Positions 1 to 64,000 of a DNA stretch of 64,000 nt are shown here, piece after piece. How positions within the stretch are numbered: position 1 is the first letter of the stretch; each line of letters begins with the position of its first letter. The notes under the pieces were generated by a model that was not told where the DNA came from, searched no databases, and was given only the letters and a program-made list of their open reading frames with translations. The translations under genes and the position numbers were made by a program. This DNA is from Sphaerisporangium corydalis (lineage in GTDB: Bacteria > Actinomycetota > Actinomycetes > Streptosporangiales > Streptosporangiaceae): NCBI RefSeq assembly GCF_025506355.1, contig NZ_JANZYP010000014.1:62001-126000 (forward strand), given 5' to 3'.

Positions 1-563
1 GGCTGTGGCTGGACATGTGCGCCGGTCCGGGCGGCAAGGCGGGCCTGCTCGACTCGCTCGCCGTCCAGGACGACCGCCACCTCCTGGCCGCCGACCAGCG
101 GTTCCACCGCGCCCGGCTGGTCTGGCGGGCGACCCGGCGCGCCGGGGTCATCACGGCGGACGGCACCGAGCCCGCCTGGCGCCCCTCGGTGTTCGACCGG
201 GTCCTGGTGGACGCCCCCTGCACGGGTCTCGGCGCCCTGCGCCGCCGCCCCGAGGCGCGGTGGCGGCGTTCCCCGGAGAGCGTGCCCGAGTTGGCCGCGC
301 TCCAGCGCCGCCTGCTCGGCTCCGCGCTGGACGCCACCCGCCCCGGCGGGGTGGTCGCCTACGTCACCTGCTCGCCGCACCTGGCCGAGACCCAGGCGGT
401 GGTGGGGGACGTGGTGAAGCGCAGGAGCGACGCCGAGGTCCTGATCGCTCCCGACTACCTGGAGGAGGTCGACCACCTCGGCGACGGCCCGTACGCCCAG
501 TTCTGGCCACACCTCCACAACACCGACGCCATGTTCCTAGCCCTCCTCCGCAAAACCCCCTGA
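1..563 (+). CDS. rsmB: 16S rRNA (cytosine-C5) methyltransferase RsmB, C-terminal part (5' end outside window)
   Basis: This is the catalytic C-terminal half of a Fmu/RsmB-type RNA m5C methyltransferase, which uses SAM to methylate C967 of 16S rRNA. The reading frame is open from the first bases. Visible motifs are the SAM-binding DMCAGPGGKA near the start, DAPCTG (motif IV, residues about 68-73 of the visible part) and TCSPH (motif VI) with the catalytic cysteine pair. The protein ends with the usual short tail after VDHLGDGPYAQFWPH. The N-terminal NusB-like domain expected for RsmB must lie upstream. In Mycobacterium this gene directly precedes rpe; here rpe is about 6 kb away. A bidirectional-looking terminator follows at 610-637. 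RsmB rather than another m5C methyltransferase is inferred from motif spacing and from rpe and the rib genes lying downstream. Confidence 0.9.
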   Translation, partial: LWLDMCAGPGGKAGLLDSLAVQDDRHLLAADQRFHRARLVWRATRRAGVITADGTEPAWRPSVFDRVLVDAPCTGLGALRRRPEARWRRSPESVPELAALQRRLLGSALDATRPGGVVAYVTCSPHLAETQAVVGDVVKRRSDAEVLIAPDYLEEVDHLGDGPYAQFWPHLHNTDAMFLALLRKTP

Positions 564-609
564 CCCCCCACCGCCTCACGCAGGGGAAGCGGCATTCCCG
601 CCTACCGCC

Positions 610-637
610 GAAAAGGTGCCTTCGGCGCAGTCCTTTT
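610..637. terminator. Hairpin terminator with flanking A and T runs
   Basis: The arms AAAAGG and CCTTTT enclose a GCC-TTC-GGC inner hairpin, with a T run on the plus side and an A run on the other. It could terminate rsmB on the plus strand and also stop leftward transcription of the minus-strand remnant at 900-1295. A degraded copy lacking the outer arms occurs at 813-835. Confidence 0.55.
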
Positions 638-965
638 TGGCGACCCTCCGCCTCCCACTGGCGGTTCGTCCCGCAGGCGGGCCGCCGGTGCCTGTCTCAG
701 AGGCTCGTGGCAGTGAGACGCCCGCCGTTCGATGACGTCGAGTCGGAGATGACCTTGTTCAGCCCGCCGGCTCCGGCTCCCGATCGCGCGATGCCTCTGA
801 CCTGCCGATATTGAAAAGGTGCCTTCGGCGCAGTCTTCTATGAGCGACCCTCCGCTTCCCACTGGCGACCATCCCGCAGGCGGGCCGCCGGTGGCTGTTC
901 TAGATGCTTGTGGTGGTCAGGCGCCGTTGAATGGCGTCGAGCCGAAGGATGACCTCGTCCAGCTT
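610..965. repeat. Imperfect direct duplication, two units of about 150 bp (610-760 and 813-965)
   Basis: Both units hold, in the same order, GAAAAGGTGCCTTCGGCGCAGTC, GCGACCCTCCGC, CCCACTGGCG, CCCGCAGGCGGGCCGCCGGTG and then a diverged stretch that on the minus strand encodes the last 20 or so codons of the ORF at 900-1295. Unit offset is 203 bp. Each unit contains an inverted repeat (CACTGGCGG against CCGCCGGTG, with CCCGC/GCGGG inside). The best reading is a partial tandem duplication of the 3' end and terminator of a small minus-strand gene, followed by decay of the outer copy. Confidence 0.75.
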
Positions 966-1295
966 GGGGGAGTCGGTAGTGGTCATGGACTGCCGGGCCT
1001 GGATGAAGCCAGCTGTCACTGAGACGATGGCGCGGCATAGTCCAGCGGTGCTGTACGTCGGGCGGTGGCAGACCGCTTCACGCCAGGCGGTGAAGACCGC
1101 CCGCACATTGCGTGAGATGGGGCCATGAACGGAACGGGAGAGGTGGAAGGCTCCGGCTGGGAAGTGGGGGTTCACGGGTCGGGGGTTCAGGCTGGGTTCG
1201 GCGGGTTCAGTGAGGTGGAACTTTGACGCGCTGGTGTTCCGGCGGCGCGGTGGAAGCCCCAGTGAGTCGCCCCTGCGTTCGCTATCGCCAGGCAC
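900..1295 (-). CDS. Unrecognised small protein, possibly a remnant
   Basis: The ORF would give up to 131 residues, but the N-terminal third looks like noise and no clear ribosome binding site marks a start. The part from about residue 60 on looks protein-like: RNVRAVFTAWREAVC, then STAGLCRAIVSVTAGF, then a helical tail LDEVILRLDAIQRRL. I do not recognise the family. Its last codons and 3' hairpin are duplicated at 610-760, where the frame is locally disturbed by compensating indels, which argues that this was once a functional gene. It lies in the accessory stretch between rsmB and the ATPase/PIN cassette. It may be an intact small gene or a decaying one. Confidence 0.35.
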   Translation of the reverse strand: MPGDSERRGDSLGLPPRRRNTSASKFHLTEPAEPSLNPRPVNPHFPAGAFHLSRSVHGPISRNVRAVFTAWREAVCHRPTYSTAGLCRAIVSVTAGFIQARQSMTTTDSPKLDEVILRLDAIQRRLTTTSI

Positions 1296-1766
1296 GGCCG
1301 CCCGGATGGTGGTACGTAACGCTCAACTCAGGGATCTGTGCCAAGCAGAGACTGATCGTCAACTGACTCACGGCTCATCCGTGCTTATTTACTCGGTGAT
1401 GTGTCGCTTAGTGTGATTTCATACGGGTTGCGAGATAGGTCAGAAGGGTGGGGACTTGAAGTAAGTAGACGTTCGGCAGACTGTCGATCCAGGCTTTCGG
1501 TCAAACTCACGAAAGATGGAACATGGGGGAGTGACCCTTCGCCATCCCTTACCTCAACGTCGAGCTGACGACACGGGCCCCATCGCTGCCAGCTCTCGCG
1601 TGCGGGGATCCCAACCCCGGCGCCGCGATGCGGCCCGCCCTCGGCGCCGGCGAATCGATGGTGTAGGTCGGTTCAATCCGCACAAGGTTTGCACGTGGAC
1701 CAGCTGACGTCGGCGCATGACCTCTACTAGGGTTAAGTCACGCAGAAAGCGATCCGTAGGAAAAAG
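1296..1766. other. Non-coding or decayed stretch upstream of the ATPase gene
   Basis: No convincing gene is visible. Around 1535-1665 one frame reads PFAIPYLNVELTTRAP and continues to GAGESMV before a stop, but it has no start codon and may be a gene fragment. Base composition becomes AT-richer toward 1720. A TACTAG hexamer at about 1724-1729 could be a -10 element for the gene at 1767. Confidence 0.4.
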
Positions 1767-3161
1767 ATGATAACGAAGCTGAGACTTCAGAATTTCAAAG
1801 CTTGGGAAGATAGCGGACCGGTCGAATTTGGGCCGATCACCGCATTCTTTGGTAGCAACTCATCCGGTAAGACTAGCTTTCTTCAGAGCCTGCTACTCCT
1901 GAAGCAAACAGCGGAGTCGTCCGACCGGGGGCGCGTATTTGACTTGGGGGGCCCTGCATCACTGGTCAGCCTCGGGACGTTCAGTGATATTATATTCAGT
2001 CATGAATTCGATCGAACGGTCGGCATTGATCTGTCCTGGCAAGAGGACAAACCGTTTGAGATAGCAAACACAGAAACCAAAAAGCGTGAGGTAATAGCCT
2101 CAAGTCGGGATTTGCGACTCTCCGCCGAAGTGCGGGCAATGCGCGCCACACCGGTGGTTCAGCAGGTCGGCTACGGCATGGGTGACCTTTGGTTCGCCCT
2201 GACCCGCCAGCGGGGATCTAAAGATGAGTACAGCCTGGATGCGGACGGATTCACTTTTAGGCGTGTTATAGGGCGGCCATGGCCCTTGCCTCCTCCAGGA
2301 AAATTCTACAGCTTTCCTGATCAAGCTCGCGCGTACTATCAGAATGCGGCATTTCTTTCCGATCTCGAGCTTCAGTTCGAAAAGCTTTGTAGTCGGATCT
2401 TCTATCTAGGGCCACTTCGACAAGATCCCGAGAGGCAGTACATCTGGTCGGGAGGGAGGCCGGTCGATGTTGGCCAACGAGGTGAGCTTGCGATTGAGGC
2501 ACTGATCGCCTCGCAATCCGATACCAAGAGAAATGCTCGGGGATTCGCTATCAGAAAGGACGGGAAGAGGCGGACGAAACTTTACTCCGTGGAAGAGCAT
2601 GTGGCCATGTGGCTTAAAGACCTGGGGCTGATTCACTCCTTCAGGGTAGAAGCGGTCGATGACCGAAAGACCCTATATCGAGTTCAAGTCCAGAGGTCAG
2701 AAGCCAGCACATCGGTGCTGCTGACAGATGTCGGATTCGGGGTCAGCCAGGTGCTTCCCGTACTGGTCCTGCTGGCGTATGCACCCGAGGGTTCAACGGT
2801 TTTGCTAGAGCAGCCGGAAATTCACCTGCACCCTGCCGTACAAACAGGGCTCGCTGATGTGATCATCGAAGCGGCGAAGGTGCGAAATATTCAGGTTGTA
2901 CTGGAGAGCCATTCCGAGCATCTCTTGATGCGACTTCAAAGGAGAATCGCAGAAAGAAGTGTCGGCCAGGGCATCGTGCTGGAACCGGAGGACTGTCGAC
3001 TGTATTTCTGCGAGGCGCAAGAGAAAGCATCGTCAATCAGCCGTCTTGATATGGATCTCTTCGGTAACATCACGAACTGGCCTGACGATTTTTTCGGAAA
3101 TAGTTTTCAAGAGGCTGCGGCAATGAATATTGCTGCACGCAAGCGAGCAATCCGAGAGTAA
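1767..3161 (+). CDS. AAA15/OLD-like ABC-type ATPase with DUF3696-like C-terminus
   Basis: The 464-residue protein has the SMC/RecF-like ATPase layout of the AAA15 class. It opens with a KLRLQNFKAW strand and Walker A GSNSSGKTS (residues 29-37). An ABC signature-like DVGFGVSQVLP follows at about 321-331, then Walker B VLLEQPEIHLHP (about 345-356) and an H-loop ESHSEHLL (about 379-386). The end, with DLFGNITNWPDDFF, fits the DUF3696 tail. Such ATPases are known as sensor/motor subunits in several anti-phage systems, usually with a nuclease partner. The start has AGGAAAAAG upstream. The stop is 5 bases before a PIN-like gene, so the two are probably one operon. Codon use is clearly more AT-rich than in the flanking chromosome (many AAA, ATT, GAA codons), suggesting recent transfer. 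The family call is confident; a defence role is inference. Confidence 0.85.
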   Translation: MITKLRLQNFKAWEDSGPVEFGPITAFFGSNSSGKTSFLQSLLLLKQTAESSDRGRVFDLGGPASLVSLGTFSDIIFSHEFDRTVGIDLSWQEDKPFEIANTETKKREVIASSRDLRLSAEVRAMRATPVVQQVGYGMGDLWFALTRQRGSKDEYSLDADGFTFRRVIGRPWPLPPPGKFYSFPDQARAYYQNAAFLSDLELQFEKLCSRIFYLGPLRQDPERQYIWSGGRPVDVGQRGELAIEALIASQSDTKRNARGFAIRKDGKRRTKLYSVEEHVAMWLKDLGLIHSFRVEAVDDRKTLYRVQVQRSEASTSVLLTDVGFGVSQVLPVLVLLAYAPEGSTVLLEQPEIHLHPAVQTGLADVIIEAAKVRNIQVVLESHSEHLLMRLQRRIAERSVGQGIVLEPEDCRLYFCEAQEKASSISRLDMDLFGNITNWPDDFFGNSFQEAAAMNIAARKRAIRE

Positions 3162-3166
3162 TCAGA

Positions 3167-3655
3167 GTGAACTATCCTGCGCGCGCGGTCGTGGACTCAA
3201 ATGTCCTGATCGTTGCGAATGGCAAATCGAGTCATTCATCAACTGAGTGTGTTATAGCTGCGACGGAGTTCCTTTCGTACGGCGAGAAGAATGCAGTTAT
3301 TGTCCTCGACTCCTCCTGGCTCATTTTCGATGAGTACCGAAAATACTGTTCTTTCAGAGGGCAACCGGGAGCGGGAGATCGATTCTTCCTTCACTTGCAC
3401 CAAACACAGGCCGATCCCCGAAGGGTTCAAAAAGTGGAGATCCATCAAAAAGAAGACGGCTCTTTCGCGGAGGTGCCGGATATGCTGTCTGGTTTCGACC
3501 GATCCGACCACAAATTCGTTGCCACCGTCATCGCTGATCGGCGGCAGTCTGTAATCGTGAACAGCTCTGATTCTGATTGGCGCGAGGCGGCTGAGAAATT
3601 AGCTAAATGTGAAATCGAAGTTATTGAATTATGTCCAAACTTAAGACGTAGATAG
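3167..3655 (+). CDS. PIN-like nuclease partner of the DUF3696-type ATPase
   Basis: The 162-residue protein fits a PIN-domain RNase/DNase fold. AVVDSNVLIVANG gives the first acidic site (D10, with N12). IFDEYRKY contributes E56, FDRSDHKFVA gives D111/D114, and NSSDSDW gives D135/D137. These match the spacing of the metal-binding tetrad. The GTG start at 3167 lies 5 bases after the ATPase stop. It shares the AT-rich codon use of the ATPase, so both genes probably arrived together. PIN domains usually act as toxins or RNA-cleaving effectors; here an ATPase-gated effector is plausible. No cognate antitoxin-like small gene is seen. The substrate is unknown. The alternative is a PIN-like fold without activity, but the acidic residues argue against that. 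Confidence 0.7.
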   Translation: MNYPARAVVDSNVLIVANGKSSHSSTECVIAATEFLSYGEKNAVIVLDSSWLIFDEYRKYCSFRGQPGAGDRFFLHLHQTQADPRRVQKVEIHQKEDGSFAEVPDMLSGFDRSDHKFVATVIADRRQSVIVNSSDSDWREAAEKLAKCEIEVIELCPNLRRR

Positions 3656-3744
3656 ATGGAAAGACAGTGCAACGTCGGCATGCCGGAGGAGCCAGCGGAG
3701 TGGTGCCCAGAGCAACTGTGGAGGCTTGTTTCGAGGGGGGTGCC

Positions 3745-4050
3745 GTGTGGGTGCGTAACTCGAATGATCCGCCGTTGCTGGGGTCGGTGATCGAGGCTTC
3801 GGTGGAGGGGTGGCTCAGGTTTCTGGCGGAGGTGCGGGCGGGGGAGTTGGCGCTGGGCAGGCTGGGGGTGCGGCGTTCGTACGGTGGTGGTCTTGTCGTT
3901 GGTTTCGACGGGATTCGCGTCACTGTGGCGCTCGATACGGGCTCTGGGGTCGTCGCGTATACGAGGGCGGAGTGGCAGGTGTTCGTGGACGGGGTGGCTC
4001 GCGATGGTGAGTTCACCCTGGAATGGCTTCTGGCCGAGCCCGTCACTTGA
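3745..4050 (+). CDS. DUF397-like small protein with two half-repeats
   Basis: I place the start at GTG 3745, four bases after GAGGGGGG; the frame stays open back to GTG 3667, which would give 127 residues instead of 101. The sequence begins MWVRNSNDPP and reads ASVEGWLRFLAEVRAGEL, close to the C-terminal half of DUF397 (RDSKDP followed by WxxFLxxVRxGEF). A second similar block, YTRAEWQVFVDGVARDGEF, follows about 45 residues later, so the protein looks like two DUF397-type halves. DUF397 proteins are abundant in actinomycetes, often next to XRE-family regulators, and some act as partners of those regulators; no XRE gene is seen here. The 3' end overlaps the convergent ligase gene by 8 bases. 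Base composition is back to chromosomal GC-rich. Confidence 0.55.
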   Translation: MWVRNSNDPPLLGSVIEASVEGWLRFLAEVRAGELALGRLGVRRSYGGGLVVGFDGIRVTVALDTGSGVVAYTRAEWQVFVDGVARDGEFTLEWLLAEPVT

Positions 4051-5629
4051 CGTCGGGCGGGAACGGGCCGGGAGGCAGGGGGACGATTGTGCGGTGTTTG
4101 CCGCCGGGGGAGCGTTGTGGGGGTTCTTCCGCGCGTTCGAGGGTGACGCCGGGGAGGCCGTGGGTGGTGAGCAGGCGTGTGAGGTCGGTTCGGACCGTCT
4201 GCCAGACGTGGTCAGGGGTGGCGTCGGCCGCGAGCGTCAGGCGTACGCGGAGGGTCGACGGGGTGGTTTGGAGTAGCTGGAACTGTTCGATTCCGGGGAT
4301 GCGGTCGAGGAGGGTGGCGAACTGGAGGGGGGCGAGGACGGTGGGGTCGCCGGAGGCGGTGGGGAAGGCGAGCAGGTCGGCGGCGCGGCCCTGGACCCGG
4401 ATCGCGGGCAGCGGGTCGCCGCACGGGCAGGGGTCGGGCCGGGTCAGGACGCCGTCGCCGAGGTCGTAGCGCAGGATCGGTTGCACGCGGTTGGCGAGGT
4501 TGGTCAGCAGGACGGTGTGCGAGGGCTCGCCCGGCGGGACGGGGCGGTGGTCGGCGTCGACCGGCTCGGCGATGACCCAGTCGCCGTTGACGTGGTACCA
4601 CCCGTGCGCGCAGCCGTCGCCGATGAAGGTGCACTCGGTGGCGCCGTAAGCGGTGCGGACCTTGGCGCCGTAAGCGGTGCGGACCTTGGCGCCGGATGGG
4701 GTGTGGACCTTGGCGCCGAACGGGGTGCGGACCATAGCGTCGTAAGAGGAGCGGAGCTTGCCGTCGTACGGGGTGCGGAGCTTGCCGTCGTACGGGGAGT
4801 GGAGGTTGGCGTCGTGTGGGGTGCGGACCACGGCGTCGTGCGGGGTGTGGAGGTTGGGGCTGAAGGCCGTGCTGATCTGGGTGCGGTCGTTTTCGGTCAG
4901 GGTTTCGCCGCCCGGGTCCACCAGTACGGGGTCGATGCGCAGCCGGCCGGCCGTCTGCTCGGTGGCCAGTAGCGCGATCATGCTGCCGTAGCCGAGGAGG
5001 ATCGCCGGGCGGAACCGGTTGAGCTCGGCGACCAGCTCCGGCAGGGGCATGTGCACCGAGAAGATCCTCACCGCTCGGCCGACCGGGCCGAGGCGGGTGG
5101 CGCCGGCGCGCCCCATGGAGTGGCCGCCGGTCACGACCACCTCGGCGATCCGCCCGCCACGGGCGAGGACCCTGGCGACGCCGTCGGCGCCGAGCCAGGA
5201 GAGTCTCATCCGGAAGGCGAGGACGAGGCTCACGGCGACCGCCCGGTCGTCCATCACGAAGATCCCCGGGCTTCCGGTGGTGCCCGAGGTGGTGGCCACC
5301 AGGTACCTCCCGAGGAAGCGCTCGCCGGCCAGCGCGGGGTTCGCGACGAACGCCCGGGCCTTCGCCAGCGTCACCTCGCGGTCGGTGACCCAGTCGTCGA
5401 ACCGGGGCATCAGCGCACTCTTGCCGGTGACCGGCAGCATGGCGGGGTCCTCGACGCGATCGGGCAGGTGCCGGTAGAGCTCGCGGTAGTAGGGCGAGCG
5501 GGCCCGCGCGTACGCCACGAGCTCGGCCAGGCGGGCGCGCCGCCGCCGCGCCATCGCCTCCGGGCCCCCGCTTCTGGCCCGGCGGATGTCGCGCCACAGC
5601 CCAAGGACACTCTCGCCCATGATCCCCAC
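4043..5629 (-). CDS. Phenylacetate-CoA ligase/CapK-like acyl-adenylate-forming enzyme
   Basis: The 528-residue protein belongs to the PaaK/CapK branch of the adenylate-forming superfamily, which activates a carboxylate with ATP as an acyl-adenylate. The start region reads LAELVAYARARSPYYRELY, typical of this branch. The phosphate-binding motif TTSGTTGSPG lies at about 112-121, YGATECT is the A5-type catalytic motif, and RYDLGDGV lies further on. Immediately before YGATE the protein carries nine 8-residue tandem repeats (consensus VRTPYGAK) encoded by 24-bp units at 4641-4856, absent from usual family members; without them it would be a normal 450 or so residues. The gene diverges from a TetR regulator at 5739, which probably controls it. 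The substrate cannot be read from the sequence. Confidence 0.8.
   Translation of the reverse strand: MGIMGESVLGLWRDIRRARSGGPEAMARRRRARLAELVAYARARSPYYRELYRHLPDRVEDPAMLPVTGKSALMPRFDDWVTDREVTLAKARAFVANPALAGERFLGRYLVATTSGTTGSPGIFVMDDRAVAVSLVLAFRMRLSWLGADGVARVLARGGRIAEVVVTGGHSMGRAGATRLGPVGRAVRIFSVHMPLPELVAELNRFRPAILLGYGSMIALLATEQTAGRLRIDPVLVDPGGETLTENDRTQISTAFSPNLHTPHDAVVRTPHDANLHSPYDGKLRTPYDGKLRSSYDAMVRTPFGAKVHTPSGAKVRTAYGAKVRTAYGATECTFIGDGCAHGWYHVNGDWVIAEPVDADHRPVPPGEPSHTVLLTNLANRVQPILRYDLGDGVLTRPDPCPCGDPLPAIRVQGRAADLLAFPTASGDPTVLAPLQFATLLDRIPGIEQFQLLQTTPSTLRVRLTLAADATPDHVWQTVRTDLTRLLTTHGLPGVTLERAEEPPQRSPGGKHRTIVPLPPGPFPPDVK
4641..4856. repeat. 24-bp in-frame tandem repeat, nine units, within the ligase gene
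   Basis: Units run 4641-4664, 4665-4688 and so on to 4833-4856. The first two are identical and the others diverge by a few bases, so expansion looks recent at the 4641 end. On the coding strand each unit gives eight residues of the form (V/L)(R/H)(T/S)(P/A)(Y/F/H)(G/D)(A/G)(K/N). The parent unit appears to be the conserved motif VRTAYGA that precedes TEC. Confidence 0.95.
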
Positions 5630-5676
5630 GCCCTCTCAGGTCTCCCGACGGCATCCCACCGCCTCTCCGCATTAGA

Positions 5677-5708
5677 CAGCACTGAGTGCAAAATCGCAAA
5701 GAGTGCTG
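5677..5708. promoter_or_regulatory. Inverted repeat, probable TetR operator in a divergent intergenic region
   Basis: CAGCACT at 5677-5683 and its exact complement AGTGCTG at 5702-5708 flank an 18-base centre; a second small palindrome GCACTGAGTGC overlaps the left arm. The site lies between the divergently transcribed ligase (start 5629) and TetR gene (start 5739), the classic place for autoregulation by a TetR repressor. Confidence 0.6.
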
Positions 5709-5738
5709 ATATGCCTGCGGTGCAGTAGGATGACGCGC

Positions 5739-6569
5739 ATGGTGGACGAGCCGGGGTTCCGGGAGCGCAAGAAGCAGCGCACGAAACGGGCGCTGGTCGA
5801 GGCGGCCCTGCGGCTCTTCGACGAGCAGGGGTACGAGGAGACCACCCTCGACCAGATCGCCGCCGCCGCCGACATCTCCCGGCGGACCTTCTTCAGCTAC
5901 TTCCCGGCCAAGGAGGACGTGCTCTTCCTCGGCATGGAGGAACGGGTGGAGGGGGTGCTGCGGGGCATCGCCGGGCGCCGGCCCGAGGAGGCGATGGTCG
6001 ACGTCCTGGTGCGCGCGGCCGAGGAGGTGGCCGGGCACGCCTGGGGCGACGACCTGGCCGGGGCCCTGGAACCGGTCGAGCTGCGGCTGCTCCTGACGGT
6101 TCCGGCCCTGCAGGCGCGGGCCCTGTACCGGCTGTCGCTGGCCGAGGCGCGCATCGCCGAGGCGCTGCGGGCCGCCTTTCCCGGCGAGCTGGACCCGATC
6201 ACCGCCGTCGCCGTCGTCGGCGCGGTCGTACGGGCCGGGACCGCGGCGGCGATGGCCGCGCTGCGGAACGGCGAGCCTGGTGACCAGGTGCGGGCCGCGA
6301 CGCGCCGCGCCGTACGGATCGTCGGCCAGGGCCTGCGGCACACCCTCGGACCCCGGCCGGAGGACCGCTCGGCCCAAGTCCCCTCGGAGGACCGCTCGGC
6401 CCGAGGCCCCTCGGAGGGGCGCCCAGTCCGAGGCCCCTCCGAGGACCGTTCAGCCCGAGACCCCTCGGAGTGGCGCTCAGCCGAGGACGGCTCGACCGAG
6501 GACGGCTCGGTCGAGGGCGCGCTCGGCGTGCGGACAGAGGCCGATGCCGACCAGGGCGGGAGGTTCTAG
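5739..6569 (+). CDS. TetR family transcriptional regulator with a repeat-expanded C-terminal tail
   Basis: The N-terminal helix-turn-helix is clear: [20 protein letters not shown], then [31 protein letters not shown] (about residues 7-60). The ligand-binding domain runs to about residue 205. Starts at 5730 or 5739 are both possible; 5739 leaves AGGATG at a better distance. After the normal TetR end the protein continues for some 70 residues with imperfect 9-residue repeats (SEDRSARGP type) encoded by 27-bp units. It is transcribed divergently from the acyl-adenylate ligase, with an inverted repeat between them, so local repression of both genes is likely. The gene ends 11 bases before rpe. 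The stop region TTCTAGACT also supplies a TAGACT -10-like hexamer eight bases before the rpe start. Confidence 0.85.
6358..6515. repeat. 27-bp imperfect in-frame tandem repeat in the TetR gene
   Basis: At least four 27-bp units begin at about 6358, 6384, 6411 and 6438, followed by shortened derivatives (GAGGACGGCTCG twice). They encode acidic/basic nonapeptides SEDRSA(R/Q)xP. Units differ by up to six bases, so the array is older than the one in the adjacent ligase gene. Confidence 0.85.
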
Positions 6570-6580
6570 ACTGCGGGCTC

Positions 6581-7243
6581 ATGGCCGTACAGATCTCACC
6601 CAGCATCCTCACCGCCGACTTCGCGCGGCTGGCCGACGTGGCCGCCAAGGTCGCGGACGTGGCCGACTGGCTGCACGTCGACGTGATGGACAACCATTTC
6701 GTGCCGAACCTGACGATCGGCCTCCCGGTGGTCGAGTCGCTGCTCAAGGCGACGGGCCTGCCGCTCGACTGCCACCTGATGATCGAGGACCCCGACCGGT
6801 TCGCCCCCGCGTACGCCGAGGCGGGGGCGGGCAGTGTGACGATCCACGCCGAGGCCGCCAAGGCCCCCGTGCGCACCCTGCGGCAGATCAGGTCCGCCGG
6901 GGCCAGGGCCGGGTTCGCGCTCAACCCCGGCACGGCCGTCCAGGACTACGAGGGCCTGCTCGGCGAGATCGACATGCTGCTGGTGATGACCGTCGAACCG
7001 GGTTTCGGCGGGCAGCCGTTCCTGGACATCATGCTCCCGAAGATCCGCCAGGCACGCGAGCTGATCGGCAAGCACGGCGGCGAGATCTGGCTCCAGGTGG
7101 ACGGTGGCGTGTCGGCCACGACCATCGAGCGCTGCGCCGAGGCGGGCGCCGACGTGTTCGTGGCCGGCAACGCGGTGTACGGGTCGCAGGACCCGGCGCA
7201 GGCCGTGCGTGCCCTCCGCGCCCAGGCCGAGAACGCCTCCTGA
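6581..7243 (+). CDS. rpe: Ribulose-phosphate 3-epimerase
   Basis: The 220-residue TIM-barrel enzyme interconverts ribulose 5-phosphate and xylulose 5-phosphate in the pentose phosphate pathway. Diagnostic stretches are [31 protein letters not shown] with the metal-binding His/Asp residues, DCHLMIEDP, the phosphate-binding [12 protein letters not shown], and QVDGGV near the C-terminus. The start at ATG 6581 gives the usual length. There is no clear ribosome binding site, and a TAGACT hexamer ends eight bases upstream, so a leaderless transcript is likely. The gene is normally directly behind rsmB in actinobacteria, with riboflavin genes nearby; both neighbours are present here but separated by inserted genes. 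Confidence 0.97.
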
Positions 7244-7389
7244 GCGGTCCCCGGGAGGGGCCGGGGCGAGCGGGTCAGCGCCCGGATGCGGGCGTGCTCG
7301 CCTTGCGGGCGGCAAGCCCCGGCGTCCGACGTCGGGCGGCCTTCGCCGTTCGGGCCGCACGCCGCTCATCCGGATCAGGCGCGTTTGCG

Positions 7390-7431
7390 CTGATGGTGAA
7401 CGGGGTTGAGCTGACGGTGAAAGGGATTGAG
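7390..7431. repeat. Two 21-bp direct repeats upstream of the epimerase/reductase gene
   Basis: CTGATGGTGAACGGGGTTGAG is followed immediately by a copy with three mismatches. On the minus strand this reads as TTCACC and CTCAAC half-units alternating every 10-11 bases, resembling a PHO-box-like array. It may be a regulator site for the gene at 7463 or a chance duplication. Confidence 0.45.
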
Positions 7432-7462
7432 CGGGCGAGCGGCGTGGTGGTTCAGTGGCCGG

Positions 7463-8473
7463 ATGGAGATCTTGGTGCTGGGCGGCACGGCGTGGGCCGG
7501 CCGGGAAGTGGCGAGGCAGGCGCTGGCCCGGGGACACCGGGTGACGTGTCTGGCCCGGGGTGAGAGCGGGGAGGTCGCCGACGGCGCCGTCCTGGTCGCC
7601 GCCGACCGCAGCGACCCCACGGCGTACGCGCCGTTGCTCGACCGTGAGTGGGACGCGGTCGTCGAGGTCTCCTGGCAGCCGGGGTTCGTGCGCGGCGCCC
7701 TCGCGGCGCTGGCGGACCGTACGGCGCACTGGACCTACGTCTCCTCGGTCAGCGTCTACGCCTCGCACGCCACGCAGGGGGCGGACGAGTCCGCCGAGAT
7801 CCTCGGGCCGATCGCCTCGAGCGAGGCCGGCCGCGAGGAGTACGGCGAGGCGAAGTCCGCGTGCGAGCAGGCTTCGGCGGACGCGCTCGGCGACCGCCTG
7901 CTGATCGCCCGCGCCGGTCTCATCGGCGGCCCCGGCGACCACAGCGGCCGTACCGGATACTGGGTCGCCAGGTCGGCGCGCGACCCGCTCGGGCCGATGC
8001 TGGTCCCCGACTCGCCGGGCGCCGCGACGCAGGCCGTCGACGTCCGCGACCTCGTCGCCTGGACGCTCGACGCCGCCGAGAAGGGCACCACCGGGACCTA
8101 CGACGTCGTCGGGCCGGTCGTCCCGTTCACGGAGTGGGTCGAGCTCTCCCGCACGATCGGCGGGCACGAGGGGCCGGTCGTCGGCGCCGATGCCGCCTGG
8201 CTGCTTGAGCAGGGCGTGAACGAGTTCATGGGGCCGGAGTCGCTGGCGATGTGGCTGGTCGAGCCGGGCTGGGAGGGCTTCACGACGCGCTCCGGCGCGG
8301 CGGCGGTGGCCGCGGGCCTGAGTCACCGCCCGCGAGCCGAGCTGCTCGCCGACACGCTGGCATGGGAACGCGAACAAGGCCTGGACCGCGAGAGGCGTGC
8401 CGGCCTCAGCGCCGGGCGCGAGCGCGAACTGCTCAGGGCACTGGGGGTCACGCCCCCGGATCCGCAGGCGTGA
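7463..8473 (+). CDS. NAD-dependent epimerase/dehydratase family protein (atypical SDR reductase)
   Basis: The 336-residue protein has a Rossmann-fold N-terminus, [33 protein letters not shown], with a GGTxxxG dinucleotide motif (residues 7-12). VSSVSVYA (about 92-99) is the SDR serine region, and [10 protein letters not shown] (about 129-138) supplies the Tyr/Lys pair. The C-terminal part holds [11 protein letters not shown] and a substrate-binding region typical of the plant-like CSP41/isoflavone-reductase-like SDRs. I chose ATG 7463, which begins the conserved strand, over GTG 7427. The gene stands alone between rpe and the convergent dpp operon. Substrate unknown. Confidence 0.85.
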
Positions 8474-8516
8474 TCGGGGGCCGGCCCAGGCCGCCGGTCC
8501 AGGAGGGGGCGGGCGG

Positions 8517-9553
8517 TCAGGCGAGGGCCGGGTCCAGGACGATCTCCTGGTCGCCGTGGACGGTGGGCTCCTCGGGGAAGTGGCAGGCGGTGAGGTGGCC
8601 CTCGTGGTTGCCGGTGATCTGGATCAGCGGCGGCTCCTCGGCCGCGCACTTGTCCTGGGCCTTCCAGCACCGCGTGCGGAACCGGCAGCCGGACGGCGGG
8701 TCGATCGGCGAGGGCACGTCCCCGGCCAGCCGGATGCGCTCGGTCCCCACCCCGTCCTCGGGCAGCTCCACCTCGGGCACGGCCGACAGCAGCGCGTGGG
8801 TGTACGGGTGGCGCGGCCGCTCGTAGATCGACTGCCGGTCGCCCACCTCGACGATCTTGCCGAGGTACATGACGGCGACCCGCTGGGAGACGTGGCGCAC
8901 CACCGCGAGGTCGTGCGCGATGAACAGGAACGCGATCCCGAGGTCCCGCTGGAGCTGCTGCAGGAGGTTGACCACCTGGGCCTGGATGGACACGTCGAGC
9001 GCGGACACCGGCTCGTCGGCCACGATGAGCTTGGGCTCCAGGGCGAGCGCCCGCGCGACGCCGATGCGCTGCCGCTGGCCGCCGGAGAACTCGTGGGGGA
9101 ACCGGTTGTAGTGCTCGGGGTTGAGCCCGACGGTCTCCAGCAGTTCACGGACGCGCTTCTGCCGCCCGCCGGGGGGCTGGATCCCGTTGACCTCCATCGG
9201 GCCGCTGATGATCGTGCCCACGGTGTGCCGGGGGTTCAGCGACGAGTACGGGTCCTGGAAGATCATCTGGATCTCGGACCTGATCGGCTTGAGCTCGCGC
9301 CGGCTCGCGTGGCTGATGTCCTGGCCGTTGTACCGGATCGTGCCGCCGCTGGGTTCCAGCAGCCGGGCGACCAGGCGGCCGGTGGTGGACTTGCCGCACC
9401 CGGACTCGCCCACGAGGCCGAGTGCCTCGCCCGCGCCGACGGTCAGGTCGACGCCGTCCACGGCGTGCACGCGCCCGACCTGGCGCTTGAAGACCAGCCC
9501 GCCCATGACGGGGAAGTACTTGGTCAGGCCGGACAGCTCCAGCAGGCTCTCGG

Positions 9554-9557
<4 letters not shown>
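8517..9557 (-). CDS. dppF: Peptide ABC transporter ATP-binding protein, DppF/OppF type
   Basis: This 346-residue ATPase is the second nucleotide-binding subunit of a peptide importer. It shows Walker [10 protein letters not shown] (about residues 54-62), Q-loop [12 protein letters not shown], signature SGGQRQRIG, Walker [13 protein letters not shown] and H-loop IAHDLAVV. The C-terminal oligopeptide/dipeptide extension contains CRFRTRC and a later cysteine, [14 protein letters not shown], that may bind an Fe-S cluster or metal, as seen in DppD/DppF proteins. The GTG start at 9557 overlaps the dppD stop by four bases (GTGA), so the genes are translationally coupled. It is the last gene of the dppC-A-B-D-F operon. 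Confidence 0.95.
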
Positions 9558-10618
<1,061 letters not shown>

Positions 10619-10658
10619 TCGCTGCTCCTTGAGGTCGTACGGTGTGCGCGCATGCCCC

Positions 10659-11639
10659 TCACGCCAGCCTGACGCGCGGGTCGATGAAGGCGTACAGGAC
10701 GTCCACCACGATGTTCAGCACGACGATCGAGAAGGCCCCGACCAGGGTGACACCGAGGAGCATCGGCAGGTCGGTGTTCTGCACCGCCCGCACCGCCAGC
10801 TCGCCGATGCCGTGCAAGGTGAACGTCTGCTCGGTGATGATGGCGCCGCCGAACAGGGTGGCGAGGTCCACGCCGAAGATGGTGACGATCGGGATCATCG
10901 CCCCCCGCCAGGCGAACCGCAGGAAGACCGTGCGGCTGGACATGCCCTTGGCGCGGGCCGTGCGGACGTAGTCCTCGGCGAGCTGTTCCACCATGACCGA
11001 GCGGGTCATGCGGGTGTAGTTCGCGGTGAAGATGATGGACAGCACCACCCACGGGATCAGCAGGTGGACGAACCACCCGAGCGGATCCTCGGTGAAGGGG
11101 ATGTAGGAGGGCCGGGGGAGCAGGCCCATGCTGTCCACGACGAAGAAGACCACGATCGGCCCGACGAAGTAGATCTGCAGCGACGCGCCGATCACCGAGG
11201 TCGTGCTCGCGATCTTGTCGAGCGGCCTGCCCTGCTGCCAGGCCGCGATCATGCCGGTGATGATGCCGAAGCTCAGGAACACCACCGCCGCGCCCATGGT
11301 CACCGAGATGGTGACCGGGAACCGGTCGATGATGGCCGAGAAGACCGACTCCTGGGTGGCGAAGGAGTACCCGAGGCACGGGGCGTCGCACTGGCCGAAC
11401 TGGACCAGGTCGCGCCCGGTGAAGATGCCGACCAGCCAGTGCCAGTACTGCACGAACAGCGGCTCGTCCATGCCGAGGTTGTGCCGGATGAGGATGAGGT
11501 TCTGCGGCGGGCAGATCTTCCCGCAGAAGGCCCGGGCGGGGTCACGGGGGATCGCGTAGAACAGGAAGAACGTGACGGCACTGATGATCAGCAGGATCAC
11601 GGCGGCGCCGATGACTCGACGGACGAAAAACCGGAACAT
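10659..11639 (-). CDS. dppB: Peptide ABC transporter permease, DppB type
   Basis: The 326-residue membrane protein starts MFRFFVRRVIGAAVILLIISAVTFFLF, the usual first helix of DppB/OppB permeases. It has a large extracellular loop carrying two Cys pairs (CGKIC and CDAPC, about residues 39-92), which is unusual in length. Five further helices follow. The EAA loop that contacts the ATPase reads DYVRTARAKGMSSRTVFLRFA (about 217-237). It lies after the solute-binding protein gene and a strong hairpin at 11686-11717, and upstream of dppD. Confidence 0.93.
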   Translation of the reverse strand: MFRFFVRRVIGAAVILLIISAVTFFLFYAIPRDPARAFCGKICPPQNLILIRHNLGMDEPLFVQYWHWLVGIFTGRDLVQFGQCDAPCLGYSFATQESVFSAIIDRFPVTISVTMGAAVVFLSFGIITGMIAAWQQGRPLDKIASTTSVIGASLQIYFVGPIVVFFVVDSMGLLPRPSYIPFTEDPLGWFVHLLIPWVVLSIIFTANYTRMTRSVMVEQLAEDYVRTARAKGMSSRTVFLRFAWRGAMIPIVTIFGVDLATLFGGAIITEQTFTLHGIGELAVRAVQNTDLPMLLGVTLVGAFSIVVLNIVVDVLYAFIDPRVRLA

Positions 11640-11685
11640 GGCCTCGGACTTCTTCTCCTGCTGGGCGGACGATCTGGTGCCGGTG

Positions 11686-11717
11686 GCCGCCGCCCGGGCC
11701 GGAGCCCGGGCGGCGGC
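11686..11717 (-). terminator. Strong GC hairpin between dppA and dppB
   Basis: Two perfectly complementary 14-base arms (GCCGCCGCCCGGGC, 11686-11699, and its complement, 11704-11717) enclose a four-base loop. There is no T run. The element sits just after the binding-protein gene, where a partial terminator or RNA-stabilising hairpin would keep the binding protein in excess over the permease subunits. Confidence 0.65.
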
Positions 11718-11725
11718 GTCGGTGA

Positions 11726-13510
11726 CTACTTGATGTAGACGTTGGTCGGCGACTGCTCGCCGTCGATGGCGCTGAACTCCACGCCGCCGAGCCCGGAGCC
11801 GTACAGACCGAAGTAGGTCTGGTAGAACTCGGGCACGATCGCCGCCTGCTCCATGATCTTCTTGTCGAGCGCGGCCCAGGCCTTGCCGGCCTCGGCGGCG
11901 TCGGGGATGGCGTTCGCGGCGTCGATCCCGGAGTTGATGTCCGGGACGTTGAGGTGGCTGTAGTTGGACGCGTTGTCCGCGATCAGCCGGCCGTCGAACA
12001 GCGGCTGGATGGCCGTCGAGCCGGTGGGCCAGTCAGCGGCCCAGCCGCCCCAGTAGATGTCGAACTTGTTCTCCACCGGGCCGATGGCGTCGTAGAACGT
12101 CGCCGGGTTGAGCGGCTTGGCGACGACCTTGAAGCCGGCCTTGGTCAGCGCGTCCTTGATCGCGACCGTGAGCTTCTCCTGGGTCGGCGTCTGGTTGTAG
12201 GCGTAGACGACGGTCGGGTTCGGCTCGCCGGCCTCGGCGAGCAGCGCCTTGGCCGCCTCGGGGTCGCCGGTCGGCTTGGTCAGCATGCCGTACAGGTCGA
12301 AGGACTCGTAGCCGAGCACCGTCGGGCTCATCACCGTGGTGGCGATCTTGCCGGTGTTGACCTCGCCGCCCTGGATGAGCTGGAGCTGCTTGGACGGCCA
12401 CGCCTTGATGATCGCCTCGCGGACCTTCTGGTTGGTGATCCGCTTGGTGTTGATGTTGTAGAAGGTGGTGAACGGCGTCAGGCCCTGGATCGACCGCTTC
12501 ATGGCCTCGGCGTTGCCCAGCACCTCCTGGACCCGCTCGGGCGCGATGGCGTTGTGGAAGGTCATCGCGGTCTTGTCCGCGCCGGAGTCCGCCAGGAAGC
12601 GCTCGGTGGAGTTCTGCGACTGGACGCCGAACTCCATGTGCCACTTGTCGGGGTAGGCGTTGCGGATCGGGTCGGTCTTCGGGTCCCAGTTGGGGTTGCG
12701 CACCAGGTCCAGCGACTTGTCGGTCACGTGGCTCTCGATCTGGTACGGGCCCGAGGAGAAGGGCTTCTTGTCGTACTTCTCCTTGGTGTCCTGCGCCTTC
12801 GGCACCGCTCCGTAGCCGGTCATGGCGACGGTGAAGTTGAAGTCAGGGTGCGCGGCTTGCAGGGTGAACTCGATCGTCTTGTCGTCCGGGGTCGCGATGG
12901 CGTCCAGCGACTTGCCCTTGTACGGGCCCTCGTAGGCCTTGCGGTAGTCGCCCTTGACCAGCCACTGCTGGATGTAGGTCGGGCCCTCGGTGATGAACGG
13001 CGCGTAGAGGCGCTCGAAGCTGTACTTGATGTCAGCCGAGGTGATCGGCGTGCCGTCCTGCCACTTCAGGCCGTCCTTGAGCGTGAACTTCCACGTCTTG
13101 CCGCCGTCGGTCGTGGTGCCGGTGTCGGTGGCGAGGTCGCCGACCAGCTTGATGCCGTCGGCGCCGGTGCGGTAGCCGGTGAGCTGGCGGGTGAACAGCT
13201 TGGACGCGGTGGCGTTGTAGTTCAGGTAGACACGGGCCGGGTCCAGGTGGGAGAAGTCGTCACGGTCGATCATGTTGACCGTGCCGCCCGGCTTGCCGCC
13301 CTCGGCGGGGGTGGCCGGGCCCGTGGAGTCCGCGGGGGTGCCGACGGTGATGCTGCCGACGGCCTTGTTCTCCAGCGGCTTGGCCGGAGTGCTGGCCCCG
13401 CCCGCCGCCGTGGGGCCGCCGCCGCCGCCCTTGGCGCAACCGGCCAGCGTGAGGGCCCCGACCGTCAGGACCACCGCTGCCGCGGTCGCCCTGCTGCGTG
13501 CGAATGTCAT
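11726..13510 (-). CDS. dppA: Peptide ABC transporter substrate-binding lipoprotein (SBP_bac_5, DppA type)
   Basis: The 594-residue precursor has a lipoprotein signal peptide ending at the lipobox LAGC (about residues 22-25), followed by a Gly/Pro-rich spacer. The family-5 binding fold follows, with LDPARVYLNYNATASKLFTRQL, WKFTLKDGLKWQDGTPITSADIKYSFERL near the front, and VYWGGWAADWP-like motifs toward the end. ATG 13510 has AAAGG at good spacing; the in-frame ATG 13528 is less likely. The protein captures substrate outside the membrane and hands it to DppB/DppC. Ligand could be peptides or another family-5 substrate such as nickel or oligosaccharides; the DppD/F partners favour peptides. Confidence 0.93.
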   Translation of the reverse strand: MTFARSRATAAAVVLTVGALTLAGCAKGGGGGPTAAGGASTPAKPLENKAVGSITVGTPADSTGPATPAEGGKPGGTVNMIDRDDFSHLDPARVYLNYNATASKLFTRQLTGYRTGADGIKLVGDLATDTGTTTDGGKTWKFTLKDGLKWQDGTPITSADIKYSFERLYAPFITEGPTYIQQWLVKGDYRKAYEGPYKGKSLDAIATPDDKTIEFTLQAAHPDFNFTVAMTGYGAVPKAQDTKEKYDKKPFSSGPYQIESHVTDKSLDLVRNPNWDPKTDPIRNAYPDKWHMEFGVQSQNSTERFLADSGADKTAMTFHNAIAPERVQEVLGNAEAMKRSIQGLTPFTTFYNINTKRITNQKVREAIIKAWPSKQLQLIQGGEVNTGKIATTVMSPTVLGYESFDLYGMLTKPTGDPEAAKALLAEAGEPNPTVVYAYNQTPTQEKLTVAIKDALTKAGFKVVAKPLNPATFYDAIGPVENKFDIYWGGWAADWPTGSTAIQPLFDGRLIADNASNYSHLNVPDINSGIDAANAIPDAAEAGKAWAALDKKIMEQAAIVPEFYQTYFGLYGSGLGGVEFSAIDGEQSPTNVYIK

Positions 13511-13569
13511 ATCGACCTTTCTGATCATGTGCTGGCTGTTCCTGGTCGGCAGGTCAGCGGGTGGACGGC

Positions 13570-14592
13570 TCAGCGCCGGGTCTTGGGGTCGAAGGCGTCC
13601 CGCAGGGAGTCTCCGAGCAGGTTGAAGGCGACGACGAAGATCACCATGGACACGCCGGGGAAGATCAGATAGGTGATGTCCTGGTGATAGACGTTGGAGC
13701 CGACCAGGAACATGCGCCCCCAGTCAGGGGTCGGCTCGGTCATGCCGACGCCGAGGAATCCGAGCCCGGCCTCGGCGCCGACGTACAGCGGCAGCGCGAG
13801 GGTGGACTGGATGATGATCGGCGTCCACAGGTTGGGCAGCAGTTCCTTGAAGATGATGCGGAACGGCGAGGCCCCGGTGACCTTGGCCGCCTCGATGAAC
13901 TCGCGCTCACGCAGGGACAGCACCTGGGCGCGCAGCAGCCGGGAGATGGTGGCCCAGCCGAGGACGGTGAGCACCACGCAGATGGAGACGTAGCGGAGCC
14001 AGACCGGCGTCTCCTCCTCGGGTGACACGACCGCCGCCTCGACGACCGGCAGGAACACGATGAGGAAGAGCTGGGAGGGGAAGGCGAGCAGCGTGTCGAT
14101 GATCCGGCCGATGACGTAGTCGGTCTTGCCGCCCACGTAGCCCGACCAGATGCCCATCACCACGCCGATGACCGTCGTGATGATCGTGACCACGATGGCG
14201 ATGGACAGCGAGGTGCGGATGCCGTACACGAGCTGCATGAACACGTCGCGGCCGAGGCCCGGCTCCAGGCCGAACCAGAAGTCGCCGCTGACGCCGCCGT
14301 TGGGCAGGATCGGGTAGCCGTAGTCGTTGAGCAGGCCCGGCTGGTTCTGGCCGTAGGTGGTGTACGGATCCTTGCCGTACACCATCGAGATCACCGGCGC
14401 GAGGATGGCGACCAGGAAGTAGAACGCCACGATGAAGGCGGACGTCACTCCCGTGCGGTCGCGGCGGAAGCGCCGCCACATGAGCTGGGCGGGCGAGCGG
14501 CCGACCATGGGAGAGCCGCCCGCGCCTGCCACCGCGGCCGGCGAGGGCCCGGAACCGGCCTCGGGGGTCGTGGCCTGTGAGGGGAGAGTCAT
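13570..14592 (-). CDS. dppC: Peptide ABC transporter permease, DppC type
   Basis: This 340-residue permease has a Gly/Pro-rich cytoplasmic N-terminus (about 30 residues), then SPAQLMWRRFRRDRTGVTSAFIVAFYFLVAIL, the N-terminal OppC-TM segment. The GLGRDVFMQLVYGIRTSL motif and a permease domain follow. The EAA loop is FIEAAKVTGASPFRIIFKELLPN. It is the first gene of the operon, ahead of the binding protein; in most dpp operons the binding protein comes first. About 530 bases of promoter region precede it. Confidence 0.93.
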   Translation of the reverse strand: MTLPSQATTPEAGSGPSPAAVAGAGGSPMVGRSPAQLMWRRFRRDRTGVTSAFIVAFYFLVAILAPVISMVYGKDPYTTYGQNQPGLLNDYGYPILPNGGVSGDFWFGLEPGLGRDVFMQLVYGIRTSLSIAIVVTIITTVIGVVMGIWSGYVGGKTDYVIGRIIDTLLAFPSQLFLIVFLPVVEAAVVSPEEETPVWLRYVSICVVLTVLGWATISRLLRAQVLSLREREFIEAAKVTGASPFRIIFKELLPNLWTPIIIQSTLALPLYVGAEAGLGFLGVGMTEPTPDWGRMFLVGSNVYHQDITYLIFPGVSMVIFVVAFNLLGDSLRDAFDPKTRR

Positions 14593-14795
14593 TGTGCGGG
14601 TGCCACCAGAGATCGATCGCAGTAAATCGTGACTTGAGGGAACCTTGGCAATTTATTACCCGTGGGTCAATGTCCGCGACTCATCCTTTACACGATTTCG
14701 ACGTTCGTTGCGCAAAGTCAATCAGGTTGTGTCCCTGGACCCATTGACCTGCGGCGATAGCGTAGGTCAGACTATCGATTGCGCGCAATTTGCAT

Positions 14796-14813
14796 TGTCA
14801 CGATTCTGTGACA
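14796..14813. promoter_or_regulatory. CRP-like inverted repeat upstream of dppC
   Basis: TGTCAC and GTGACA flank a six-base centre, GATTCT. The half-site and spacing resemble actinobacterial CRP/GlxR or related dimeric regulator sites. It is 204 bases upstream of dppC, next to a second perfect palindrome at 14778-14789. Confidence 0.45.
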
Positions 14814-15047
14814 CAAGCATGACGTGCCCATGACGGAATCCCCCGATTATACGCCGATCGCCCAAATGGGATCGCGCGTGCGCGAGGAGGATGCGCCGCC
14901 CGCCCCCGTGAGGTGACGACCTCCGTACACGGTCGCCCCGCGCCGCGGCGTCCAGGTGATCCCGGCCGGCCTCCGTTACGGCCCCGGCGCGCGGCGCGCC
15001 AGACGCCTGCTGCTCGGCCGCCTGGAAGACAGGGGTGACCCCTACCT

Positions 15048-15061
15048 AGCAAGCGCTTGCT
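15048..15061. promoter_or_regulatory. Perfect palindrome AGCAAGCGCTTGCT, TetR/KstR2-like site
   Basis: The 14 bases match the pattern AnCAAGnnCTTGnT published for the TetR-family repressor KstR2, and similar motifs bind other TetR regulators. It lies 64 bases before the FMN aptamer, where the promoter of the riboflavin operon should be. The cognate regulator is not identifiable here. Confidence 0.45.
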
Positions 15062-15124
15062 TAAAGTGGGGGCCCCGAGGGTTACGCCCGCTTTGCCGTG
15101 CATGGCACACTGATAGGCAGAGCA

Positions 15125-15251
15125 GCGTGCTCCGGGGTCGGTGAAATTCCGAACCGGCGGTGACAGTCCGCGACCCGGCCGAGTCCATCGGCCGGTTGAC
15201 CCGGTGGGATTCCGGGACCGACGGTGAGAGTCCGGATGGGAGGAAGCGCGC
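15125..15251 (+). ncRNA. FMN riboswitch (RFN element)
   Basis: The conserved RFN blocks are present in order: GGTGAAATTCCGAACCGGCGGTGACAG is matched at about 15140-15165, then a variable stem (GGCCGAGTCCATCGGCC), then GACCCGGTGGGATTCCGGGACC and ACGGTGAGAGTCCGGATGGGAGGAAG. P1 closes by GCGTGC (15125-15130) with GCGCGC (15246-15251). RFN elements bind FMN and shut off riboflavin synthesis and uptake genes. A hairpin with 8-bp arms (15258-15276) directly follows as a possible expression platform. The riboflavin operon begins about 300 bases downstream. Confidence 0.96.
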
Positions 15252-15350
15252 ATGCGTCCGGCGACCCTGTCGCCGGGCGTCTACGTGGTGCGTCGACCGC
15301 GCCCGATCACCCCGGGGCCCGCCGTGGCAGTAATTGCTACTGGCGAGTAG
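15252..15350 (+). CDS. Possible 32-residue leader ORF starting at the end of the FMN aptamer
   Basis: ATG 15252 is the first base after the P1 stem and has GGGAGG (15238-15243), part of the aptamer core, at ideal spacing. The reading frame is MRPATLSPGVYVVRRPRP and continues to IATGE before TAG. The peptide is not recognised. If translated, ligand binding would hide its ribosome binding site. It also overlaps the hairpin at 15258-15276, so ribosome movement could affect that hairpin. It may be a chance ORF. Confidence 0.3.
   Translation: MRPATLSPGVYVVRRPRPITPGPAVAVIATGE
15258..15276 (+). terminator. Hairpin directly after the FMN aptamer, candidate expression platform
   Basis: CCGGCGAC (15258-15265) pairs perfectly with GTCGCCGG (15269-15276) around a three-base loop. 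No T run follows, so rho-independent termination in the usual sense is not clear; Rho-dependent or translational control is also possible. From 15277 to 15556 nothing else is seen apart from the ribE ribosome binding site. Confidence 0.4.
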
Positions 15351-15556
15351 GAGGGGCCGGATGGGCCGACCGGAGACGACCACGTGCCGCGCGGGCGCAC
15401 GCGCCGCGCCGTTCCGCACCCTGCCCGGCACCGCCCCGGGTTCGTCCCCGCCCTTTCGCGGAAGACGCGCGGGTCCACGCGGGTTGGTTCCTCACGCGGG
15501 AACCGATCGGCCACGGCCCCGGCTCCTCGCCCGGCCCCACCGCGTAAGGAGCGTTC

Positions 15557-16165
15557 ATGTTCACTGGAATCGTTGAGGAGCTCGGCGAGCTCGCCGGGGT
15601 GGAGGCGCTGCCCGACGCGGCGCGCTTCTCCATCCGGGGCGCCACCGTCGCCCCCGGCGCCCGCCACGGCGAGTCGATCGCGGTCAACGGGGTCTGCCTG
15701 ACCGTCGTGGACGCCGAAGGCGAGACCTTCACCGCCGACGTGATGAAGGAGACCCTCGACCGCAGCTCCCTCGGCGCCCTCACGCCGGGCACGCGGGTCA
15801 ACCTGGAGCGTGCCGTCCGCGCCGACCAGCGCCTCGGCGGCCACATCGTGCAGGGCCACGTCGACGGCACCGGCGAGATCCTCGCCCGCGAGCCCGCCGA
15901 GCACTGGGAGGTCGTGCGCATCTCCCTGCCGCCCGGCCTCGGGCGCTACGTGGTGGAGAAGGGGTCGATCGCCGTCGACGGCGTCAGCCTCACCGTGATG
16001 AGCGTCGAGGAGGACCGGTTCGCGGTCAGCCTCATCCCGACCACTCTGCGGCTCACCACCCTCGGCCTCAAGCGGCCGGGCGACCCGGTGAACCTCGAGG
16101 TCGACGTGATCGCGAAGTACGTCGAGAAGCTCGTCGGCGCGCACACCGGGAGCGCCGCCCGATGA
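15557..16165 (+). CDS. ribE: Riboflavin synthase alpha subunit
   Basis: The 202-residue protein makes riboflavin by dismutation of two 6,7-dimethyl-8-ribityllumazine molecules. It has the two-lumazine-domain layout: [12 protein letters not shown] opens the first, with VNGVCLTVV and [23 protein letters not shown] and AVDGVSLTV mark the second. The start has AAGGAG six bases upstream. The stop overlaps the ribM start by four bases. It is the first structural gene behind the FMN riboswitch, in the order ribE-ribM-ribBA-ribH, as found in Streptomyces. ribD is not in this operon and must be elsewhere. Confidence 0.97.
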
Positions 16166-16778
16166 ACTGGACCCAAGCGGGTTTCGACCTGTCCGGCCAG
16201 CACGTGCTCTACACCGACCTGGCCGGCAACATCCTGGCCCTGACGACCGTGTGGCTGGCGATACGGCGCACCATCTGGACCTGGCCGGTGCAGCTCGCCG
16301 GTTCGGTCCTGCTGTTCGCCGCCTCGGTCCAGGCGCACCTCACCGGCAGCGCGCTCAAGCAGGTGATGTTCGGCGTGCTCGCCGTCTACGGCTGGGTCCG
16401 CTGGACGCGCGGCACCAAGGACGGCGGCACCCTGCCCGTGCGCCCCGGCAGCGCCGCCGAGCGCCTCACCCTGGTCGCCGTCATGGTGGCGGCCACCGCC
16501 GCGGTCGCCTGGTTCTTCTCGGTCACCGGCTGGTCCTGGGCGCCGCTGCCGGACGCCTACATCTTCGTCGGCAGCGCCATCGCCACCTACGCCCAGGGCC
16601 GGGCGCTCATCGACTTCTGGTGGATCTGGGTGGCGGTCGACCTGGTCGGCGTCCCCCTGGCGTTCCAGTCCGGGCTGGTGGTGTCCGGAGTGGTGTACGG
16701 CATCTTCTTCGTCATGGTCCTGCTCGGGTTCCGCGAATGGCGGCGGCAGTACGGCCGCCGGCTGGAGGTAGTCACGAC

Positions 16779-16782
<4 letters not shown>
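16162..16782 (+). CDS. ribM: PnuC-family riboflavin transporter RibM
   Basis: The 206-residue membrane protein is of the PnuC fold, with about seven hydrophobic segments. Family-typical motifs are [10 protein letters not shown] (around residue 73) and [34 protein letters not shown] toward the C-terminus, including the WxxWxxxD element. PnuC proteins usually carry nicotinamide riboside, but the branch lying in actinobacterial riboflavin operons under an FMN riboswitch (RibM/PnuX) is known to import riboflavin, so that role is inferred here from context. Four-base overlaps link it to ribE and to ribBA. Confidence 0.88.
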
Positions 16783-18534
<1,752 letters not shown>

Positions 18535-18582
18535 GGGAATTGCCGCGCCGATCCATCCGCCGCGCCCGCCGGGCGGGCCGTC

Positions 18583-19035
18583 GTGCCTGACAACGACCCC
18601 CCGCCGCTGCCGGTGGTCTGGCGCCCGCGCCGGGCCCGGATCCTGGCGTACGGGTTCGCCGCGGTGATGCTCGTGGGCTCGGTCGTGCTCGCCCTGCTCC
18701 TGCCGCCGCCCTTCAAGCTGCCCGACAAGATCGGGCTGGTGGTCTTCGGCTGCGTGGTCGCCTTCATCCTGCACCTGCTCGGGCGGCTGCGCGTCGAGGC
18801 CGACGAGCTGGGGGTCACGGTCGTGAACGCCGTGCGCGTCCACCGCTACGAGTGGCCCGAGGTGCTCGGCGTGACCCTGCCCGAGGGGGAGCCGTGGCCC
18901 AAGCTCGACCTGGCGGACGGGTCCAGCGTCGGCGCCATGGGCATCCAGGGCACCGAGAAGGGCCGCTCCCGCAGGGCCGTGACCGAGCTGCGGGCCCTGA
19001 TCCACCAGTACGGCGAGGCCCCCGACCGCCGGTAG
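18583..19035 (+). CDS. PH-domain membrane protein (Rv1417-like)
   Basis: The 150-residue protein has a short Pro-rich cytoplasmic start, two hydrophobic helices (about residues 23-42 and 48-66) and a C-terminal PH-like domain with RVEADELGVTVVNAVRVHRYEWPEV, typical of small actinobacterial PH-domain membrane proteins. It lies directly behind ribH, the same position as Rv1417 in Mycobacterium tuberculosis. GTG 18583 is the likely start. Function is unknown; the position suggests co-expression with the riboflavin genes. A strong terminator follows at 19057. Confidence 0.75.
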   Translation: MPDNDPPPLPVVWRPRRARILAYGFAAVMLVGSVVLALLLPPPFKLPDKIGLVVFGCVVAFILHLLGRLRVEADELGVTVVNAVRVHRYEWPEVLGVTLPEGEPWPKLDLADGSSVGAMGIQGTEKGRSRRAVTELRALIHQYGEAPDRR

Positions 19036-19056
19036 CCGCCCCGCCCCGCACGCGCG

Positions 19057-19084
19057 GGAGGCCCCGGCGCGTGCCGGGGCCTCC
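19057..19084. terminator. Bidirectional hairpin terminator
   Basis: Perfect 12-base arms (GGAGGCCCCGGC and its complement) enclose a GCGT loop. It sits between the convergent PH-domain gene (ends 19035) and the beta-helix protein gene (ends 19112) and can serve both. Confidence 0.85.
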
Positions 19085-19111
19085 TGTGCTCATCTCAGCG
19101 GGTCGTGGGGG

Positions 19112-21331
19112 TCAGGGGTAGGAGACGACGTTGGACGGGACGGTGTTGGTGCTGAAGTTCGGCTCGCCGGTGTCGTTGATGACGTGGTTGTACCGGCCCT
19201 TGCCGCCTAGGGACACCACCAGCAGGCTGTGGAACTTCACGCCCGCCTTCACCGGGGTCTCGAAGCCGTGCTCGGCCTGGATGGCCGGGTCACTGGTGAA
19301 GTTGCAGTAGCTGCCGACCCCCCAGGCCTCGTGGGTGTTCACCGCGTTCTCGACCTTGTACGCGGCCCAGCCCTTGACCGAGCCGTTCATGTACGCGGCC
19401 TGGTTCGGCGGGTCGTAGGGGAGCTCGTTCTGGAAGAAGATCGTGCGCCCGCGCTCACCGAACCACTGCACGTTGTACTTCTGGTAGTGCTCGACGAACA
19501 GGCCCGTCGCCAGCACGTCGTCGCCGTAGACGCGCAGGCCGTAGTCGGCGGTGTTGACCGTCCAGCCGATGCCCGAGCCGTGGTCGGCGCGCCACAGCCA
19601 GGTGTGGTCGATGATCGTGTCGTCGGAGTACACGGCGACGCTGGTGGTGGCCTTGCCGGCGAACTGGCCGCCGATCCGCACGAACACGTCCTGCACCGTG
19701 ATCGGGTTGGCCGAGTGGTCCACGTGCGCGCCCTGCTGGCCGATCTCCAGCAGCGTGGGCGAGTTGACCGTCCCGGCGTCGATGAGGAAGCCCGCGAGCT
19801 TCACGCCGTCGACGTCGGAGACCTTGACGGCGGTCACGCCGTTGTCGGGCACCAGCGTCGCCAGGCCGAGGCCGAGGAGGATGGTGTCGGCCCGGGTGAC
19901 GTTCACCGTCTGGCTCAGGTGGTAGACGCCGGGGGTGAACAGGATGTGCAGGCCCTGGGTGATCGCCTGGTTGAGGGTGGCGGCGGTCACGCCGGGCTTG
20001 GCCACGTAGAACTGGCTGAGCGGCAGCGACGTCCCGGGGGTCGGGCCGTTCGCCCAGGTGGTCCCGCGCGAGTTGGTCCGCTTGCTCGGCACGAACACCC
20101 GGTACTCCGAGCCCTCCAGGTACAGGTAGGGCTTCTCACGGGAGATCGGGGTGGTGTCCAGGGTGGTGTACACCGGGTTCGGGAAGCTCGTCGCCGGAGC
20201 GCCCTGCACGCCGGAGAACGTCATGTTCCACACGCCGTTGAGCCAGCCGCCGATCGAGCTGTCGCGGGTGTACCACTGCTGCTGCGAGTAGGGGCCGACC
20301 GTGCCGTCGATCTTGCTGTCGGCGATGTAGCCGCCGGAGGCCCAGCCGTAGCCGGACGGCGCCAGGTTCAGCCCGCCCTTGATGTGCATGCGGCGGAACG
20401 GCGCCGCCTGGGCGACGGCCCACCGGTTGGTGCCGTCGTAGGGGGCCACCGACAGGTTCTCGGTGGAGCGCCAGAAGTTCTGGGTGGCGTTGCCGCCGAA
20501 CCAGCCCGCGTCCACCGACACGCCCTTGACCGTCACGTCGTCGGGGTTGCGCCCGAGGCCGTGCACCGAGGTGTAGAAGCCGGTGTTGACGTTGACGTCG
20601 TAGCTGCCCGGCTTGAACATCAGCGCGTAGCGGCCGAGGCCGAACTGCGCGGCCTCCTGCTGGGTGAAGATCGTGTTGATCTGCGACTGGATCGTGGCCG
20701 AGGACATCGAGGGGTCGAAGACCTTCACGTTCGGGCCGAGGTCGCCGCCGCCGGGCAGCGTCGGGCCGCCGGTGCCGCCGTCGGTCAGGACGTGGACGCC
20801 GATTTCCCACAGCGAGTAGCCGTAGCCGGTGGCCCGCGCGGTGCCGTAGACCCGCAGGTACCTGCCCGAGCCGGACACGTCGTAGGAGACGGTGCCGCCC
20901 GTGCCGCCGGTGACCGCCTTCAGGTCGCTCCAGGCGGACCCGTCGGCGGACGCCTGGACCTTGAAGTCGCGGCCGTAGGCGGCCTCCCAGGACAGGTCGA
21001 CCTTGCAGATGCTCTGGGAGGAGCCGAGGTCGACCTGGACCCACTGCGGGTCGCTGAACTGGCTCGACCAGCGGGTGCCGGCGTTGCCGTCGAAGGCGAA
21101 CCTGGCCGCGTTGCCGTCGTTCTCGTTGCTGGAGCTCGTCGCGGTCTTGTTCAGCGCCGCGTTCGCGGTGTCGCAGACCGCGGCGGCCGCGAGGGCGTTC
21201 GCGGTGGAGGGGGCCGTCGCCGCCTTGCCTTGCGGCAGGGGGGCGGCGGCGCGGGCGGGGGCCGCGACGGCGGTGCCGGCGAGCATTCCGCCGAGCATCA
21301 CGAGTGCGGCGCCCGCAGCTCTGACTCTCAT
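19112..21331 (-). CDS. Secreted F5/8-type C (CBM32-like) plus right-handed beta-helix carbohydrate-active protein
   Basis: The 739-residue precursor starts at ATG 21331 with a Sec signal peptide (MRVRAAGAALVMLGG through AAPARA). A discoidin/F5/8-type C domain follows (about residues 60-190) with ALNKTATSSS, GTRWSSQFSDPQWVQVDLGSS and YLRVYGTARATGYGYSLWEIGVHV, the usual sugar-binding fold. From about 205 to the end the protein has the short-strand pattern of a right-handed beta-helix as in GH55/GH87-like or pectate-lyase-like enzymes. Relatives are often misannotated as adenylyl cyclase. Two LacI-type palindromes upstream suggest induction by a sugar released by its substrate. The exact glycan is not readable from the sequence. 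Confidence 0.75.
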   Translation of the reverse strand: MRVRAAGAALVMLGGMLAGTAVAAPARAAAPLPQGKAATAPSTANALAAAAVCDTANAALNKTATSSSNENDGNAARFAFDGNAGTRWSSQFSDPQWVQVDLGSSQSICKVDLSWEAAYGRDFKVQASADGSAWSDLKAVTGGTGGTVSYDVSGSGRYLRVYGTARATGYGYSLWEIGVHVLTDGGTGGPTLPGGGDLGPNVKVFDPSMSSATIQSQINTIFTQQEAAQFGLGRYALMFKPGSYDVNVNTGFYTSVHGLGRNPDDVTVKGVSVDAGWFGGNATQNFWRSTENLSVAPYDGTNRWAVAQAAPFRRMHIKGGLNLAPSGYGWASGGYIADSKIDGTVGPYSQQQWYTRDSSIGGWLNGVWNMTFSGVQGAPATSFPNPVYTTLDTTPISREKPYLYLEGSEYRVFVPSKRTNSRGTTWANGPTPGTSLPLSQFYVAKPGVTAATLNQAITQGLHILFTPGVYHLSQTVNVTRADTILLGLGLATLVPDNGVTAVKVSDVDGVKLAGFLIDAGTVNSPTLLEIGQQGAHVDHSANPITVQDVFVRIGGQFAGKATTSVAVYSDDTIIDHTWLWRADHGSGIGWTVNTADYGLRVYGDDVLATGLFVEHYQKYNVQWFGERGRTIFFQNELPYDPPNQAAYMNGSVKGWAAYKVENAVNTHEAWGVGSYCNFTSDPAIQAEHGFETPVKAGVKFHSLLVVSLGGKGRYNHVINDTGEPNFSTNTVPSNVVSYP

Positions 21332-21384
21332 GTTCTGACGCTCCGATTCACTGGGGTGGGGGGTGGACTGGCGGTACCCAGATG

Positions 21385-21398
21385 GGAGAGCGCTCTCC
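21385..21398. promoter_or_regulatory. LacI-type operator, proximal
   Basis: GGAGAGCGCTCTCC is a perfect 14-base palindrome with the central CG of LacI/GalR sites. It is 54 bases upstream of the beta-helix protein start, on its promoter side. An identical copy lies at 21519-21532. Confidence 0.8.
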
Positions 21399-21518
21399 AA
21401 ATTGCCACGTCAATGCCCCTGTCAAGGGGTGGGACAGGGGTGCCCGGAGAGCCGGGAGGGCATCCGTCCCTGATCAGGACCATGGCGCGGTGCCTGACAG
21501 GGGCGGCGCCCCCTCGCT

Positions 21519-21532
21519 GGAGAGCGCTCTCC
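21519..21532. promoter_or_regulatory. LacI-type operator, distal
   Basis: This is an exact second copy of GGAGAGCGCTCTCC, 134 bases from the proximal one (close to 13 helical turns). Two identical sites at this spacing permit looping by a tetrameric or paired repressor. No LacI-family gene is in the window. The rest of the 21332-21672 gap shows nothing else. Confidence 0.75.
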
Positions 21533-21672
21533 GATGCGGCTGACGCTAGATCCCGATTTCGCCCACGTCAAGGGTTACGGACGTGTGAACCTTCGCGGCG
21601 GATCGTGTTGCGTTTCCCGCACCAGGCGGGGCGAGGGGTCGTTGGAAGCGGCGGACGGCCCCTCGCCTGAGC

Positions 21673-21927
21673 TCACCCCGGAGGCGGCGGAGGGTAGCGG
21701 CTCTTGCGGCGCGTCTCGGCCGCGGCCTGCTCGTCGAGCTGCCGCGCGAGGTCCTCGAGGTTGTCGGCGCCGAGCACGTTGGAGACTCCGAAACGGGCGG
21801 CGGTGGCGGACCAGGGGTGGCGCCGGTAGGCCACCCACCCGCCGTGGAAGTCCAGGATCTCCCACGTCCTGCCGTGGGCCTGCTGGACCTGGGCCAGCGT
21901 CGGCCGGTTCACGGTCACCGCCCGCAT
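21673..21927 (-). CDS. Small conserved-looking hypothetical protein
   Basis: The 84-residue product from ATG 21927 begins MRAVTVNRPTLAQVQQAHGR and includes TWEILDFHGGWVAYRRHP and GADNLEDLARQLDEQAA, a compact mixed alpha/beta pattern with strong codon bias. The longer frame to 22050 adds a low-complexity Arg/Pro stretch and is unlikely. It resembles small actinomycete proteins of unknown function in which an aromatic-rich strand pair precedes a helix. No operon partner; the ssu operon lies upstream on the same strand behind a terminator. Confidence 0.6.
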   Translation of the reverse strand: MRAVTVNRPTLAQVQQAHGRTWEILDFHGGWVAYRRHPWSATAARFGVSNVLGADNLEDLARQLDEQAAAETRRKSRYPPPPPG

Positions 21928-22353
21928 GCCGGGCCCCCGAGGACTTCGCCCGGCTGTTTCCCGTTCGGGTGGGGGCGGCGCGGTGCGGGGGGAGATGCGA
22001 CGTGCGTGCAGGCCACTGTCACGGGAGCCTTTCCTCGGAACCTGAGTCAAATTCGCTTTACCGAACGCCGTCAGGACGTTCAGAAGTCATTCGACGCCGA
22101 GGGGTATCTGGATGACTCGCAATCAACTTCTTCGAGGATCCGGCGGGTTTTTTCGCCCGCCAACCAGGCCTAACCGGGCGTACCGGGAGATGTTCCCCGC
22201 GTACGGACCGGACCGTTCCGCGCGTTTATGGGCGTCCGTCATCTCCTCGCCGTGCCCGGCGGCCCGCACCCCGAAGTTCTTGACCGGCCCGGCCGCCGTG
22301 CAGATGATCGGCCGGTGGCGCGGGCGGGCCCGCGCCACCGCGTGTCCCGGCGG
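21928..22353. other. Gap with terminator; no convincing gene
   Basis: Apart from the terminator at 22314-22339 and a weak hairpin with a T-rich loop (GGCGGG and CCCGCC arms, 22142-22161), little is seen. On the minus strand 22123-22338 an ORF includes GPVKNFGVRAAGHGEEMTDAHKRAERSG, 16 bases behind ssuD, but no start signal or family is recognisable. Confidence 0.4.
22314..22339 (-). terminator. Terminator hairpin of the ssu operon
   Basis: Twelve-base perfect arms (GGTGGCGCGGGC and its complement) with a two-base gap form a very stable stem 14 bases after the ssuD stop. No T run follows on the minus strand. Confidence 0.75.
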
Positions 22354-23505
22354 TCAGGCGGGCAGGCGGACCGCGTCGCCGGCGCGGTCGAGGACGCCTC
22401 GGCGGCGCAGTTCCGGCAGCACCCCCTCACCGAACCAGTAGGCCTCCTCAAGGTGCGGGTAGCCGGACAGGACGAACTCGCTGATGCCCTGGTCGGCGTA
22501 CTCCTCGATGAGGTCGGCCACCTCGGAGTGGCTGCCGACCAGCGCCGTGCCCGCGCCGCCGCGCACGAGCCCGACGCCCGCCCACAGGCCCGGGTGGATC
22601 TCCAGGTCGTGGACGCCTCCCCCGTCGCGGCGGTAGCCCTCGTTCAGGGCGAGCATGCGCTTCTGCCCGACCGAGTCGCTGCGGCCCAGGGTCTGCCGGG
22701 CGGTGGCGATGTCGGCGGGGTCGATCGCCGCGAGCAGCCGCCCGGCCTCGGCCCAGGCCTCCTCGGAGGTGTCGCGGGCGATGACGTGCAGCCGGACGCC
22801 GAACCGCAGCGTCCTGCCCTCCTCGGCGGCCAGCCCCCGCACCCAGGCGATCTTCTCGGCGACCTGGGCCGGCGGCTCGCCCCAGGTGAGGTAGGTCTGG
22901 ACGTGCCGCGCCGCGACGACGCCCGCCGCCGCCGAGGAGCCGCCGAAGTACAGCTCGGGCACCGGGTCGGGCACCTCCGACACCGTGGCGCCCTCCACCT
23001 GGTAGTGGGCCCCGGTGAAGTCGTAGGGGGTGCCGCTCCACGCGCCGCGCACGATCGACAGGAACTCGTCGGTGCGCGCGTACCGCTCGTCCTTGGACAG
23101 GTGGTCGCCGAAGCGCCGCTGCTCGGTGCCCTCGCCGCCGGTGACGACGTTGAGCAGCAGCCGGCCGCCGGAGATGCGCTGGTAGGTGGCGGCCATCTGG
23201 GCGGCCAGGGTGGGGGAGACGAAGCCGGGCCGGAAGGCGACCAGGAACTTCAGCCGGGTGGTCTGCTGGGTGAGCGCGGCGGTGACCAGCCAGGCGTCCT
23301 CGCACCACGTGCCCGTCGGGGTGAGCACCGCCTCGAACCCGAGCTGCTCGGCCGACCGCGCGATCTGGCCGAGGTAGTCGATGGTGGGCGGCCGGAAGGC
23401 GTTCGCCGTGGAACGGCCGTGACCCCCTCGCAGCCCGTGTCCGCCGCCGACGATCGCGCGGCCGTCTCCGGAGGTGGGCAGGAACCAGTGGAACTTCACA
23501 GCCAT
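22354..23505 (-). CDS. ssuD: FMNH2-dependent alkanesulfonate monooxygenase
   Basis: This 383-residue luciferase-like monooxygenase releases sulfite from alkanesulfonates using reduced FMN, for sulfur supply. Characteristic stretches are KFHWFLPTSGDGR at the start, TPTGTWCEDAWLVTAAL with the conserved Cys, FRPGFVSPTLAAQMAATYQRISGGRLLLNVVTGG, and YFGGSSAAAGVVAARHVQTYLTWGEPPAQVAEKI. The start ATG 23505 is two bases after the ssuA stop. A partner flavin reductase (SsuE or MsuE type) is not in this operon. Confidence 0.95.
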   Translation of the reverse strand: MAVKFHWFLPTSGDGRAIVGGGHGLRGGHGRSTANAFRPPTIDYLGQIARSAEQLGFEAVLTPTGTWCEDAWLVTAALTQQTTRLKFLVAFRPGFVSPTLAAQMAATYQRISGGRLLLNVVTGGEGTEQRRFGDHLSKDERYARTDEFLSIVRGAWSGTPYDFTGAHYQVEGATVSEVPDPVPELYFGGSSAAAGVVAARHVQTYLTWGEPPAQVAEKIAWVRGLAAEEGRTLRFGVRLHVIARDTSEEAWAEAGRLLAAIDPADIATARQTLGRSDSVGQKRMLALNEGYRRDGGGVHDLEIHPGLWAGVGLVRGGAGTALVGSHSEVADLIEEYADQGISEFVLSGYPHLEEAYWFGEGVLPELRRRGVLDRAGDAVRLPA

Positions 23506-23507
23506 GC

Positions 23508-24500
23508 TCAGGTGTCCTTCTTGACGATGTCGTTGAACCTGCGGTCGGCGAAACGCGCGAAGTCGATCTTCGAGGGGAACAGGCCCCCGGCGGTGAACGC
23601 GTCGGCCATCTCCTGCTCGGAGGCGATCAGCGCGTCGTCGATCGGCACCGGGGTGGTGGTGCGGTTGGCCGCGGCGGCGGTGGTGACCTCGATGGGCAGG
23701 CCCGTCTCCTTGGCCCACACCTTGGCCCATTCGGCCTGGTGGGAGTTGGCCCAGATCTTGGCGCGCTGCAGGCGGGTCAGGTAGTCGCGGATCGCGTCGG
23801 CCTTGGCGGTGTCGGCGAGCGCGGCCTGCCCGGCCACCTGGAAGTTGTAGCCGTTGACGTAGCCGGTGCCGTCCACCAGGACCTTGGCCTGGTTCGCCAC
23901 CTTGGCCTGCGAGGTGTAGGGGTCCCAGATCGCCCAGGCGTCGATCTTGCCGGAGCTGAAGGCGGCGAGCGCGTCGGCGGGCTGCAGGTAGCTCACCGTG
24001 ATGTCGTCGAAGGTCAGGTTCTCCTTCTTCAGCACGGCCAGCAGGTGGTAGTGGGCCGAGCTGCCCTTGGCCACCGCGACCCGCTTGCCCTTGAGCTGGG
24101 CCGGGCCGGTGATGGCCGACCCGGCCGGCACGACCACGGCCGCGCCGGCGACGTTCTGCCGGTCGGCGGCCACCACGGTGATCTTCGAGCCGGCCGCCGC
24201 CGCGAAGATCGGCGGGGTGTTGCCGACCGCCCCGAGGTCGACGCCCCCGGCGTTCACGGCCTCAAGGAGCGGCGGGCCGGAGGTGAACTGCGCCCAGGTC
24301 ACCTTGTACGGCAGCTTGTCCAGCTCGCCGGCCGCCGTCAGGAGCACCTGGGAGCCGGCCTTCTGGTCGCCGATCCGTAAGGTGATCTCCTGGGCGCCGG
24401 ACGAGGAGCCCGGGGCGGAGGTGCCCGAGGCGCCTCCGCAGGCGGCGAGCACCGCCGTCAGCGCCAGCGCGCCGAACAGCCGGACGGTCTTGCTGATCAT
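23508..24500 (-). CDS. ssuA: Aliphatic sulfonate ABC transporter substrate-binding lipoprotein
   Basis: The 330-residue precursor begins MISKTVRLFGALALTAVLAAC, a lipoprotein signal with lipobox LAAC. The NMT1/SsuA-like fold follows: LRIGDQKAGSQVLLTAAGELDKLPYKVTWAQFTSGPPLLEAVNAGGVDLGAVGNTPPIFAAAAGS in the first lobe. KGKRVAVAKGSSAHYHLLAVLKKENLTFDDI, LQPADALAAFSSGKIDAWAIWDPYTSQA continue into the second lobe and hinge. It delivers sulfonates to SsuC. Genes ssuC-B-A-D are co-directional with short spacing. Confidence 0.93.
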   Translation of the reverse strand: MISKTVRLFGALALTAVLAACGGASGTSAPGSSSGAQEITLRIGDQKAGSQVLLTAAGELDKLPYKVTWAQFTSGPPLLEAVNAGGVDLGAVGNTPPIFAAAAGSKITVVAADRQNVAGAAVVVPAGSAITGPAQLKGKRVAVAKGSSAHYHLLAVLKKENLTFDDITVSYLQPADALAAFSSGKIDAWAIWDPYTSQAKVANQAKVLVDGTGYVNGYNFQVAGQAALADTAKADAIRDYLTRLQRAKIWANSHQAEWAKVWAKETGLPIEVTTAAAANRTTTPVPIDDALIASEQEMADAFTAGGLFPSKIDFARFADRRFNDIVKKDT

Positions 24501-24534
24501 GGTTTTCCTTCCGGGGCGGGGCCGGGGGCGGTGG

Positions 24535-25293
24535 TCATCGCCCGGCCTCCGCCGTGAGGGGCCGATCGGGCACGGGATGGCCCTCGGGGCCCACGCCGAG
24601 GGCGGTGAGCAGGCGGGCGCGCAGGGCGACCAGCTCGGGGTGGTCGCGGTGGCGGGGGCGGCCGGCGGAGATGGCGGCCTCGTGGGCGATGCGTCCCCCG
24701 TCCAGGACGAGCACGCGGTCGGCCAGGACCAGCGCCTCGTCCACGTCGTGGGTGACCAGCAGCACGGCCGGGCGGTGCGCGGCCCACAGCCGCAGCACGA
24801 GCCGGTGCACGGTGATGCGGGTGAGCGCGTCCAGGGCGCTGAACGGCTCGTCGAGCAGCAGCAGCTCCGGCTCCCTGACCAGCGCGCGGGCCAGGCTGGC
24901 CCGCTGGGCCTCGCCGCCGGACAGCGTCAGCGGCCAGGCGCCCGCCCTGCCGGTCAGCTCGACCTCCTCCAGGGCACGCCGGGCGCGCGCGGCGGCGTCG
25001 GGCGCGGCCAGGCCGAGCGCGACGTTGGCCTCCACCCGCTTCCAGGGCACCAGGCGCGGTTCCTGGAAGGCGACGGCGACCGTGCCGGTCACCTCCAGCC
25101 CGCCCTCCACGTCGCGGTCCAGCCCGGCCAGGGCGCGCAGCAGCGTCGACTTGCCCGACCCGCTCCGGCCGAGCAGCGCGATGAATTCGCCGGCGTGGAC
25201 GTCGAGGTCCAGTTCGTCGAGGACGGTGCGGTCGCCGAACCGCCGGGTCAGGCCCCGGACGGCGGCTACTCGCCGAGGAAGCCGCTCCTCCAT
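24535..25293 (-). CDS. ssuB: Aliphatic sulfonate ABC transporter ATP-binding protein
   Basis: The 252-residue ATPase shows Walker A GRSGSGKST (about 42-50), Q-loop VAFQEPRLVPWKRV, signature LSGGEAQRASLARAL, Walker B LLLLDEPFSALD and H-loop VTHDVDEAL. The PWK pattern after the Q-loop is common to the SsuB/TauB/NrtC class. ATG 25293 overlaps the end of ssuC by 28 bases, indicating tight coupling. Confidence 0.95.
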   Translation of the reverse strand: MEERLPRRVAAVRGLTRRFGDRTVLDELDLDVHAGEFIALLGRSGSGKSTLLRALAGLDRDVEGGLEVTGTVAVAFQEPRLVPWKRVEANVALGLAAPDAAARARRALEEVELTGRAGAWPLTLSGGEAQRASLARALVREPELLLLDEPFSALDALTRITVHRLVLRLWAAHRPAVLLVTHDVDEALVLADRVLVLDGGRIAHEAAISAGRPRHRDHPELVALRARLLTALGVGPEGHPVPDRPLTAEAGR

Positions 25294-26129
25294 GAGAGCG
25301 CCCTCCGTTCGAGCAGGCGCACGACGGCGTCGGTGAGCAGGCCGAGCGCGCTGTAGACCAGCAGCCCGACCACGATCACGTCGGTCCGCAGGAACTCCCT
25401 GGCGTCGTTGATCATGTATCCGAGCCCGGCGTCCGCGTTGACCTGCTCGGCGACGATGAGGGCGAGCCAGGCCACGCCGAGGCTCTGCCGCAGCCCGACG
25501 AGCGTCTGCGGCAGGGCCCCCGGCAGCACGATGTGGCGGATCAGCGCGGCGCGGCCGAGTTCCAGGGTGCGGGCCAGCTCGGCGAGCTTGCCGTCCACCC
25601 CCCGCACGCCCGCGAAGGTGTTGAGGTAGAGCGGGAAGGACACGGCGAGCGCCACCAGCGTGACCTTGGGGGTCTCGCCGATGCCGAACCACAGGATGAA
25701 CAGCGGGATCAGCCCGAAGAAGGGCAGGGCGCGGAGCATCTGCATGAGCGGGTCGACGGCGTTCTCCCCCGCGCGGCTCAGCCCGGCGACCAGGGCCAGC
25801 AGCACCCCGGCGAGCCCGCCGAGGACGAACCCGATGGCGACCCGCTGGAGCGAGACGGCGATGGCGGTGGGCAGGGTGCCGTCGGTGACCAGGTCGACGG
25901 TGGTGGCGGCGATGGTGGCGGGCCCGGCGAGCAGGCGTTCGGGCAGGAGCCCGGTGGCGCTCGCGACCTGCCACAGGACGACGACGACCAATGGGCTGAT
26001 CCAGCGCCGCCAGGCCTTTCTCCGGGCCGAGGGGCGGGGGGCCGGTGGGCGGGGCGGGCGGCCGGGTGCGGGCGGGCCCGGCGGGGCGGGCTCACGGGCC
26101 GCCTGAACTTCCAGTGCGGGGGAGGACAT
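25266..26129 (-). CDS. ssuC: Aliphatic sulfonate ABC transporter permease
   Basis: The 287-residue permease has a Pro-rich cytoplasmic N-terminus of about 40 residues. Then comes WISPLVVVVLWQVASATGLLPERLLAGPATI, the usual SsuC/TauC opening, and a permease core with five to six helices. The EAA-type loop reads RTLELGRAALIRHIVLPGALPQTLVGLRQSLGVAW. ATG 26129 is preferred, with GAGG upstream; the frame runs back to 26195. It is the first gene of the operon, with a promoter-like pair at 26172-26200. Confidence 0.93.
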   Translation of the reverse strand: MSSPALEVQAAREPAPPGPPAPGRPPRPPAPRPSARRKAWRRWISPLVVVVLWQVASATGLLPERLLAGPATIAATTVDLVTDGTLPTAIAVSLQRVAIGFVLGGLAGVLLALVAGLSRAGENAVDPLMQMLRALPFFGLIPLFILWFGIGETPKVTLVALAVSFPLYLNTFAGVRGVDGKLAELARTLELGRAALIRHIVLPGALPQTLVGLRQSLGVAWLALIVAEQVNADAGLGYMINDAREFLRTDVIVVGLLVYSALGLLTDAVVRLLERRALSWRSGFLGE

Positions 26130-26171
26130 CGAAGGGCCTCGCTGAGGTTGTCGAGTGCGGCGTCTCTCCGC

Positions 26172-26200
26172 ATAATTAACGGTAATTCCTACCAAGTCAA
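26172..26200 (-). promoter_or_regulatory. Promoter-like -35/-10 pair of the ssu operon
   Basis: On the minus strand TTGACT (26200-26195), a 17-base spacer and AATTAT (26177-26172) form a good vegetative-type promoter in an AT-rich island. The spacer contains the small inverted repeat GGTAGGAATTACC, a possible operator for sulfur control. Confidence 0.55.
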
Positions 26201-26287
26201 TAGGTTTTGTCCTTTGCTTCGGGTCCGGGACCGTTTCGGCGGCTCCGGCCAGAGCGGCGCCCCGCTACCGGCGCGTAACCTGAGGGG

Positions 26288-27184
26288 GTGCTGCACAGGA
26301 CGGTCCGGGCCGTGGACATCGAGACCCCGGGCATGCTCGCCCGCCTCCTCGGCGAGCACGCCTACCTCGCCGACGAAGGGCTGGCCACCGCGTGCTTCCT
26401 CGCGCTGCGCATGGGCCGGCCGCTGTTCCTCGAAGGGGAGGCCGGGGTCGGGAAGACCGAGCTGGCCAAGACCCTCGCCGCCGTCCTCGGCGCGCCGCTC
26501 ATCCGCCTGCAGTGCTACGAGGGCCTGGACGCCGCCCAGGCCCTGTACGACTGGGACTTCGCCCGCCAGCTGCTGCACCTCAAGGCCGCCGAGGCCACCG
26601 GCGCCACCGGCGCGGGCGACGCCGCCCGCCTGGAGGGCGAGCTGTACGACCGGCGGTTCCTGATCGCCCGCCCGCTGCTCAAGGCGCTGGAGACCCAGCC
26701 GAGCGTGCTGCTGGTCGACGAGGTCGACCGGGCCGACGACGAGTTCGAGGCGTTCCTGCTCGAGGTGCTGTCCGATTTCACCATCTCGGTGCCCGAGCTC
26801 GGCACCATCAGCGCCAAGACGCCCCCGGTCGTGGTCGTGACCTCCAACCGCACCCGCGACGTGCACGACGCGCTCAAGCGCCGGTGCCTCTACCACTGGC
26901 TGGAGCACCCCGGGTTCGAGCAGGAGGTCGCCATCCTGCTGCGCCGTCTGCCCGACTGCACCGAGACCCTCGCCGCGCAGGTCGCGCGCGCCGCCGGGCG
27001 CCTGCGCGCCGCCGGCCTGGTCAAGCCGCCCGGCGTCGCCGAGACCATCGACTGGACCGAGGCGCTGCTCACGCTCGGCGCCCGCGACCTGGACCCCGGC
27101 CTGGCCGCCGCCACCCTCGGCGCGGTGCTGAAGTACCGCGAGGACCAGCGGGCCGTCCGCGAGAACGGCCTGCTCGGTGGGTGA
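26288..27184 (+). CDS. MoxR-type AAA ATPase, CoxD-like
   Basis: The 298-residue ATPase has Walker A GEAGVGKTE (about 49-57), LQCYEGLDAAQALYDWDF (a signature of the CoxD subgroup), Walker B VLLVDEVDRAD, sensor 1 VVVTSNRTRDVHDALKRRC with the conserved Arg residues. In carboxydotrophs CoxD unfolds or remodels apo-CO dehydrogenase so that the Mo-Cu centre can be completed. It overlaps the next gene by eight bases, a VWA protein of the CoxE type, so the pair probably works together. No coxMSL structural genes are in the window. The GTG start at 26288 has GAGG upstream. Confidence 0.85.
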   Translation: MLHRTVRAVDIETPGMLARLLGEHAYLADEGLATACFLALRMGRPLFLEGEAGVGKTELAKTLAAVLGAPLIRLQCYEGLDAAQALYDWDFARQLLHLKAAEATGATGAGDAARLEGELYDRRFLIARPLLKALETQPSVLLVDEVDRADDEFEAFLLEVLSDFTISVPELGTISAKTPPVVVVTSNRTRDVHDALKRRCLYHWLEHPGFEQEVAILLRRLPDCTETLAAQVARAAGRLRAAGLVKPPGVAETIDWTEALLTLGARDLDPGLAAATLGAVLKYREDQRAVRENGLLGG

Positions 27185-28265
27185 CCTCACCGCCACCCTG
27201 ACCGGCTTCGCCCGCACACTGCGGGCCGCCGGCGTCCCGGCCGACCACGAACGGACCCAGAACCTCCTGCGCGCGGCCGCCTGCCTGGACGTCACCGACC
27301 GCCGGGCCGTCTACTGGGCCGGCCGGCTGACCCTGTGCGCCGGGCCCGACGACCTGCCCCGCTACGACCGCTGCTTCGCCGCCTACTTCGGCGGCGAGCG
27401 AGCCCGCCCCGGCCGCCCGGCCCCGGCCGTGGTGACCGTCACCCGCCACACCGTCTCCCCCCGAGGCGAGGACGCGGGCGGGGACGGCGACCAGCGGGCG
27501 CTCCCGGCGACCGCCAGCCGCGCCGAGGTGCTGCGGCGGCGTGACGTCGCCCGCGTGACCGCCGCCGAGCTCGCCGAGATCCACCTGCTGCTGTCGATCC
27601 TGAACGCGCGAAGGGAACGGCGCCGCTCCCGCCGGTTCGCCCCGGCCCACCGCGGCCGCCTCGACGCCCGGCGCACGATCAGGGAGACCCTGCGCCGGGG
27701 CGGCGAGACGGCCCGGCTGCGCCGCAGGGTCCACCGGTCCCGGCCGCGCCGCGTGGTGCTGCTGGTCGACGTCAGCGGCTCGATGGCCCCCTACGCCGAC
27801 ACCCTGCTGCGGTTCGCGCACGTCCTGGTCCGGTGCGAGCCGCGCGCCACCGAAGTGTTCAGCGTCGGCACCCGCCTCACGCGCGTCACCGCCGAGCTGC
27901 GCCACCGCGACCCCGGCACGGCGATGCGCGAGGTCTCCGCGGCCATCCCCGACTGGAGCGGCGGCACCCGGCTCGGCGAGGAGCTCAAGGAGTTCCTCGA
28001 CCGGGGGTCGGGCGCGCGCGGCGCCGTCGTCGTGATCGCCTCCGACGGCTGGGAGCGCGGCGACCCCGCCCTGCTCGGGCACCAGATGGCCCGGCTGTCC
28101 CGGCTCGCCCGCCGGGTGGTCTGGGTGAACCCGCACAAGGGCCAGGACGGTTATCAGCCGCTGACCGGCGGGATGCGTGCGGCCCTGCCGCACGTCACGG
28201 CGTTCGTGGCCGGGCACAGCCTGGCCGCGTTCGAGGAACTCGCGGAAAGGCTGTCCCATGCGTGA
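27177..28265 (+). CDS. VWA-domain protein, CoxE-like
   Basis: The 362-residue protein combines an N-terminal helical region (LTGFARTLRAAGVPADHERT) with a C-terminal von Willebrand A domain. VVLLVDVSGSMAPYADTLLRFAHVL holds the MIDAS motif DxSxS (about residues 199-203), and a conserved Thr/Asp follow in WSGGTRLGEELKEF and VVIASDGWERGDP. This is the CoxE arrangement, partner of the MoxR-type CoxD ATPase in metal-centre assembly. GTG 27177 lies inside the CoxD gene. The next gene starts eight bases before its stop. Confidence 0.85.
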   Translation: MGDLTATLTGFARTLRAAGVPADHERTQNLLRAAACLDVTDRRAVYWAGRLTLCAGPDDLPRYDRCFAAYFGGERARPGRPAPAVVTVTRHTVSPRGEDAGGDGDQRALPATASRAEVLRRRDVARVTAAELAEIHLLLSILNARRERRRSRRFAPAHRGRLDARRTIRETLRRGGETARLRRRVHRSRPRRVVLLVDVSGSMAPYADTLLRFAHVLVRCEPRATEVFSVGTRLTRVTAELRHRDPGTAMREVSAAIPDWSGGTRLGEELKEFLDRGSGARGAVVVIASDGWERGDPALLGHQMARLSRLARRVVWVNPHKGQDGYQPLTGGMRAALPHVTAFVAGHSLAAFEELAERLSHA

Positions 28266-29448
28266 CGTGCTGTCGCAGATCGTGCGGTGGTGGTCGGCCG
28301 GGGAACGGTTCGGCCTGGCCACCGTGGTCGGCACCTTCCACAGCGCCCCGAGGCCGCCCGGCGCTTCCATGGCCGTCTTCGGCGACGAGGCCGTCGGCAG
28401 CGTGTCCGGCGGCTGCGTCGAGGGCGCGGTGTACGACCTGGCCCAGCAGGTCGTCAAGGACGGCCAGGCGGTGCTCCAGAGGTACGGCGTCAGCGACGAC
28501 GACGCGTTCTCCGTCGGGCTGACCTGCGGCGGCATCATCGACATCCTGGTCGAGCCGGTGTCGAAGGAGACCTTCCCCGAGCTCGGCCGCGTCGCCGCGT
28601 CGGTGCGCGCCCACGAGCCGGTGGCCGTCGCGACGATCCTGGCCGGGCCCGGGCGCGCCGGGGCGCGCAAGGTGATGTGGGCCGGGCACGCCTCGGGGTC
28701 GCTCGGGCCGCCGAGGCTGGACGCCGCGGTGGACGACGACGCGCGCGGCATGCTCGCGCAGGGCCTCACCGGCGTGCGCCGGTACGGGCCGAGGGGCGAG
28801 CGGCGGCTGGACGACCTGTCGGTGTTCGTGCAGTCCTTCGCCCCGCCGCCGCGCATGCTGGTGTTCGGGGCCATCGACTTCGCCGCGGCGGTCGCGCGGG
28901 TCGGCAAGTTCCTCGGCTACCACGTGGTGGTGTGCGACGCGCGCCCGGTGTTCGCGACGACGAAGCGCTTCCCCGACGCCGACGAGGTGGTGGTGAAGTG
29001 GCCGCACGACTACCTGTCCACCGCGCACGTCGACGAGCGCACGGTGATCTGCGTGCTCACCCACGACCCGAAGTTCGACGTGCCGCTCCTTGAGGTGGCC
29101 CTGCGCACCGACGCCGGGTACGTGGGCGCCATGGGGTCGCGCCGGACCCACGACGACCGGCTGGCCCGGCTGCGCGAGGCGGGCCTGCCCGAGGCGGCGC
29201 TGGCCCGGCTGCGCTCGCCGATCGGGCTGGACCTCGGGGCCAGGACCCCCGAGGAGACGGCGGTGTCGATCGCGGCCGAGCTGATCCAGCATCGCTGGGG
29301 CGGCTCGGGCCGTGCGCTGAGCGACACCAGCGGCCGCATCCATGGCATCGCGGGCACGGCGGAGCGGACCGAACGCCCGGCGGAGGGCGCCGCGGAGGGC
29401 GATCATGGGAACGGATCGGGGAAGGAGCCACGGGAAGGGGCCACGTGA
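28258..29448 (+). CDS. XdhC/CoxI family molybdoenzyme maturation protein
   Basis: The 396-residue protein has the two XdhC domains. The N-terminal part has GTFHSAPRPPGASMAVFGDEAVGSVSGGCVEGAVYDLA, with the conserved CVE cysteine, and GLTCGGIIDILVEP. The C-terminal Rossmann-like part has MLVFGAIDFAAAVARVGKFLGYHVVVCDARPVF, HDPKFDVPLL and YVGAMGSRRTHDDRL. XdhC proteins bind the molybdenum cofactor, help sulfurate it and insert it into xanthine-oxidase-type enzymes. It overlaps CoxE-like by eight bases and the MocA-like gene by four (GTGA). A low-complexity tail follows residue 370. Confidence 0.92.
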   Translation: MRDVLSQIVRWWSAGERFGLATVVGTFHSAPRPPGASMAVFGDEAVGSVSGGCVEGAVYDLAQQVVKDGQAVLQRYGVSDDDAFSVGLTCGGIIDILVEPVSKETFPELGRVAASVRAHEPVAVATILAGPGRAGARKVMWAGHASGSLGPPRLDAAVDDDARGMLAQGLTGVRRYGPRGERRLDDLSVFVQSFAPPPRMLVFGAIDFAAAVARVGKFLGYHVVVCDARPVFATTKRFPDADEVVVKWPHDYLSTAHVDERTVICVLTHDPKFDVPLLEVALRTDAGYVGAMGSRRTHDDRLARLREAGLPEAALARLRSPIGLDLGARTPEETAVSIAAELIQHRWGGSGRALSDTSGRIHGIAGTAERTERPAEGAAEGDHGNGSGKEPREGAT

Positions 29449-30095
29449 ACGTGTCGACCAGATCAGGATGCGCCGGCTTACTGCTCGCCGCCGGGCAGGG
29501 CGCCCGCCTCGGCACGCCGAAGGCGGTCGTGGAGTTCGAGGGCGAACGGCTGGCCGACCGGGGGGCGCGGCTGCTGCACGAGGGCGGCTGCCACCCGGTG
29601 ATCGTGGTACTCGGCGCGGTGACCGTGCAGGTCCGCGCGGCGGTGACCGTGCGCAACCCCGACTGGGCCACGGGGATGGGCTCATCCCTGCGCGTCGGGC
29701 TGGACGCCCTGCCGCCGGCCGCACTGGCCGTCGTGGTCGCCCTCGCCGACCAGCCGCTGATCGGCGCGCTCGCGGTGCGGCGGCTGATCGACGCCTGGCG
29801 GGGCGGCGCGGCCGTGGCGGTCGCCACCTACGGCGGCGCGATGCGCAACCCCGTGCTCATCGGCAGGGCGCACTTCGGTGAGGTGGGCAGGCTCGCGGCC
29901 GGGGACGTCGGGGCCCGGCCGTTCCTGCGGGCGCACCCTGAGCTGATCACGCGGGTGCCCTGCGACGACGTGGGGGATCCCGCCGACATCGACACGCTCG
30001 ACGACCTGGTCAGGCTCTCGCCGCCCCCCGAGGCGACCGGCGCCCCGGGCACGCGGGCGCGGCCTGGAGTTGGTGACGAGGACGCGACTCGATAA
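29445..30095 (+). CDS. MobA/MocA-like nucleotidyltransferase (molybdenum cofactor cytidylyltransferase)
   Basis: The 216-residue protein opens with GLLLAAGQGARLGTPKAVVEF, the NTP-binding signature LAAGxGxRxGxxK of the MocA/MobA family. WATGMGSSLRVGLDAL and VVALADQPLIGALAVRRLI continue the pattern, and NPVLIGRAHF lies further on. MocA makes molybdopterin cytosine dinucleotide, the cofactor form of CO dehydrogenase and xanthine dehydrogenase-type enzymes, which fits the preceding XdhC/CoxI-like gene. GTG 29445 overlaps the XdhC stop. A guanylyl- rather than cytidylyltransferase activity is possible. Confidence 0.85.
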   Translation: MNVSTRSGCAGLLLAAGQGARLGTPKAVVEFEGERLADRGARLLHEGGCHPVIVVLGAVTVQVRAAVTVRNPDWATGMGSSLRVGLDALPPAALAVVVALADQPLIGALAVRRLIDAWRGGAAVAVATYGGAMRNPVLIGRAHFGEVGRLAAGDVGARPFLRAHPELITRVPCDDVGDPADIDTLDDLVRLSPPPEATGAPGTRARPGVGDEDATR

Positions 30096-30147
30096 CCTGA
30101 CCCGACTGGAACAACATTCGGTTCCTGCTCGGACGGAAGGACGCGGG

Positions 30148-31188
30148 ATGCGCATCGGCATGGCCCTGAACTACGCCGGAGGCTTCAAGGAGACCGTGGC
30201 GGAGCTGGCCGACTACGAAAGCGCCGGGCTCGACATCGTGTTCGTCGCCGAGGCCTACAGCTTCGACGCCGTGAGCCAGATGGGGTACATCGCGGCGAAG
30301 ACCGAACGGATCCAGATCGCCTCGGGCATCCTGCCGATCTACTCGCGCACGCCCGCCCTGCTCGCCATGACCGCCGCGGGCATGGACTACGTCTCCGACG
30401 GCCGCTTCGTGCTGGGCCTCGGCGCCTCCGGCCCGCAGGTCATCGAGGGCTTCCACGGCGTCCCGTACACCGCGCCGCTGGGCCGCACCCGCGAGGTGAT
30501 CGAGATCTGCCGCAAGGTGTGGCGGCGCGAGCGGCTGACCCACGAGGGCAGGCACTACACGATGCCGCTCCCGGCCGGCCAGGGCACCGGGCTCGGCAAG
30601 CCGCTCAAGCTGATCAACCACCCCGTCCGGCCGCGCATCCCGATCGTGGTGGCGGCCATCGGCCCGAAGAACGTCGAGCTGACCGCCGAGCTGGCCGAGG
30701 GCTGGGAGCCGATCTTCTACGTGCCGGAGAAGGCCGCCGGGGTGTGGGGCGACGCCCTTTCCGCGGGCAGGGCCAAGCGCGCCGGCGACCTCGGCGAGCT
30801 GGACGTCATCGCCCAGGCCACCCTGGCGATCGGCGAGGACGTCACGGGTTTTCTGGAGTTCGGCCGGCCGATGGCCGCGCTGTACATCGGCGGCATGGGC
30901 GCCAAGGGCAGGAACTTCTACAACGACCTCGCCCGGCGCTACGGCTACGAGAAGGAGGCCGAGGCGATCCAGGAGCTCTACCTCGACGGCAAGAAGGACG
31001 AGGCCGCCGCGATGGTGCCCATGGAGCTGCTGGAGAAGATGTCGCTCGTCGGGCCTGAGGGCTTCGTCCGCGACCGCGTCGAGGCCATGCGGGAGTCCGG
31101 GGTCACCACGATCAACGTCAACCCGATCGCCGGCACCCACCAGGAGCGGATCGCGCTCATCGAGAAGATCAAGGAGATGGCGGCCTGA
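30148..31188 (+). CDS. LLM-class F420-dependent oxidoreductase
   Basis: The 346-residue luciferase-like protein begins MRIGMALNYAGGFKETVAEL and shows the F420-LLM patterns TERIQIASGILPIYSRTPALLAMTAAGMDYVSDGRFVLGLGASGPQVIEGFHG. PRIPIVVAAIGPKNVELTAELAEGW and a C-terminal MVP-rich helix region follow. Such enzymes move hydride between F420 and diverse substrates. The frame extends back to 30070, but ATG 30148 has GACGGAAGGACGCGGG before it and starts the barrel. It stands between the Mo-maturation cluster and the Xaa-Pro peptidase. Substrate unknown. Confidence 0.88.
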   Translation: MRIGMALNYAGGFKETVAELADYESAGLDIVFVAEAYSFDAVSQMGYIAAKTERIQIASGILPIYSRTPALLAMTAAGMDYVSDGRFVLGLGASGPQVIEGFHGVPYTAPLGRTREVIEICRKVWRRERLTHEGRHYTMPLPAGQGTGLGKPLKLINHPVRPRIPIVVAAIGPKNVELTAELAEGWEPIFYVPEKAAGVWGDALSAGRAKRAGDLGELDVIAQATLAIGEDVTGFLEFGRPMAALYIGGMGAKGRNFYNDLARRYGYEKEAEAIQELYLDGKKDEAAAMVPMELLEKMSLVGPEGFVRDRVEAMRESGVTTINVNPIAGTHQERIALIEKIKEMAA

Positions 31189-31264
31189 GGGCGCTTCCTC
31201 GCTGATCGCGCCGGATGTCATGGCGTGCGCTGGTTTCGGCGTGCAAGGTCGTACAGTCGTGGAC

Positions 31265-32311
31265 ATGTCCGCCATACACGAATCGCGGCGCGCCCTGCTC
31301 GCCGCGCTCCTGGCCGAGCACGACGTGGACGCGCTGCTGGTCACCCGGGGCGTCAACGTGCGCTACCTGACCGGCCTGGTCAGCTCGAACGCCGCCGTCC
31401 TGGTGCGGGCCGACGCCACCGCCCTGCTGGCGACCGACTCCCGGTACATCGAGACGGCACGCCGGGTCTGCGACGGCGTCGAGGTCGCCGACCGGCGCGA
31501 CCCGGCGGCCGCCCTGATGGAGGCGGCGGAGCGGCCGGGCATCGAGGCGCACGTCATGTCCGTCGCCCAGTACCGGCGCCTCGGCGAACCGGTGGCCCTG
31601 GAGGGCCTGGTGGAACGGCTGCGGGTGGTCAAGGACGAGACCGAGATCCAGGCGCTGCGCTCCGCCTGCGAGCTGACCGACCAGGCCTTCGCCGACGTGA
31701 CGGCCACCCTGGCGGCGGGCATGACCGAACGGCAGGTCGCCCGCGCGCTGGAGTCGCGCATGACCGAGCTCGGCGCCGACCGGCCGGCCTTCGACTCGAT
31801 CGTGGCGAGCGGGCCGAACGGGTCGGTGCCCCACCACGCCCCCTCCGACAGGCCCATTGAGCGCGGCGACCTGGTCACCATGGACTTCGGCGCCCTGTAC
31901 GAGGGCTACCACGCCGACATGACGCGGACCGTCGCGGTGGGCGCGGTCGCCGGCTGGCAGCGCGAGCTGTACGACCTGGTCCGCCAGGCGCAGCGCGCCG
32001 GGCGGCGTGCCCTGGCCCCCGGCGCCTCCACGGCGGAGGTGGACGCCGCCGCGCGCGACGTGATCGAGGACGCCGGGTACGGCGGGCACTTCGGGCACGG
32101 CCTCGGCCACGGCGTCGGCCTGGAGATCCACGAGGACCCGTTCCTGCGGGCCACCGGTGCCGGTAGACTCGAGGATCGGGTTCCGATCACCGTCGAGCCC
32201 GGCGTCTACCTGCCGGGCAGGGGCGGCGTCCGGATCGAGGACACTCTCGTGACGCGCACCGACGGACCGGAGCTCCTCACCCGCACGACGAAAGAGCTGC
32301 TGGTCCTGTAA
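31265..32311 (+). CDS. pepQ: M24-family Xaa-Pro aminopeptidase
   Basis: The 348-residue protein has an N-terminal creatinase-like domain (residues 1-125) and the pita-bread metallopeptidase domain. Metal ligands are in TMDFGALYEGYHADMTRTV (two Asp), HFGHGLGHGVGLEIHEDPF (His), and TVEPGVYLPGRGGVRIEDT (two Glu). It removes an N-terminal residue before proline or cleaves Xaa-Pro dipeptides. A TACAGT hexamer ends seven bases before ATG 31265, so translation may be leaderless. The gene precedes efp, the usual actinobacterial order, and both act on proline-containing sequences. Confidence 0.92.
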   Translation: MSAIHESRRALLAALLAEHDVDALLVTRGVNVRYLTGLVSSNAAVLVRADATALLATDSRYIETARRVCDGVEVADRRDPAAALMEAAERPGIEAHVMSVAQYRRLGEPVALEGLVERLRVVKDETEIQALRSACELTDQAFADVTATLAAGMTERQVARALESRMTELGADRPAFDSIVASGPNGSVPHHAPSDRPIERGDLVTMDFGALYEGYHADMTRTVAVGAVAGWQRELYDLVRQAQRAGRRALAPGASTAEVDAAARDVIEDAGYGGHFGHGLGHGVGLEIHEDPFLRATGAGRLEDRVPITVEPGVYLPGRGGVRIEDTLVTRTDGPELLTRTTKELLVL

Positions 32312-32363
32312 GGGCGGGCCGGCGGCCGCGCGAGCGTGACCATGACGACGCAGGAGAGAACGA

Positions 32364-32924
32364 GTGGCGACGACCAACGACCTCAAGAACGGCCTGGTGC
32401 TCAAGCTCGACACTGGCGAGCTGTGGACCGTGGTGGACTTCCAGCACGTCAAGCCGGGCAAGGGCGGCGCCTTCGTCCGCACCAAGCTCAAGAACGTGCT
32501 GTCGGGCAAGGTCGTGGACAAGACCTTCAACGCCGGCGTGAAGGTCGAGGTGGCCAATGTCGACAAGCGGGAGATGCAGTACTCCTACATGGACGGCGAC
32601 GACTTCGTCTTCATGGACACCGAGACCTACGACATGCTCAACGTCCCCCGGGTGACCGTGGGCGACGCCGCCAACTACCTGCTGGAGAACACCCTGGCGA
32701 CCGTCGCGGTCAACGAGGGCAACGTGCTGTACATCGAGCTCCCGGCCGCCGTCGAGCTGACGATCTCCCAGACCGAGCCGGGCCTGCAGGGCGACCGCTC
32801 CACCGGCGGCACCAAGCCCGCCACGCTGGAGACCGGCGCCGAGGTCAAGGTGCCGCTCTTCATCACGACCGGCGAGAAGATCAAGGTCGACACCCGCACC
32901 GGCGAGTACCTCGGCCGGGCCTGA
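32364..32924 (+). CDS. efp: Translation elongation factor P
   Basis: The 186-residue protein rescues ribosomes stalled at polyproline stretches. It has the KOW-like domain I with the tip loop [17 protein letters not shown] (Lys in the PGKGG loop, about residue 33), then the OB domains with [16 protein letters not shown] and the C-terminal signature [16 protein letters not shown] 32364 follows AGGAGAGAACGA. It overlaps nothing but is followed one base later by nusB. The Lys in the loop fits the actinobacterial group, whose members work without the EpmA/EarP modifications; no such enzymes are seen here. Confidence 0.97.
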
Positions 32925-32925
32925 G

Positions 32926-33336
32926 GTGTCGGCTCGGGGAAAGGCGCGCAGGCGCGCACTGGACATCCTCTTCGAGGCCGAGCTGCGGAGCGAGCCCCCG
33001 GCGAACGTGCTCGCCGAGCGCGTGGAGCGGGCGGAACCGCCGGTGAACGAGTACACCACGACCCTGGTCGAGGGCGTGAACCTGCACCGGTCGCGCATCG
33101 ACGAGCTGATCTCGACCTACGCCGAGGGCTGGACCCTCGACCGCATGCCCGCCGTCGACCGCAACCTCCTGCGGGCCGGCACCTACGAGCTGCTGTGGGT
33201 CACCGACGTGCCCGAGGCGGTCGTCATCAGCGAGTGGGTCCACCTCGCCTCGGAGCTGTCCACCGACGAGTCCCCCCAGTTCGTCAACGGCCTGCTGGCC
33301 CGCTTCAAGCAGCTCAAACCATCGCTCGCGCTGTGA
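32926..33336 (+). CDS. nusB: Transcription antitermination factor NusB
   Basis: The 136-residue all-helical protein begins MSARGKARRRALDILFEAELR, the RNA-binding Arg-rich start of NusB, and contains LVEGVNLHRSRIDELIST, WTLDRMPAVDRNLLRAGTYELLW and the family end ESPQFVNGLLARFKQL. With NusE it binds boxA in rRNA leaders and prevents early termination. GTG 32926 starts one base after the efp stop, so the two are co-transcribed. A hairpin (33342-33364) follows the stop. Confidence 0.97.
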   Translation: MSARGKARRRALDILFEAELRSEPPANVLAERVERAEPPVNEYTTTLVEGVNLHRSRIDELISTYAEGWTLDRMPAVDRNLLRAGTYELLWVTDVPEAVVISEWVHLASELSTDESPQFVNGLLARFKQLKPSLAL

Positions 33337-33341
33337 GGCGT

Positions 33342-33364
33342 CCCGGCCCCGCGGGGAGGCCGGG
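33342..33364 (+). terminator. Hairpin after nusB
   Basis: CCCGGCC and GGCCGGG (7-bp arms) flank a nine-base GC-rich loop five bases after the nusB stop. No T run is present. Confidence 0.5.
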
Positions 33365-33435
33365 CGACCCGCCGCGGCGGCGCCGCACCGCGTAGGCTGG
33401 GGCCCACCGACACGCTTCAAGGAGGCGAGCTGAAG

Positions 33436-34197
33436 TTGCGCACCGAAGGCGCCACACGCCAGGCGGCCACCTCTCCGGCGGTGCGCACCGCCGTGGTGTG
33501 GGACGCGCTGCGGGCCGCCCTGGCCGAGCGGGCGGGCGCCACCGGGCGTGAACGGCTCGACATCCTCGACGCCGGAGGCGGCACCGGAGGCTTCGCCGTG
33601 CCGCTCGCCGAACTCGGCCACGCGGTCACCGTGGTCGACCCGAGCCCCGACTCGCTCGCGGGCCTGGAACGGCGGGCCGCCGAGGCCGGGGTGGCCGTCA
33701 GGGGCATCCAGGGCGACGCCGCCGACCTGCGCGACCTGCTCGCGCCCGGCTCGGCCGACCTCGTGCTGTGCCACAGCGTCCTCGAGTACGTCGAGGACCC
33801 CGCCGGCGCGCTGGCCGCGGTCGCGGGGCTGCTGAGGGACGGCGGGGTGATCAGCGTCCTGGCGGCCAACCCGGTCGCCACGGCCATCCACCGCTCGCTC
33901 TCGGGCCATTTCGACGAGGCCAGGCAGGTCCTGACCGACCCCTCCGGCCGCTGGGGGGACCAGGACCCGACGCCCCGGCGCTTCAGCGGCGACGCGCTCG
34001 CGGCCCTGCTGGCGGCGGCGGGGTTCACCCCCGGCGAGGCCAGGGGCGTGCGGATCTTCGCCGACCTGGTGCCCGGCCGGCTGCTCGACGGGGAACCGGG
34101 GGCCGCGCGGGCGCTGATCGCGCTGGAACAGGCCGCCGCCGCCCATCCGGTGCTCCGTGACATCGCCACCCAGCTCCACGTGCTCGGCCACCGGTGA
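33436..34197 (+). CDS. Class I SAM-dependent methyltransferase
   Basis: The 253-residue protein carries methyltransferase motif I LDILDAGGGTGGFAVPLAELGHAVTVVDPSPDSL (about residues 38-71), motif II acidic end after VDPS, GDAADLRDLLAPGSADLVLCHSVLEYVEDP (motifs III-IV) and LLRDGGVISVLAANP (motif V). This is the group containing SmtA/CmoM-like tRNA methyltransferases; the substrate here is uncertain. TTG 33436 is the most likely start, with AAGGAGG ten bases upstream; CTG 33430 is closer but rarer. It is separated from nusB by a hairpin and a TAGGCT -10-like hexamer near 33392, and is followed by dinB. Confidence 0.8.
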   Translation: MRTEGATRQAATSPAVRTAVVWDALRAALAERAGATGRERLDILDAGGGTGGFAVPLAELGHAVTVVDPSPDSLAGLERRAAEAGVAVRGIQGDAADLRDLLAPGSADLVLCHSVLEYVEDPAGALAAVAGLLRDGGVISVLAANPVATAIHRSLSGHFDEARQVLTDPSGRWGDQDPTPRRFSGDALAALLAAAGFTPGEARGVRIFADLVPGRLLDGEPGAARALIALEQAAAAHPVLRDIATQLHVLGHR

Positions 34198-34234
34198 CGC
34201 CCACCGGAAAAACGTCCCCGGCGCAAGCCACTGG

Positions 34235-34250
34235 TAGAACGCCTGTTCGG
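34235..34250 (+). promoter_or_regulatory. SOS (LexA)-box-like site at dinB
   Basis: TAGAACGCCTGTTCGG matches the Gram-positive/actinobacterial SOS box CGAACnnnnGTTCG at all but one core position. It ends 14 bases before the dinB start and overlaps the expected promoter or leader. LexA repression of this gene is inferred. Confidence 0.7.
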
Positions 34251-34264
34251 TAAAGGATCAACGC

Positions 34265-35515
34265 GTGTCGCGCAAGCAGGTTCTGCGGTCGGATCCAGGG
34301 CCGGGCCATGACCCGGCCCGCCCGGCCGACGACACCGGCTGCCCGATCCTGCACGTCGACATGGACGCCTTCTTCGCCAGCGTCGAACTGCTCGACCGTC
34401 CCGAGCTGCGCGGCGCCCCGGTGATCGTCGGGGCCGCGGGCGCCCGGGGGGTCGTGCTCAGCGCCACCTACGAGGCCCGCCGCCACGGGGTCCACTCGGC
34501 GATGCCGATGACCCGCGCCCGCCGCCTGTGCCCGGACGCCGTGGTCATCCCGCCCAGCCACGGGAAGTACTCCGCGGTCTCCAAGGGCGTCATGGAGATC
34601 TTCCACGCCATCACCCCCGAGGTGGAGCCGATCTCCTCCGACGAGGCGTTCCTGGACGTGGGCGGCGCCCTGCGCCGGCTCGGGCGGCCCGCCGCGATCG
34701 CCGCCATGATCCGCGCCCAGGTCGCCGAGCGCCACGGCATCACCTGCTCGGTGGGCGTGGCGAGCAGCAAGTTCGTGGCCAAGCTCGCCTCCCGCCACTG
34801 CAAGCCTGACGGCCTGCTGGTCGTCCCCGCGGCCGGGGTGGTGGAATTCCTCCACCCGCTGCCCGTCGCGGCCCTGTGGGGCGTCGGGGAGCGCACGGAG
34901 CAGGCCCTGGTGCGGCTCGGCATCAAGACCGTCGGCGATCTCGCCCAGGTGCCCCCCGCGACCCTGCGGCGCGAGTTCGGGGCCGCGGGGACCCATCTGT
35001 CCGAGCTCTCCTGGGGCCGCGACGACCGCCGGGTCACTCCGCACACCCCCGACAAGAGCATCGGCGCCGAGGAGACCTTCGCCCACGACGTCGACGACCC
35101 CGAGGCCATCCGCCGCGAGCTGCTGAGGCTGTCCGAGCGGGTCGCCGGCCGGCTGCGGGGCGGCGGCCACGTCGGCCGCACGGTCAGCGTCAAGCTCCGC
35201 CGTTCCGACTTCACGACGATCACCCGTTCCCGCACCCTGCGCGAGGCGACCGATGTTGCGAAAGAGATATATGCCACTGCCTGCGACCTCTACGGGGCCG
35301 CCGGTCTGGAGCGCGTACGGCTCCGGCTGGTGGGCGTGAGAGTGGAGAACCTGCGCCCGGCGGGCACCGCGACCCGCCAGATGGGCCTCGGAGAACGTGA
35401 AACGGGCTGGCGGGAGGCCGAAATGGCGATGGACAAGGCGATGCGGAGGTTTGGCCCGGAAGCGGTCCGCCCGGCGTCGCTTGTCAGGCCCCCGTTTGAT
35501 GGAATAGATCTATGA
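34265..35515 (+). CDS. dinB: DNA polymerase IV (Y-family, DinB)
   Basis: The 416-residue translesion polymerase has the catalytic HVDMDAFFASVELLDRPEL (about residues 29-47), SATYEARRHGVHSAMPM, and ISSDEAFLDVGGALRRLG with the second catalytic acid pair. ITCSVGVASSKFVAKLASRHCKPDGL and the helix-hairpin-helix WGVGERTEQALVRLGIKTVGDLAQ follow, with a little-finger domain to about 375. A canonical beta-clamp motif such as QLDLF is not clear; the closest is RQMGLG near residue 378. GTG 34265 has AAAGGA upstream. The SOS-like box suggests damage induction. Confidence 0.95.
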   Translation: MSRKQVLRSDPGPGHDPARPADDTGCPILHVDMDAFFASVELLDRPELRGAPVIVGAAGARGVVLSATYEARRHGVHSAMPMTRARRLCPDAVVIPPSHGKYSAVSKGVMEIFHAITPEVEPISSDEAFLDVGGALRRLGRPAAIAAMIRAQVAERHGITCSVGVASSKFVAKLASRHCKPDGLLVVPAAGVVEFLHPLPVAALWGVGERTEQALVRLGIKTVGDLAQVPPATLRREFGAAGTHLSELSWGRDDRRVTPHTPDKSIGAEETFAHDVDDPEAIRRELLRLSERVAGRLRGGGHVGRTVSVKLRRSDFTTITRSRTLREATDVAKEIYATACDLYGAAGLERVRLRLVGVRVENLRPAGTATRQMGLGERETGWREAEMAMDKAMRRFGPEAVRPASLVRPPFDGIDL

Positions 35516-35662
35516 CGTCGCCTCCGGTTTGGTCTACGTTGGACGTTTTCTTTCGCCTACGTCTACAGCCTCGTATTCTGGGGATAACCGACCGCGAGGT
35601 CCGGACACCCTGTGGTGCCCGTTGCCGTCTACCCCGTCAAGGGGCTGTCCTTGGGAGGCGCC

Positions 35663-36055
35663 GTGCCGCTCTCTGAGCACGAGCAGCGCTTGCTCGACCA
35701 GATCGAGCAGGCCCTCTACGCCGAGGACCCGAAGTGGGCCAATACCGTTCGGATCAGTGATCCGCGCAACCATTACAAGCGCCGCCTGGTGAAGGCCTCC
35801 ATCGGCTTCGTCCTCGGTGTCGTCCTGTTGATGGTGGGCGTCGTGGCACCGATCATCCCACTCGGTGTAGGCGGCTTCGTGGTCATGCTCGCCGCGTGTC
35901 TGTGGGGTCTGTCCAGTTGGAAGCGCATGAACGGGTTCGGCGGTGAGGCAAGGCCGGCGGGCGCCACGGGGCAACCCGAGCGGCGGCGGGCCAACCGTCC
36001 GAGCTTCATGGAGCGCATAGAGGAGCGCTGGCGCCGCAGAGGCGACGAGCGCTGA
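35663..36055 (+). CDS. DUF3040 domain membrane protein
   Basis: The 130-residue protein begins MPLSEHEQRLLDQIEQALYAEDPKWANTVR, the hallmark of DUF3040, a small actinobacterial membrane-protein family. Two closely spaced hydrophobic helices follow (about residues 52-95), then a basic Arg-rich C-terminus. GTG 35663 has GGGAGG five bases upstream and starts exactly at the conserved motif; the frame is open back to 35612. A promoter-like TTGGAC, 17 bases, TCTACA lies around 35540-35568. Function is unknown. A strong terminator follows at 36061. Confidence 0.88.
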   Translation: MPLSEHEQRLLDQIEQALYAEDPKWANTVRISDPRNHYKRRLVKASIGFVLGVVLLMVGVVAPIIPLGVGGFVVMLAACLWGLSSWKRMNGFGGEARPAGATGQPERRRANRPSFMERIEERWRRRGDER

Positions 36056-36060
36056 GCCGC

Positions 36061-36084
36061 CGCACGGCGGCCCCCCGCCGTGCG
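36061..36084 (+). terminator. Terminator hairpin after the DUF3040 gene
   Basis: Perfect 10-base arms CGCACGGCGG and CCGCCGTGCG surround a CCCC loop, six bases after the stop codon. Confidence 0.8.
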
Positions 36085-36461
36085 CCTCCGCCCCCCGGAC
36101 GCCCCCCGTCACGACTCCTCAGGGTGACCTTCCGGCTGCCCGGCGTCCCCTCCGGCGGCCCCGGCACGCGCGCCCGTCCCATCCCCGCCGAGGCTCCGCG
36201 CCGCCGTCGGCGGCCCACGGCCCGGTCGCGCACGGTGACCGCCCGCGTGCCCGGCGTCCCCCCGGACCGATCCGGGACGGCCGTACGGCGTCACCTCGGG
36301 GGAGGCCGACCTATCCGGACGGCCACAGTTCGAATTCCGGTCACCGGACGGGAACGGTCCGTGACCCCCGGCCTTCGGGCATGACAGACCCCCGTCGCCG
36401 GCCCGGGTGACGGCGGCGCCCCACCGCCGGGTGGCGGAGCCGGGGCGCCGGCCGTGATCGG
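36085..36461. other. Convergent intergenic region without a gene
   Basis: Only Arg/Pro-rich shadow frames are found. The single structured element is the long inverted repeat at 36414-36450 (arms CGGCGCCCC and GGGGCGCCG with an inner CCGCC/GGCGG stem), which lies 12 bases after the transglutaminase gene and probably terminates that minus-strand operon. Confidence 0.6.
36414..36450 (-). terminator. Terminator hairpin of the MoxR/DUF58/transglutaminase operon
   Basis: Nine-base arms CGGCGCCCC and GGGGCGCCG hold an inner CCGCC/GGCGG stem. It sits directly behind the last gene of the minus-strand operon. Confidence 0.65.
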
Positions 36462-38939
36462 TCAGCGGGAGCCGGAGCCGGTGAGGACGCGGTCCTCGGC
36501 CGCCTCCTCGGGGACGGCGCGGCGGGCACGGCGCGGCCACAGCCGCAGGGTCTCCAGCCGGTCGAACCCGTCGAGCACCTTCTCGCCCAGCCCCCGCACC
36601 CTCAGCAGGGTCGAGGGCGGCAGCAGCCCGGCGCGCAGCCGCCGGCCGCGCGACACCGTCGCCCCGAGCGCCCGGCGCACCCGCGCGAGGTCCCCGGTCA
36701 GCGAGCCGATCGCCCCGGGCGCGCGGGCGTACCGCGTCCGCTCCTCGGCCGAGGCGATCCTGGCGACCGAGGCCGCCGTCTCGGCGTCCAGCCCGTACTG
36801 CCCGGTGAGCCGCGCGGCCAGCGCGCGCGGGCTCTCGCTGGCCTCGTGGCCGATCCCGAGGTCGTGCAGGGTGTCGACAAGCTCGCGCCAGCTCGCGTGC
36901 ACCGCCTGCCCGAGACGCCGGGTGTCGGGCCCGAGGCCGTCCGCCCGCGCCTGCGGAGGGGCCCCTGACGGGGTCTCCCGCTCGGCCCAGGCGCGCCGGC
37001 GCCGATAGCGGGTCCCCGCCCGCCACACGGCCGGGATCAGCGCGATCAGCAGCAGGACCACCAACCCGATCCCGATCTTGGCGGGCACGCCCAGACCGGT
37101 GTCCACCAGGATCGGGTCGGTGCCGAGGCCCGGGTCGGGGTCGCGCAGGTCGCGCTTGCGGCCCGCCAGCGTGTCGGCCAGGTCGGTCGAGTCCGGGCCG
37201 GCGGTCGGGCTCGCGGTGGCGCCGTCCCCCGAGGGGTCGGTCGTCGCGGGCGGGCGCGAGTAGTCGGGGACCCGGGCCGTCTGCTGGCCGAGGCCGCCGG
37301 AGGGGGTCGGCTCGAACCGCAGCCACCCGGCCCCCTGGAAGTACAGCTCCGGCCAGGCGTGCAGGTCGTGGGTGCGGACCTGCCACGAGCCGTCGATGCT
37401 GGTCCCCCCGGTGTACCCGATGCTCACCCGGGCCGGGATCCCGAGCGAGCGGGCCATCACCGCCATCGCGGCGGCGAACTGCTCGCAGTACCCTGCCCGG
37501 TTGCGCAGGAAGTCGACCAGCGCGTCGTTGCCGTTGCCCTGCGTCCGCAGGCTGTACACGAACCCGCCGCGGAAGGTGAACCACGCCTGGAGCTTGACCG
37601 CCTTCTGGTACGGCGAGTCCGTCTCGTCCACCAGGCTGGAGGCGATGGCGCGGATGCGGGACGGCAGGTCCTGCGGCAGTTGCAGGTACCGCTGGTTCAC
37701 CTCGGGGGAGGGGACCTCCAGCAGCGTGCCGAGCGTCTCGGGCGTCGGCTGGGGCTCGTGGCTCACGACCTCGTACGCCTGGCCGCCCGCAGTGTCGTGC
37801 GTGGAGAAGACCATGAGCGTGCTCTCGTCGGCCCGCCAGTCGCCGTCCACCTTCACCTGCGTGGCCGGGTAGGGCAGCGGGAGGAAACTGAGCCGCTCCA
37901 CCTCGTCGCTGACCCTGATCTGGGTCATGGTGTTCTTCAGCGGGACCGTCGCGTACAGGCCGGGGGGCGCCGGCAGCGGGCCCTCCGACACGCGGTTCTC
38001 CGGCCGGCCCTTGGGCTGCGACATGGTCCACTGCGCGCCGTCGAAGGTGTCCAGCGAGTACATCCGCAGGTAGCGCGGCACGTTGTCGTTGTTGGTGTAG
38101 GTGAGCACCGTGGCGTTCGCGGGCTGGGTGAGCTGGCCGCGCAGGCTCGCGATGGGGTTCGGGATCGTGATCGTGTTGCCGCCCTCGCCGGAGCCCGAGC
38201 CCACGCCGAAGCCGAACAGCGGGTTCGGGTCGAGCGTCGGGAGCGCCGCGGGCAGGGCGACGGCGATGGCGATGGCCGCGAACCCGATGCGCTTGCCCGC
38301 CAGGGACAGCGGCGCCGCGTCGGTCCGCACGGCGGCCCCCGTGCTGCGCGAGCGGCGGACCAGCACCGCGCGTCCCCAGTGGGTGAGGCGCTCGCGCCCG
38401 TCGGCGGTGAGCAGGCCCACGTACCCGAGCGCGGCGATGATGAACGCCGGCCAGGCGATGGGGTCCGACAGCACGGCCGCGGGCACCGTGAACAGGGCCA
38501 GCAGCGGCAGCCCTGCGAGCGCCGCCCGGCGCGCGCGCACGGCGAGAAGGTCGACCAGCAGGGCGACCAGGCCGATGCCGCCTGCCGTGAGCAGGGAGAT
38601 CCCCGGGTTGGCCGGCACCGGGGCGGCGTAATGCTGGATGTCCTCGAACCCCTCGCGCAGCAGCTCGGCGAGGGCGAGCACCGTGTCCTTGGTGGGCACC
38701 ACCCAGGCCCAGGTGTACGCGCCGGCGAACACCAGCGTGAGGTACAGCCACAGCGCCACGAGCCCGAGCGGCGGCCCGAGCCAGCGCGGCACGGTGTGGC
38801 GCGTGGTCAGCGCCGAGACGGCGGTCACCACCAGGATCGCGCCCATCCCGGTCCAGAACCAGGTGCCCCCGCTGAACAGCGGGTACAGGGTGATCGACAC
38901 CGCGGCCGTGGCCAGGCCCGCCGCGATCGGGAGTCTCAT
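36462..38939 (-). CDS. Transglutaminase-like membrane protein (TgpA type)
   Basis: The 825-residue protein has an N-terminal DUF3488/TgpA-type membrane block with about six helices (residues 1-215), a long extracytoplasmic region, and a transglutaminase core. RAGYCEQFAAAMAVMARSLGIPARVSIGYTGG contains the catalytic Cys (about 504), and the His and Asp lie in VRTHDLHAWPELYFQGAGWLRFEPTPSGG. Another helix at about 632-655 is followed by a DUF4129-like cytoplasmic domain. ATG 38939 overlaps the DUF58 stop by four bases. With the MoxR ATPase and DUF58 protein it forms the common actinobacterial triad. The natural substrate is unknown. Confidence 0.92.
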   Translation of the reverse strand: MRLPIAAGLATAAVSITLYPLFSGGTWFWTGMGAILVVTAVSALTTRHTVPRWLGPPLGLVALWLYLTLVFAGAYTWAWVVPTKDTVLALAELLREGFEDIQHYAAPVPANPGISLLTAGGIGLVALLVDLLAVRARRAALAGLPLLALFTVPAAVLSDPIAWPAFIIAALGYVGLLTADGRERLTHWGRAVLVRRSRSTGAAVRTDAAPLSLAGKRIGFAAIAIAVALPAALPTLDPNPLFGFGVGSGSGEGGNTITIPNPIASLRGQLTQPANATVLTYTNNDNVPRYLRMYSLDTFDGAQWTMSQPKGRPENRVSEGPLPAPPGLYATVPLKNTMTQIRVSDEVERLSFLPLPYPATQVKVDGDWRADESTLMVFSTHDTAGGQAYEVVSHEPQPTPETLGTLLEVPSPEVNQRYLQLPQDLPSRIRAIASSLVDETDSPYQKAVKLQAWFTFRGGFVYSLRTQGNGNDALVDFLRNRAGYCEQFAAAMAVMARSLGIPARVSIGYTGGTSIDGSWQVRTHDLHAWPELYFQGAGWLRFEPTPSGGLGQQTARVPDYSRPPATTDPSGDGATASPTAGPDSTDLADTLAGRKRDLRDPDPGLGTDPILVDTGLGVPAKIGIGLVVLLLIALIPAVWRAGTRYRRRRAWAERETPSGAPPQARADGLGPDTRRLGQAVHASWRELVDTLHDLGIGHEASESPRALAARLTGQYGLDAETAASVARIASAEERTRYARAPGAIGSLTGDLARVRRALGATVSRGRRLRAGLLPPSTLLRVRGLGEKVLDGFDRLETLRLWPRRARRAVPEEAAEDRVLTGSGSR

Positions 38940-40219
38940 GCCGCGTCTCCTGCCGTCATCGTGCCCTGCGGCCCGGCGTACCTGCTGTCGCGGGCGGCGT
39001 CCTGCCAGACCGAGGCCAGCGAGGTGCCGGCCGGGAGCCGGACGACCCGCCAGCCCGCGCCGGCCAGCACGGCGCGCGCGGTCTCGTGGGACCCGCCGGC
39101 GCCGGTGTGGTGGGCGGGGGTCTGCTGCCAGGTCGTGACGTCGAGCATGACGGCCACGCCGGTGACCCCGCCGCCGCGCAGCCGCGCCAGCGCGTGGGCC
39201 TCCTCGGCGTCCAGGTCGCCGAGCACGGCGACGATCAGCCCGTCCCCGCCGCCCTGGCGCAGGGCGCCGATCCCCGACTCCAGCGACCGCGCGGTGCTCT
39301 GCCGCACGACCGCGAGCGCGTCCAGCAGGGAGGTGCCGGCCCCGCCGTCGGTGAGGTGGTGGGCGCCCTGGTCGGTGACCAGGCGCAGGCCGAGCCCGTC
39401 GCGGGCCAGGTGCGCCCCGATGGACGCCGCCGCCGACACCCCGACCTCGAACGACGACCTCGGGCCCTCGCCGCGGTGGGCGTGCCTGCGGGTGTCCAGC
39501 AGCAGGGCGCCCCGGCTCTGCCACTGCTGCTCCTCGCGGCGCACCATCAGCTCGCCGTACCGCGCGGTGGAACGCCAGTGCACGCGGCGCAGGTCGTCGC
39601 CCTGCCGGTACTCGCGCGGGCCGACGTCGTCCTCGCCCGCGGCGGCCACGCTGGTGGTGCGGCTCTCGCCGCCGCCGGTCCACTCGCCCGACAGCCGCAC
39701 GTGGGGGAGCGCCACGACCTCGGGGACCACCATCAGGGTGTCGGTGGCGGTGAACGCCCGCGTCAGCTCGACCAGCCCGAAGGGGTCGGCGATGCGGACC
39801 GACAGCGGGCCGATGGGAAACCTGCCCCGCAGGTCGGACCGCACCTTGTAGTCGATCTCCCGGATGCCGCGCGACTCGACCCGGTCCAGGACGAACCTCG
39901 GGCGGGTGCCGACGGCGTAGGGGACGGTGTCCTCGATGAGCAGCAGCCCGGTGGGCAGCCGCGTCACGTTCTCCAGCCGCAGCGTGACGGTGCTGTCGGA
40001 CCCGACCGCCACCCTGCTCGGGTCCAGGCGCCTGGCGCAGCTCAGCCGGTAGCGGGTGCGCGCGACGACCAGCGCCGCGAGCAGCGGCAGGGCGATGACG
40101 AGCACGCTCACCCGCAGCAGGTCGCTCTCGCCGAGGGCGACCGCGCACAGCAGGGCGGCCGTCCCGGAGGCGAGGAACGAGCGCCCGCGCGAGGTGAGCG
40201 CCCTCAGCCCCGCGATCAC
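38936..40219 (-). CDS. DUF58 domain protein
   Basis: The 427-residue protein has two N-terminal hydrophobic helices (about 15-55) and a beta-rich region with LRLENVTRLPTGLLLIEDTVPY. The DUF58 signature is AAGEDDVGPREYRQGDDLRRVHWRSTARYGELMVRREEQQ, about residues 190-230. A VWA-like fold then follows, with LLLDTRRHAH. GTG 40219 overlaps the MoxR stop (GTGA). DUF58 proteins are steady partners of MoxR AAA ATPases and are thought to be their clients or adaptors, but biochemical roles are little known. Confidence 0.92.
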   Translation of the reverse strand: MIAGLRALTSRGRSFLASGTAALLCAVALGESDLLRVSVLVIALPLLAALVVARTRYRLSCARRLDPSRVAVGSDSTVTLRLENVTRLPTGLLLIEDTVPYAVGTRPRFVLDRVESRGIREIDYKVRSDLRGRFPIGPLSVRIADPFGLVELTRAFTATDTLMVVPEVVALPHVRLSGEWTGGGESRTTSVAAAGEDDVGPREYRQGDDLRRVHWRSTARYGELMVRREEQQWQSRGALLLDTRRHAHRGEGPRSSFEVGVSAAASIGAHLARDGLGLRLVTDQGAHHLTDGGAGTSLLDALAVVRQSTARSLESGIGALRQGGGDGLIVAVLGDLDAEEAHALARLRGGGVTGVAVMLDVTTWQQTPAHHTGAGGSHETARAVLAGAGWRVVRLPAGTSLASVWQDAARDSRYAGPQGTMTAGDAA

Positions 40220-41220
40220 CGCCGGGGTCCCGCCCCGTCGAACCCCTTCTCCCGGCTCTCCGGCACGGGGACGCGGCGGACGAGGTCGGCCATGACGTGC
40301 TCGGGCCGGCGCCGCTGGCCCTGGGCCTCCAGGCTGGGCAGCAGGCGGTGGGCCAGGACCGGGACGGCCAGGTCCTGCAGGTCGTCGGGGATGACGTAGT
40401 CGCGACCCGAGAGCGCGGCGTGGGCGCGCGCGGCCCGCACCAGGTGCAGCGTGGCCCGGGGGGAGGCGCCGAGGCGCAGGTCGGGGGACTGGCGGGTGGC
40501 GGTCACCATGTCGACGGCGTACTTCTTGATGGGCTGGGAGACGTAGACCGCGCGCACGGCGTCGATCAGGGCGCGGACCTCGGCGGTCGTGGCGACCGGC
40601 TCCAGCTTGTCCAGCGGCGAGGAGGAGCCGTGGACGTCGAGCATCTCCAGCTCGGCGGCGGCCTCGGGGTAGCCCATGGCGATCCGGGCGGTGAAGCGGT
40701 CGCGCTGCGCCTCGGGCAGGGGGTAGGTGCCCTCCATCTCGATGGGGTTCTGGGTCGCGATGACCATGAACGGCGTCTCGAGGTGGTAGGTCATGCCGTC
40801 GACGGTGACCTGGTGCTCCTCCATGCACTCCAGCAGGGCCGACTGCGTCTTGGGCGAGGCGCGGTTGATCTCGTCGCCCACCACGATGTTGGCGAAGACC
40901 GGGCCGGGCTTGAACTCGAACTCGCGGGACTGCTGGTTGAAGGCGCTGACGCCCGTGATGTCGCTGGGGAGCAGGTCGGGGGTGAACTGGACGCGGCGCA
41001 CCGGGCAGTCGATGGACCGCGCGAGCGCCTTGGCGAGCATCGTCTTGCCGACGCCTGGCACGTCCTCGATCAGCAGGTGCCCCTCCGCCAGCATCACGGT
41101 GATGGTGAGGCGGACGACATCGCTCTTTCCCTCGATCACCGACTCGATCGCCTCACGGATCCGATGCGCCGTGGCGACCAGACCTTCCAGCTCCTGTCCG
41201 ACATCGTGGGTTACTCCCAC
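40216..41220 (-). CDS. MoxR-family AAA ATPase
   Basis: The 334-residue AAA+ ATPase shows Walker A EDVPGVGKTMLAKALA (about 52-67), FTPDLLPSDITGV, Walker B ANIVVGDEINRASPKTQSALLECMEEHQVTVDG, sensor 1 PFMVIATQNPIEMEGTYPLPEAQRDRF with the Arg finger, and sensor 2 GASPRATLHLVRAARAHA. GTG 41220 has GGAGG four bases upstream; the longer frame to 41250 lacks one. It is the first gene of the minus-strand operon with DUF58 and the transglutaminase and diverges from the dcw cluster. It probably remodels the DUF58/transglutaminase partners. Confidence 0.93.
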   Translation of the reverse strand: MGVTHDVGQELEGLVATAHRIREAIESVIEGKSDVVRLTITVMLAEGHLLIEDVPGVGKTMLAKALARSIDCPVRRVQFTPDLLPSDITGVSAFNQQSREFEFKPGPVFANIVVGDEINRASPKTQSALLECMEEHQVTVDGMTYHLETPFMVIATQNPIEMEGTYPLPEAQRDRFTARIAMGYPEAAAELEMLDVHGSSSPLDKLEPVATTAEVRALIDAVRAVYVSQPIKKYAVDMVTATRQSPDLRLGASPRATLHLVRAARAHAALSGRDYVIPDDLQDLAVPVLAHRLLPSLEAQGQRRRPEHVMADLVRRVPVPESREKGFDGAGPRR

Positions 41221-41629
41221 CGGGCCTCCATGAGGGTGCGACAGCCCCACGCGGCATCACGATGCGGGGGGCTTGGTGTTTCCGACTCCATTGTGCTTAC
41301 CGACACTACGATGCCGTGGGTTCCCCGGCGACTTTCCATCAGATTTCGGACGAACACGCTCAGTGTTCTTCTCCGGCGTCGCGTTCTCGTCCCGCCGCTG
41401 TCCGAATCCCGTGACATAAGCCGACGTGAGAGGCCGTCCGGCCCTCCCCTTTCCTCCACCGAACGCCGCCGTTTACCGCGCGTCCGGCGGAGGCGGCCCC
41501 CGCCTGTCAAACCGGGCCGCCGACACGCCCGTTCGCGTGTGCGCGGGGCTCACGGCGCTCCACTCCGCTCCACCCCTGCTGACCTGCGTAAACGCGCGCG
41601 AAACGCCGATCGAATACTGTTTGAATCAG
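41221..41629. other. Divergent upstream region of the MoxR operon and the dcw cluster
   Basis: No gene or clear repeat is seen. It is slightly AT-richer than the surroundings and should hold the MoxR-operon promoter; I could not fix a -35/-10 pair for it. Confidence 0.4.
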
Positions 41630-41671
41630 TTGACGGTGGAGAGAAGTGGAGTATGGTGGTGCGCAGTGGAG
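41630..41671 (+). promoter_or_regulatory. mraZ promoter overlaid by four 10-bp-spaced MraZ-type boxes
   Basis: GTGGAG occurs at 41636, 41646 and 41666 and GTGGTG at 41656, exactly one every 10 bases. TTGACG (41630-41635), a 16-base spacer and TATGGT (41652-41657) form the promoter, so the boxes fill the spacer, the -10 and the start region. MraZ proteins bind arrays of such direct repeats and repress their own dcw operon in other bacteria. Confidence 0.85.
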
Positions 41672-41722
41672 CGACTGGGGTCCTAGCGCCAGTCGTTTCA
41701 CGTGGCACGGGAGGTGGGGCCG

Positions 41723-42154
41723 GTGTTCCTCGGCACCCATCAACCGCGTCTGGACGAGAAAGGACGACTGTTCCTGCCGGCGAAGTACCGTGAGGAGCTG
41801 GCGGAGGGTCTTGTGATCACCAAGGGCCAGGAGCGGTGCCTCTACGTCTTTCCCGTGGAGGAGTTCCAGCGCATTACCGAGGCGCTGCGCACCGCGCCGG
41901 TGACAGCCAAGGCCGTCCGCGATTACAGTCGTGTCTTCTTCGCCAGTGCTTCCGACGAGACGCCCGACAAACAGGGGCGGCTCACCATTCCCCAGAGCCT
42001 GCGTGTGTACGCGGGCCTCCGCCGAGACTGTGTGGTCATCGGGGCCAACACCCGGCTGGAGATCTGGGACGCGACGGCCTGGGAGACCTACCTGGCCGAC
42101 CAAGAGCAGGCGTTCTCCGAGCTGTCGGAGGAGGTGCTGCCAGGAGTCCTTTGA
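41723..42154 (+). CDS. mraZ: Transcriptional regulator MraZ
   Basis: The 143-residue protein has two SpoVT/AbrB-like halves, each with the [16 protein letters not shown]-type motif: [26 protein letters not shown] at 9-34 and [26 protein letters not shown] at about 82-107. GTG 41723 ([10 protein letters not shown]) gives the usual length and has GGAGG eight bases upstream; GTG 41702 is less likely. MraZ forms ring oligomers that bind the 10-bp-spaced repeats in front of its own gene. It heads the dcw cluster. Confidence 0.95.
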
Positions 42155-42449
42155 AACGGTCGACTCGTCGGTGAAGACGTCGTTCGGCGAGGTCTCCACC
42201 CGCTCCCACGGTGCCGGGACGGTTCCCGGCCTGCCACACGCGCCGCCGCTAGCTGATGCACCTTCCCCGGTGTCAGGTGGCGGGGCGCAGGACCGGGGAC
42301 GCGGATGGGGACCTGGCCGGACGAGCCCGTCCATCGGGGTGGGGCCCGGGGCCCGGCGAGAAGACGATCAGAACAGCCGCACATCCGCGAGCAGGGAAGT
42401 GTCCCGGGGTCTCAACGGACACGACCATGGCGGCGAAGGGGGTCAGACC
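42155..42449 (+). other. mraZ-rsmH intergenic region with two stable hairpins, possible structured leader RNA
   Basis: GCCGGGA/TCCCGGC (42213-42230) forms a tight hairpin. TCCCCGGT/ACCGGGGA (42264-42299) forms a second with a 20-base loop, and its 5' side can alternatively pair through CACCT/AGGTG. The rsmH ribosome binding site (GAAGGGGG) is about 140 bases further on. A conserved RNA motif named mraW has been described in front of actinobacterial mraW (rsmH) genes; whether this is that motif needs a covariance-model match. Confidence 0.45.
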
Positions 42450-43421
42450 ATGCATGCCGAAAACCACGCCGAGCCGGGCGGGCACGTGCCGGTGATGCTT
42501 CACCGTGTCCTGGAGCTCCTCGCTCCCGCCCTCGCCGGGCCGTCCCCCGTCCTCGTCGACGCCAACCTCGGCCTCGGCGGTCACGCCGAGGCGCTGCTGG
42601 CCGCGCACCCCGCCCTCCACCTGGTCGGCATCGACCGGGACCCCACCGCCATCGAGCGGTCCACGCTGCGCCTGGCCCCGTACGCCGGCCGGACCACTCT
42701 GGTGCGCGCGGTCTCCGACGAGCTCCCCGAGGTCCTGGAGCGCTCCGGCCTGGCCCGGGTGGACGCGGTCCTGTTCGACCTCGGGGTGTCCTCCCCGCAG
42801 CTCGACGAGGCCGGGCGCGGCTTCGCCTACTCCTACGACGCCCCCCTCGACATGCGCATGGACCCCGAGCAGGAGCTGACGGCCCACGTGGTGGTCAACA
42901 CCTACTCCGAGGGGGAGCTGACCCGCATCCTGCGCGACTACGGCGAGGAGCGTTTCGCCTCCCGGGTCGCCCGCTTCCTGATCAGGGAGCGGGAGCAGGA
43001 CCCCGTCACCTCGACCAAGCGGCTCGCCGAGATCGTGCGCGACGCGATCCCGGCCGCGACCCGCCGTACCGGGGGAAACCCCGCGAAAAGAACGTTCCAG
43101 GCGTTACGCATCGAGGTCAACGGGGAGTTGACCGCTCTCGAACGGGCGCTCCCCGCCGCACTCGACGCTCTGTCGGTGGGGGGGCGCGTGGTCGTGCTCT
43201 CCTACCACTCACTTGAGGACCGGCTCAGCAAGCAGGCCCTCACGGCGCGAACCAGGGACACCGGCCCTCCGGGGCTGCCCGTCCCGCTGCCGGCCCACCA
43301 GCCGAGGTTCCGCCTGCTGACGAGGGGAGCCGAGCTCCCAGACGAGGAGGAGGTGGCGCGCAACCCGCGCGCCACCTCGGCCAGGTTGCGGGCGGCAGAG
43401 AGGATTCGTGAGCCGGAATGA
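42450..43421 (+). CDS. rsmH: 16S rRNA (cytosine1402-N4) methyltransferase
   Basis: The 323-residue enzyme (MraW) methylates C1402 of 16S rRNA. It shows [15 protein letters not shown], the SAM-binding [21 protein letters not shown] with [12 protein letters not shown], and [36 protein letters not shown]. Near the end are [22 protein letters not shown] and [12 protein letters not shown], all typical. The family's usual DxTxGxGGH appears here as [12 protein letters not shown] 42450 has GAAGGGGG at good spacing. The stop overlaps ftsL by four bases. Confidence 0.96.
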
Positions 43422-43957
43422 CGACCGACAAGGACACCACGCGGGACGGCGGCGCCACGGCGACCGCCGTCGGAGAGCGGCCCGCCACGCGTCAGGCGCG
43501 CGTCGCGCCGCCGAGGCCGGACCGGACCACGCGCCGCGCCGCGCCGTCCCGTCCGCCGCGCCCGGCCGCGGCCAAGGCGGCCGTGAAGGCCCCGAGGCGG
43601 GTGCTGCCCGCGCGCGGCGCGCCGAAGGCTCCGTTCGTGCTGCTCGTGGTCGGGCTGCTGTGCGGCGGGCTGGTCAGCCTCCTGCTGCTCAACACCGTGC
43701 TCGCCAAGGACTCCTTCCGGATGAGGGACCTGCGCGACAGCACCCAGCGGCTGCACCAGCAGTTCGCCGACAAGAGCAAGGAGATCCTGGTCAAGTCCCA
43801 GCCGGGCGAGCTGGACCGCCGCAACACCGAGCAGGGCGGTGGCCAGCGCCAGGACGACAGCGCGCCCGGCTTCGTCCGCGTGCCCGCGGGCGGCGGGAGC
43901 ACGGGCCCCGGGGCGACGGCGAGCGGGCGGCCCCAAGCGGAGGTCGCGGCGCCGTGA
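43418..43957 (+). CDS. ftsL: Cell division protein FtsL-like
   Basis: The 179-residue bitopic protein has an Arg/Ala/Pro-rich cytoplasmic part (about 1-68), one membrane helix [21 protein letters not shown] (about 69-90), and a periplasmic coiled-coil [24 protein letters not shown] with a leucine-zipper-like heptad. A Gly/Ser-rich tail completes it. FtsL joins FtsB/DivIC and FtsQ in the complex that activates septal peptidoglycan synthesis. Sequence is poorly conserved, so the call rests on position between rsmH and pbpB, topology and size. Four-base overlaps on both sides. Confidence 0.85.
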
Positions 43958-46062
43958 GAGAGGGCGGCGGCCGCCGGCCCGGTCGCGACGGGCCCGGCGG
44001 CGGCCCGGGGAACGGGCGCGGGAAGGGCAGGCCGGAGGACTCGGGGCGGGGCGAGGGGAAGGGCAGGCCGGACCCCACCGCCAAGCCCGGTTCCGGCGCC
44101 CGGCCCGCCCGGCCCGGTGCCGCGGGCCGCGCCGAGCCACCGGCCCGGTCCGGGCGCCCGGCGCGGCCGGGCAGGCCCGAGGCCACCAAACCTCTGCCCC
44201 GCCGCGTCCTCGGCAACGGCCAGGGTCCCCGGCGGGTGCCGCCCGGCGGCCGGGGAGGGGGCCCAGGCGGCCCCCCGGGGCCGGGTCCCGACCGGCCGAG
44301 GCCGCCGCGCCCGCCCGTCCCGCTGCGCCTGGGCAACCCGGCCAGGCGGATCAACATCGGGCTGATGGGCATGGCCGTCGTGATGTCGCTGTTCGCCGGC
44401 CGGCTGGTCCAGCTCCAGGGCCTGGACTCCAAGGTGTTCGAGGCCAAGGCCGCCACGCTGCGCGTCCGCGAGGAGACGCTGCCCGCGCGCCGGGGGCCGA
44501 TCACCGACGTCAACGGCCACGAGCTCGCCGTCACCGTCGAGGCCCGCGAGATCTCCGCCGACCCCACCGTGATCACGCCCGCCCGCCGCGACGCGGTCGC
44601 CGCCTCCCTCGCCACCGCGCTCGGCGTCCCGAAGGCCGACATCGCGGCCAAACTCGCGCTGCCCAGGACCCACTACGCCCTGCTCGCCCGCGACGTGTCG
44701 CTCGGCGCCGCCAAGAACGTGCTCGACCTGAAGATCAACGGGGTGGCCGCCGCGCCGCAGTACCAGCGGTTCTACCCCGGGGGGAACCTCGCCGGCGGCC
44801 TGGTGGGCTTCGTCGGCGACGACGGCACCGGCCTGACCGGGTTCGAGCAGACCTACGACAAGCTCCTCGGCGGCAAGGACGGCAAGCAGACCGTCGAGAC
44901 CGGCGGCGGCGGCGTGGACGGCCAGCGCATCCCGATGACCCGCAGCGTCCGGCAGGAGCCGGTCGCCGGGCAGGGCGTGCGGCTGACCATCGACCGCGAC
45001 ATCCAGTGGGCCGCCCAGAAGGCCATCGCCGAGCGGGTCAAGGCCAGCGGGGCGCGCAGCGGCAGCGTGATCGTCATGGACGTGCGCACCGGCCAGGTGC
45101 TGGCCATGGGCAACGCCCCCGAGGTCGACCTCGCCGACTGGAAGGACGTCCCGGCCGCCGACTGGGGCAACCGGGCGGTGACCGAGGTGTTCGAGCCCGG
45201 CAGCACCAACAAGGTCATCACGGCCGCCGCCGCCCTGGAGGCCGGCGCGGTGCGTCCTGAGACGGTGTTCGAGGTCAGGGACAAGTACCAGTGCGCCGAC
45301 CGGCTGCTCAACGACGCCCACCCGCACCCGCCCGAGCACCTGACCTTCACCGGGATCATCGCCGAGTCCAGCAACGTGGGCACCATGATGGCCGCCGACC
45401 GCATCGGCGACCAGCCGCTGTACGACATGCTCAAGGGCTTCGGGTTCGGCGCGAAGACCGGCGGGGGCTTCTACGGCGAGGAGGCCGGGCTGCTGCCCCG
45501 CCGGGAGTCGTGGTCGGGCAGCCAGCGGTGCACGATCGCCTTCGGGCAGGGCGTCTCGGTGACGGCCCTGCAGATGGCCAGCGTCTACCAGACCATCGCC
45601 AACGGGGGCGTGCGGATCACCCCGCAGATCGTGGCGGGCACGGTCGATCAGCACCACAGGCTGATCCCGGCGAAGCCCGGCAAGCGCACCCGCGTCATCG
45701 GCACGACCACGGCCAAGGACATCTCGCGGATGCTGGAGGCGGCGGTCGGCGCCGAGGGCAGCACCGGATCACTCGCCGCCATCAAGGGTTACCGGGTGGC
45801 GGGTAAAACCGGCACCGCCATGCGGTACGACGAGAACTGCCGAGGGTATTGCGGTTATACCGCTACGTTTGTGGGGTTCACTCCCGCGGACGCGCCGCGT
45901 CTGGTGGTGCTGGCGGTCGTCCAGGCGCCCAAGAACGGCCACTTCGGCGGGGAGATCGCCGCGCCCGTGTTCAAGGATGTCATGACGTTCGCGTTGAAGA
46001 GCCGCAAGATTCCGCCGACCGGTACGACCGCCCCATCGGTGCGCTTGAGCACCGACGGGTGA
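43954..46062 (+). CDS. ftsI: Septal penicillin-binding protein (class B, FtsI/PBP3)
   Basis: The 702-residue transpeptidase starts at GTG 43954 (overlapping ftsL) with a Gly/Pro/Arg-rich cytoplasmic extension of about 130 residues, long for the family. A membrane helix follows at about 132-150 (INIGLMGMAVVMSLFAGRLVQLQGL), then the PBP dimer domain with RRGPITDVNGHELAVTV. The transpeptidase domain has the active-site SxxK in FEPGSTNKVIT, the SxN motif in AESSNVGTMM and the KTGT motif in VAGKTGTAMRY. It crosslinks septal peptidoglycan with FtsW. The stop overlaps the proposed murE start. Confidence 0.95.
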   Translation: MREGGGRRPGRDGPGGGPGNGRGKGRPEDSGRGEGKGRPDPTAKPGSGARPARPGAAGRAEPPARSGRPARPGRPEATKPLPRRVLGNGQGPRRVPPGGRGGGPGGPPGPGPDRPRPPRPPVPLRLGNPARRINIGLMGMAVVMSLFAGRLVQLQGLDSKVFEAKAATLRVREETLPARRGPITDVNGHELAVTVEAREISADPTVITPARRDAVAASLATALGVPKADIAAKLALPRTHYALLARDVSLGAAKNVLDLKINGVAAAPQYQRFYPGGNLAGGLVGFVGDDGTGLTGFEQTYDKLLGGKDGKQTVETGGGGVDGQRIPMTRSVRQEPVAGQGVRLTIDRDIQWAAQKAIAERVKASGARSGSVIVMDVRTGQVLAMGNAPEVDLADWKDVPAADWGNRAVTEVFEPGSTNKVITAAAALEAGAVRPETVFEVRDKYQCADRLLNDAHPHPPEHLTFTGIIAESSNVGTMMAADRIGDQPLYDMLKGFGFGAKTGGGFYGEEAGLLPRRESWSGSQRCTIAFGQGVSVTALQMASVYQTIANGGVRITPQIVAGTVDQHHRLIPAKPGKRTRVIGTTTAKDISRMLEAAVGAEGSTGSLAAIKGYRVAGKTGTAMRYDENCRGYCGYTATFVGFTPADAPRLVVLAVVQAPKNGHFGGEIAAPVFKDVMTFALKSRKIPPTGTTAPSVRLSTDG

Positions 46063-47621
46063 CGGGGGAAGGTACGCTCTCGCCCGTGCGTCCCCCGTCG
46101 TCCATGCGCCCCACGGCATGCCCGGTCCGGCCGTTGTCCGGCCTGGCGGCCCTGCTCGGCGCGCCCTCCGCCGGCCCGAGGGCCCCGCTCGCCGCCGTCA
46201 CCGGCGTCACCATCGACTCGCGCCAGGTGCGCCAGGGCGATCTGTACGTGGCGCTGCCGGGCGCCAGCTCCCACGGCGCCGCGTACGCCGCCCAGGCCGC
46301 CGCGCGCGGTGCCGTCGCGGTGCTCACCGACCCGGCGGGCCGTGAGGCGGCCGTCGCCACGGGCGTGCCCGTGCTGGTGGTGCCCGACCCGCGCTCGGCG
46401 CTCGGCCAGGTGGCCGCCTGGGTGTACGGGCGGCCCGCCGACGAGGTGCTGCTGCTCGGCGTGACCGGCACCAGCGGCAAGTCGACCACCACGTTCCTGC
46501 TGGAGGCGGGCCTGCGGGCCGCCGGGCACCGCACGGGCCTGGTGGGCGGCGTGGAGATCCACGCCGGCGACCTGAACTTCGCCCCCACGCTGACGACCCC
46601 GGAGGCGAGCGACCTTCAGGGCCTGTTCGCCCTCATGCGCGAGCAGGGCGTCACCGCGGCCGCGATGGAGGTGTCCAGCCACGCCCTGGCGCTCGGCCGG
46701 GTCGACGGCGTGTTCTTCGACGTCGCGCTGTTCACCAACCTGTCCCAGGACCACCTCGACTTCCACGCCGACCTGGAGGACTACTTCCTGACCAAGGCGC
46801 GGCTCTTCACCCCTGAGCTGTGCCGGGCCGGCGTCGTCAACATCGACGACGGCCACGGGCGGGAGCTGACGGGCCTGTCCAAGGTCCCGATCACGACGTT
46901 CTCGGCGTGCGGGGCCCCGGAGGCCGACTGGCGCGCCCAGGACGTGCGCCTGGGCGCCGACGGCAGCACCTTCCGGGTGATCGGCCCGGGCGGCGTCGAG
47001 GCCGACGTGTCGGTGGCCCTGCCGGGCCCGTTCAACGTCGCCAACACGCTCGGCGCGCTCGTCACCCTGGTCGAGGCCGGGGTGCCGCTGCAGGCGGCCG
47101 TGCACGGCGTCGGCACGGTCATCGGCGTCCCGGGCCGCATGGAGCGGGTGCCGGGCGCGCGGGGCTTCCAGGCGATCGTCGACTACTCCCACAAGCCGGG
47201 GGCCGTCGAGTCGGTGCTGGGGGCGCTGCGGGAGGTCACCTCGGGCGAGCTGATCATCGTCCTCGGCTGCGGCGGCGACCGCGACCGGGGCAAGCGCCCC
47301 ATGATGGGGCAGGCCGCGGCACGGCTCGCCGACGTGGCCGTCCTCACCAGCGACAACCCCCGATCGGAGGACCCGCTCCGCATCCTCGCCGAGATGCTGG
47401 AGGGGGCGCTTTCGGTGCCCGGGCGCGAACGGGCGCACGTGGTCGTCGAGCCCGACCGGGCGGCCGCGATCGACCTCGCGATCGCGCGGGCGAGGCCCGG
47501 CGACGTCGTCGTCGTCGCGGGCAAGGGCCACGAGCAAGGTCAGTACGTCGACGGTGAGGTCCTGCCGTTCGACGACAGGCAGGTCGTGGCAGAGGCGATC
47601 GGCAGACGCGGGCACATGTGA
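46059..47621 (+). CDS. murE: UDP-N-acetylmuramoyl-L-alanyl-D-glutamate-2,6-diaminopimelate ligase
   Basis: The enzyme adds meso-diaminopimelate in peptidoglycan precursor synthesis. It has VTIDSRQVRQGDLYVALPG, the ATP-binding GVTGTSGKSTTTFLLEAGLRAAG, TTPEASDLQGLF, the carbamoylated-Lys region and LTSDNPRSEDPLRI. The DNPR tetrapeptide is the signature of DAP-specific MurE (lysine-adding enzymes differ), so meso-DAP in this cell wall is inferred. I give GTG 46059, overlapping ftsI; GTG 46086 and ATG 46104 are also in frame, and the conserved part starts after the latter, so the first 15 residues are uncertain. Confidence 0.94.
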   Translation: MTGEGTLSPVRPPSSMRPTACPVRPLSGLAALLGAPSAGPRAPLAAVTGVTIDSRQVRQGDLYVALPGASSHGAAYAAQAAARGAVAVLTDPAGREAAVATGVPVLVVPDPRSALGQVAAWVYGRPADEVLLLGVTGTSGKSTTTFLLEAGLRAAGHRTGLVGGVEIHAGDLNFAPTLTTPEASDLQGLFALMREQGVTAAAMEVSSHALALGRVDGVFFDVALFTNLSQDHLDFHADLEDYFLTKARLFTPELCRAGVVNIDDGHGRELTGLSKVPITTFSACGAPEADWRAQDVRLGADGSTFRVIGPGGVEADVSVALPGPFNVANTLGALVTLVEAGVPLQAAVHGVGTVIGVPGRMERVPGARGFQAIVDYSHKPGAVESVLGALREVTSGELIIVLGCGGDRDRGKRPMMGQAAARLADVAVLTSDNPRSEDPLRILAEMLEGALSVPGRERAHVVVEPDRAAAIDLAIARARPGDVVVVAGKGHEQGQYVDGEVLPFDDRQVVAEAIGRRGHM

Positions 47622-47731
47622 CAGGCGGCGTTGTGCGAGGCTGAGCCGGTGGCCCGGCCGGTGCACGGGGCGAGGCGCCGGTCCCCCCGCACACCCCACG
47701 GACAGCTTGTATGGAGAGTAGGGAAAAACGA

Positions 47732-49105
47732 ATGATCCCGTTGCCGCTGGCAAGGATCGCCGAGATCACCTCGGGTGCCCTCGCGGGCACGGCCGATCCT
47801 CGCGCCGTGGTCCTCGGGCCCGTCCTGATCGACTCGCGCGCCGCCGAGCCCGGATCGCTGTTCGTCGCGATCAGGGGGGAGCGGGCCGACGGGCACGACT
47901 TCGCCGCACGGGCCCACGAGGCCGGCGCGGTGGCCGTGCTGGCGAGCAGGCCCGTGGAGGCGCCCTGCCTGATCGTGGGCGACGTCGTGACGGCACTGGC
48001 CGAGCTGGCCGCCGCCGTGGCCGCCGAGCTGCCGCGCACGACGGTCGTCGGCGTGACCGGGTCCGCGGGCAAGACCACCACCAAGGACCTGCTCGCCGGG
48101 CTCACCACGCTGATCGGCCCGACGGTCGCCCCGGTCGGCAGCTACAACAACGAGATCGGGCACCCCCTGACGGTCCTGCGGGCCGACGAGGGCACCCGCT
48201 TCCTGGTGCTGGAGCTGAGCGCCCGCGAGGAGGGCCACATCGCCTACCTGGCGCGCATAGCCCCGCCGAGGATCGGCGTCGTGCTCAACGTCGGCTCCGC
48301 CCACCTCGGGGTGTTCGGGGGCCGCGAGCAGATCGCCAAGGCCAAGGGCGAGCTCGTCGAGGCGCTGCCCGCCGACGGCGTCGCCGTGCTCAACGCCGAC
48401 GACCCGCTCGTCCGGGCCATGGCCTCCCGCACCCAGGCCAGGGTGACCCTGTTCGGCCGCTCCGCCGACGCGGCCGTGCGGGCCGAGGGCGAGACGCTGG
48501 ACGAGCGCGGCAGGGCCTCCTTCACGCTCAGGGCCCCCTCGGGCAGGGCGCGGGTCAGCCTGCGCCTGTACGGGGCGCAGGCCGTGGAGAACGCCCTCGC
48601 CGCCGCCGCCGCGGCCTACGAGCTGGGACTCCCGGTGGCGACCATCGCCGAGGCGCTGTCCCGCGCCGAGCCGCGCAGCCGGTGGCGCATGGAGGTCACC
48701 GACCGCCCCGACGGGGTCACCGTGATCAACGACGCGTACAACGCCAGCCCCGACTCGGTGCGCGCGGTGTTCCACACGCTCGGCGTGCTCGGCAAGGAGC
48801 GGCGCAGGTTCGCCGTGATCGCCGCGATGCGCGAGCTGGGCGACCAGAGCGACGCCCTGAACGAGGAGGCGGGCCGGCTCGCCGCCGGCGCCGGCCTGGA
48901 AGGACTATGGGTGGTCGGGGACGACCCGGGCCCGGTCATGGCCGGCGCCAGGGGCGCGCCCGCCGTCCAGGTGGCCGACCCGGCCGCCGCCGCCGCCGAG
49001 CTGGCCGCCCGCCTGCGCCCCGGCGACGTGGTGCTCGTCAAGGGACCGCGCGCCGCCGGCCTGGAACGGGTCGCCGAGGCGCTGCTGGGAGGTGATGCCC
49101 GATGA
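47732..49105 (+). CDS. murF: UDP-N-acetylmuramoyl-tripeptide-D-alanyl-D-alanine ligase
   Basis: The 457-residue ligase adds D-Ala-D-Ala. It shows [31 protein letters not shown], the ATP site [41 protein letters not shown], and [19 protein letters not shown], all family-typical. ATG 47732 follows AGGG at nine bases; ATG 47711 is also in frame. A 110-base gap separates it from murE, the largest gap inside the mur block, and might hold a secondary promoter. The stop overlaps mraY (ATGA). Confidence 0.96.
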
Positions 49106-50160
49106 TGGACGTCCTCGTCGCCGCCGGCGTCGCCCTGTTGCTGTCCATGCTCGGCACCCCGCTGGCGATCCGGATCTTCAGCCGCCGGGGCTACGGGCAG
49201 AACATCCGCGAGGAGGGCCCCTCGGGGCACCAGGAGAAGCGCGGCACGCCCACCATGGGCGGCACGGTCCTGGTCATCGCCGCCCTGGTCGGCTTCGCCT
49301 GCTCCCACCTGGCCACCTGGACCCCGCCCACGGTCTCGGCCGTGCTGGTGCTGTTCCTGATGGCCGGCCTCGGCACGGTGGGCTTCCTCGACGACTTCAT
49401 CAAGATCTACAAGCAGCGGAGCCTCGGCCTGCGCAGCGGCGCCAAGGCCCTCGGGCAGCTGATCGTCGGCGCGGTCTTCGCGGTGCTGGTGGTCCGGTTC
49501 CCGAACGCCTACTCGATCACCCCCGCCGAGACCCGGCTGTCGTTCCTGCGCGACTTCGGGCCCTCGGTCGGCATCGTGGTGTTCACGATCTGGGTCCTGA
49601 TCATGATCGTGGGCTTCTCGAACGCGGTGAACCTCACCGACGGCCTCGACGGGCTCGCCAGCGGCGCCACCGGCGTCGTCCTCGGCGCGTACGTCCTGAT
49701 CGGCAACTGGCAGCTCCGCAACAGCTGCCTGAACCAGCTCGGCCCGAGCTGCTACTGGGTGCGCGACCCGCTCGACCTCGCCGTGGTGGCCGCGGCCGTC
49801 CTCGGCGCGCTGGTCGGCTTCCTGTGGTGGAACGCCCCGCCCGCGAAGATCTTCATGGGCGACACCGGCTCCCTGGCGCTCGGCGGGGTGCTCGCCGGGC
49901 TCGCGATCACCACGCGCACCCAGTTCCTGCTGTTCATCCTGGCCGGGCTGTGCGTCATCATCACCGCCTCGGTCATCATCCAGGTCGGCTTCTTCAAGAT
50001 GACGGGCAGACGGGTCTTCCGCATGGCACCCCTCCAGCACCACTTCGAGCTGGCGGGCTGGGCCGAGACGACGATCGTGGTCCGCTTCTGGCTGATCGCC
50101 GCCCTGTGCACGGCCGCCGGCCTCGGCCTGTTCTACGTCGAGTGGATGCCCAAGCAATGA
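49102..50160 (+). CDS. mraY: Phospho-N-acetylmuramoyl-pentapeptide-transferase
   Basis: The 352-residue membrane enzyme makes lipid I by transferring phospho-MurNAc-pentapeptide to undecaprenyl phosphate. It has about ten helices. Motifs are [20 protein letters not shown], the catalytic-region [16 protein letters not shown] with the Asp pair, [38 protein letters not shown], and [22 protein letters not shown] 49102 overlaps the murF stop. A 70-base gap with 24-bp repeats separates it from murD. Confidence 0.97.
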
Positions 50161-50206
50161 CCCCCGTACGGACGGCCGGGCGACGGGCGCCGGGGACGGC
50201 CGGGCG

Positions 50207-50290
50207 GCGAGCACGAAGGACGGGCGGGCGGTGAGCACGAAGGACGGGCGGGCGGTGAACATGAAGGACGGCCGGGCCGTGAGCACGGTC
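50207..50290. repeat. 24-bp tandem repeat over the murD start region
   Basis: Units at 50207-50230, 50231-50254 and 50255-50278 are followed by the beginning of a fourth at 50279. Each carries GAAGGAC (a ribosome binding site) and ends just before a GTG or equivalent, so each unit duplicates the initiation signal: unit 1 begins GCG, units 2, 3 and 4 begin GTG. In frame they add eight residues each (MSTKDGRA, VNMKDGRA) to MurD. Confidence 0.85.
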
Positions 50291-51655
50291 TGCGTGGCCG
50301 GGCTCGGGGTCTCAGGGATGGCCGCCGCCCGGGCCCTGGCCCGGTCCGGCCACCACGTCATCGTGGTCGAGACCGCCGCCGGCGAGCGCCAGCGGGCCGC
50401 CGCGGCCGAGCTGGCCGGGCTCGGGGTGGAGGTGCGCTTCGGCGGCGGGCTGCCGCCCGAGGCCACGCTGGTGGTCACCTCCCCGGGGTGGCGCCCCGGC
50501 CACCCCCTGCTCGCCGAGGCCGCCGCCACCGGCGTCGAGGTCATCGGCGAGGTGGAGCTCGCCTGGCGGCGGCGGCCCGCCGGGGCCGCCCCCTGGCTCG
50601 CACTCACCGGCACCAACGGCAAGACCACGGCGGTGCGGATGCTCACCTCCATGCTGCGCGCCGCCGGGCTGGACGCCGCCGCCGTCGGCAACGTCGGCAC
50701 CCCGATCGTGGAGGCCGTCGAGAAGCCCTACGACGTGCTCGCCGTGGAACTGTCCAGCTTCCAGCTCCACTGGTCCACCAGCCTGGCCCCGGCCGCCGCC
50801 GCGATACTCAACGTCGCCGACGACCACCTCGACTGGCACGGGTCGATGGCGGAGTACGCCCGCGCCAAGGGCCGCATCTACGAGCACGCGCGGGTGGTCG
50901 TCCACAACGCCGACGACCCCATGGCCACCCGCCTGGCGGTCCCGTACGCCGAGGACGGGTCCGCGCGCGTGGTCGGCTACACGCTCGGCGTGCCCGGGCG
51001 CGGGATGCTCGGCGTCGTGGAGGACCTGCTCGTCGACCGCGCCTTCGTGCCCGACCCGGTCGGCGGGGCCGAGGAGCTGGCGACCCTGGCCGACGTGCGC
51101 CCGTTCGCGCCGCACAACGTGGCCAACGCGCTGGCCGCCGCGGCGCTGGCCCGCGCGCACGGCGTCCCGCCCGCCGCCGTCAGGCAGGGCCTGCTCGACC
51201 ATGTCCCCGACCCGCACCGCATCGCGCACGTCGCCCGCGTCGGCGAGGTCGACTACGTGGACGACTCCAAGGCCACCAACCCGCACGCCGCCGCCGCCTC
51301 CCTGGCCGCCTACCCCTCGGTCGTGTGGATCGCCGGAGGGCAGCTCAAGGGCGCCGACGTCGACGACCTCGTCCGGCGCTCGGCCGGCCGGCTGCGTGCG
51401 GCGGTGCTCCTCGGCGCCGACCGGGAGCGAATTCGGCAGGCTCTGGCGCGACACGCGGCGAATGTTCCGGTCGTGGAGGTCCAGGGGCAAGACACTGGGG
51501 TCATGGACCGTGTCGTCACCGAAGCCGCCAGGCTCGCCTCCCCGGGGGACACCGTGCTGCTCGCCCCCGCCGGCGCGTCGCTGGACATGTACGCCGGCTA
51601 CGGCGCCCGTGGGGAGGCGTTCGCCCGAGCTGTCCACCGCCTTCCGGCGCGATGA
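50231..51655 (+). CDS. murD: UDP-N-acetylmuramoylalanine-D-glutamate ligase
   Basis: The ligase adds D-Glu to UDP-MurNAc-L-Ala. The Rossmann-like start VCVAGLGVSGMAAARALARSG is followed by the ATP site LALTGTNGKTTAVRMLTSML, NVGTPIVEAV, VELSSFQLHWS, LNVADDHLDWHGSMAEYARAK and VDDSKATNPHAAAASL. The start is uncertain: GTG 50231, GTG 50255, ATG 50264 and GTG 50279 all lie in frame in a 24-bp tandem repeat, and the core begins at 50279 (458 residues). Starting at 50231 adds 16 repeat-coded residues. The stop overlaps ftsW by four bases. Confidence 0.95.
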   Translation: MSTKDGRAVNMKDGRAVSTVCVAGLGVSGMAAARALARSGHHVIVVETAAGERQRAAAAELAGLGVEVRFGGGLPPEATLVVTSPGWRPGHPLLAEAAATGVEVIGEVELAWRRRPAGAAPWLALTGTNGKTTAVRMLTSMLRAAGLDAAAVGNVGTPIVEAVEKPYDVLAVELSSFQLHWSTSLAPAAAAILNVADDHLDWHGSMAEYARAKGRIYEHARVVVHNADDPMATRLAVPYAEDGSARVVGYTLGVPGRGMLGVVEDLLVDRAFVPDPVGGAEELATLADVRPFAPHNVANALAAAALARAHGVPPAAVRQGLLDHVPDPHRIAHVARVGEVDYVDDSKATNPHAAAASLAAYPSVVWIAGGQLKGADVDDLVRRSAGRLRAAVLLGADRERIRQALARHAANVPVVEVQGQDTGVMDRVVTEAARLASPGDTVLLAPAGASLDMYAGYGARGEAFARAVHRLPAR

Positions 51656-52959
51656 GCGACGTCCCGATCGGACCCGGCGCCGCCACCACCCGGCGGGCCG
51701 GGCGCGCGGACCGGCTGGCGGCGCTCGGCGAGCTGCTGAACCGTCCCCTGACGTCCTACTACCTGGTGCTCGGGTGCAGCGCCCTGCTGCTCGCGCTCGG
51801 GCTGATGATGGTGCTCTCGGCCTCCAGCATCGAGGCGCTGCAGAAGACGGGCAACCCGTTCTACTGGTTCCTCAAGCAGTCGCTGTCGGTCGGGCTCGGC
51901 CTCCCGGTGATGTGGATCTGCTCCCGGCTGCCCCAGCGGTTCTTCCGCCTCGCCGGCTACCCCCTGATGGCCCTGTCGGTCATCGGCCTGATCATGGTCA
52001 TCTTCATCGGCGAGACCGAGCTGGGCGCCCAGCGGTGGCTGTACGTCGGCGGGCTCACCATCCAGCCCTCAGAGCCCGCCAAGCTCGGCCTGGTCCTGTG
52101 GGGGGCCGACCTGCTGGCCCGCAAGGCCAAGGGCGGCCTCATCGAGTGGCGGCAACTGCTGATCCCGCTGATGCCCGGCACCGCCATCCTCGCCGTCATG
52201 GTCATGCTCGGGCGCGACCTCGGCACCACGCTCGTGCTCATGCTGGTCTTCCTGGCGCTGCTGTGGGTCGTCGGGGCGCCGCTCAAACTGTTCGGCGGCA
52301 TCCTGGCCGTCTCCACCCTGGCCACGGTCATCATGATCAGCGTCGAGGGTTACCGCTCGGCCCGCATCGCGGGCTGGCTGGACGTCTGGGGCAACGCCCA
52401 GGGCTCGGGCTACCAGGCCGCCATGGGCCAGATCGCGCTCGGCTCGGGTGGCTGGTTCGGGCTCGGGCTCGGCAGCAGCCGGCAGAAATGGGGCCGGGTC
52501 CCGCACGCCGAGAGCGACTTCATCTTCTCCATCATCGGCGAGGAGCTCGGGCTCATGGGCACCCTGCTGGTGGTCGCCCTGTTCGGCCTGCTCGGGTACG
52601 CGGGCCTGCGCGTGGCCAGCCGGGTGAAGGACCCGTTCGTCCGGCTCGCCGCCTCGGCCGCCGTGGCCTGGATCGCAGGTCAGGCGATCGTCAACATCGG
52701 GGCGGTGATCGGCGTGCTGCCCATCACCGGCATCCCGCTGCCCCTGGTGTCGTACGGTGGTTCGGCGCTGTTGCCCACCCTGGCCGCGCTCGGGATGCTC
52801 CTGTCGTTCGCCAAACAGGAACCCGGCGCGGCCGACGCGCTGGCCGCTCGTGGACCCGGGCCCGCGGCGCGGGCTCTAAGCTGGCTTGGCCTGAGTCGCC
52901 CGCTGGCGAGGATTCGCCGGCCGGGACGGCTCCGACCGACATCGAGGCACGTGGAGTGA
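51652..52959 (+). CDS. ftsW: Septal peptidoglycan polymerase FtsW (SEDS family)
   Basis: The 435-residue SEDS glycosyltransferase has about ten helices and works with the septal PBP. Typical stretches are [114 protein letters not shown], the region with the essential Asp, and [18 protein letters not shown]. The ATG overlaps the murD stop. The last 50 residues form an Arg/Pro-rich cytoplasmic tail. murG follows after 10 bases. Confidence 0.96.
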
Positions 52960-52969
52960 AAGGACCGAC

Positions 52970-54061
52970 ATGAGGGTGGTCCTCGCCGGCGGCGGCACGG
53001 CCGGCCATATCGAACCCGCCTTGGCGCTGGCCGACGCGCTGCGCAGGCACGACCCGGGCATCGGGATCACCTGCCTCGGCACCGAGCGCGGCCTGGAGAC
53101 CAGGCTGGTGCCCGCCCGGGGGTACGAGCTGGCGCTGGTGCCCGCGGTCCCGCTGCCGCGCGCCATCACCCCGCAGCTGCTGAGCGTGCCCGGCCGGCTG
53201 GCCGGGGCGATCAACGCCGCCGCGGGCGTCATGGACCGCGTCCACGCCGACGTGCTGGTCGGCTTCGGGGGCTACGTCGCCACCCCGGCCTACCTGGCCG
53301 CCCGGCGGCGCGGGGTGCCGATCGTGGTCCACGAGGCCAACCCCAAGCCCGGCCTGGCCAACCGGCTCGGCGCCCGGCTCACCGACCACGTCTTCACCGG
53401 CCACCGCGACACCGCGCTGCCGCACGCCGAGTACGTCGGCATCCCGCTGCGCCGGGAGATCGTCGCGCTCGACCGGCTGTCCATGGGCGACAAGGCCAGG
53501 TCGTACTTCGGGCTGGAGAACGACCGGCCGACGCTGCTGGTCTTCGGCGGCTCGCAGGGGGCGCGCGCGATCAACGAGGCCGCCCTCGGCGCCGCGAACG
53601 CCCTGCGGCACGCCGGCGTCCAGGTGCTCCACGTGGTCGGCCCGAAGAACCCCGTGGTCGAGGAGCCGCCGCCCGGCGACCCGCAGTACGTCGTGCTGCC
53701 CTACGTCGACCGCATGGACCTGGCCTACGCCGCCGCCGACTTCGTGCTGTGCCGCAGCGGGGCGATGACCTGCGCGGAACTGACCGCCGTAGGGCTCCCG
53801 GCGGTGTACGTCCCGCTGCCGCACGGCAACGGGGAGCAGCGGCTCAACGCCGCGCCGATCGTCGAGGCCGGGGGAGGGATGATGGTCGACAACGCCGACC
53901 TGACCGCCGATTGGATCATCCGGACCGTGCTTCCGGTCCTGCGCGACCCCGAGCGGGTCGTCACCATGTCCGACGCGGCCTCGCGCATCGGCCGCAAGGA
54001 CGCGGACATGGTCCTCGCGCGCAAGGTCCTCGACATCGTCGCCGCCGGAGGCCGCCGATGA
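52970..54061 (+). CDS. murG: UDP-GlcNAc:lipid I N-acetylglucosaminyltransferase
   Basis: The 363-residue GT28 enzyme converts lipid I to lipid II at the inner membrane face. It has the N-terminal G-loop [22 protein letters not shown] and [40 protein letters not shown]. The second domain has [70 protein letters not shown], the donor-binding region. ATG 52970 follows AAAGGAC. The stop overlaps murC (ATGA). Confidence 0.97.
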
Positions 54062-55467
54062 GCCTGGTCAAGCTGATCGAGCCCGTCGCTGCCGGTGACC
54101 TCGGCCGGGTCCACTTCATCGGCATCGGCGGCGCCGGCATGTCGGGCATCGCGCGCATCCTGCTCAAGCGCGGCGTCGACGTGTCCGGCAGCGACGCCCG
54201 CAGCTCCCAGATGGTGGCCGAGCTGCGCGAGCTCGGCGCCACGGTGCACGTCGGCCACGCCGCATCCCACATCAGGAACGTCGACACCGTCGTGGTGTCC
54301 ACCGCCATCCGCGACTCCAACCCCGAGCTCGGCGAGGCGCTGCGCCAAGGGCTGCGCGTGATCCCCAGGGCCGCCGCCCTGGCCGCCGTCATGGTCGGGC
54401 GCACCGGCATCGCCGTCGCCGGCACCCACGGCAAGACCACCACCACCTCGATGCTCACCGTCGCCCTGCAGAAGTGCGGTCGCGACCCGTCCTACTGCGT
54501 GGGCGGGCAGCTCGTGACCACCGGCCTCGGGGCCGACGAGGGCGCCGGCGACGTGTTCGTGGCCGAGGCCGACGAGAGCGACGGCTCGTTCCTCATGCTC
54601 GCCCCCGACCTGGCCGTGGTGACCAACGTCGAGGCCGACCACCTCGACAACTACGGCGACCCGCAGGCGGTGTACGACAGCTTCGCCCGGTTCGTCGAGC
54701 GCGTCGGCTCGGCCCTGGTCGTGTGCGCCGACGACCCGGGCGCCGCGGTGCTGGTCCCGCTGGCCCGCGCCCGCGGCCTGCGCGTGCGCACCTACGGCGA
54801 GTCCGAGGGCGCCGACGTCCGGGTCACCGGCATCGTCCCCGACGGGTTCGGCATCGCGTTCACCGTCGAGGGCAAGGGCGGGATCCGGCTGGCCGTCCCC
54901 GGGCGGCACAACGCCCTGAACGCCACCGCCGCCCTGGCCGTCGCCGAGGAGCTCGGCGTGCCGTTCGACGAGTTCCGCGACGGCCTCGCGGCCTTCACCG
55001 GCGCCAAGCGGCGGTTCGAGGCCAAGGGCGAGGCGGCCGGGGTGGCCGTGTTCGACAGCTACGCCCACCACCCGACCGAGCTGGCCGCCGACCTGCGCGC
55101 CGCCCGTGACGTGGTGGCGTCGTTCTCCGGGCCCTCCGGCCGGGTCATCGCCGTCTTCCAGCCCCACCTGTACTCCCGCACCCGCTTCTTCGCCGACGAG
55201 TTCGGCGCCGCGCTCGGGCTGGCCGACGAGGTCCTGGTCCTGGACGTGTACGGGGCGCGCGAGGACCCCGAGCCCGGGGTGTCGGGCGCCCTGGTGGCGG
55301 GCAAGGTCCCGCTCCCGGCCGGCCAGGTCGCCTACGTGCCCGACCGGGGCTCGGTCCCCGGCCTGGTCGCCGAGCGCGCCCGGCCCGGGGACATCGTGCT
55401 GACCATGGGGGCCGGAGACGTGACCGAGCTGGGCCCGCACATCGTCGCCGAGCTCGCCTCGCGGTGA
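54058..55467 (+). CDS. murC: UDP-N-acetylmuramate-L-alanine ligase
   Basis: The 469-residue ligase adds the first L-Ala to UDP-MurNAc. It shows [29 protein letters not shown], the ATP site [85 protein letters not shown] and [16 protein letters not shown], all matching the family. Four-base overlaps join it to murG and ftsQ. Confidence 0.97.
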
Positions 55468-56138
55468 GCCAGTCGGCGTGGCGCACGGTCTTCGCCGTCC
55501 TGCTGTCCTGCGGGGTGGTGGGGGCCGCGGCCTGGCTGGTGTTCTTCTCCCCGGTCCTCGGCGTGCGCGACGTCGCGGTGTCGGGGAACGGCGACCTGCC
55601 CGCCGACCAGGTCCGCCTGGCGGCGGCGGTCCCCGACGACCAGCCGATGGCCACGGTGGACCTGGAGCAGGTCCGCAGGCGCGTCGCCGCGCTCCGCCAG
55701 GTCGAGTCGGCGAGCGTGGAGCGCCGCTGGCCGGCCACCCTCGCCGTCCGGGTCGTCGTGCGCCGGCCGGTGGCCGTGGTCGTCCTGACCTCCGGCCAGG
55801 TCGCGGTCCTGGACCGGCACGGCGTGGCGATCGAGGTCAGGCAGCTCGCCCCCTCGGGCCTGCCCGCGCTGCGCGTCGACCACTTCGCCGAGGGCGACCC
55901 CGCGACGAGGGCCGCGCTCGCGGTCGCGGCCGGGCTGCCGGGCGATCTGGCCCGCAGGATCGAGACCGTACGCGCCGGCTCGCCCGAAGATGTCTCCCTC
56001 AGCCTCCTGGACGGCCGTACGATCGTCTGGGGCGGGGCCGAGCGCACCCGGGACAAGGCGCGCGTCGCGCTCACACTGCTCCAGCGCCCGGCGGACAGCT
56101 ACGACGTCAGCTCGCCGGACGTGGTGGCCGTCAAGTGA
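55464..56138 (+). CDS. ftsQ: Cell division protein FtsQ
   Basis: The 224-residue bitopic protein has an N-terminal membrane helix TVFAVLLSCGVVGAAAWLVFF (about 8-28), then the POTRA domain: SPVLGVRDVAVSGNGDLPADQVRLAAAVPDDQPMATVDLEQVRRRVAALRQVESASVERRWPATLAVRVVVRRPVAVV. The beta domain follows. The cytoplasmic part is only seven residues, shorter than in Streptomyces FtsQ. It recruits FtsL/FtsB to the septum. GTG 55464 overlaps murC; a 230-base gap before ftsZ follows. Confidence 0.94.
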   Translation: MSQSAWRTVFAVLLSCGVVGAAAWLVFFSPVLGVRDVAVSGNGDLPADQVRLAAAVPDDQPMATVDLEQVRRRVAALRQVESASVERRWPATLAVRVVVRRPVAVVVLTSGQVAVLDRHGVAIEVRQLAPSGLPALRVDHFAEGDPATRAALAVAAGLPGDLARRIETVRAGSPEDVSLSLLDGRTIVWGGAERTRDKARVALTLLQRPADSYDVSSPDVVAVK

Positions 56139-56266
56139 CCTGCCCCACCGCCGGACCGGGTCTGGCAGGAGCGAAAGGGACAGGCCGCGACACGCCGGGC
56201 GACCTTGCGGCGCGGTGAGTTGACCCTGGGGGAGGGGCAACCCTACTGTCCGTATCATTCCTCAGG

Positions 56267-56304
56267 TTGACATAACTCTAAATCTCAACTTGAGGGTGAG
56301 AGTT
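56267..56304 (+). promoter_or_regulatory. ftsZ upstream element: TTGACA-like hexamer and nested inverted repeats
   Basis: TTGACA at 56267-56272 is followed by AACTCT (56274-56279) and its complement AGAGTT (56299-56304), enclosing CTCAA-C-TTGAG (56284-56294). The stretch is AT-rich in a GC-rich operon, a clear sign of a dedicated ftsZ promoter and operator or leader hairpin. A matching -10 at 17 bases is not obvious. Confidence 0.5.
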
Positions 56305-56372
56305 AAACAAGAAGGTCCGGGACCGTTTCGGGCTTCACGTAATGCAAGTAACGAGCGGAAAGGCCCCTCGTC

Positions 56373-57779
56373 GTGGCAGCACCGCAGAACTACCTCGCGG
56401 TCATCAAGGTCGTCGGCATCGGCGGCGGCGGAGTGAACGCCGTGAACCGGATGATCGAGGAGGGACTCAAGGGCGTCGAGTTCATCGCCATCAACACCGA
56501 CGCCCAGGCGCTGCTGATGAGTGACGCCGACGTCAAGCTGGACGTGGGCCGCGAGCTCACGCGCGGCCTGGGCGCGGGAGCCAATCCCGAAGTCGGCCGC
56601 AGGGCGGCCGAGGACCACCGCGAGGAGATCGAGGAGGTCCTCAAGGGGGCCGACATGGTCTTCGTCACGGCGGGGGAGGGCGGCGGCACCGGCACCGGTG
56701 GCGCGCCCGTGGTCGCCAACATCGCCCGGTCGCTCGGCGCGCTGACCATCGGCGTCGTGACCAGGCCGTTCAGCTTCGAGGGCCGCCGGCGCGCGGCGCA
56801 GGCCGAGGCCGGCATCGAGACGCTGCGCGACGAGGTCGACACCCTCATCGTCATCCCGAACGACCGCCTGCTGTCGATCTCCGACCGCCAGGTCAGCGTG
56901 CTCGACGCCTTCAAGGCGGCCGACCAGGTGCTGCTGTCCGGTGTGCAGGGCATCACCGACCTCATCACCACGCCCGGCCTGATCAACCTGGACTTCGCCG
57001 ACGTGAAGTCGGTCATGTCCGGCGCGGGGTCGGCGCTGATGGGCATAGGGCACGCGCGCGGCGACGACAGGTCGGTGGCCGCGGCCGAGATGGCCGTGTC
57101 CAGCCCCCTGCTGGAGGCGAGCATCGACGGCGCCCACGGCGTGCTGCTGTCCATCGCGGGCGGCTCCGACCTCGGGCTCTTCGAGATCAACGAGGCGGCC
57201 CAGCTCGTGTCCAACGCGGCCGCGCTGGACGCCAACATCATCTTCGGCACGGTCATCGACGACGCCCTCGGCGACGAGGTCCGCGTCACGGTGATCGCCG
57301 CCGGGTTCGACGAGCCCGCGCCCGAGAAGGCGGCGGCCCTGCCGCAGCCCGCGGCGCGGCCCCAGGCCCCGGCGCGCCCGGTCACCCCTCCGGCGCCCGC
57401 GCCCGGGGCGGCCCGTCCCGCGCCTGCCTTCACCGCCTCCAAGAGCGAGGCGCCGAGGGCCGAGCAGCGCCCGGCCCCGGTCCGTCCGCTCTCATCGGCG
57501 CAGCCCGCGCCGATGACGCCCGCTCCTACGCCCGATCCCGCCCCGTCCCCGGAGCCGGCCGCCCCGGCGCCCGGTCCCGGGGCCTTCGGGCGCGAGGCCG
57601 AACCCTCGCACGCCGCGCACTCCTCGCACGGCGAGCAGCAGGGGCCGGTGGCCGTCCCGAGGCCGGCCCCCGAGCCGCCCACGCCGATCACCTCCCGCGT
57701 CTCCGAGCCCGCCCGGCGCCGCCCGGTGGTCTTCGAGGAGCAGGAGGAGGAGCTGGACGTCCCCGACTTCCTCAAGTGA
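56373..57779 (+). CDS. ftsZ: Cell division protein FtsZ
   Basis: The 468-residue tubulin homologue forms the Z ring. It has [21 protein letters not shown], the GTP-binding signature [19 protein letters not shown] (GGGTGTG at about 105-111), the T7-loop region [22 protein letters not shown], and the C-terminal conserved peptide DVPDFLK. The linker from about residue 320 to 455 is rich in Pro/Ala and long for the family, which may set the reach to its membrane tethers. GTG 56373 has AAAGG some 12 bases upstream. It is preceded by its own upstream element and followed at 31 bases by yggS. Confidence 0.98.
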
Positions 57780-57809
57780 CCGCCCCCCAACTGTGGTTCT
57801 GAAATTTCC

Positions 57810-58526
57810 GTGAACAATACGAATACGAATACGACGCGGCGCGACGAGATCGCGGCCGGGCTCGCCGAAGTGGAACGCCGGATCGCCGGCGCCTGCCAGA
57901 GCGCCGGGCGCGCGCGCCACGAGATCACCCTGGTCGCGGTCACCAAGACCCGTCCGGCCTCCGACGTGCGGATCCTCGCCGGTCTCGGCATCCGCGACGT
58001 CGGCGAGAACCGCGACCAGGAGGCCGCCGCCAAGGCGGGCGAATGCGCCGGCCTGCCGCTGACGTGGCACTTCGTCGGGCAGCTCCAGACCAACAAGGTC
58101 AGATCCGTCGTGTCCTACGCCGGCGTGATCCACTCCATCGACCGCCCCAAACTGGCCGAGGCCGTGGGCCGCGAGGCCGTCAGGACGGGCCGGGAGGTCA
58201 CCTGCCTGGTCCAGGTCGCCCTGGACGAGGATCCGGGGCGCGGCGGCGTCGTCCCGGCCGGGCTGCCGGCCCTCGCCGACCTGATCGCCGTCACCGGCGG
58301 CCTGCGGCTCGGCGGCGTCATGGCGGTGGCCCCGCTCGGCGGCGACCCCGGGCCGGCCTTCGCCCGGCTCGCGGAGCTGTCGGCGGAACTTCGGAAGGAC
58401 CATCCCGATGCGAAGGTCATTTCAGCGGGTATGAGTGGAGATCTGGCCGAGGCGATCCGCCATGGTGCGACACACGTGCGTGTCGGTACGGCGTTGCTCG
58501 GCCGCCGGACGCCCTTCGTCAGGTAA
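57810..58526 (+). CDS. YggS family pyridoxal phosphate homeostasis protein
   Basis: The 238-residue PLP-binding protein (fold type III) has ITLVAVTKTRPASDVRILAGLGIRDVGENRDQEAAAKA, with the PLP-Lys in AVTKT (about residue 46), and WHFVGQLQTNKVRSVVSYAGVIHSIDR. GGLRLGGVMAVAPL, SAGMSGDLAEAIRHGATHVRVGTALLG close the barrel. GTG 57810 begins MNNTNTNTT, produced by three AATACG hexamer repeats (57816-57833); no good ribosome binding site is visible. In many actinobacteria a YlmD/PgeF gene sits between ftsZ and yggS; it is missing here. Confidence 0.94.
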   Translation: MNNTNTNTTRRDEIAAGLAEVERRIAGACQSAGRARHEITLVAVTKTRPASDVRILAGLGIRDVGENRDQEAAAKAGECAGLPLTWHFVGQLQTNKVRSVVSYAGVIHSIDRPKLAEAVGREAVRTGREVTCLVQVALDEDPGRGGVVPAGLPALADLIAVTGGLRLGGVMAVAPLGGDPGPAFARLAELSAELRKDHPDAKVISAGMSGDLAEAIRHGATHVRVGTALLGRRTPFVR

Positions 58527-58630
58527 TGTCCCCCCGAGTGGACCTTGATGTCCATGTATCCGAGCAGAGGTCGACAGCGGTGCCTTAGGTTGCCTTGGGT
58601 ACGGACCATGAGCAGGAGGACGACGTAGCG

Positions 58631-59137
58631 ATGGCCGGCGCGATGCGCAAGATGGCGGTCTACCTCGGTCTCGTGGAGGACGATCGCTACCCGGACTATG
58701 GCGGTTACGCCGACGACGAGGACTACACCGACGACTACGTCGACCGTCGCCGAGGCGACGAGCACGGGGTTGGAACGCCCCAAGACGGCCTGGAGGTCGA
58801 GACCCCGGTTCCTGCCCCGAGGTCCGGGTCTGCCGTCGTAGAGCGCCGTACGACCGATCTGGCGCGAATTACGACCCTCCATCCGCGTACGTATAACGAA
58901 GCGCGAACGATCGGCGAGCACTTCCGTGAAGGCACGCCCGTCATCATGAACTTGACAGAAATGGTCGACAGCGACGCGAAACGACTGGTTGATTTCGCGG
59001 CAGGTCTGGTCTTTGGCCTACATGGCAGCATTGAACGTGTTACCAACAAGGTGTTCCTGTTGTCCCCTGCCAATGTCGAGGTGACCGCCGAGGACAAGGC
59101 CCGAATCGCGGAACGCGGGTTCTTCAACCAGAGCTAG
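58631..59137 (+). CDS. sepF: Cell division protein SepF
   Basis: The 168-residue protein tethers FtsZ to the membrane. The amphipathic N-terminal helix [20 protein letters not shown] is followed by an acidic Tyr/Asp-rich linker. The SepF core has [70 protein letters not shown], which forms the dimer and FtsZ-binding face. AGGAGG stands ten bases upstream of ATG 58631. In actinobacteria lacking FtsA and ZipA, SepF is the main Z-ring anchor. Confidence 0.97.
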
Positions 59138-59219
59138 AGTTCCACCATGAACAGTGAACGGCCAGACATGGCCTCTCCGGACCGAGGTCGGCACATCGGG
59201 ATGGGGGCAGGGCGCGACC

Positions 59220-59510
59220 GTGGGGATCGTTAGGGACATCTTGGTCGCGGTTCTGTCGATCTATCTGGTGTTGCTGATCGGCAGGATGATCTTCGAGACG
59301 GTGCAGGCGTTCGCCCGCTCCTGGCGGCCCCGGGGGGTCGTGCTGGTGCTGGCGGAGGCCACGTACACGGCAACCGATCCACCTCTCAAGTTCCTCCGCC
59401 GTTTCATTCCGCCCCTCCGGTTGGGTACGGTGGCCTTTGACCTAAGCTTCACAGTGCTGTTCATTGTGGTCTTGGTCATGATCCAAATCGTGTCCGCGCT
59501 TCGTTTTTGA
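59220..59510 (+). CDS. YggT family membrane protein
   Basis: The 96-residue protein has two or three hydrophobic helices: VRDILVAVLSIYLVLLIGRMIFETVQAF near the start and VAFDLSFTVLFIVVLVMIQIVSALRF at the end, with the family motif YTATDPPLKFLRRFIPPLRLG between them. GTG 59220 gives the normal length; the frame is open back to 59154. YggT genes lie steadily between sepF and divIVA in Gram-positive bacteria and may help place the division machinery. Role not proven. Confidence 0.9.
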   Translation: MGIVRDILVAVLSIYLVLLIGRMIFETVQAFARSWRPRGVVLVLAEATYTATDPPLKFLRRFIPPLRLGTVAFDLSFTVLFIVVLVMIQIVSALRF

Positions 59511-59558
59511 TCGGGTACCGTCCTCCGGACAGACTCCGAGCGCGCCAAGGAGACCGAA

Positions 59559-60425
59559 ATGCCGCTGACGCCCGCTGATGTGCGGAACAAGCAGTTCAGT
59601 ACCACCCGGCTGCGGCCGGGGTACGACGAGGAAGAAGTAGACGCCTTCCTCGATGAGGTGGAGGCCGAGCTCGACCGCCTCATCCAGGAGAACGAGGAGC
59701 TTCGCGCGAAGCTGACCGAGTGCCTGCGCGGCAAGGTGCCGGGCGGGATGGGCATGAGCATGGCGCCGGCCCCCATCGCCGAGCCCAAACCCGAGATGAT
59801 GGCGCCGCAGCCGGAGCCCATGAGGCAGCCGGAGCCGATCAGGCCCGAGCCGGTCCCCGTCGGCATGGGCATGCCGCCCGCCGAGGACAACATGGACACC
59901 GCCGCGCGTGTGCTCGCCCTGGCGCAGCAGACCGCGGACCAGGCGATCGCCGACGCGCGCCGCGAGGCCGACGAGACGGTCACCCGTGCCCGCCGCGAGG
60001 CCGACGAGGTCCTCGGCAAGGCCCGTCGCCAGGCCGAGCAGATCCTCGGTGACGCGCGCGCGCGCGCCGAGACGCTGGAGCGCGACGCGCAGGAGCGGCA
60101 CCGGCAGGCCATGGGCTCGCTGGTGCAGACCCGCGACGAACTGGAGCGCAAGGTCGAGGAGCTGCGGAGCTTCGAGCGTGAGTACCGCAGCAGGCTCAAG
60201 CTCTACCTGGAGAACCAGCTCGCCGAGCTCAACGTGTCGGCCGAAGGCAGCGGCGGCTTCCCCGTCGTCGGTGCCCAGATGGGCGCCCCCGCCATGTCCC
60301 ACGCCGTCGCCCCCGGTGGCCAGCAGCAGATCCCCGGTGGCCAGAACAACCCGTTCGGCTCCGAGCCCTCGCAGCACTCCGGCGCCTTCCAGGGAGTTGA
60401 CGGCCCTCACAACGACCGCCGTTAA
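59559..60425 (+). CDS. divIVA: DivIVA/Wag31 polar growth protein
   Basis: The 288-residue coiled-coil protein begins MPLTPADVRNKQFSTTRLRPGYDEEEVDAFLDEVEAELDRL, the membrane-binding DivIVA N-domain with the conserved Phe and Arg. A Met/Pro/Glu-rich linker (about 60-105) follows, then a long coiled coil of ADARREADETVTRARREADEVLGKARRQAEQILGDARARAETLERDAQERH, about 115-220. A Gly/Pro/Gln tail ends it. In actinobacteria it marks poles and directs wall growth. AAGGAG lies seven bases before ATG 59559. It closes the cluster. Confidence 0.97.
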   Translation: MPLTPADVRNKQFSTTRLRPGYDEEEVDAFLDEVEAELDRLIQENEELRAKLTECLRGKVPGGMGMSMAPAPIAEPKPEMMAPQPEPMRQPEPIRPEPVPVGMGMPPAEDNMDTAARVLALAQQTADQAIADARREADETVTRARREADEVLGKARRQAEQILGDARARAETLERDAQERHRQAMGSLVQTRDELERKVEELRSFEREYRSRLKLYLENQLAELNVSAEGSGGFPVVGAQMGAPAMSHAVAPGGQQQIPGGQNNPFGSEPSQHSGAFQGVDGPHNDRR

Positions 60426-60472
60426 GGTAACGGGTCAGGTTCACGTACCGACCCGCGACTGGGAGCCCCTCT

Positions 60473-62896
60473 GTGATCTACCTGAGCGCCATTCTGGTCG
60501 TTCTCGCCTTCGGCCTGCTGGTCGCGGGCGTGGTGACCGGAACAGCGGTCCTGGTGATGTGGTCGATCGTGGTCAGCGTGCTGTCCGCGGTCTTCCTGAT
60601 GATCGGGGCGCTGCTGCGACGCCACGAACTCTTCCCCTCCGGCGGCACGACGGCGGCCACGGCGCCGCCGATGCCTCCGGCGGGCATGGGCGTCGCGGGC
60701 GGCTCGGGCCTTCCGATGACGATGGCCGCCACGCACGGGCCCTCATCCCCCCTTCCCCACCCGATGACCGCCTCCCACCAGACGGCGACACTGGCCCGTC
60801 CACGAGGCCGCACGGGCCCCGGCCAGCCGGGCTTCCCCGGCCCTGGACAGGCAGGCTTCCCCGGCACAGCCCAGGGAACCCATGCCGGGGCAGGTCACTC
60901 AGGAACTCACACCGGGGCAGGGCAGGGAGCCCACTCCGGGGCGGGGCAAGGAGGTCACTCCGGCCGGGGACGGGGCGCCGGACCCTCTCCCGAGGCGATC
61001 GTGCTGGTGATCCCCGGGCGTAAGCGGTTCCACCTGCCCGGATGCCGGCAGCTCGCCGGGCGCGAGATCGAGGAGCTCACCTACGAGGAGGCCCGCGAGG
61101 AGGGCTTCACCGCCTGCACCACCTGCCTCCCCGACGGCTACACCCCCCAAGTGGCCCGCCGCACCACCCAATCCTCCCCCGCCACCACCCCCCTCCCCGA
61201 AACCGGCCACCGCGCCACCCCCGCCCCCCTGCCCGAGGCGGAACGGACGTCCGACGCCAGGCGCAAGCCCGGCACGGCACAGGGCACCGAACCAGGACAA
61301 GAGCCTCGGTCCGGACGTGAGACCCCGGCGGTACGCGAGTCTCAGCCGCGGCGCGGAAGCGGATATCGGTCCGACGAGACGCGGCCGGTGACGCCGGTCG
61401 CCTCCGAGCAGTCGATGGAGCCGGTCGAGAAGCGTCCCGGGCGCGCCGGGACCCCGACCGGCTCCGCCGCCCCCTCACGCCCTTCAACGGCGACCTCTTC
61501 TTCCCCCTCCTCGGCGCCCACCCCGTCCTCGCCCACCCCGTCCACGTCTTCCTCCACCCCGTCCTCGTCCTCCGCCGGCCGCTCCGGTGGTCCAGCCGAT
61601 TCCAGTGGCTCCGACGCGGCCGGTGAGGAACGCTGGAAGTCCGACGCGTGGTTCTCGGCCCAGGCGGCGAGCACCGACGGCGTGAACGTGAGCCCGGCAG
61701 GGGCCCGCCCGGCCGGCAAGGCGCCCGCTGACGACGAGCCCACGAGCGATCCCACCACGGACAAGACACCCGCGAGTAGATCCGCCACGGGCAAGGGACC
61801 CGCAGGCACGTCCGCCACGGACAAGGCACTCCCGAGCACTCCCGCCACGGGCAAGCCGCCCCCAGGTACCGGCGAGAAGGACCGTTCACCCGAGGCCCCC
61901 GGCCTTTCACCCGGCGCCGCCGGGACAAAGCCCTCGATTCCGGGAACCCCCTCGGTTGCGGGATCCTCGACTCGGCCTGTCCCGGCCGTGAAGGTCCCGG
62001 AGGCCGCCTCCCCGTTCCAGGCTTTCAAGCGCCCCGACCCGCCCGCCACCCCGCCGCCCGCGACCGGCAAGCCCTCGGCGACCACCACGAGCCCCGCCGA
62101 GCCGGACGACGAAGGCGACGACCCCGTGGTGGTCGTCAGCGCCACCCCCCGCACACCCACCACCCCCAGACCCAGCACGACCAGCACCTCTTCTCCCGGC
62201 AAGTCCGACGGTCCCGGCAGGTCCGACGGTCCCGGCAGGTCCGACGGTCCCGGCAGGTCCGACGGTCCCGGCAGGTCCGAGGGCCCTGGCAGGTCCGAGG
62301 GCCCTGGCAAGACACCTGACCGCTTCACGACGAGCGCCCGATCCTCCTCGGCCGGGACCCCCTCGGACTCGTCGAGCCCCCCGGAAGTCTCCACGGGACG
62401 TCCCACGGAATCCTCGAAGTCCCCAAAGACTCCGAACGCCGCCTCCGAGCCCGCGAAGGACCGGCAGCCGACCACAGGCAGTGGATCCGGTACGAGGCCC
62501 GAAGCGCCGAAGCCGGCCACCACGTCCTCCAAGGACCAAGGCCCCGCCAAGGCGACCCCGACGCCTGTCACAGAGGACACCGGCGAGCCGGCCAAGCCCT
62601 CACCGGACGAGGCTCCGGCCCGGGGCGGCGATGTCGAGGACAAGCGGTCCGACGACGCTGGCGGCGCGGCGGACAAGCCGAAGGACGCTGACGACAAGCC
62701 CAGGAAGGCCGGGCCGACCGTCGAGGTCAAGCGTCCCGTGATCGTCAAGATCATCCCCGGTACCCGGCGCTACCACAGCTCCGCCTGCCCGCTGATCAAG
62801 GGATCCGACCCGGCCACCCTGGAAGCGATGTCCAAGTCCGACGCCGAAGCCGCCGGCCTCACCCACTGCTCCGTCTGCGCCAGAGACGACGACTGA
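60473..62896 (+). CDS. Repeat-rich membrane protein with two Ada-like Cys/His modules
   Basis: The 807-residue protein has two N-terminal helices (about 3-23 and 28-46) with a very short loop. The long outside or cytoplasmic part is low in complexity (Pro, Ser, Thr, Gly). Two copies of a small module stand out: IPGRKRFHLPGCRQLAGREIEELTYEEAREEGFTACTTC (about 180-218) and IPGTRRYHSSACPLIKGSDPATLEAMSKSDAEAAGLTHCSVC (about 761-802). Each has the pattern HxxxC then CxxC, like the small Ada-type metal-binding domain. The middle holds an 18-bp (GRSDGP) and a 30-bp (SATDKxPxxT) tandem repeat. It is 47 bases behind divIVA. I do not recognise the family; a DivIVA-related envelope role is inference. Confidence 0.65.
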   Translation: MIYLSAILVVLAFGLLVAGVVTGTAVLVMWSIVVSVLSAVFLMIGALLRRHELFPSGGTTAATAPPMPPAGMGVAGGSGLPMTMAATHGPSSPLPHPMTASHQTATLARPRGRTGPGQPGFPGPGQAGFPGTAQGTHAGAGHSGTHTGAGQGAHSGAGQGGHSGRGRGAGPSPEAIVLVIPGRKRFHLPGCRQLAGREIEELTYEEAREEGFTACTTCLPDGYTPQVARRTTQSSPATTPLPETGHRATPAPLPEAERTSDARRKPGTAQGTEPGQEPRSGRETPAVRESQPRRGSGYRSDETRPVTPVASEQSMEPVEKRPGRAGTPTGSAAPSRPSTATSSSPSSAPTPSSPTPSTSSSTPSSSSAGRSGGPADSSGSDAAGEERWKSDAWFSAQAASTDGVNVSPAGARPAGKAPADDEPTSDPTTDKTPASRSATGKGPAGTSATDKALPSTPATGKPPPGTGEKDRSPEAPGLSPGAAGTKPSIPGTPSVAGSSTRPVPAVKVPEAASPFQAFKRPDPPATPPPATGKPSATTTSPAEPDDEGDDPVVVVSATPRTPTTPRPSTTSTSSPGKSDGPGRSDGPGRSDGPGRSDGPGRSEGPGRSEGPGKTPDRFTTSARSSSAGTPSDSSSPPEVSTGRPTESSKSPKTPNAASEPAKDRQPTTGSGSGTRPEAPKPATTSSKDQGPAKATPTPVTEDTGEPAKPSPDEAPARGGDVEDKRSDDAGGAADKPKDADDKPRKAGPTVEVKRPVIVKIIPGTRRYHSSACPLIKGSDPATLEAMSKSDAEAAGLTHCSVCARDDD
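61759..61878. repeat. 30-bp imperfect tandem repeat, about four units
   Basis: Units encode decapeptides such as SATGKGPAGT, SATDKALPST and PATGKPPPGT. They share (T/C)CCGCCACGG(G/A)CAAG followed by a variable part. Part of the low-complexity stretch of the gene at 60473. Confidence 0.7.
62198..62305. repeat. 18-bp tandem repeat, six units
   Basis: GGCAAGTCCGACGGTCCC is followed by three GGCAGGTCCGACGGTCCC and two GGCAGGTCCGAGGGCCCT units, encoding GKSDGP, GRSDGP x3, GRSEGP x2. Near-perfect units suggest recent expansion. Confidence 0.95.
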
Positions 62897-63177
62897 CCCT
62901 CGGTCCTCCGGATATCACGGAAGCCGACGAACTACCGAGCCCCGCCCTCGGCCGGTACGCGGTCGCCTGCCGAGGTGAGCGGCGAACCGCTGGACGACGT
63001 CTCCACCCACGGACGATCTTGGCAACGCCGAACGTGACGAAGCTCACGTCCAGCAGTGAGACGGCTCTGCCGGACGGCCTCGCAAGGACTCCGATCAACG
63101 AAAAGGGAAGCGCCTACGGCTCGCCGCTCGCCGGCGGCTCGTGAAGAATCCCACGGTCGACGGAAAGCGCGAATACC
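62897..63177. other. Intergenic stretch, nothing recognised
   Basis: 281 bases without a supported gene or strong hairpin. The stretch has mixed GC content and may carry the promoter of the gene at 63178. Confidence 0.4.
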
Positions 63178-63690
63178 ATGAGCGGCCTCGTCAGCTTTGT
63201 CATTCCGGCCGATTTCGTGTCCTCGAGAGTCGCTTTGACCCGTGAGGAATTGGTCTGCGGATACAGAAAAGGCTGGCTCGCGCCGATGGGGCTGACGGAA
63301 CTCGCCGGAGATGTCCTCCCCGCCCTGTCCGGCCTACCGGCAGAGGAGGAGATGCCGTATCTCCTGCCCAGCGAGGTCGCGCACCAGGTGAACGCCGCTG
63401 TCGACGCCGTGGAACTTGACTGCGAAGACCCGAGGACGAACGAAGTCTGGTCGTATTTGGCACTCGCGCATCTGTACGAACGCCGTAACACTGTCTCCGG
63501 ATTTTTCCAGGTCATCGAGATGATCTGGTCGGATCACGATTACCCGGAGGAAATGTCGGGGTTCATCTATTACATGCCCCCGCCTCCAGGCGGTGAGTAC
63601 GGGGAACCGGCCATGCTCCGCCGGTTGGCGACCTATCTGTCAGATCAGGCACGACGGTACAGAACCCGAGGTGGCTTCAGGGCCGGATAG
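63178..63690 (+). CDS. DUF2247-like protein
   Basis: The 170-residue protein begins MSGLVSFVIPADFVSSRVALTREELVCGYRKGWLAP. It contains EVWSYLALAHLYERRNTVSGFFQVIEMIWSDHDYPEEMSGFIYYMPPP, matching the DUF2247 pattern (LxWLYExR, then WxDFDYPExxxxFxxYMP). DUF2247 proteins occur singly and in polymorphic-toxin immunity loci. No toxin gene is seen here. ATG 63178 has no strong ribosome binding site. Codon use is a little less GC-biased than in neighbours. Identification is from memory of the family pattern and could be wrong. Confidence 0.55.
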   Translation: MSGLVSFVIPADFVSSRVALTREELVCGYRKGWLAPMGLTELAGDVLPALSGLPAEEEMPYLLPSEVAHQVNAAVDAVELDCEDPRTNEVWSYLALAHLYERRNTVSGFFQVIEMIWSDHDYPEEMSGFIYYMPPPPGGEYGEPAMLRRLATYLSDQARRYRTRGGFRAG

Positions 63691-63784
63691 GAGCCGGAGC
63701 ACGGCCACCACCGGCCAGGCGGTCCCCTTTGACGGCTGGTAGAGGCCGTCGGACCTGTGCGCTCGTCGACGTCTGAAAAAGCGA

Positions 63785-63813
63785 TTGCGGTGTCGTTTGG
63801 GCGGGCCTAGGCT
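63785..63813 (+). promoter_or_regulatory. Promoter-like pair for a leaderless transcript
   Basis: TTGCGG (63785-63790), a 17-base spacer and TAGGCT (63808-63813) precede ATG 63822 by only eight bases, so transcription should start at or next to the start codon. Confidence 0.65.
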
Positions 63814-63821
63814 GCGCGGGC

Positions 63822-64000
63822 ATGACGACGGTGTTGTGTGTGCCTCAGTGGCAAGGGTCCGGGTTGGGTGATTCGCCGCGATTGGCGGTGGGTGCTCTTC
63901 GCAGCGCCGAGGTGCTGGTGGCGGATGCTCGCGTCACGGTGCCGGTGCTCGATACAGGGGGTAAGCCCGAGGCGGGCGTACGTGGGCTGGACGTGCTCGT
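63822..64000 (+). CDS. Arginase/agmatinase family protein, N-terminal part (3' end outside window)
   Basis: Only about 59 codons are visible. The start MTTVLCVPQWQGSGLGDSPR, followed by LAVGALRSAEVL, matches the N-terminus of actinomycete arginase-family hydrolases, in which a strand and the PQWQGSG loop open the Rossmann-like ureohydrolase fold. The metal-binding Asp/His motifs lie beyond the window, so activity and substrate cannot be judged. Translation is probably leaderless. Confidence 0.6.
   Translation, partial: MTTVLCVPQWQGSGLGDSPRLAVGALRSAEVLVADARVTVPVLDTGGKPEAGVRGLDVL

Follow-up and report, generated by a model that had tools for sequence, protein, structure and literature searches.

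The PARIS system is formed by the ATPase AriA and the effector AriB, which bears a DUF4435/Toprim domain, and in Gabija and Septu the partner genes encode the GajB helicase and the HNH protein PtuB, respectively. The anticodon nucleases PrrC and RloC (for RloC, see PMC2610378) also unite an ABC-type ATPase and an RNase, and their cut is counteracted by an RNA ligase in the tRNA repair of the phage. PIN-domain proteins are found as well among the defence genes of the DefensePredictor study, where the catalytic residues of DS-3 and DS-5 are required (PMC13092281); in the main text of that article, DUF3696 is not mentioned.

HEC stands for Hma-embedded candidate, a term of Payne et al. 2024 as cited in PMC12988326 and PMC11411939, and antiviral activity has been reported for several HECs, including HEC-06 (PMC12988326). 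In the accessible parts of the literature the name HEC-03 occurs a single time, where a paper lists systems for rumen genomes (PMC13356809), and no other paper with it was found, such lone mentions being able to escape a search. Among the matches listed, there was no mention of HEC-03A, HEC-03B or PDC-M55, and the wording 'Hma-embedded' occurred only in PMC12988326. Likewise, no paper was found for DUF3696 together with PIN, and for DUF3696 together with phage only unrelated work was retrieved.

Assignment of the locus to HEC-03

The locus described here belongs to a stretch of 64,000 nucleotides from Sphaerisporangium corydalis, which was analysed as a whole and is called the window. It consists of two open reading frames on one strand separated by 5 bases (Table 1), which bears out the compact two-gene cassette of the original prediction. 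Both products match a PADLOC candidate system over nearly the full length of its models: HEC-03B for the ATPase at E = 6.9e-154 (residues 1-463 on model positions 1-454 of 458), and HEC-03A for the small protein at E = 8.6e-40 (residues 7-158 on model positions 3-153 of 159). As the genes are also adjacent and share the strand, the ATPase-PIN pair is, by its sequence, a member of HEC-03, a known but little studied candidate system against phage. An unnamed, new type of system, as first supposed, was therefore rejected, the PADLOC check proposed with it having returned a system already described. The window copy differs from the setting in which the HECs were discovered in that no Hma genes were seen beside it; it is flanked by rsmB, DUF397, AMP-binding-like, TetR-like and rpe genes (the TetR-like label is our own reading).

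Regarding the other known systems, the locus resembles PARIS in joining an AAA_15 ATPase to a small effector gene, and the AriA model matches the window ATPase at 1.8e-26; however, HEC-03B fits far better, and the effector has a predicted PIN fold, no DUF4435 in Pfam and only HEC-03A in PADLOC, so PARIS was rejected for the absence of an AriB-type DUF4435/Toprim effector. Gabija and Septu were rejected because the partner gene encodes a PIN-fold protein, not a GajB helicase or a PtuB HNH protein, and the best GajA match reached only 1.9e-10. After HEC-03B, the PADLOC models that came next on the ATPase, far weaker, were NsnB (1.6e-64) and PDC-M55A (6.2e-56). Concerning the DefensePredictor proteins, the likeness is that of PIN-domain defence, whereas DS-3 is a single protein and DS-5 has a DUF5830 protein as its partner (PMC13092281).

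Table 1. Coordinates of the HEC-03 pair, its surroundings and the RNA ligase genes of related loci (positions refer to the window unless a locus is named)
Feature	Position	Strand	Remarks
rsmB, partial	3-563		flank
Leader with a GC content of 0.587, probable left-hand boundary of the acquired DNA	1271-1766		DNA comparison with one congener
HEC-03B, AAA_15/AAA_21 ABC-type ATPase with C-terminal DUF3696	1767-3161	+	464 aa, ATG start
HEC-03A, PIN-fold protein, probable nuclease by its structural model	3167-3655	+	162 aa, GTG start
Probable right-hand boundary of the acquired DNA	3656-3695		from 3696, within the DUF397 gene, the DNA matches L114 again
DUF397 gene, probably resident, outside the system	3667-4050	+	DUF397, E = 4.4e-6
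AMP-binding-like gene	4043-5629	-	
rpe (label by our reading)	6581-7243		flank
RNA ligase gene	L050 8530-9213		
RNA ligase gene	L007 8532-9230		
RNA ligase gene	L136 4809-5501		
Further RNA ligase loci	L118-L121, L123-L125, L128, L129, L131, L134		

Features of the two proteins

The ATPase matches three Pfam families above the cut-off, AAA_15 (2.5e-24), AAA_21 (1.2e-20) and DUF3696 (1.6e-9). In an alignment of 62 sequences including the window, the residues of Walker A (G29, N31, S32, S33, G34 and K35), the signature (G323, G325, S327 and Q328), the Walker B region (E348, Q349, P350 and E351) and the switch (E380, S381 and H382) are invariant or nearly so, placing the Walker A lysine at K35 and not at K34, the position indicated before. 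The AAA15/OLD-like ATPase with complete motifs that was predicted thus holds for AAA_15, Walker and signature motifs, but only partly for its OLD-like character, since Pfam gives no Toprim match at E values up to 1 and the C terminus is a DUF3696; for lack of a C-terminal Toprim, an OLD nuclease was rejected.

For the small protein, nothing exceeds the Pfam cut-off, DUF6506 lying below it at 0.096. Its AlphaFold model (pLDDT 94.1, pTM 0.90) has VapC21, VapC15 and other VapC/PIN proteins as top matches in a structure search. Residues D10, N12, D48 and E56 are invariant and D111, D114 and D135 nearly so among 86 sequences, and in a larger alignment D10 and E56 are kept in 89/89 and D114 and D135 in 88/89 each. 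The modelled fold and the conserved acidic positions agree with the predicted PIN-like protein with intact acidic residues, making it a probable PIN nuclease. VapC toxins, which are PIN RNases, differ from the window pair by their identity of 7 to 16% in the structural alignment, and the pair has an ATPase partner and no VapB: a VapB-type antitoxin was not found beside the PIN gene, whose upstream gene is the ATPase and whose next gene is DUF397.

The PDB relatives of the ATPase include the OLD-family nuclease 6p74 and the retron PtuA, which, together with the existence of PIN-like proteins that are DNases, could favour a Septu- or Gabija-like system aimed at DNA, in which the PIN-fold protein would be the nuclease that cuts the DNA of the phage. 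Nevertheless, the best structural matches are VapC-type RNases, and the ATP-dependent RNA ligase that recurs as a third gene in relatives points to RNA, so this reading is considered quite improbable.

Genomic site

The GC content is 0.533 in the ATPase gene and 0.495 in the PIN gene compared to 0.715 in the whole window, whose GC minimum for 1.9-kb stretches begins at 1751 (50-base steps); the pair is, as anticipated, AT-richer than the surrounding chromosome. The distance from rsmB to rpe is 6.0 kb in the window against 0.75-1.9 kb in five of nine congeners, in line with the suggestion that these conserved neighbours are split at the locus. They lie near each other in nine of ten congeners, the tenth (L115) showing rpe only, and among the nine (L107-L114 and L116) the interval ranges from 0.75 to 9.9 kb, varying in content with some genes in common and never containing the pair. 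These sequence comparisons suggest that the rsmB-rpe interval may be an insertion hotspot.

The DNA comparison with one congener (G397, locus L114) shows a block at 1200-1270 with a 78% match, followed by no match until 3696. At L114, a DUF397 relative with 55% identity stands directly upstream of rpe, behind an HTH_31/DUF5753 gene and without the pair; compared to this one congener, no HTH_31/DUF5753 gene is seen beside DUF397 in the window, and the HEC-03 pair occupies its place. DUF397 was consequently rejected as a third component. No tRNA was found at positions 1-10000 of the window; a consensus scan gave no sigma-70-like promoter, and terminator-like sites by such a scan were not above those of shuffled sequence. 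As separate observations, a block of ~113 bases is present in two imperfect copies with a spacing of 203 at 610-925, past rsmB, and the AMP-binding-like protein has an in-frame degenerate mid-protein repeat (VRTPHDA.../LRTPYDGK...) at about 4640-4880.

Distribution and pairing of the genes

A PIN-gene scan of 84,980 species genomes gave 369 relatives, of which the best 80 by likeness to the window, belonging to many phyla, were kept. An ATPase relative, sometimes a fragment, lies directly upstream on the shared strand in 80/80 of these loci, which answers the proposed co-occurrence check with adjacency throughout the sample; by rough start calls, the spacing is -25 to +20 bases in 76/80, with a 4-base overlap in 42/80. 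Within the phylum of the window, the PIN gene is present in 2/396 drawn genomes, window included (1 other of 395), and among drawn relatives' genomes in 2/198, again with the window (1 other of 197). Of 10 genomes from the same genus, none has HEC-03A. With the centres left out, 14/397 Pseudomonadota and 3/293 Planctomycetota drawn genomes have it, the ATPase being present at all 17 loci; four of the 14 Pseudomonadota hits (L128 to L131) form a distant sister lineage, with E values of 1e-15 to 1e-22.

The distances of ATPase and PIN proteins are correlated (r = 0.81 over 97 rows), and the ATPase trees intermix phyla. The window groups with copies from Nonomuraea and Sinosporangium, with ATPases 78-81% identical, and the cassettes of these genera are AT-richer than their flanks in 4/4 measured; the ATPase of G409, a genome of the same family, is identical to that of Sinosporangium album. 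In Nonomuraea wenchangensis (L011, 7757-8474), an open PIN gene stands behind an ATPase shrunk to an 80-aa frame, apparently a decayed locus.

A housekeeping pair for RNA processing or stress, with no immune role, would be compatible with the wide spread over phyla and with the RNA ligase association, but it seems very improbable in view of the patchiness in the phylum and among relatives, the location in the GC minimum of the window at a variable site, the plasmid-borne copies and the copy carried by one phage-like contig.

As for mobile elements, 12 plasmid records bear the PIN gene. No PIN match was obtained among phage records or in a wider viral-contig scan; viral contig L005 was judged a chance match, with 31% identity over query residues 14-67 and, by eye, no ATPase-like frame among those listed for it. 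A viral-contig scan with ligase-type PINs gave one match, L136.

These plasmid copies, the fixed partner and the VapC toxins as closest folds are also what would be expected of a toxin-antitoxin addiction module, in which the ATPase neutralises a VapC-like PIN toxin and the pair is kept for the stability of mobile elements, not for phage defence. Such a module is judged unlikely, as the gene encoded first specifies an ATPase of 464 aa whose motifs are intact, and not a small VapB-like protein, the neighbours are defence-rich and many relatives have a third gene for an RNA ligase.

Defence neighbourhood

The flanks repeatedly contain two families of large proteins, at 11/80 and 8/80 loci. They are read as putative HmaB (DUF1156 methylase) and HmaC (DUF499), because the near neighbours that were sampled gave PADLOC matches to HmaA, HmaB, HmaC, DUF1156_MTase and DUF499. 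Since the methylase family is present in only the former fraction of the loci, Hma embedding would not be required of each copy. In an Acinetobacter plasmid, the pair comes after genes for a helicase-related protein and an N-6 methylase.

Neighbours were surveyed at 70 loci, with 10 near-duplicates dropped and PADLOC E values up to 1e-15. The genes within 2.5 kb (113 sampled of 280) matched 110 PADLOC families, compared to 14 families for those more than 4.5 kb away (113 sampled of 174), a comparison that counts families and not genes and in which near genes are longer (~407 aa against ~306). Some of the neighbour hits, such as DndA/SspA, may be housekeeping cysteine desulfurases. The defence-rich neighbourhood gives support, not proof, to the defence reading. 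Taken as a whole, the PIN and defence readings are well supported, in agreement with the candidate defence system originally proposed. In addition, the patchy spread, the variable rsmB-rpe site and these neighbours support a mobile defence module, and the pair looks horizontally acquired, a module of two genes probably able to move between genomes and carried here by a member of the Streptosporangiaceae.

Proposed mode of action

The computed results comprise the protein identities, the fold, the active-site conservation, the constant pairing in the samples, the patchy spread that crosses phyla and the defence-rich neighbourhoods. We consider it probable that HEC-03 is a mobile module acting against phage, with an ATPase-gated PIN RNase that cuts essential RNA. 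The ATPase HEC-03B would hold the PIN nuclease HEC-03A inactive, or position it, and may sense a product of phage infection, after which ATP binding or hydrolysis would switch the RNase on. The RNase would then cut an essential RNA, tRNA and rRNA being the usual targets of PIN toxins, and growth and phage replication would stop, possibly with an abortive outcome. A ligase, where present, would limit or reverse the damage, and the two-gene form of the window would represent the gated RNase alone. With this proposal, a bare PADLOC entry would gain a concrete mechanism.

RNA ligase as a third gene in relatives

Plasmids from Aeromonas, Azotobacter, Tistrella and Rhodococcus have an annotated RNA ligase gene after the PIN gene (6/12 PIN-bearing records examined), and in the Acinetobacter plasmid an HNH gene is found at this position. 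The three third-gene proteins tested match Pfam RNA_ligase at 2.2e-33 to 9.1e-31, and motif I (EEKxDG) and further positions are invariant in 25 sequences; the HEC-03 ligases are Rnl2-like by our reading. Three ligases tried against PADLOC matched no model, save one chance-level Cas11 hit. The spacing between PIN and ligase genes is -11 to +5 bases; Rhodococcus is the exception, with 71 bases between the genes as annotated.

The ligase is present in 8/80 genome loci, a set selected by likeness to the window (best 80 of 369), and, within ~1.5 kb of flank searched, in 10/14 drawn Pseudomonadota and 1/3 Planctomycetota loci; outside the two-gene clade of the window, it comes right after the PIN gene in 11/14 evenly drawn homologues. 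In a quick ATPase tree of 97 rows, built without L006 (long-branched) and L133 (stop-bearing) and with some outside rows that came from ligase-type queries, the 67-row clade of the window has no ligase, compared to 24/30 rows outside having it. The ligase label requires 6 changes on this tree, against a mean of 21.7 when shuffled (0/500 as low), and by a midpoint root, the rooting being uncertain, the ligase would be early in the system. The ligases of Aeromonas L007 and L131 are 58% identical, against 31% for their ATPases and 27% for their PINs, and over the same 24 rows the correlation with ATPase distances is 0.74 for the ligase and 0.95 for the PIN protein; on such comparisons, the ligase gene apparently passes from one lineage of the system to another.

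In the genome of the window this ligase has no relative, and Pfam RNA_ligase gives no match over the cut-off and two weak ones below it. In a search of eight genomes, those of the window, L025, L013 and L082 had none anywhere, and those of L050, L065, L089 and L090 had one each. E. coli genomes gave no DNA match (distant mode) to the three-gene locus of Halomonas, L050, whose ligase has its motif I lysine at K45. The IMG/VR contig L136 carries an ATPase-PIN-ligase operon with portal and terminase genes at a distance of 2.7 kb (8236-10799, PHROGs families), an arrangement that in our reading resembles cargo carried by a prophage of the P2 type.

The cuts of PIN RNases have 5'-phosphate and 3'-OH ends, which are the very type joined by Rnl2-type ligases, so a PIN cut could be resealed without end-healing enzymes, unlike the case of PrrC/RloC. 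A further proposal, held tentatively as possible rather than probable, is that HEC-03 was at its root a three-gene RNA break-and-reseal immunity, with an ATPase switch, a PIN RNase and a dedicated ATP-dependent ligase, of which the clade of the window kept only ATPase and nuclease, the ligase being an exchangeable antidote module. Growth arrest would then be reversible or confined to infected cells. In PrrC/RloC the repair is phage-encoded, whereas HEC-03 relatives often have the ligase in their own operon; in RNA-cutting defences, the repair enzymes are typically those of the phage. With the RNA ligase that many relatives possess, damage to RNA could be caused and mended by a single immune operon, and the presence of the cognate ligase there would open the reversibility of the arrest to direct testing. 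Titles and abstract starts yielded no description of an ATPase-PIN-RNA ligase trio, which does not establish its absence from print.

Residue 137 of the PIN protein (window numbering), two residues past the conserved D135, is an aspartate in the window. Among 89 sequences, it is K in 13/13 ligase loci, and in the 76 non-ligase sequences it is D in 68, K in 5, H in 1 and a gap in 2. It was rejected as a strict ligase marker, as D also occurs at the distant ligase loci L128, L129 and L131, and K at L122, which lacks a ligase.

A ligase relative is found in 19 plasmid records, 9 of them among the PIN-bearing plasmids and the other 10 being distant, at 27-32% identity. In three examined of these 10 PIN-less plasmids, no DUF3696 gene is annotated beside the ligase, which counts against a strict link between ligase and HEC-03. 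In the Aeromonas caviae plasmid NZ_AP022111.1, the ligase match covers 71% of the query in two places with no annotated gene, and the gene looks broken.
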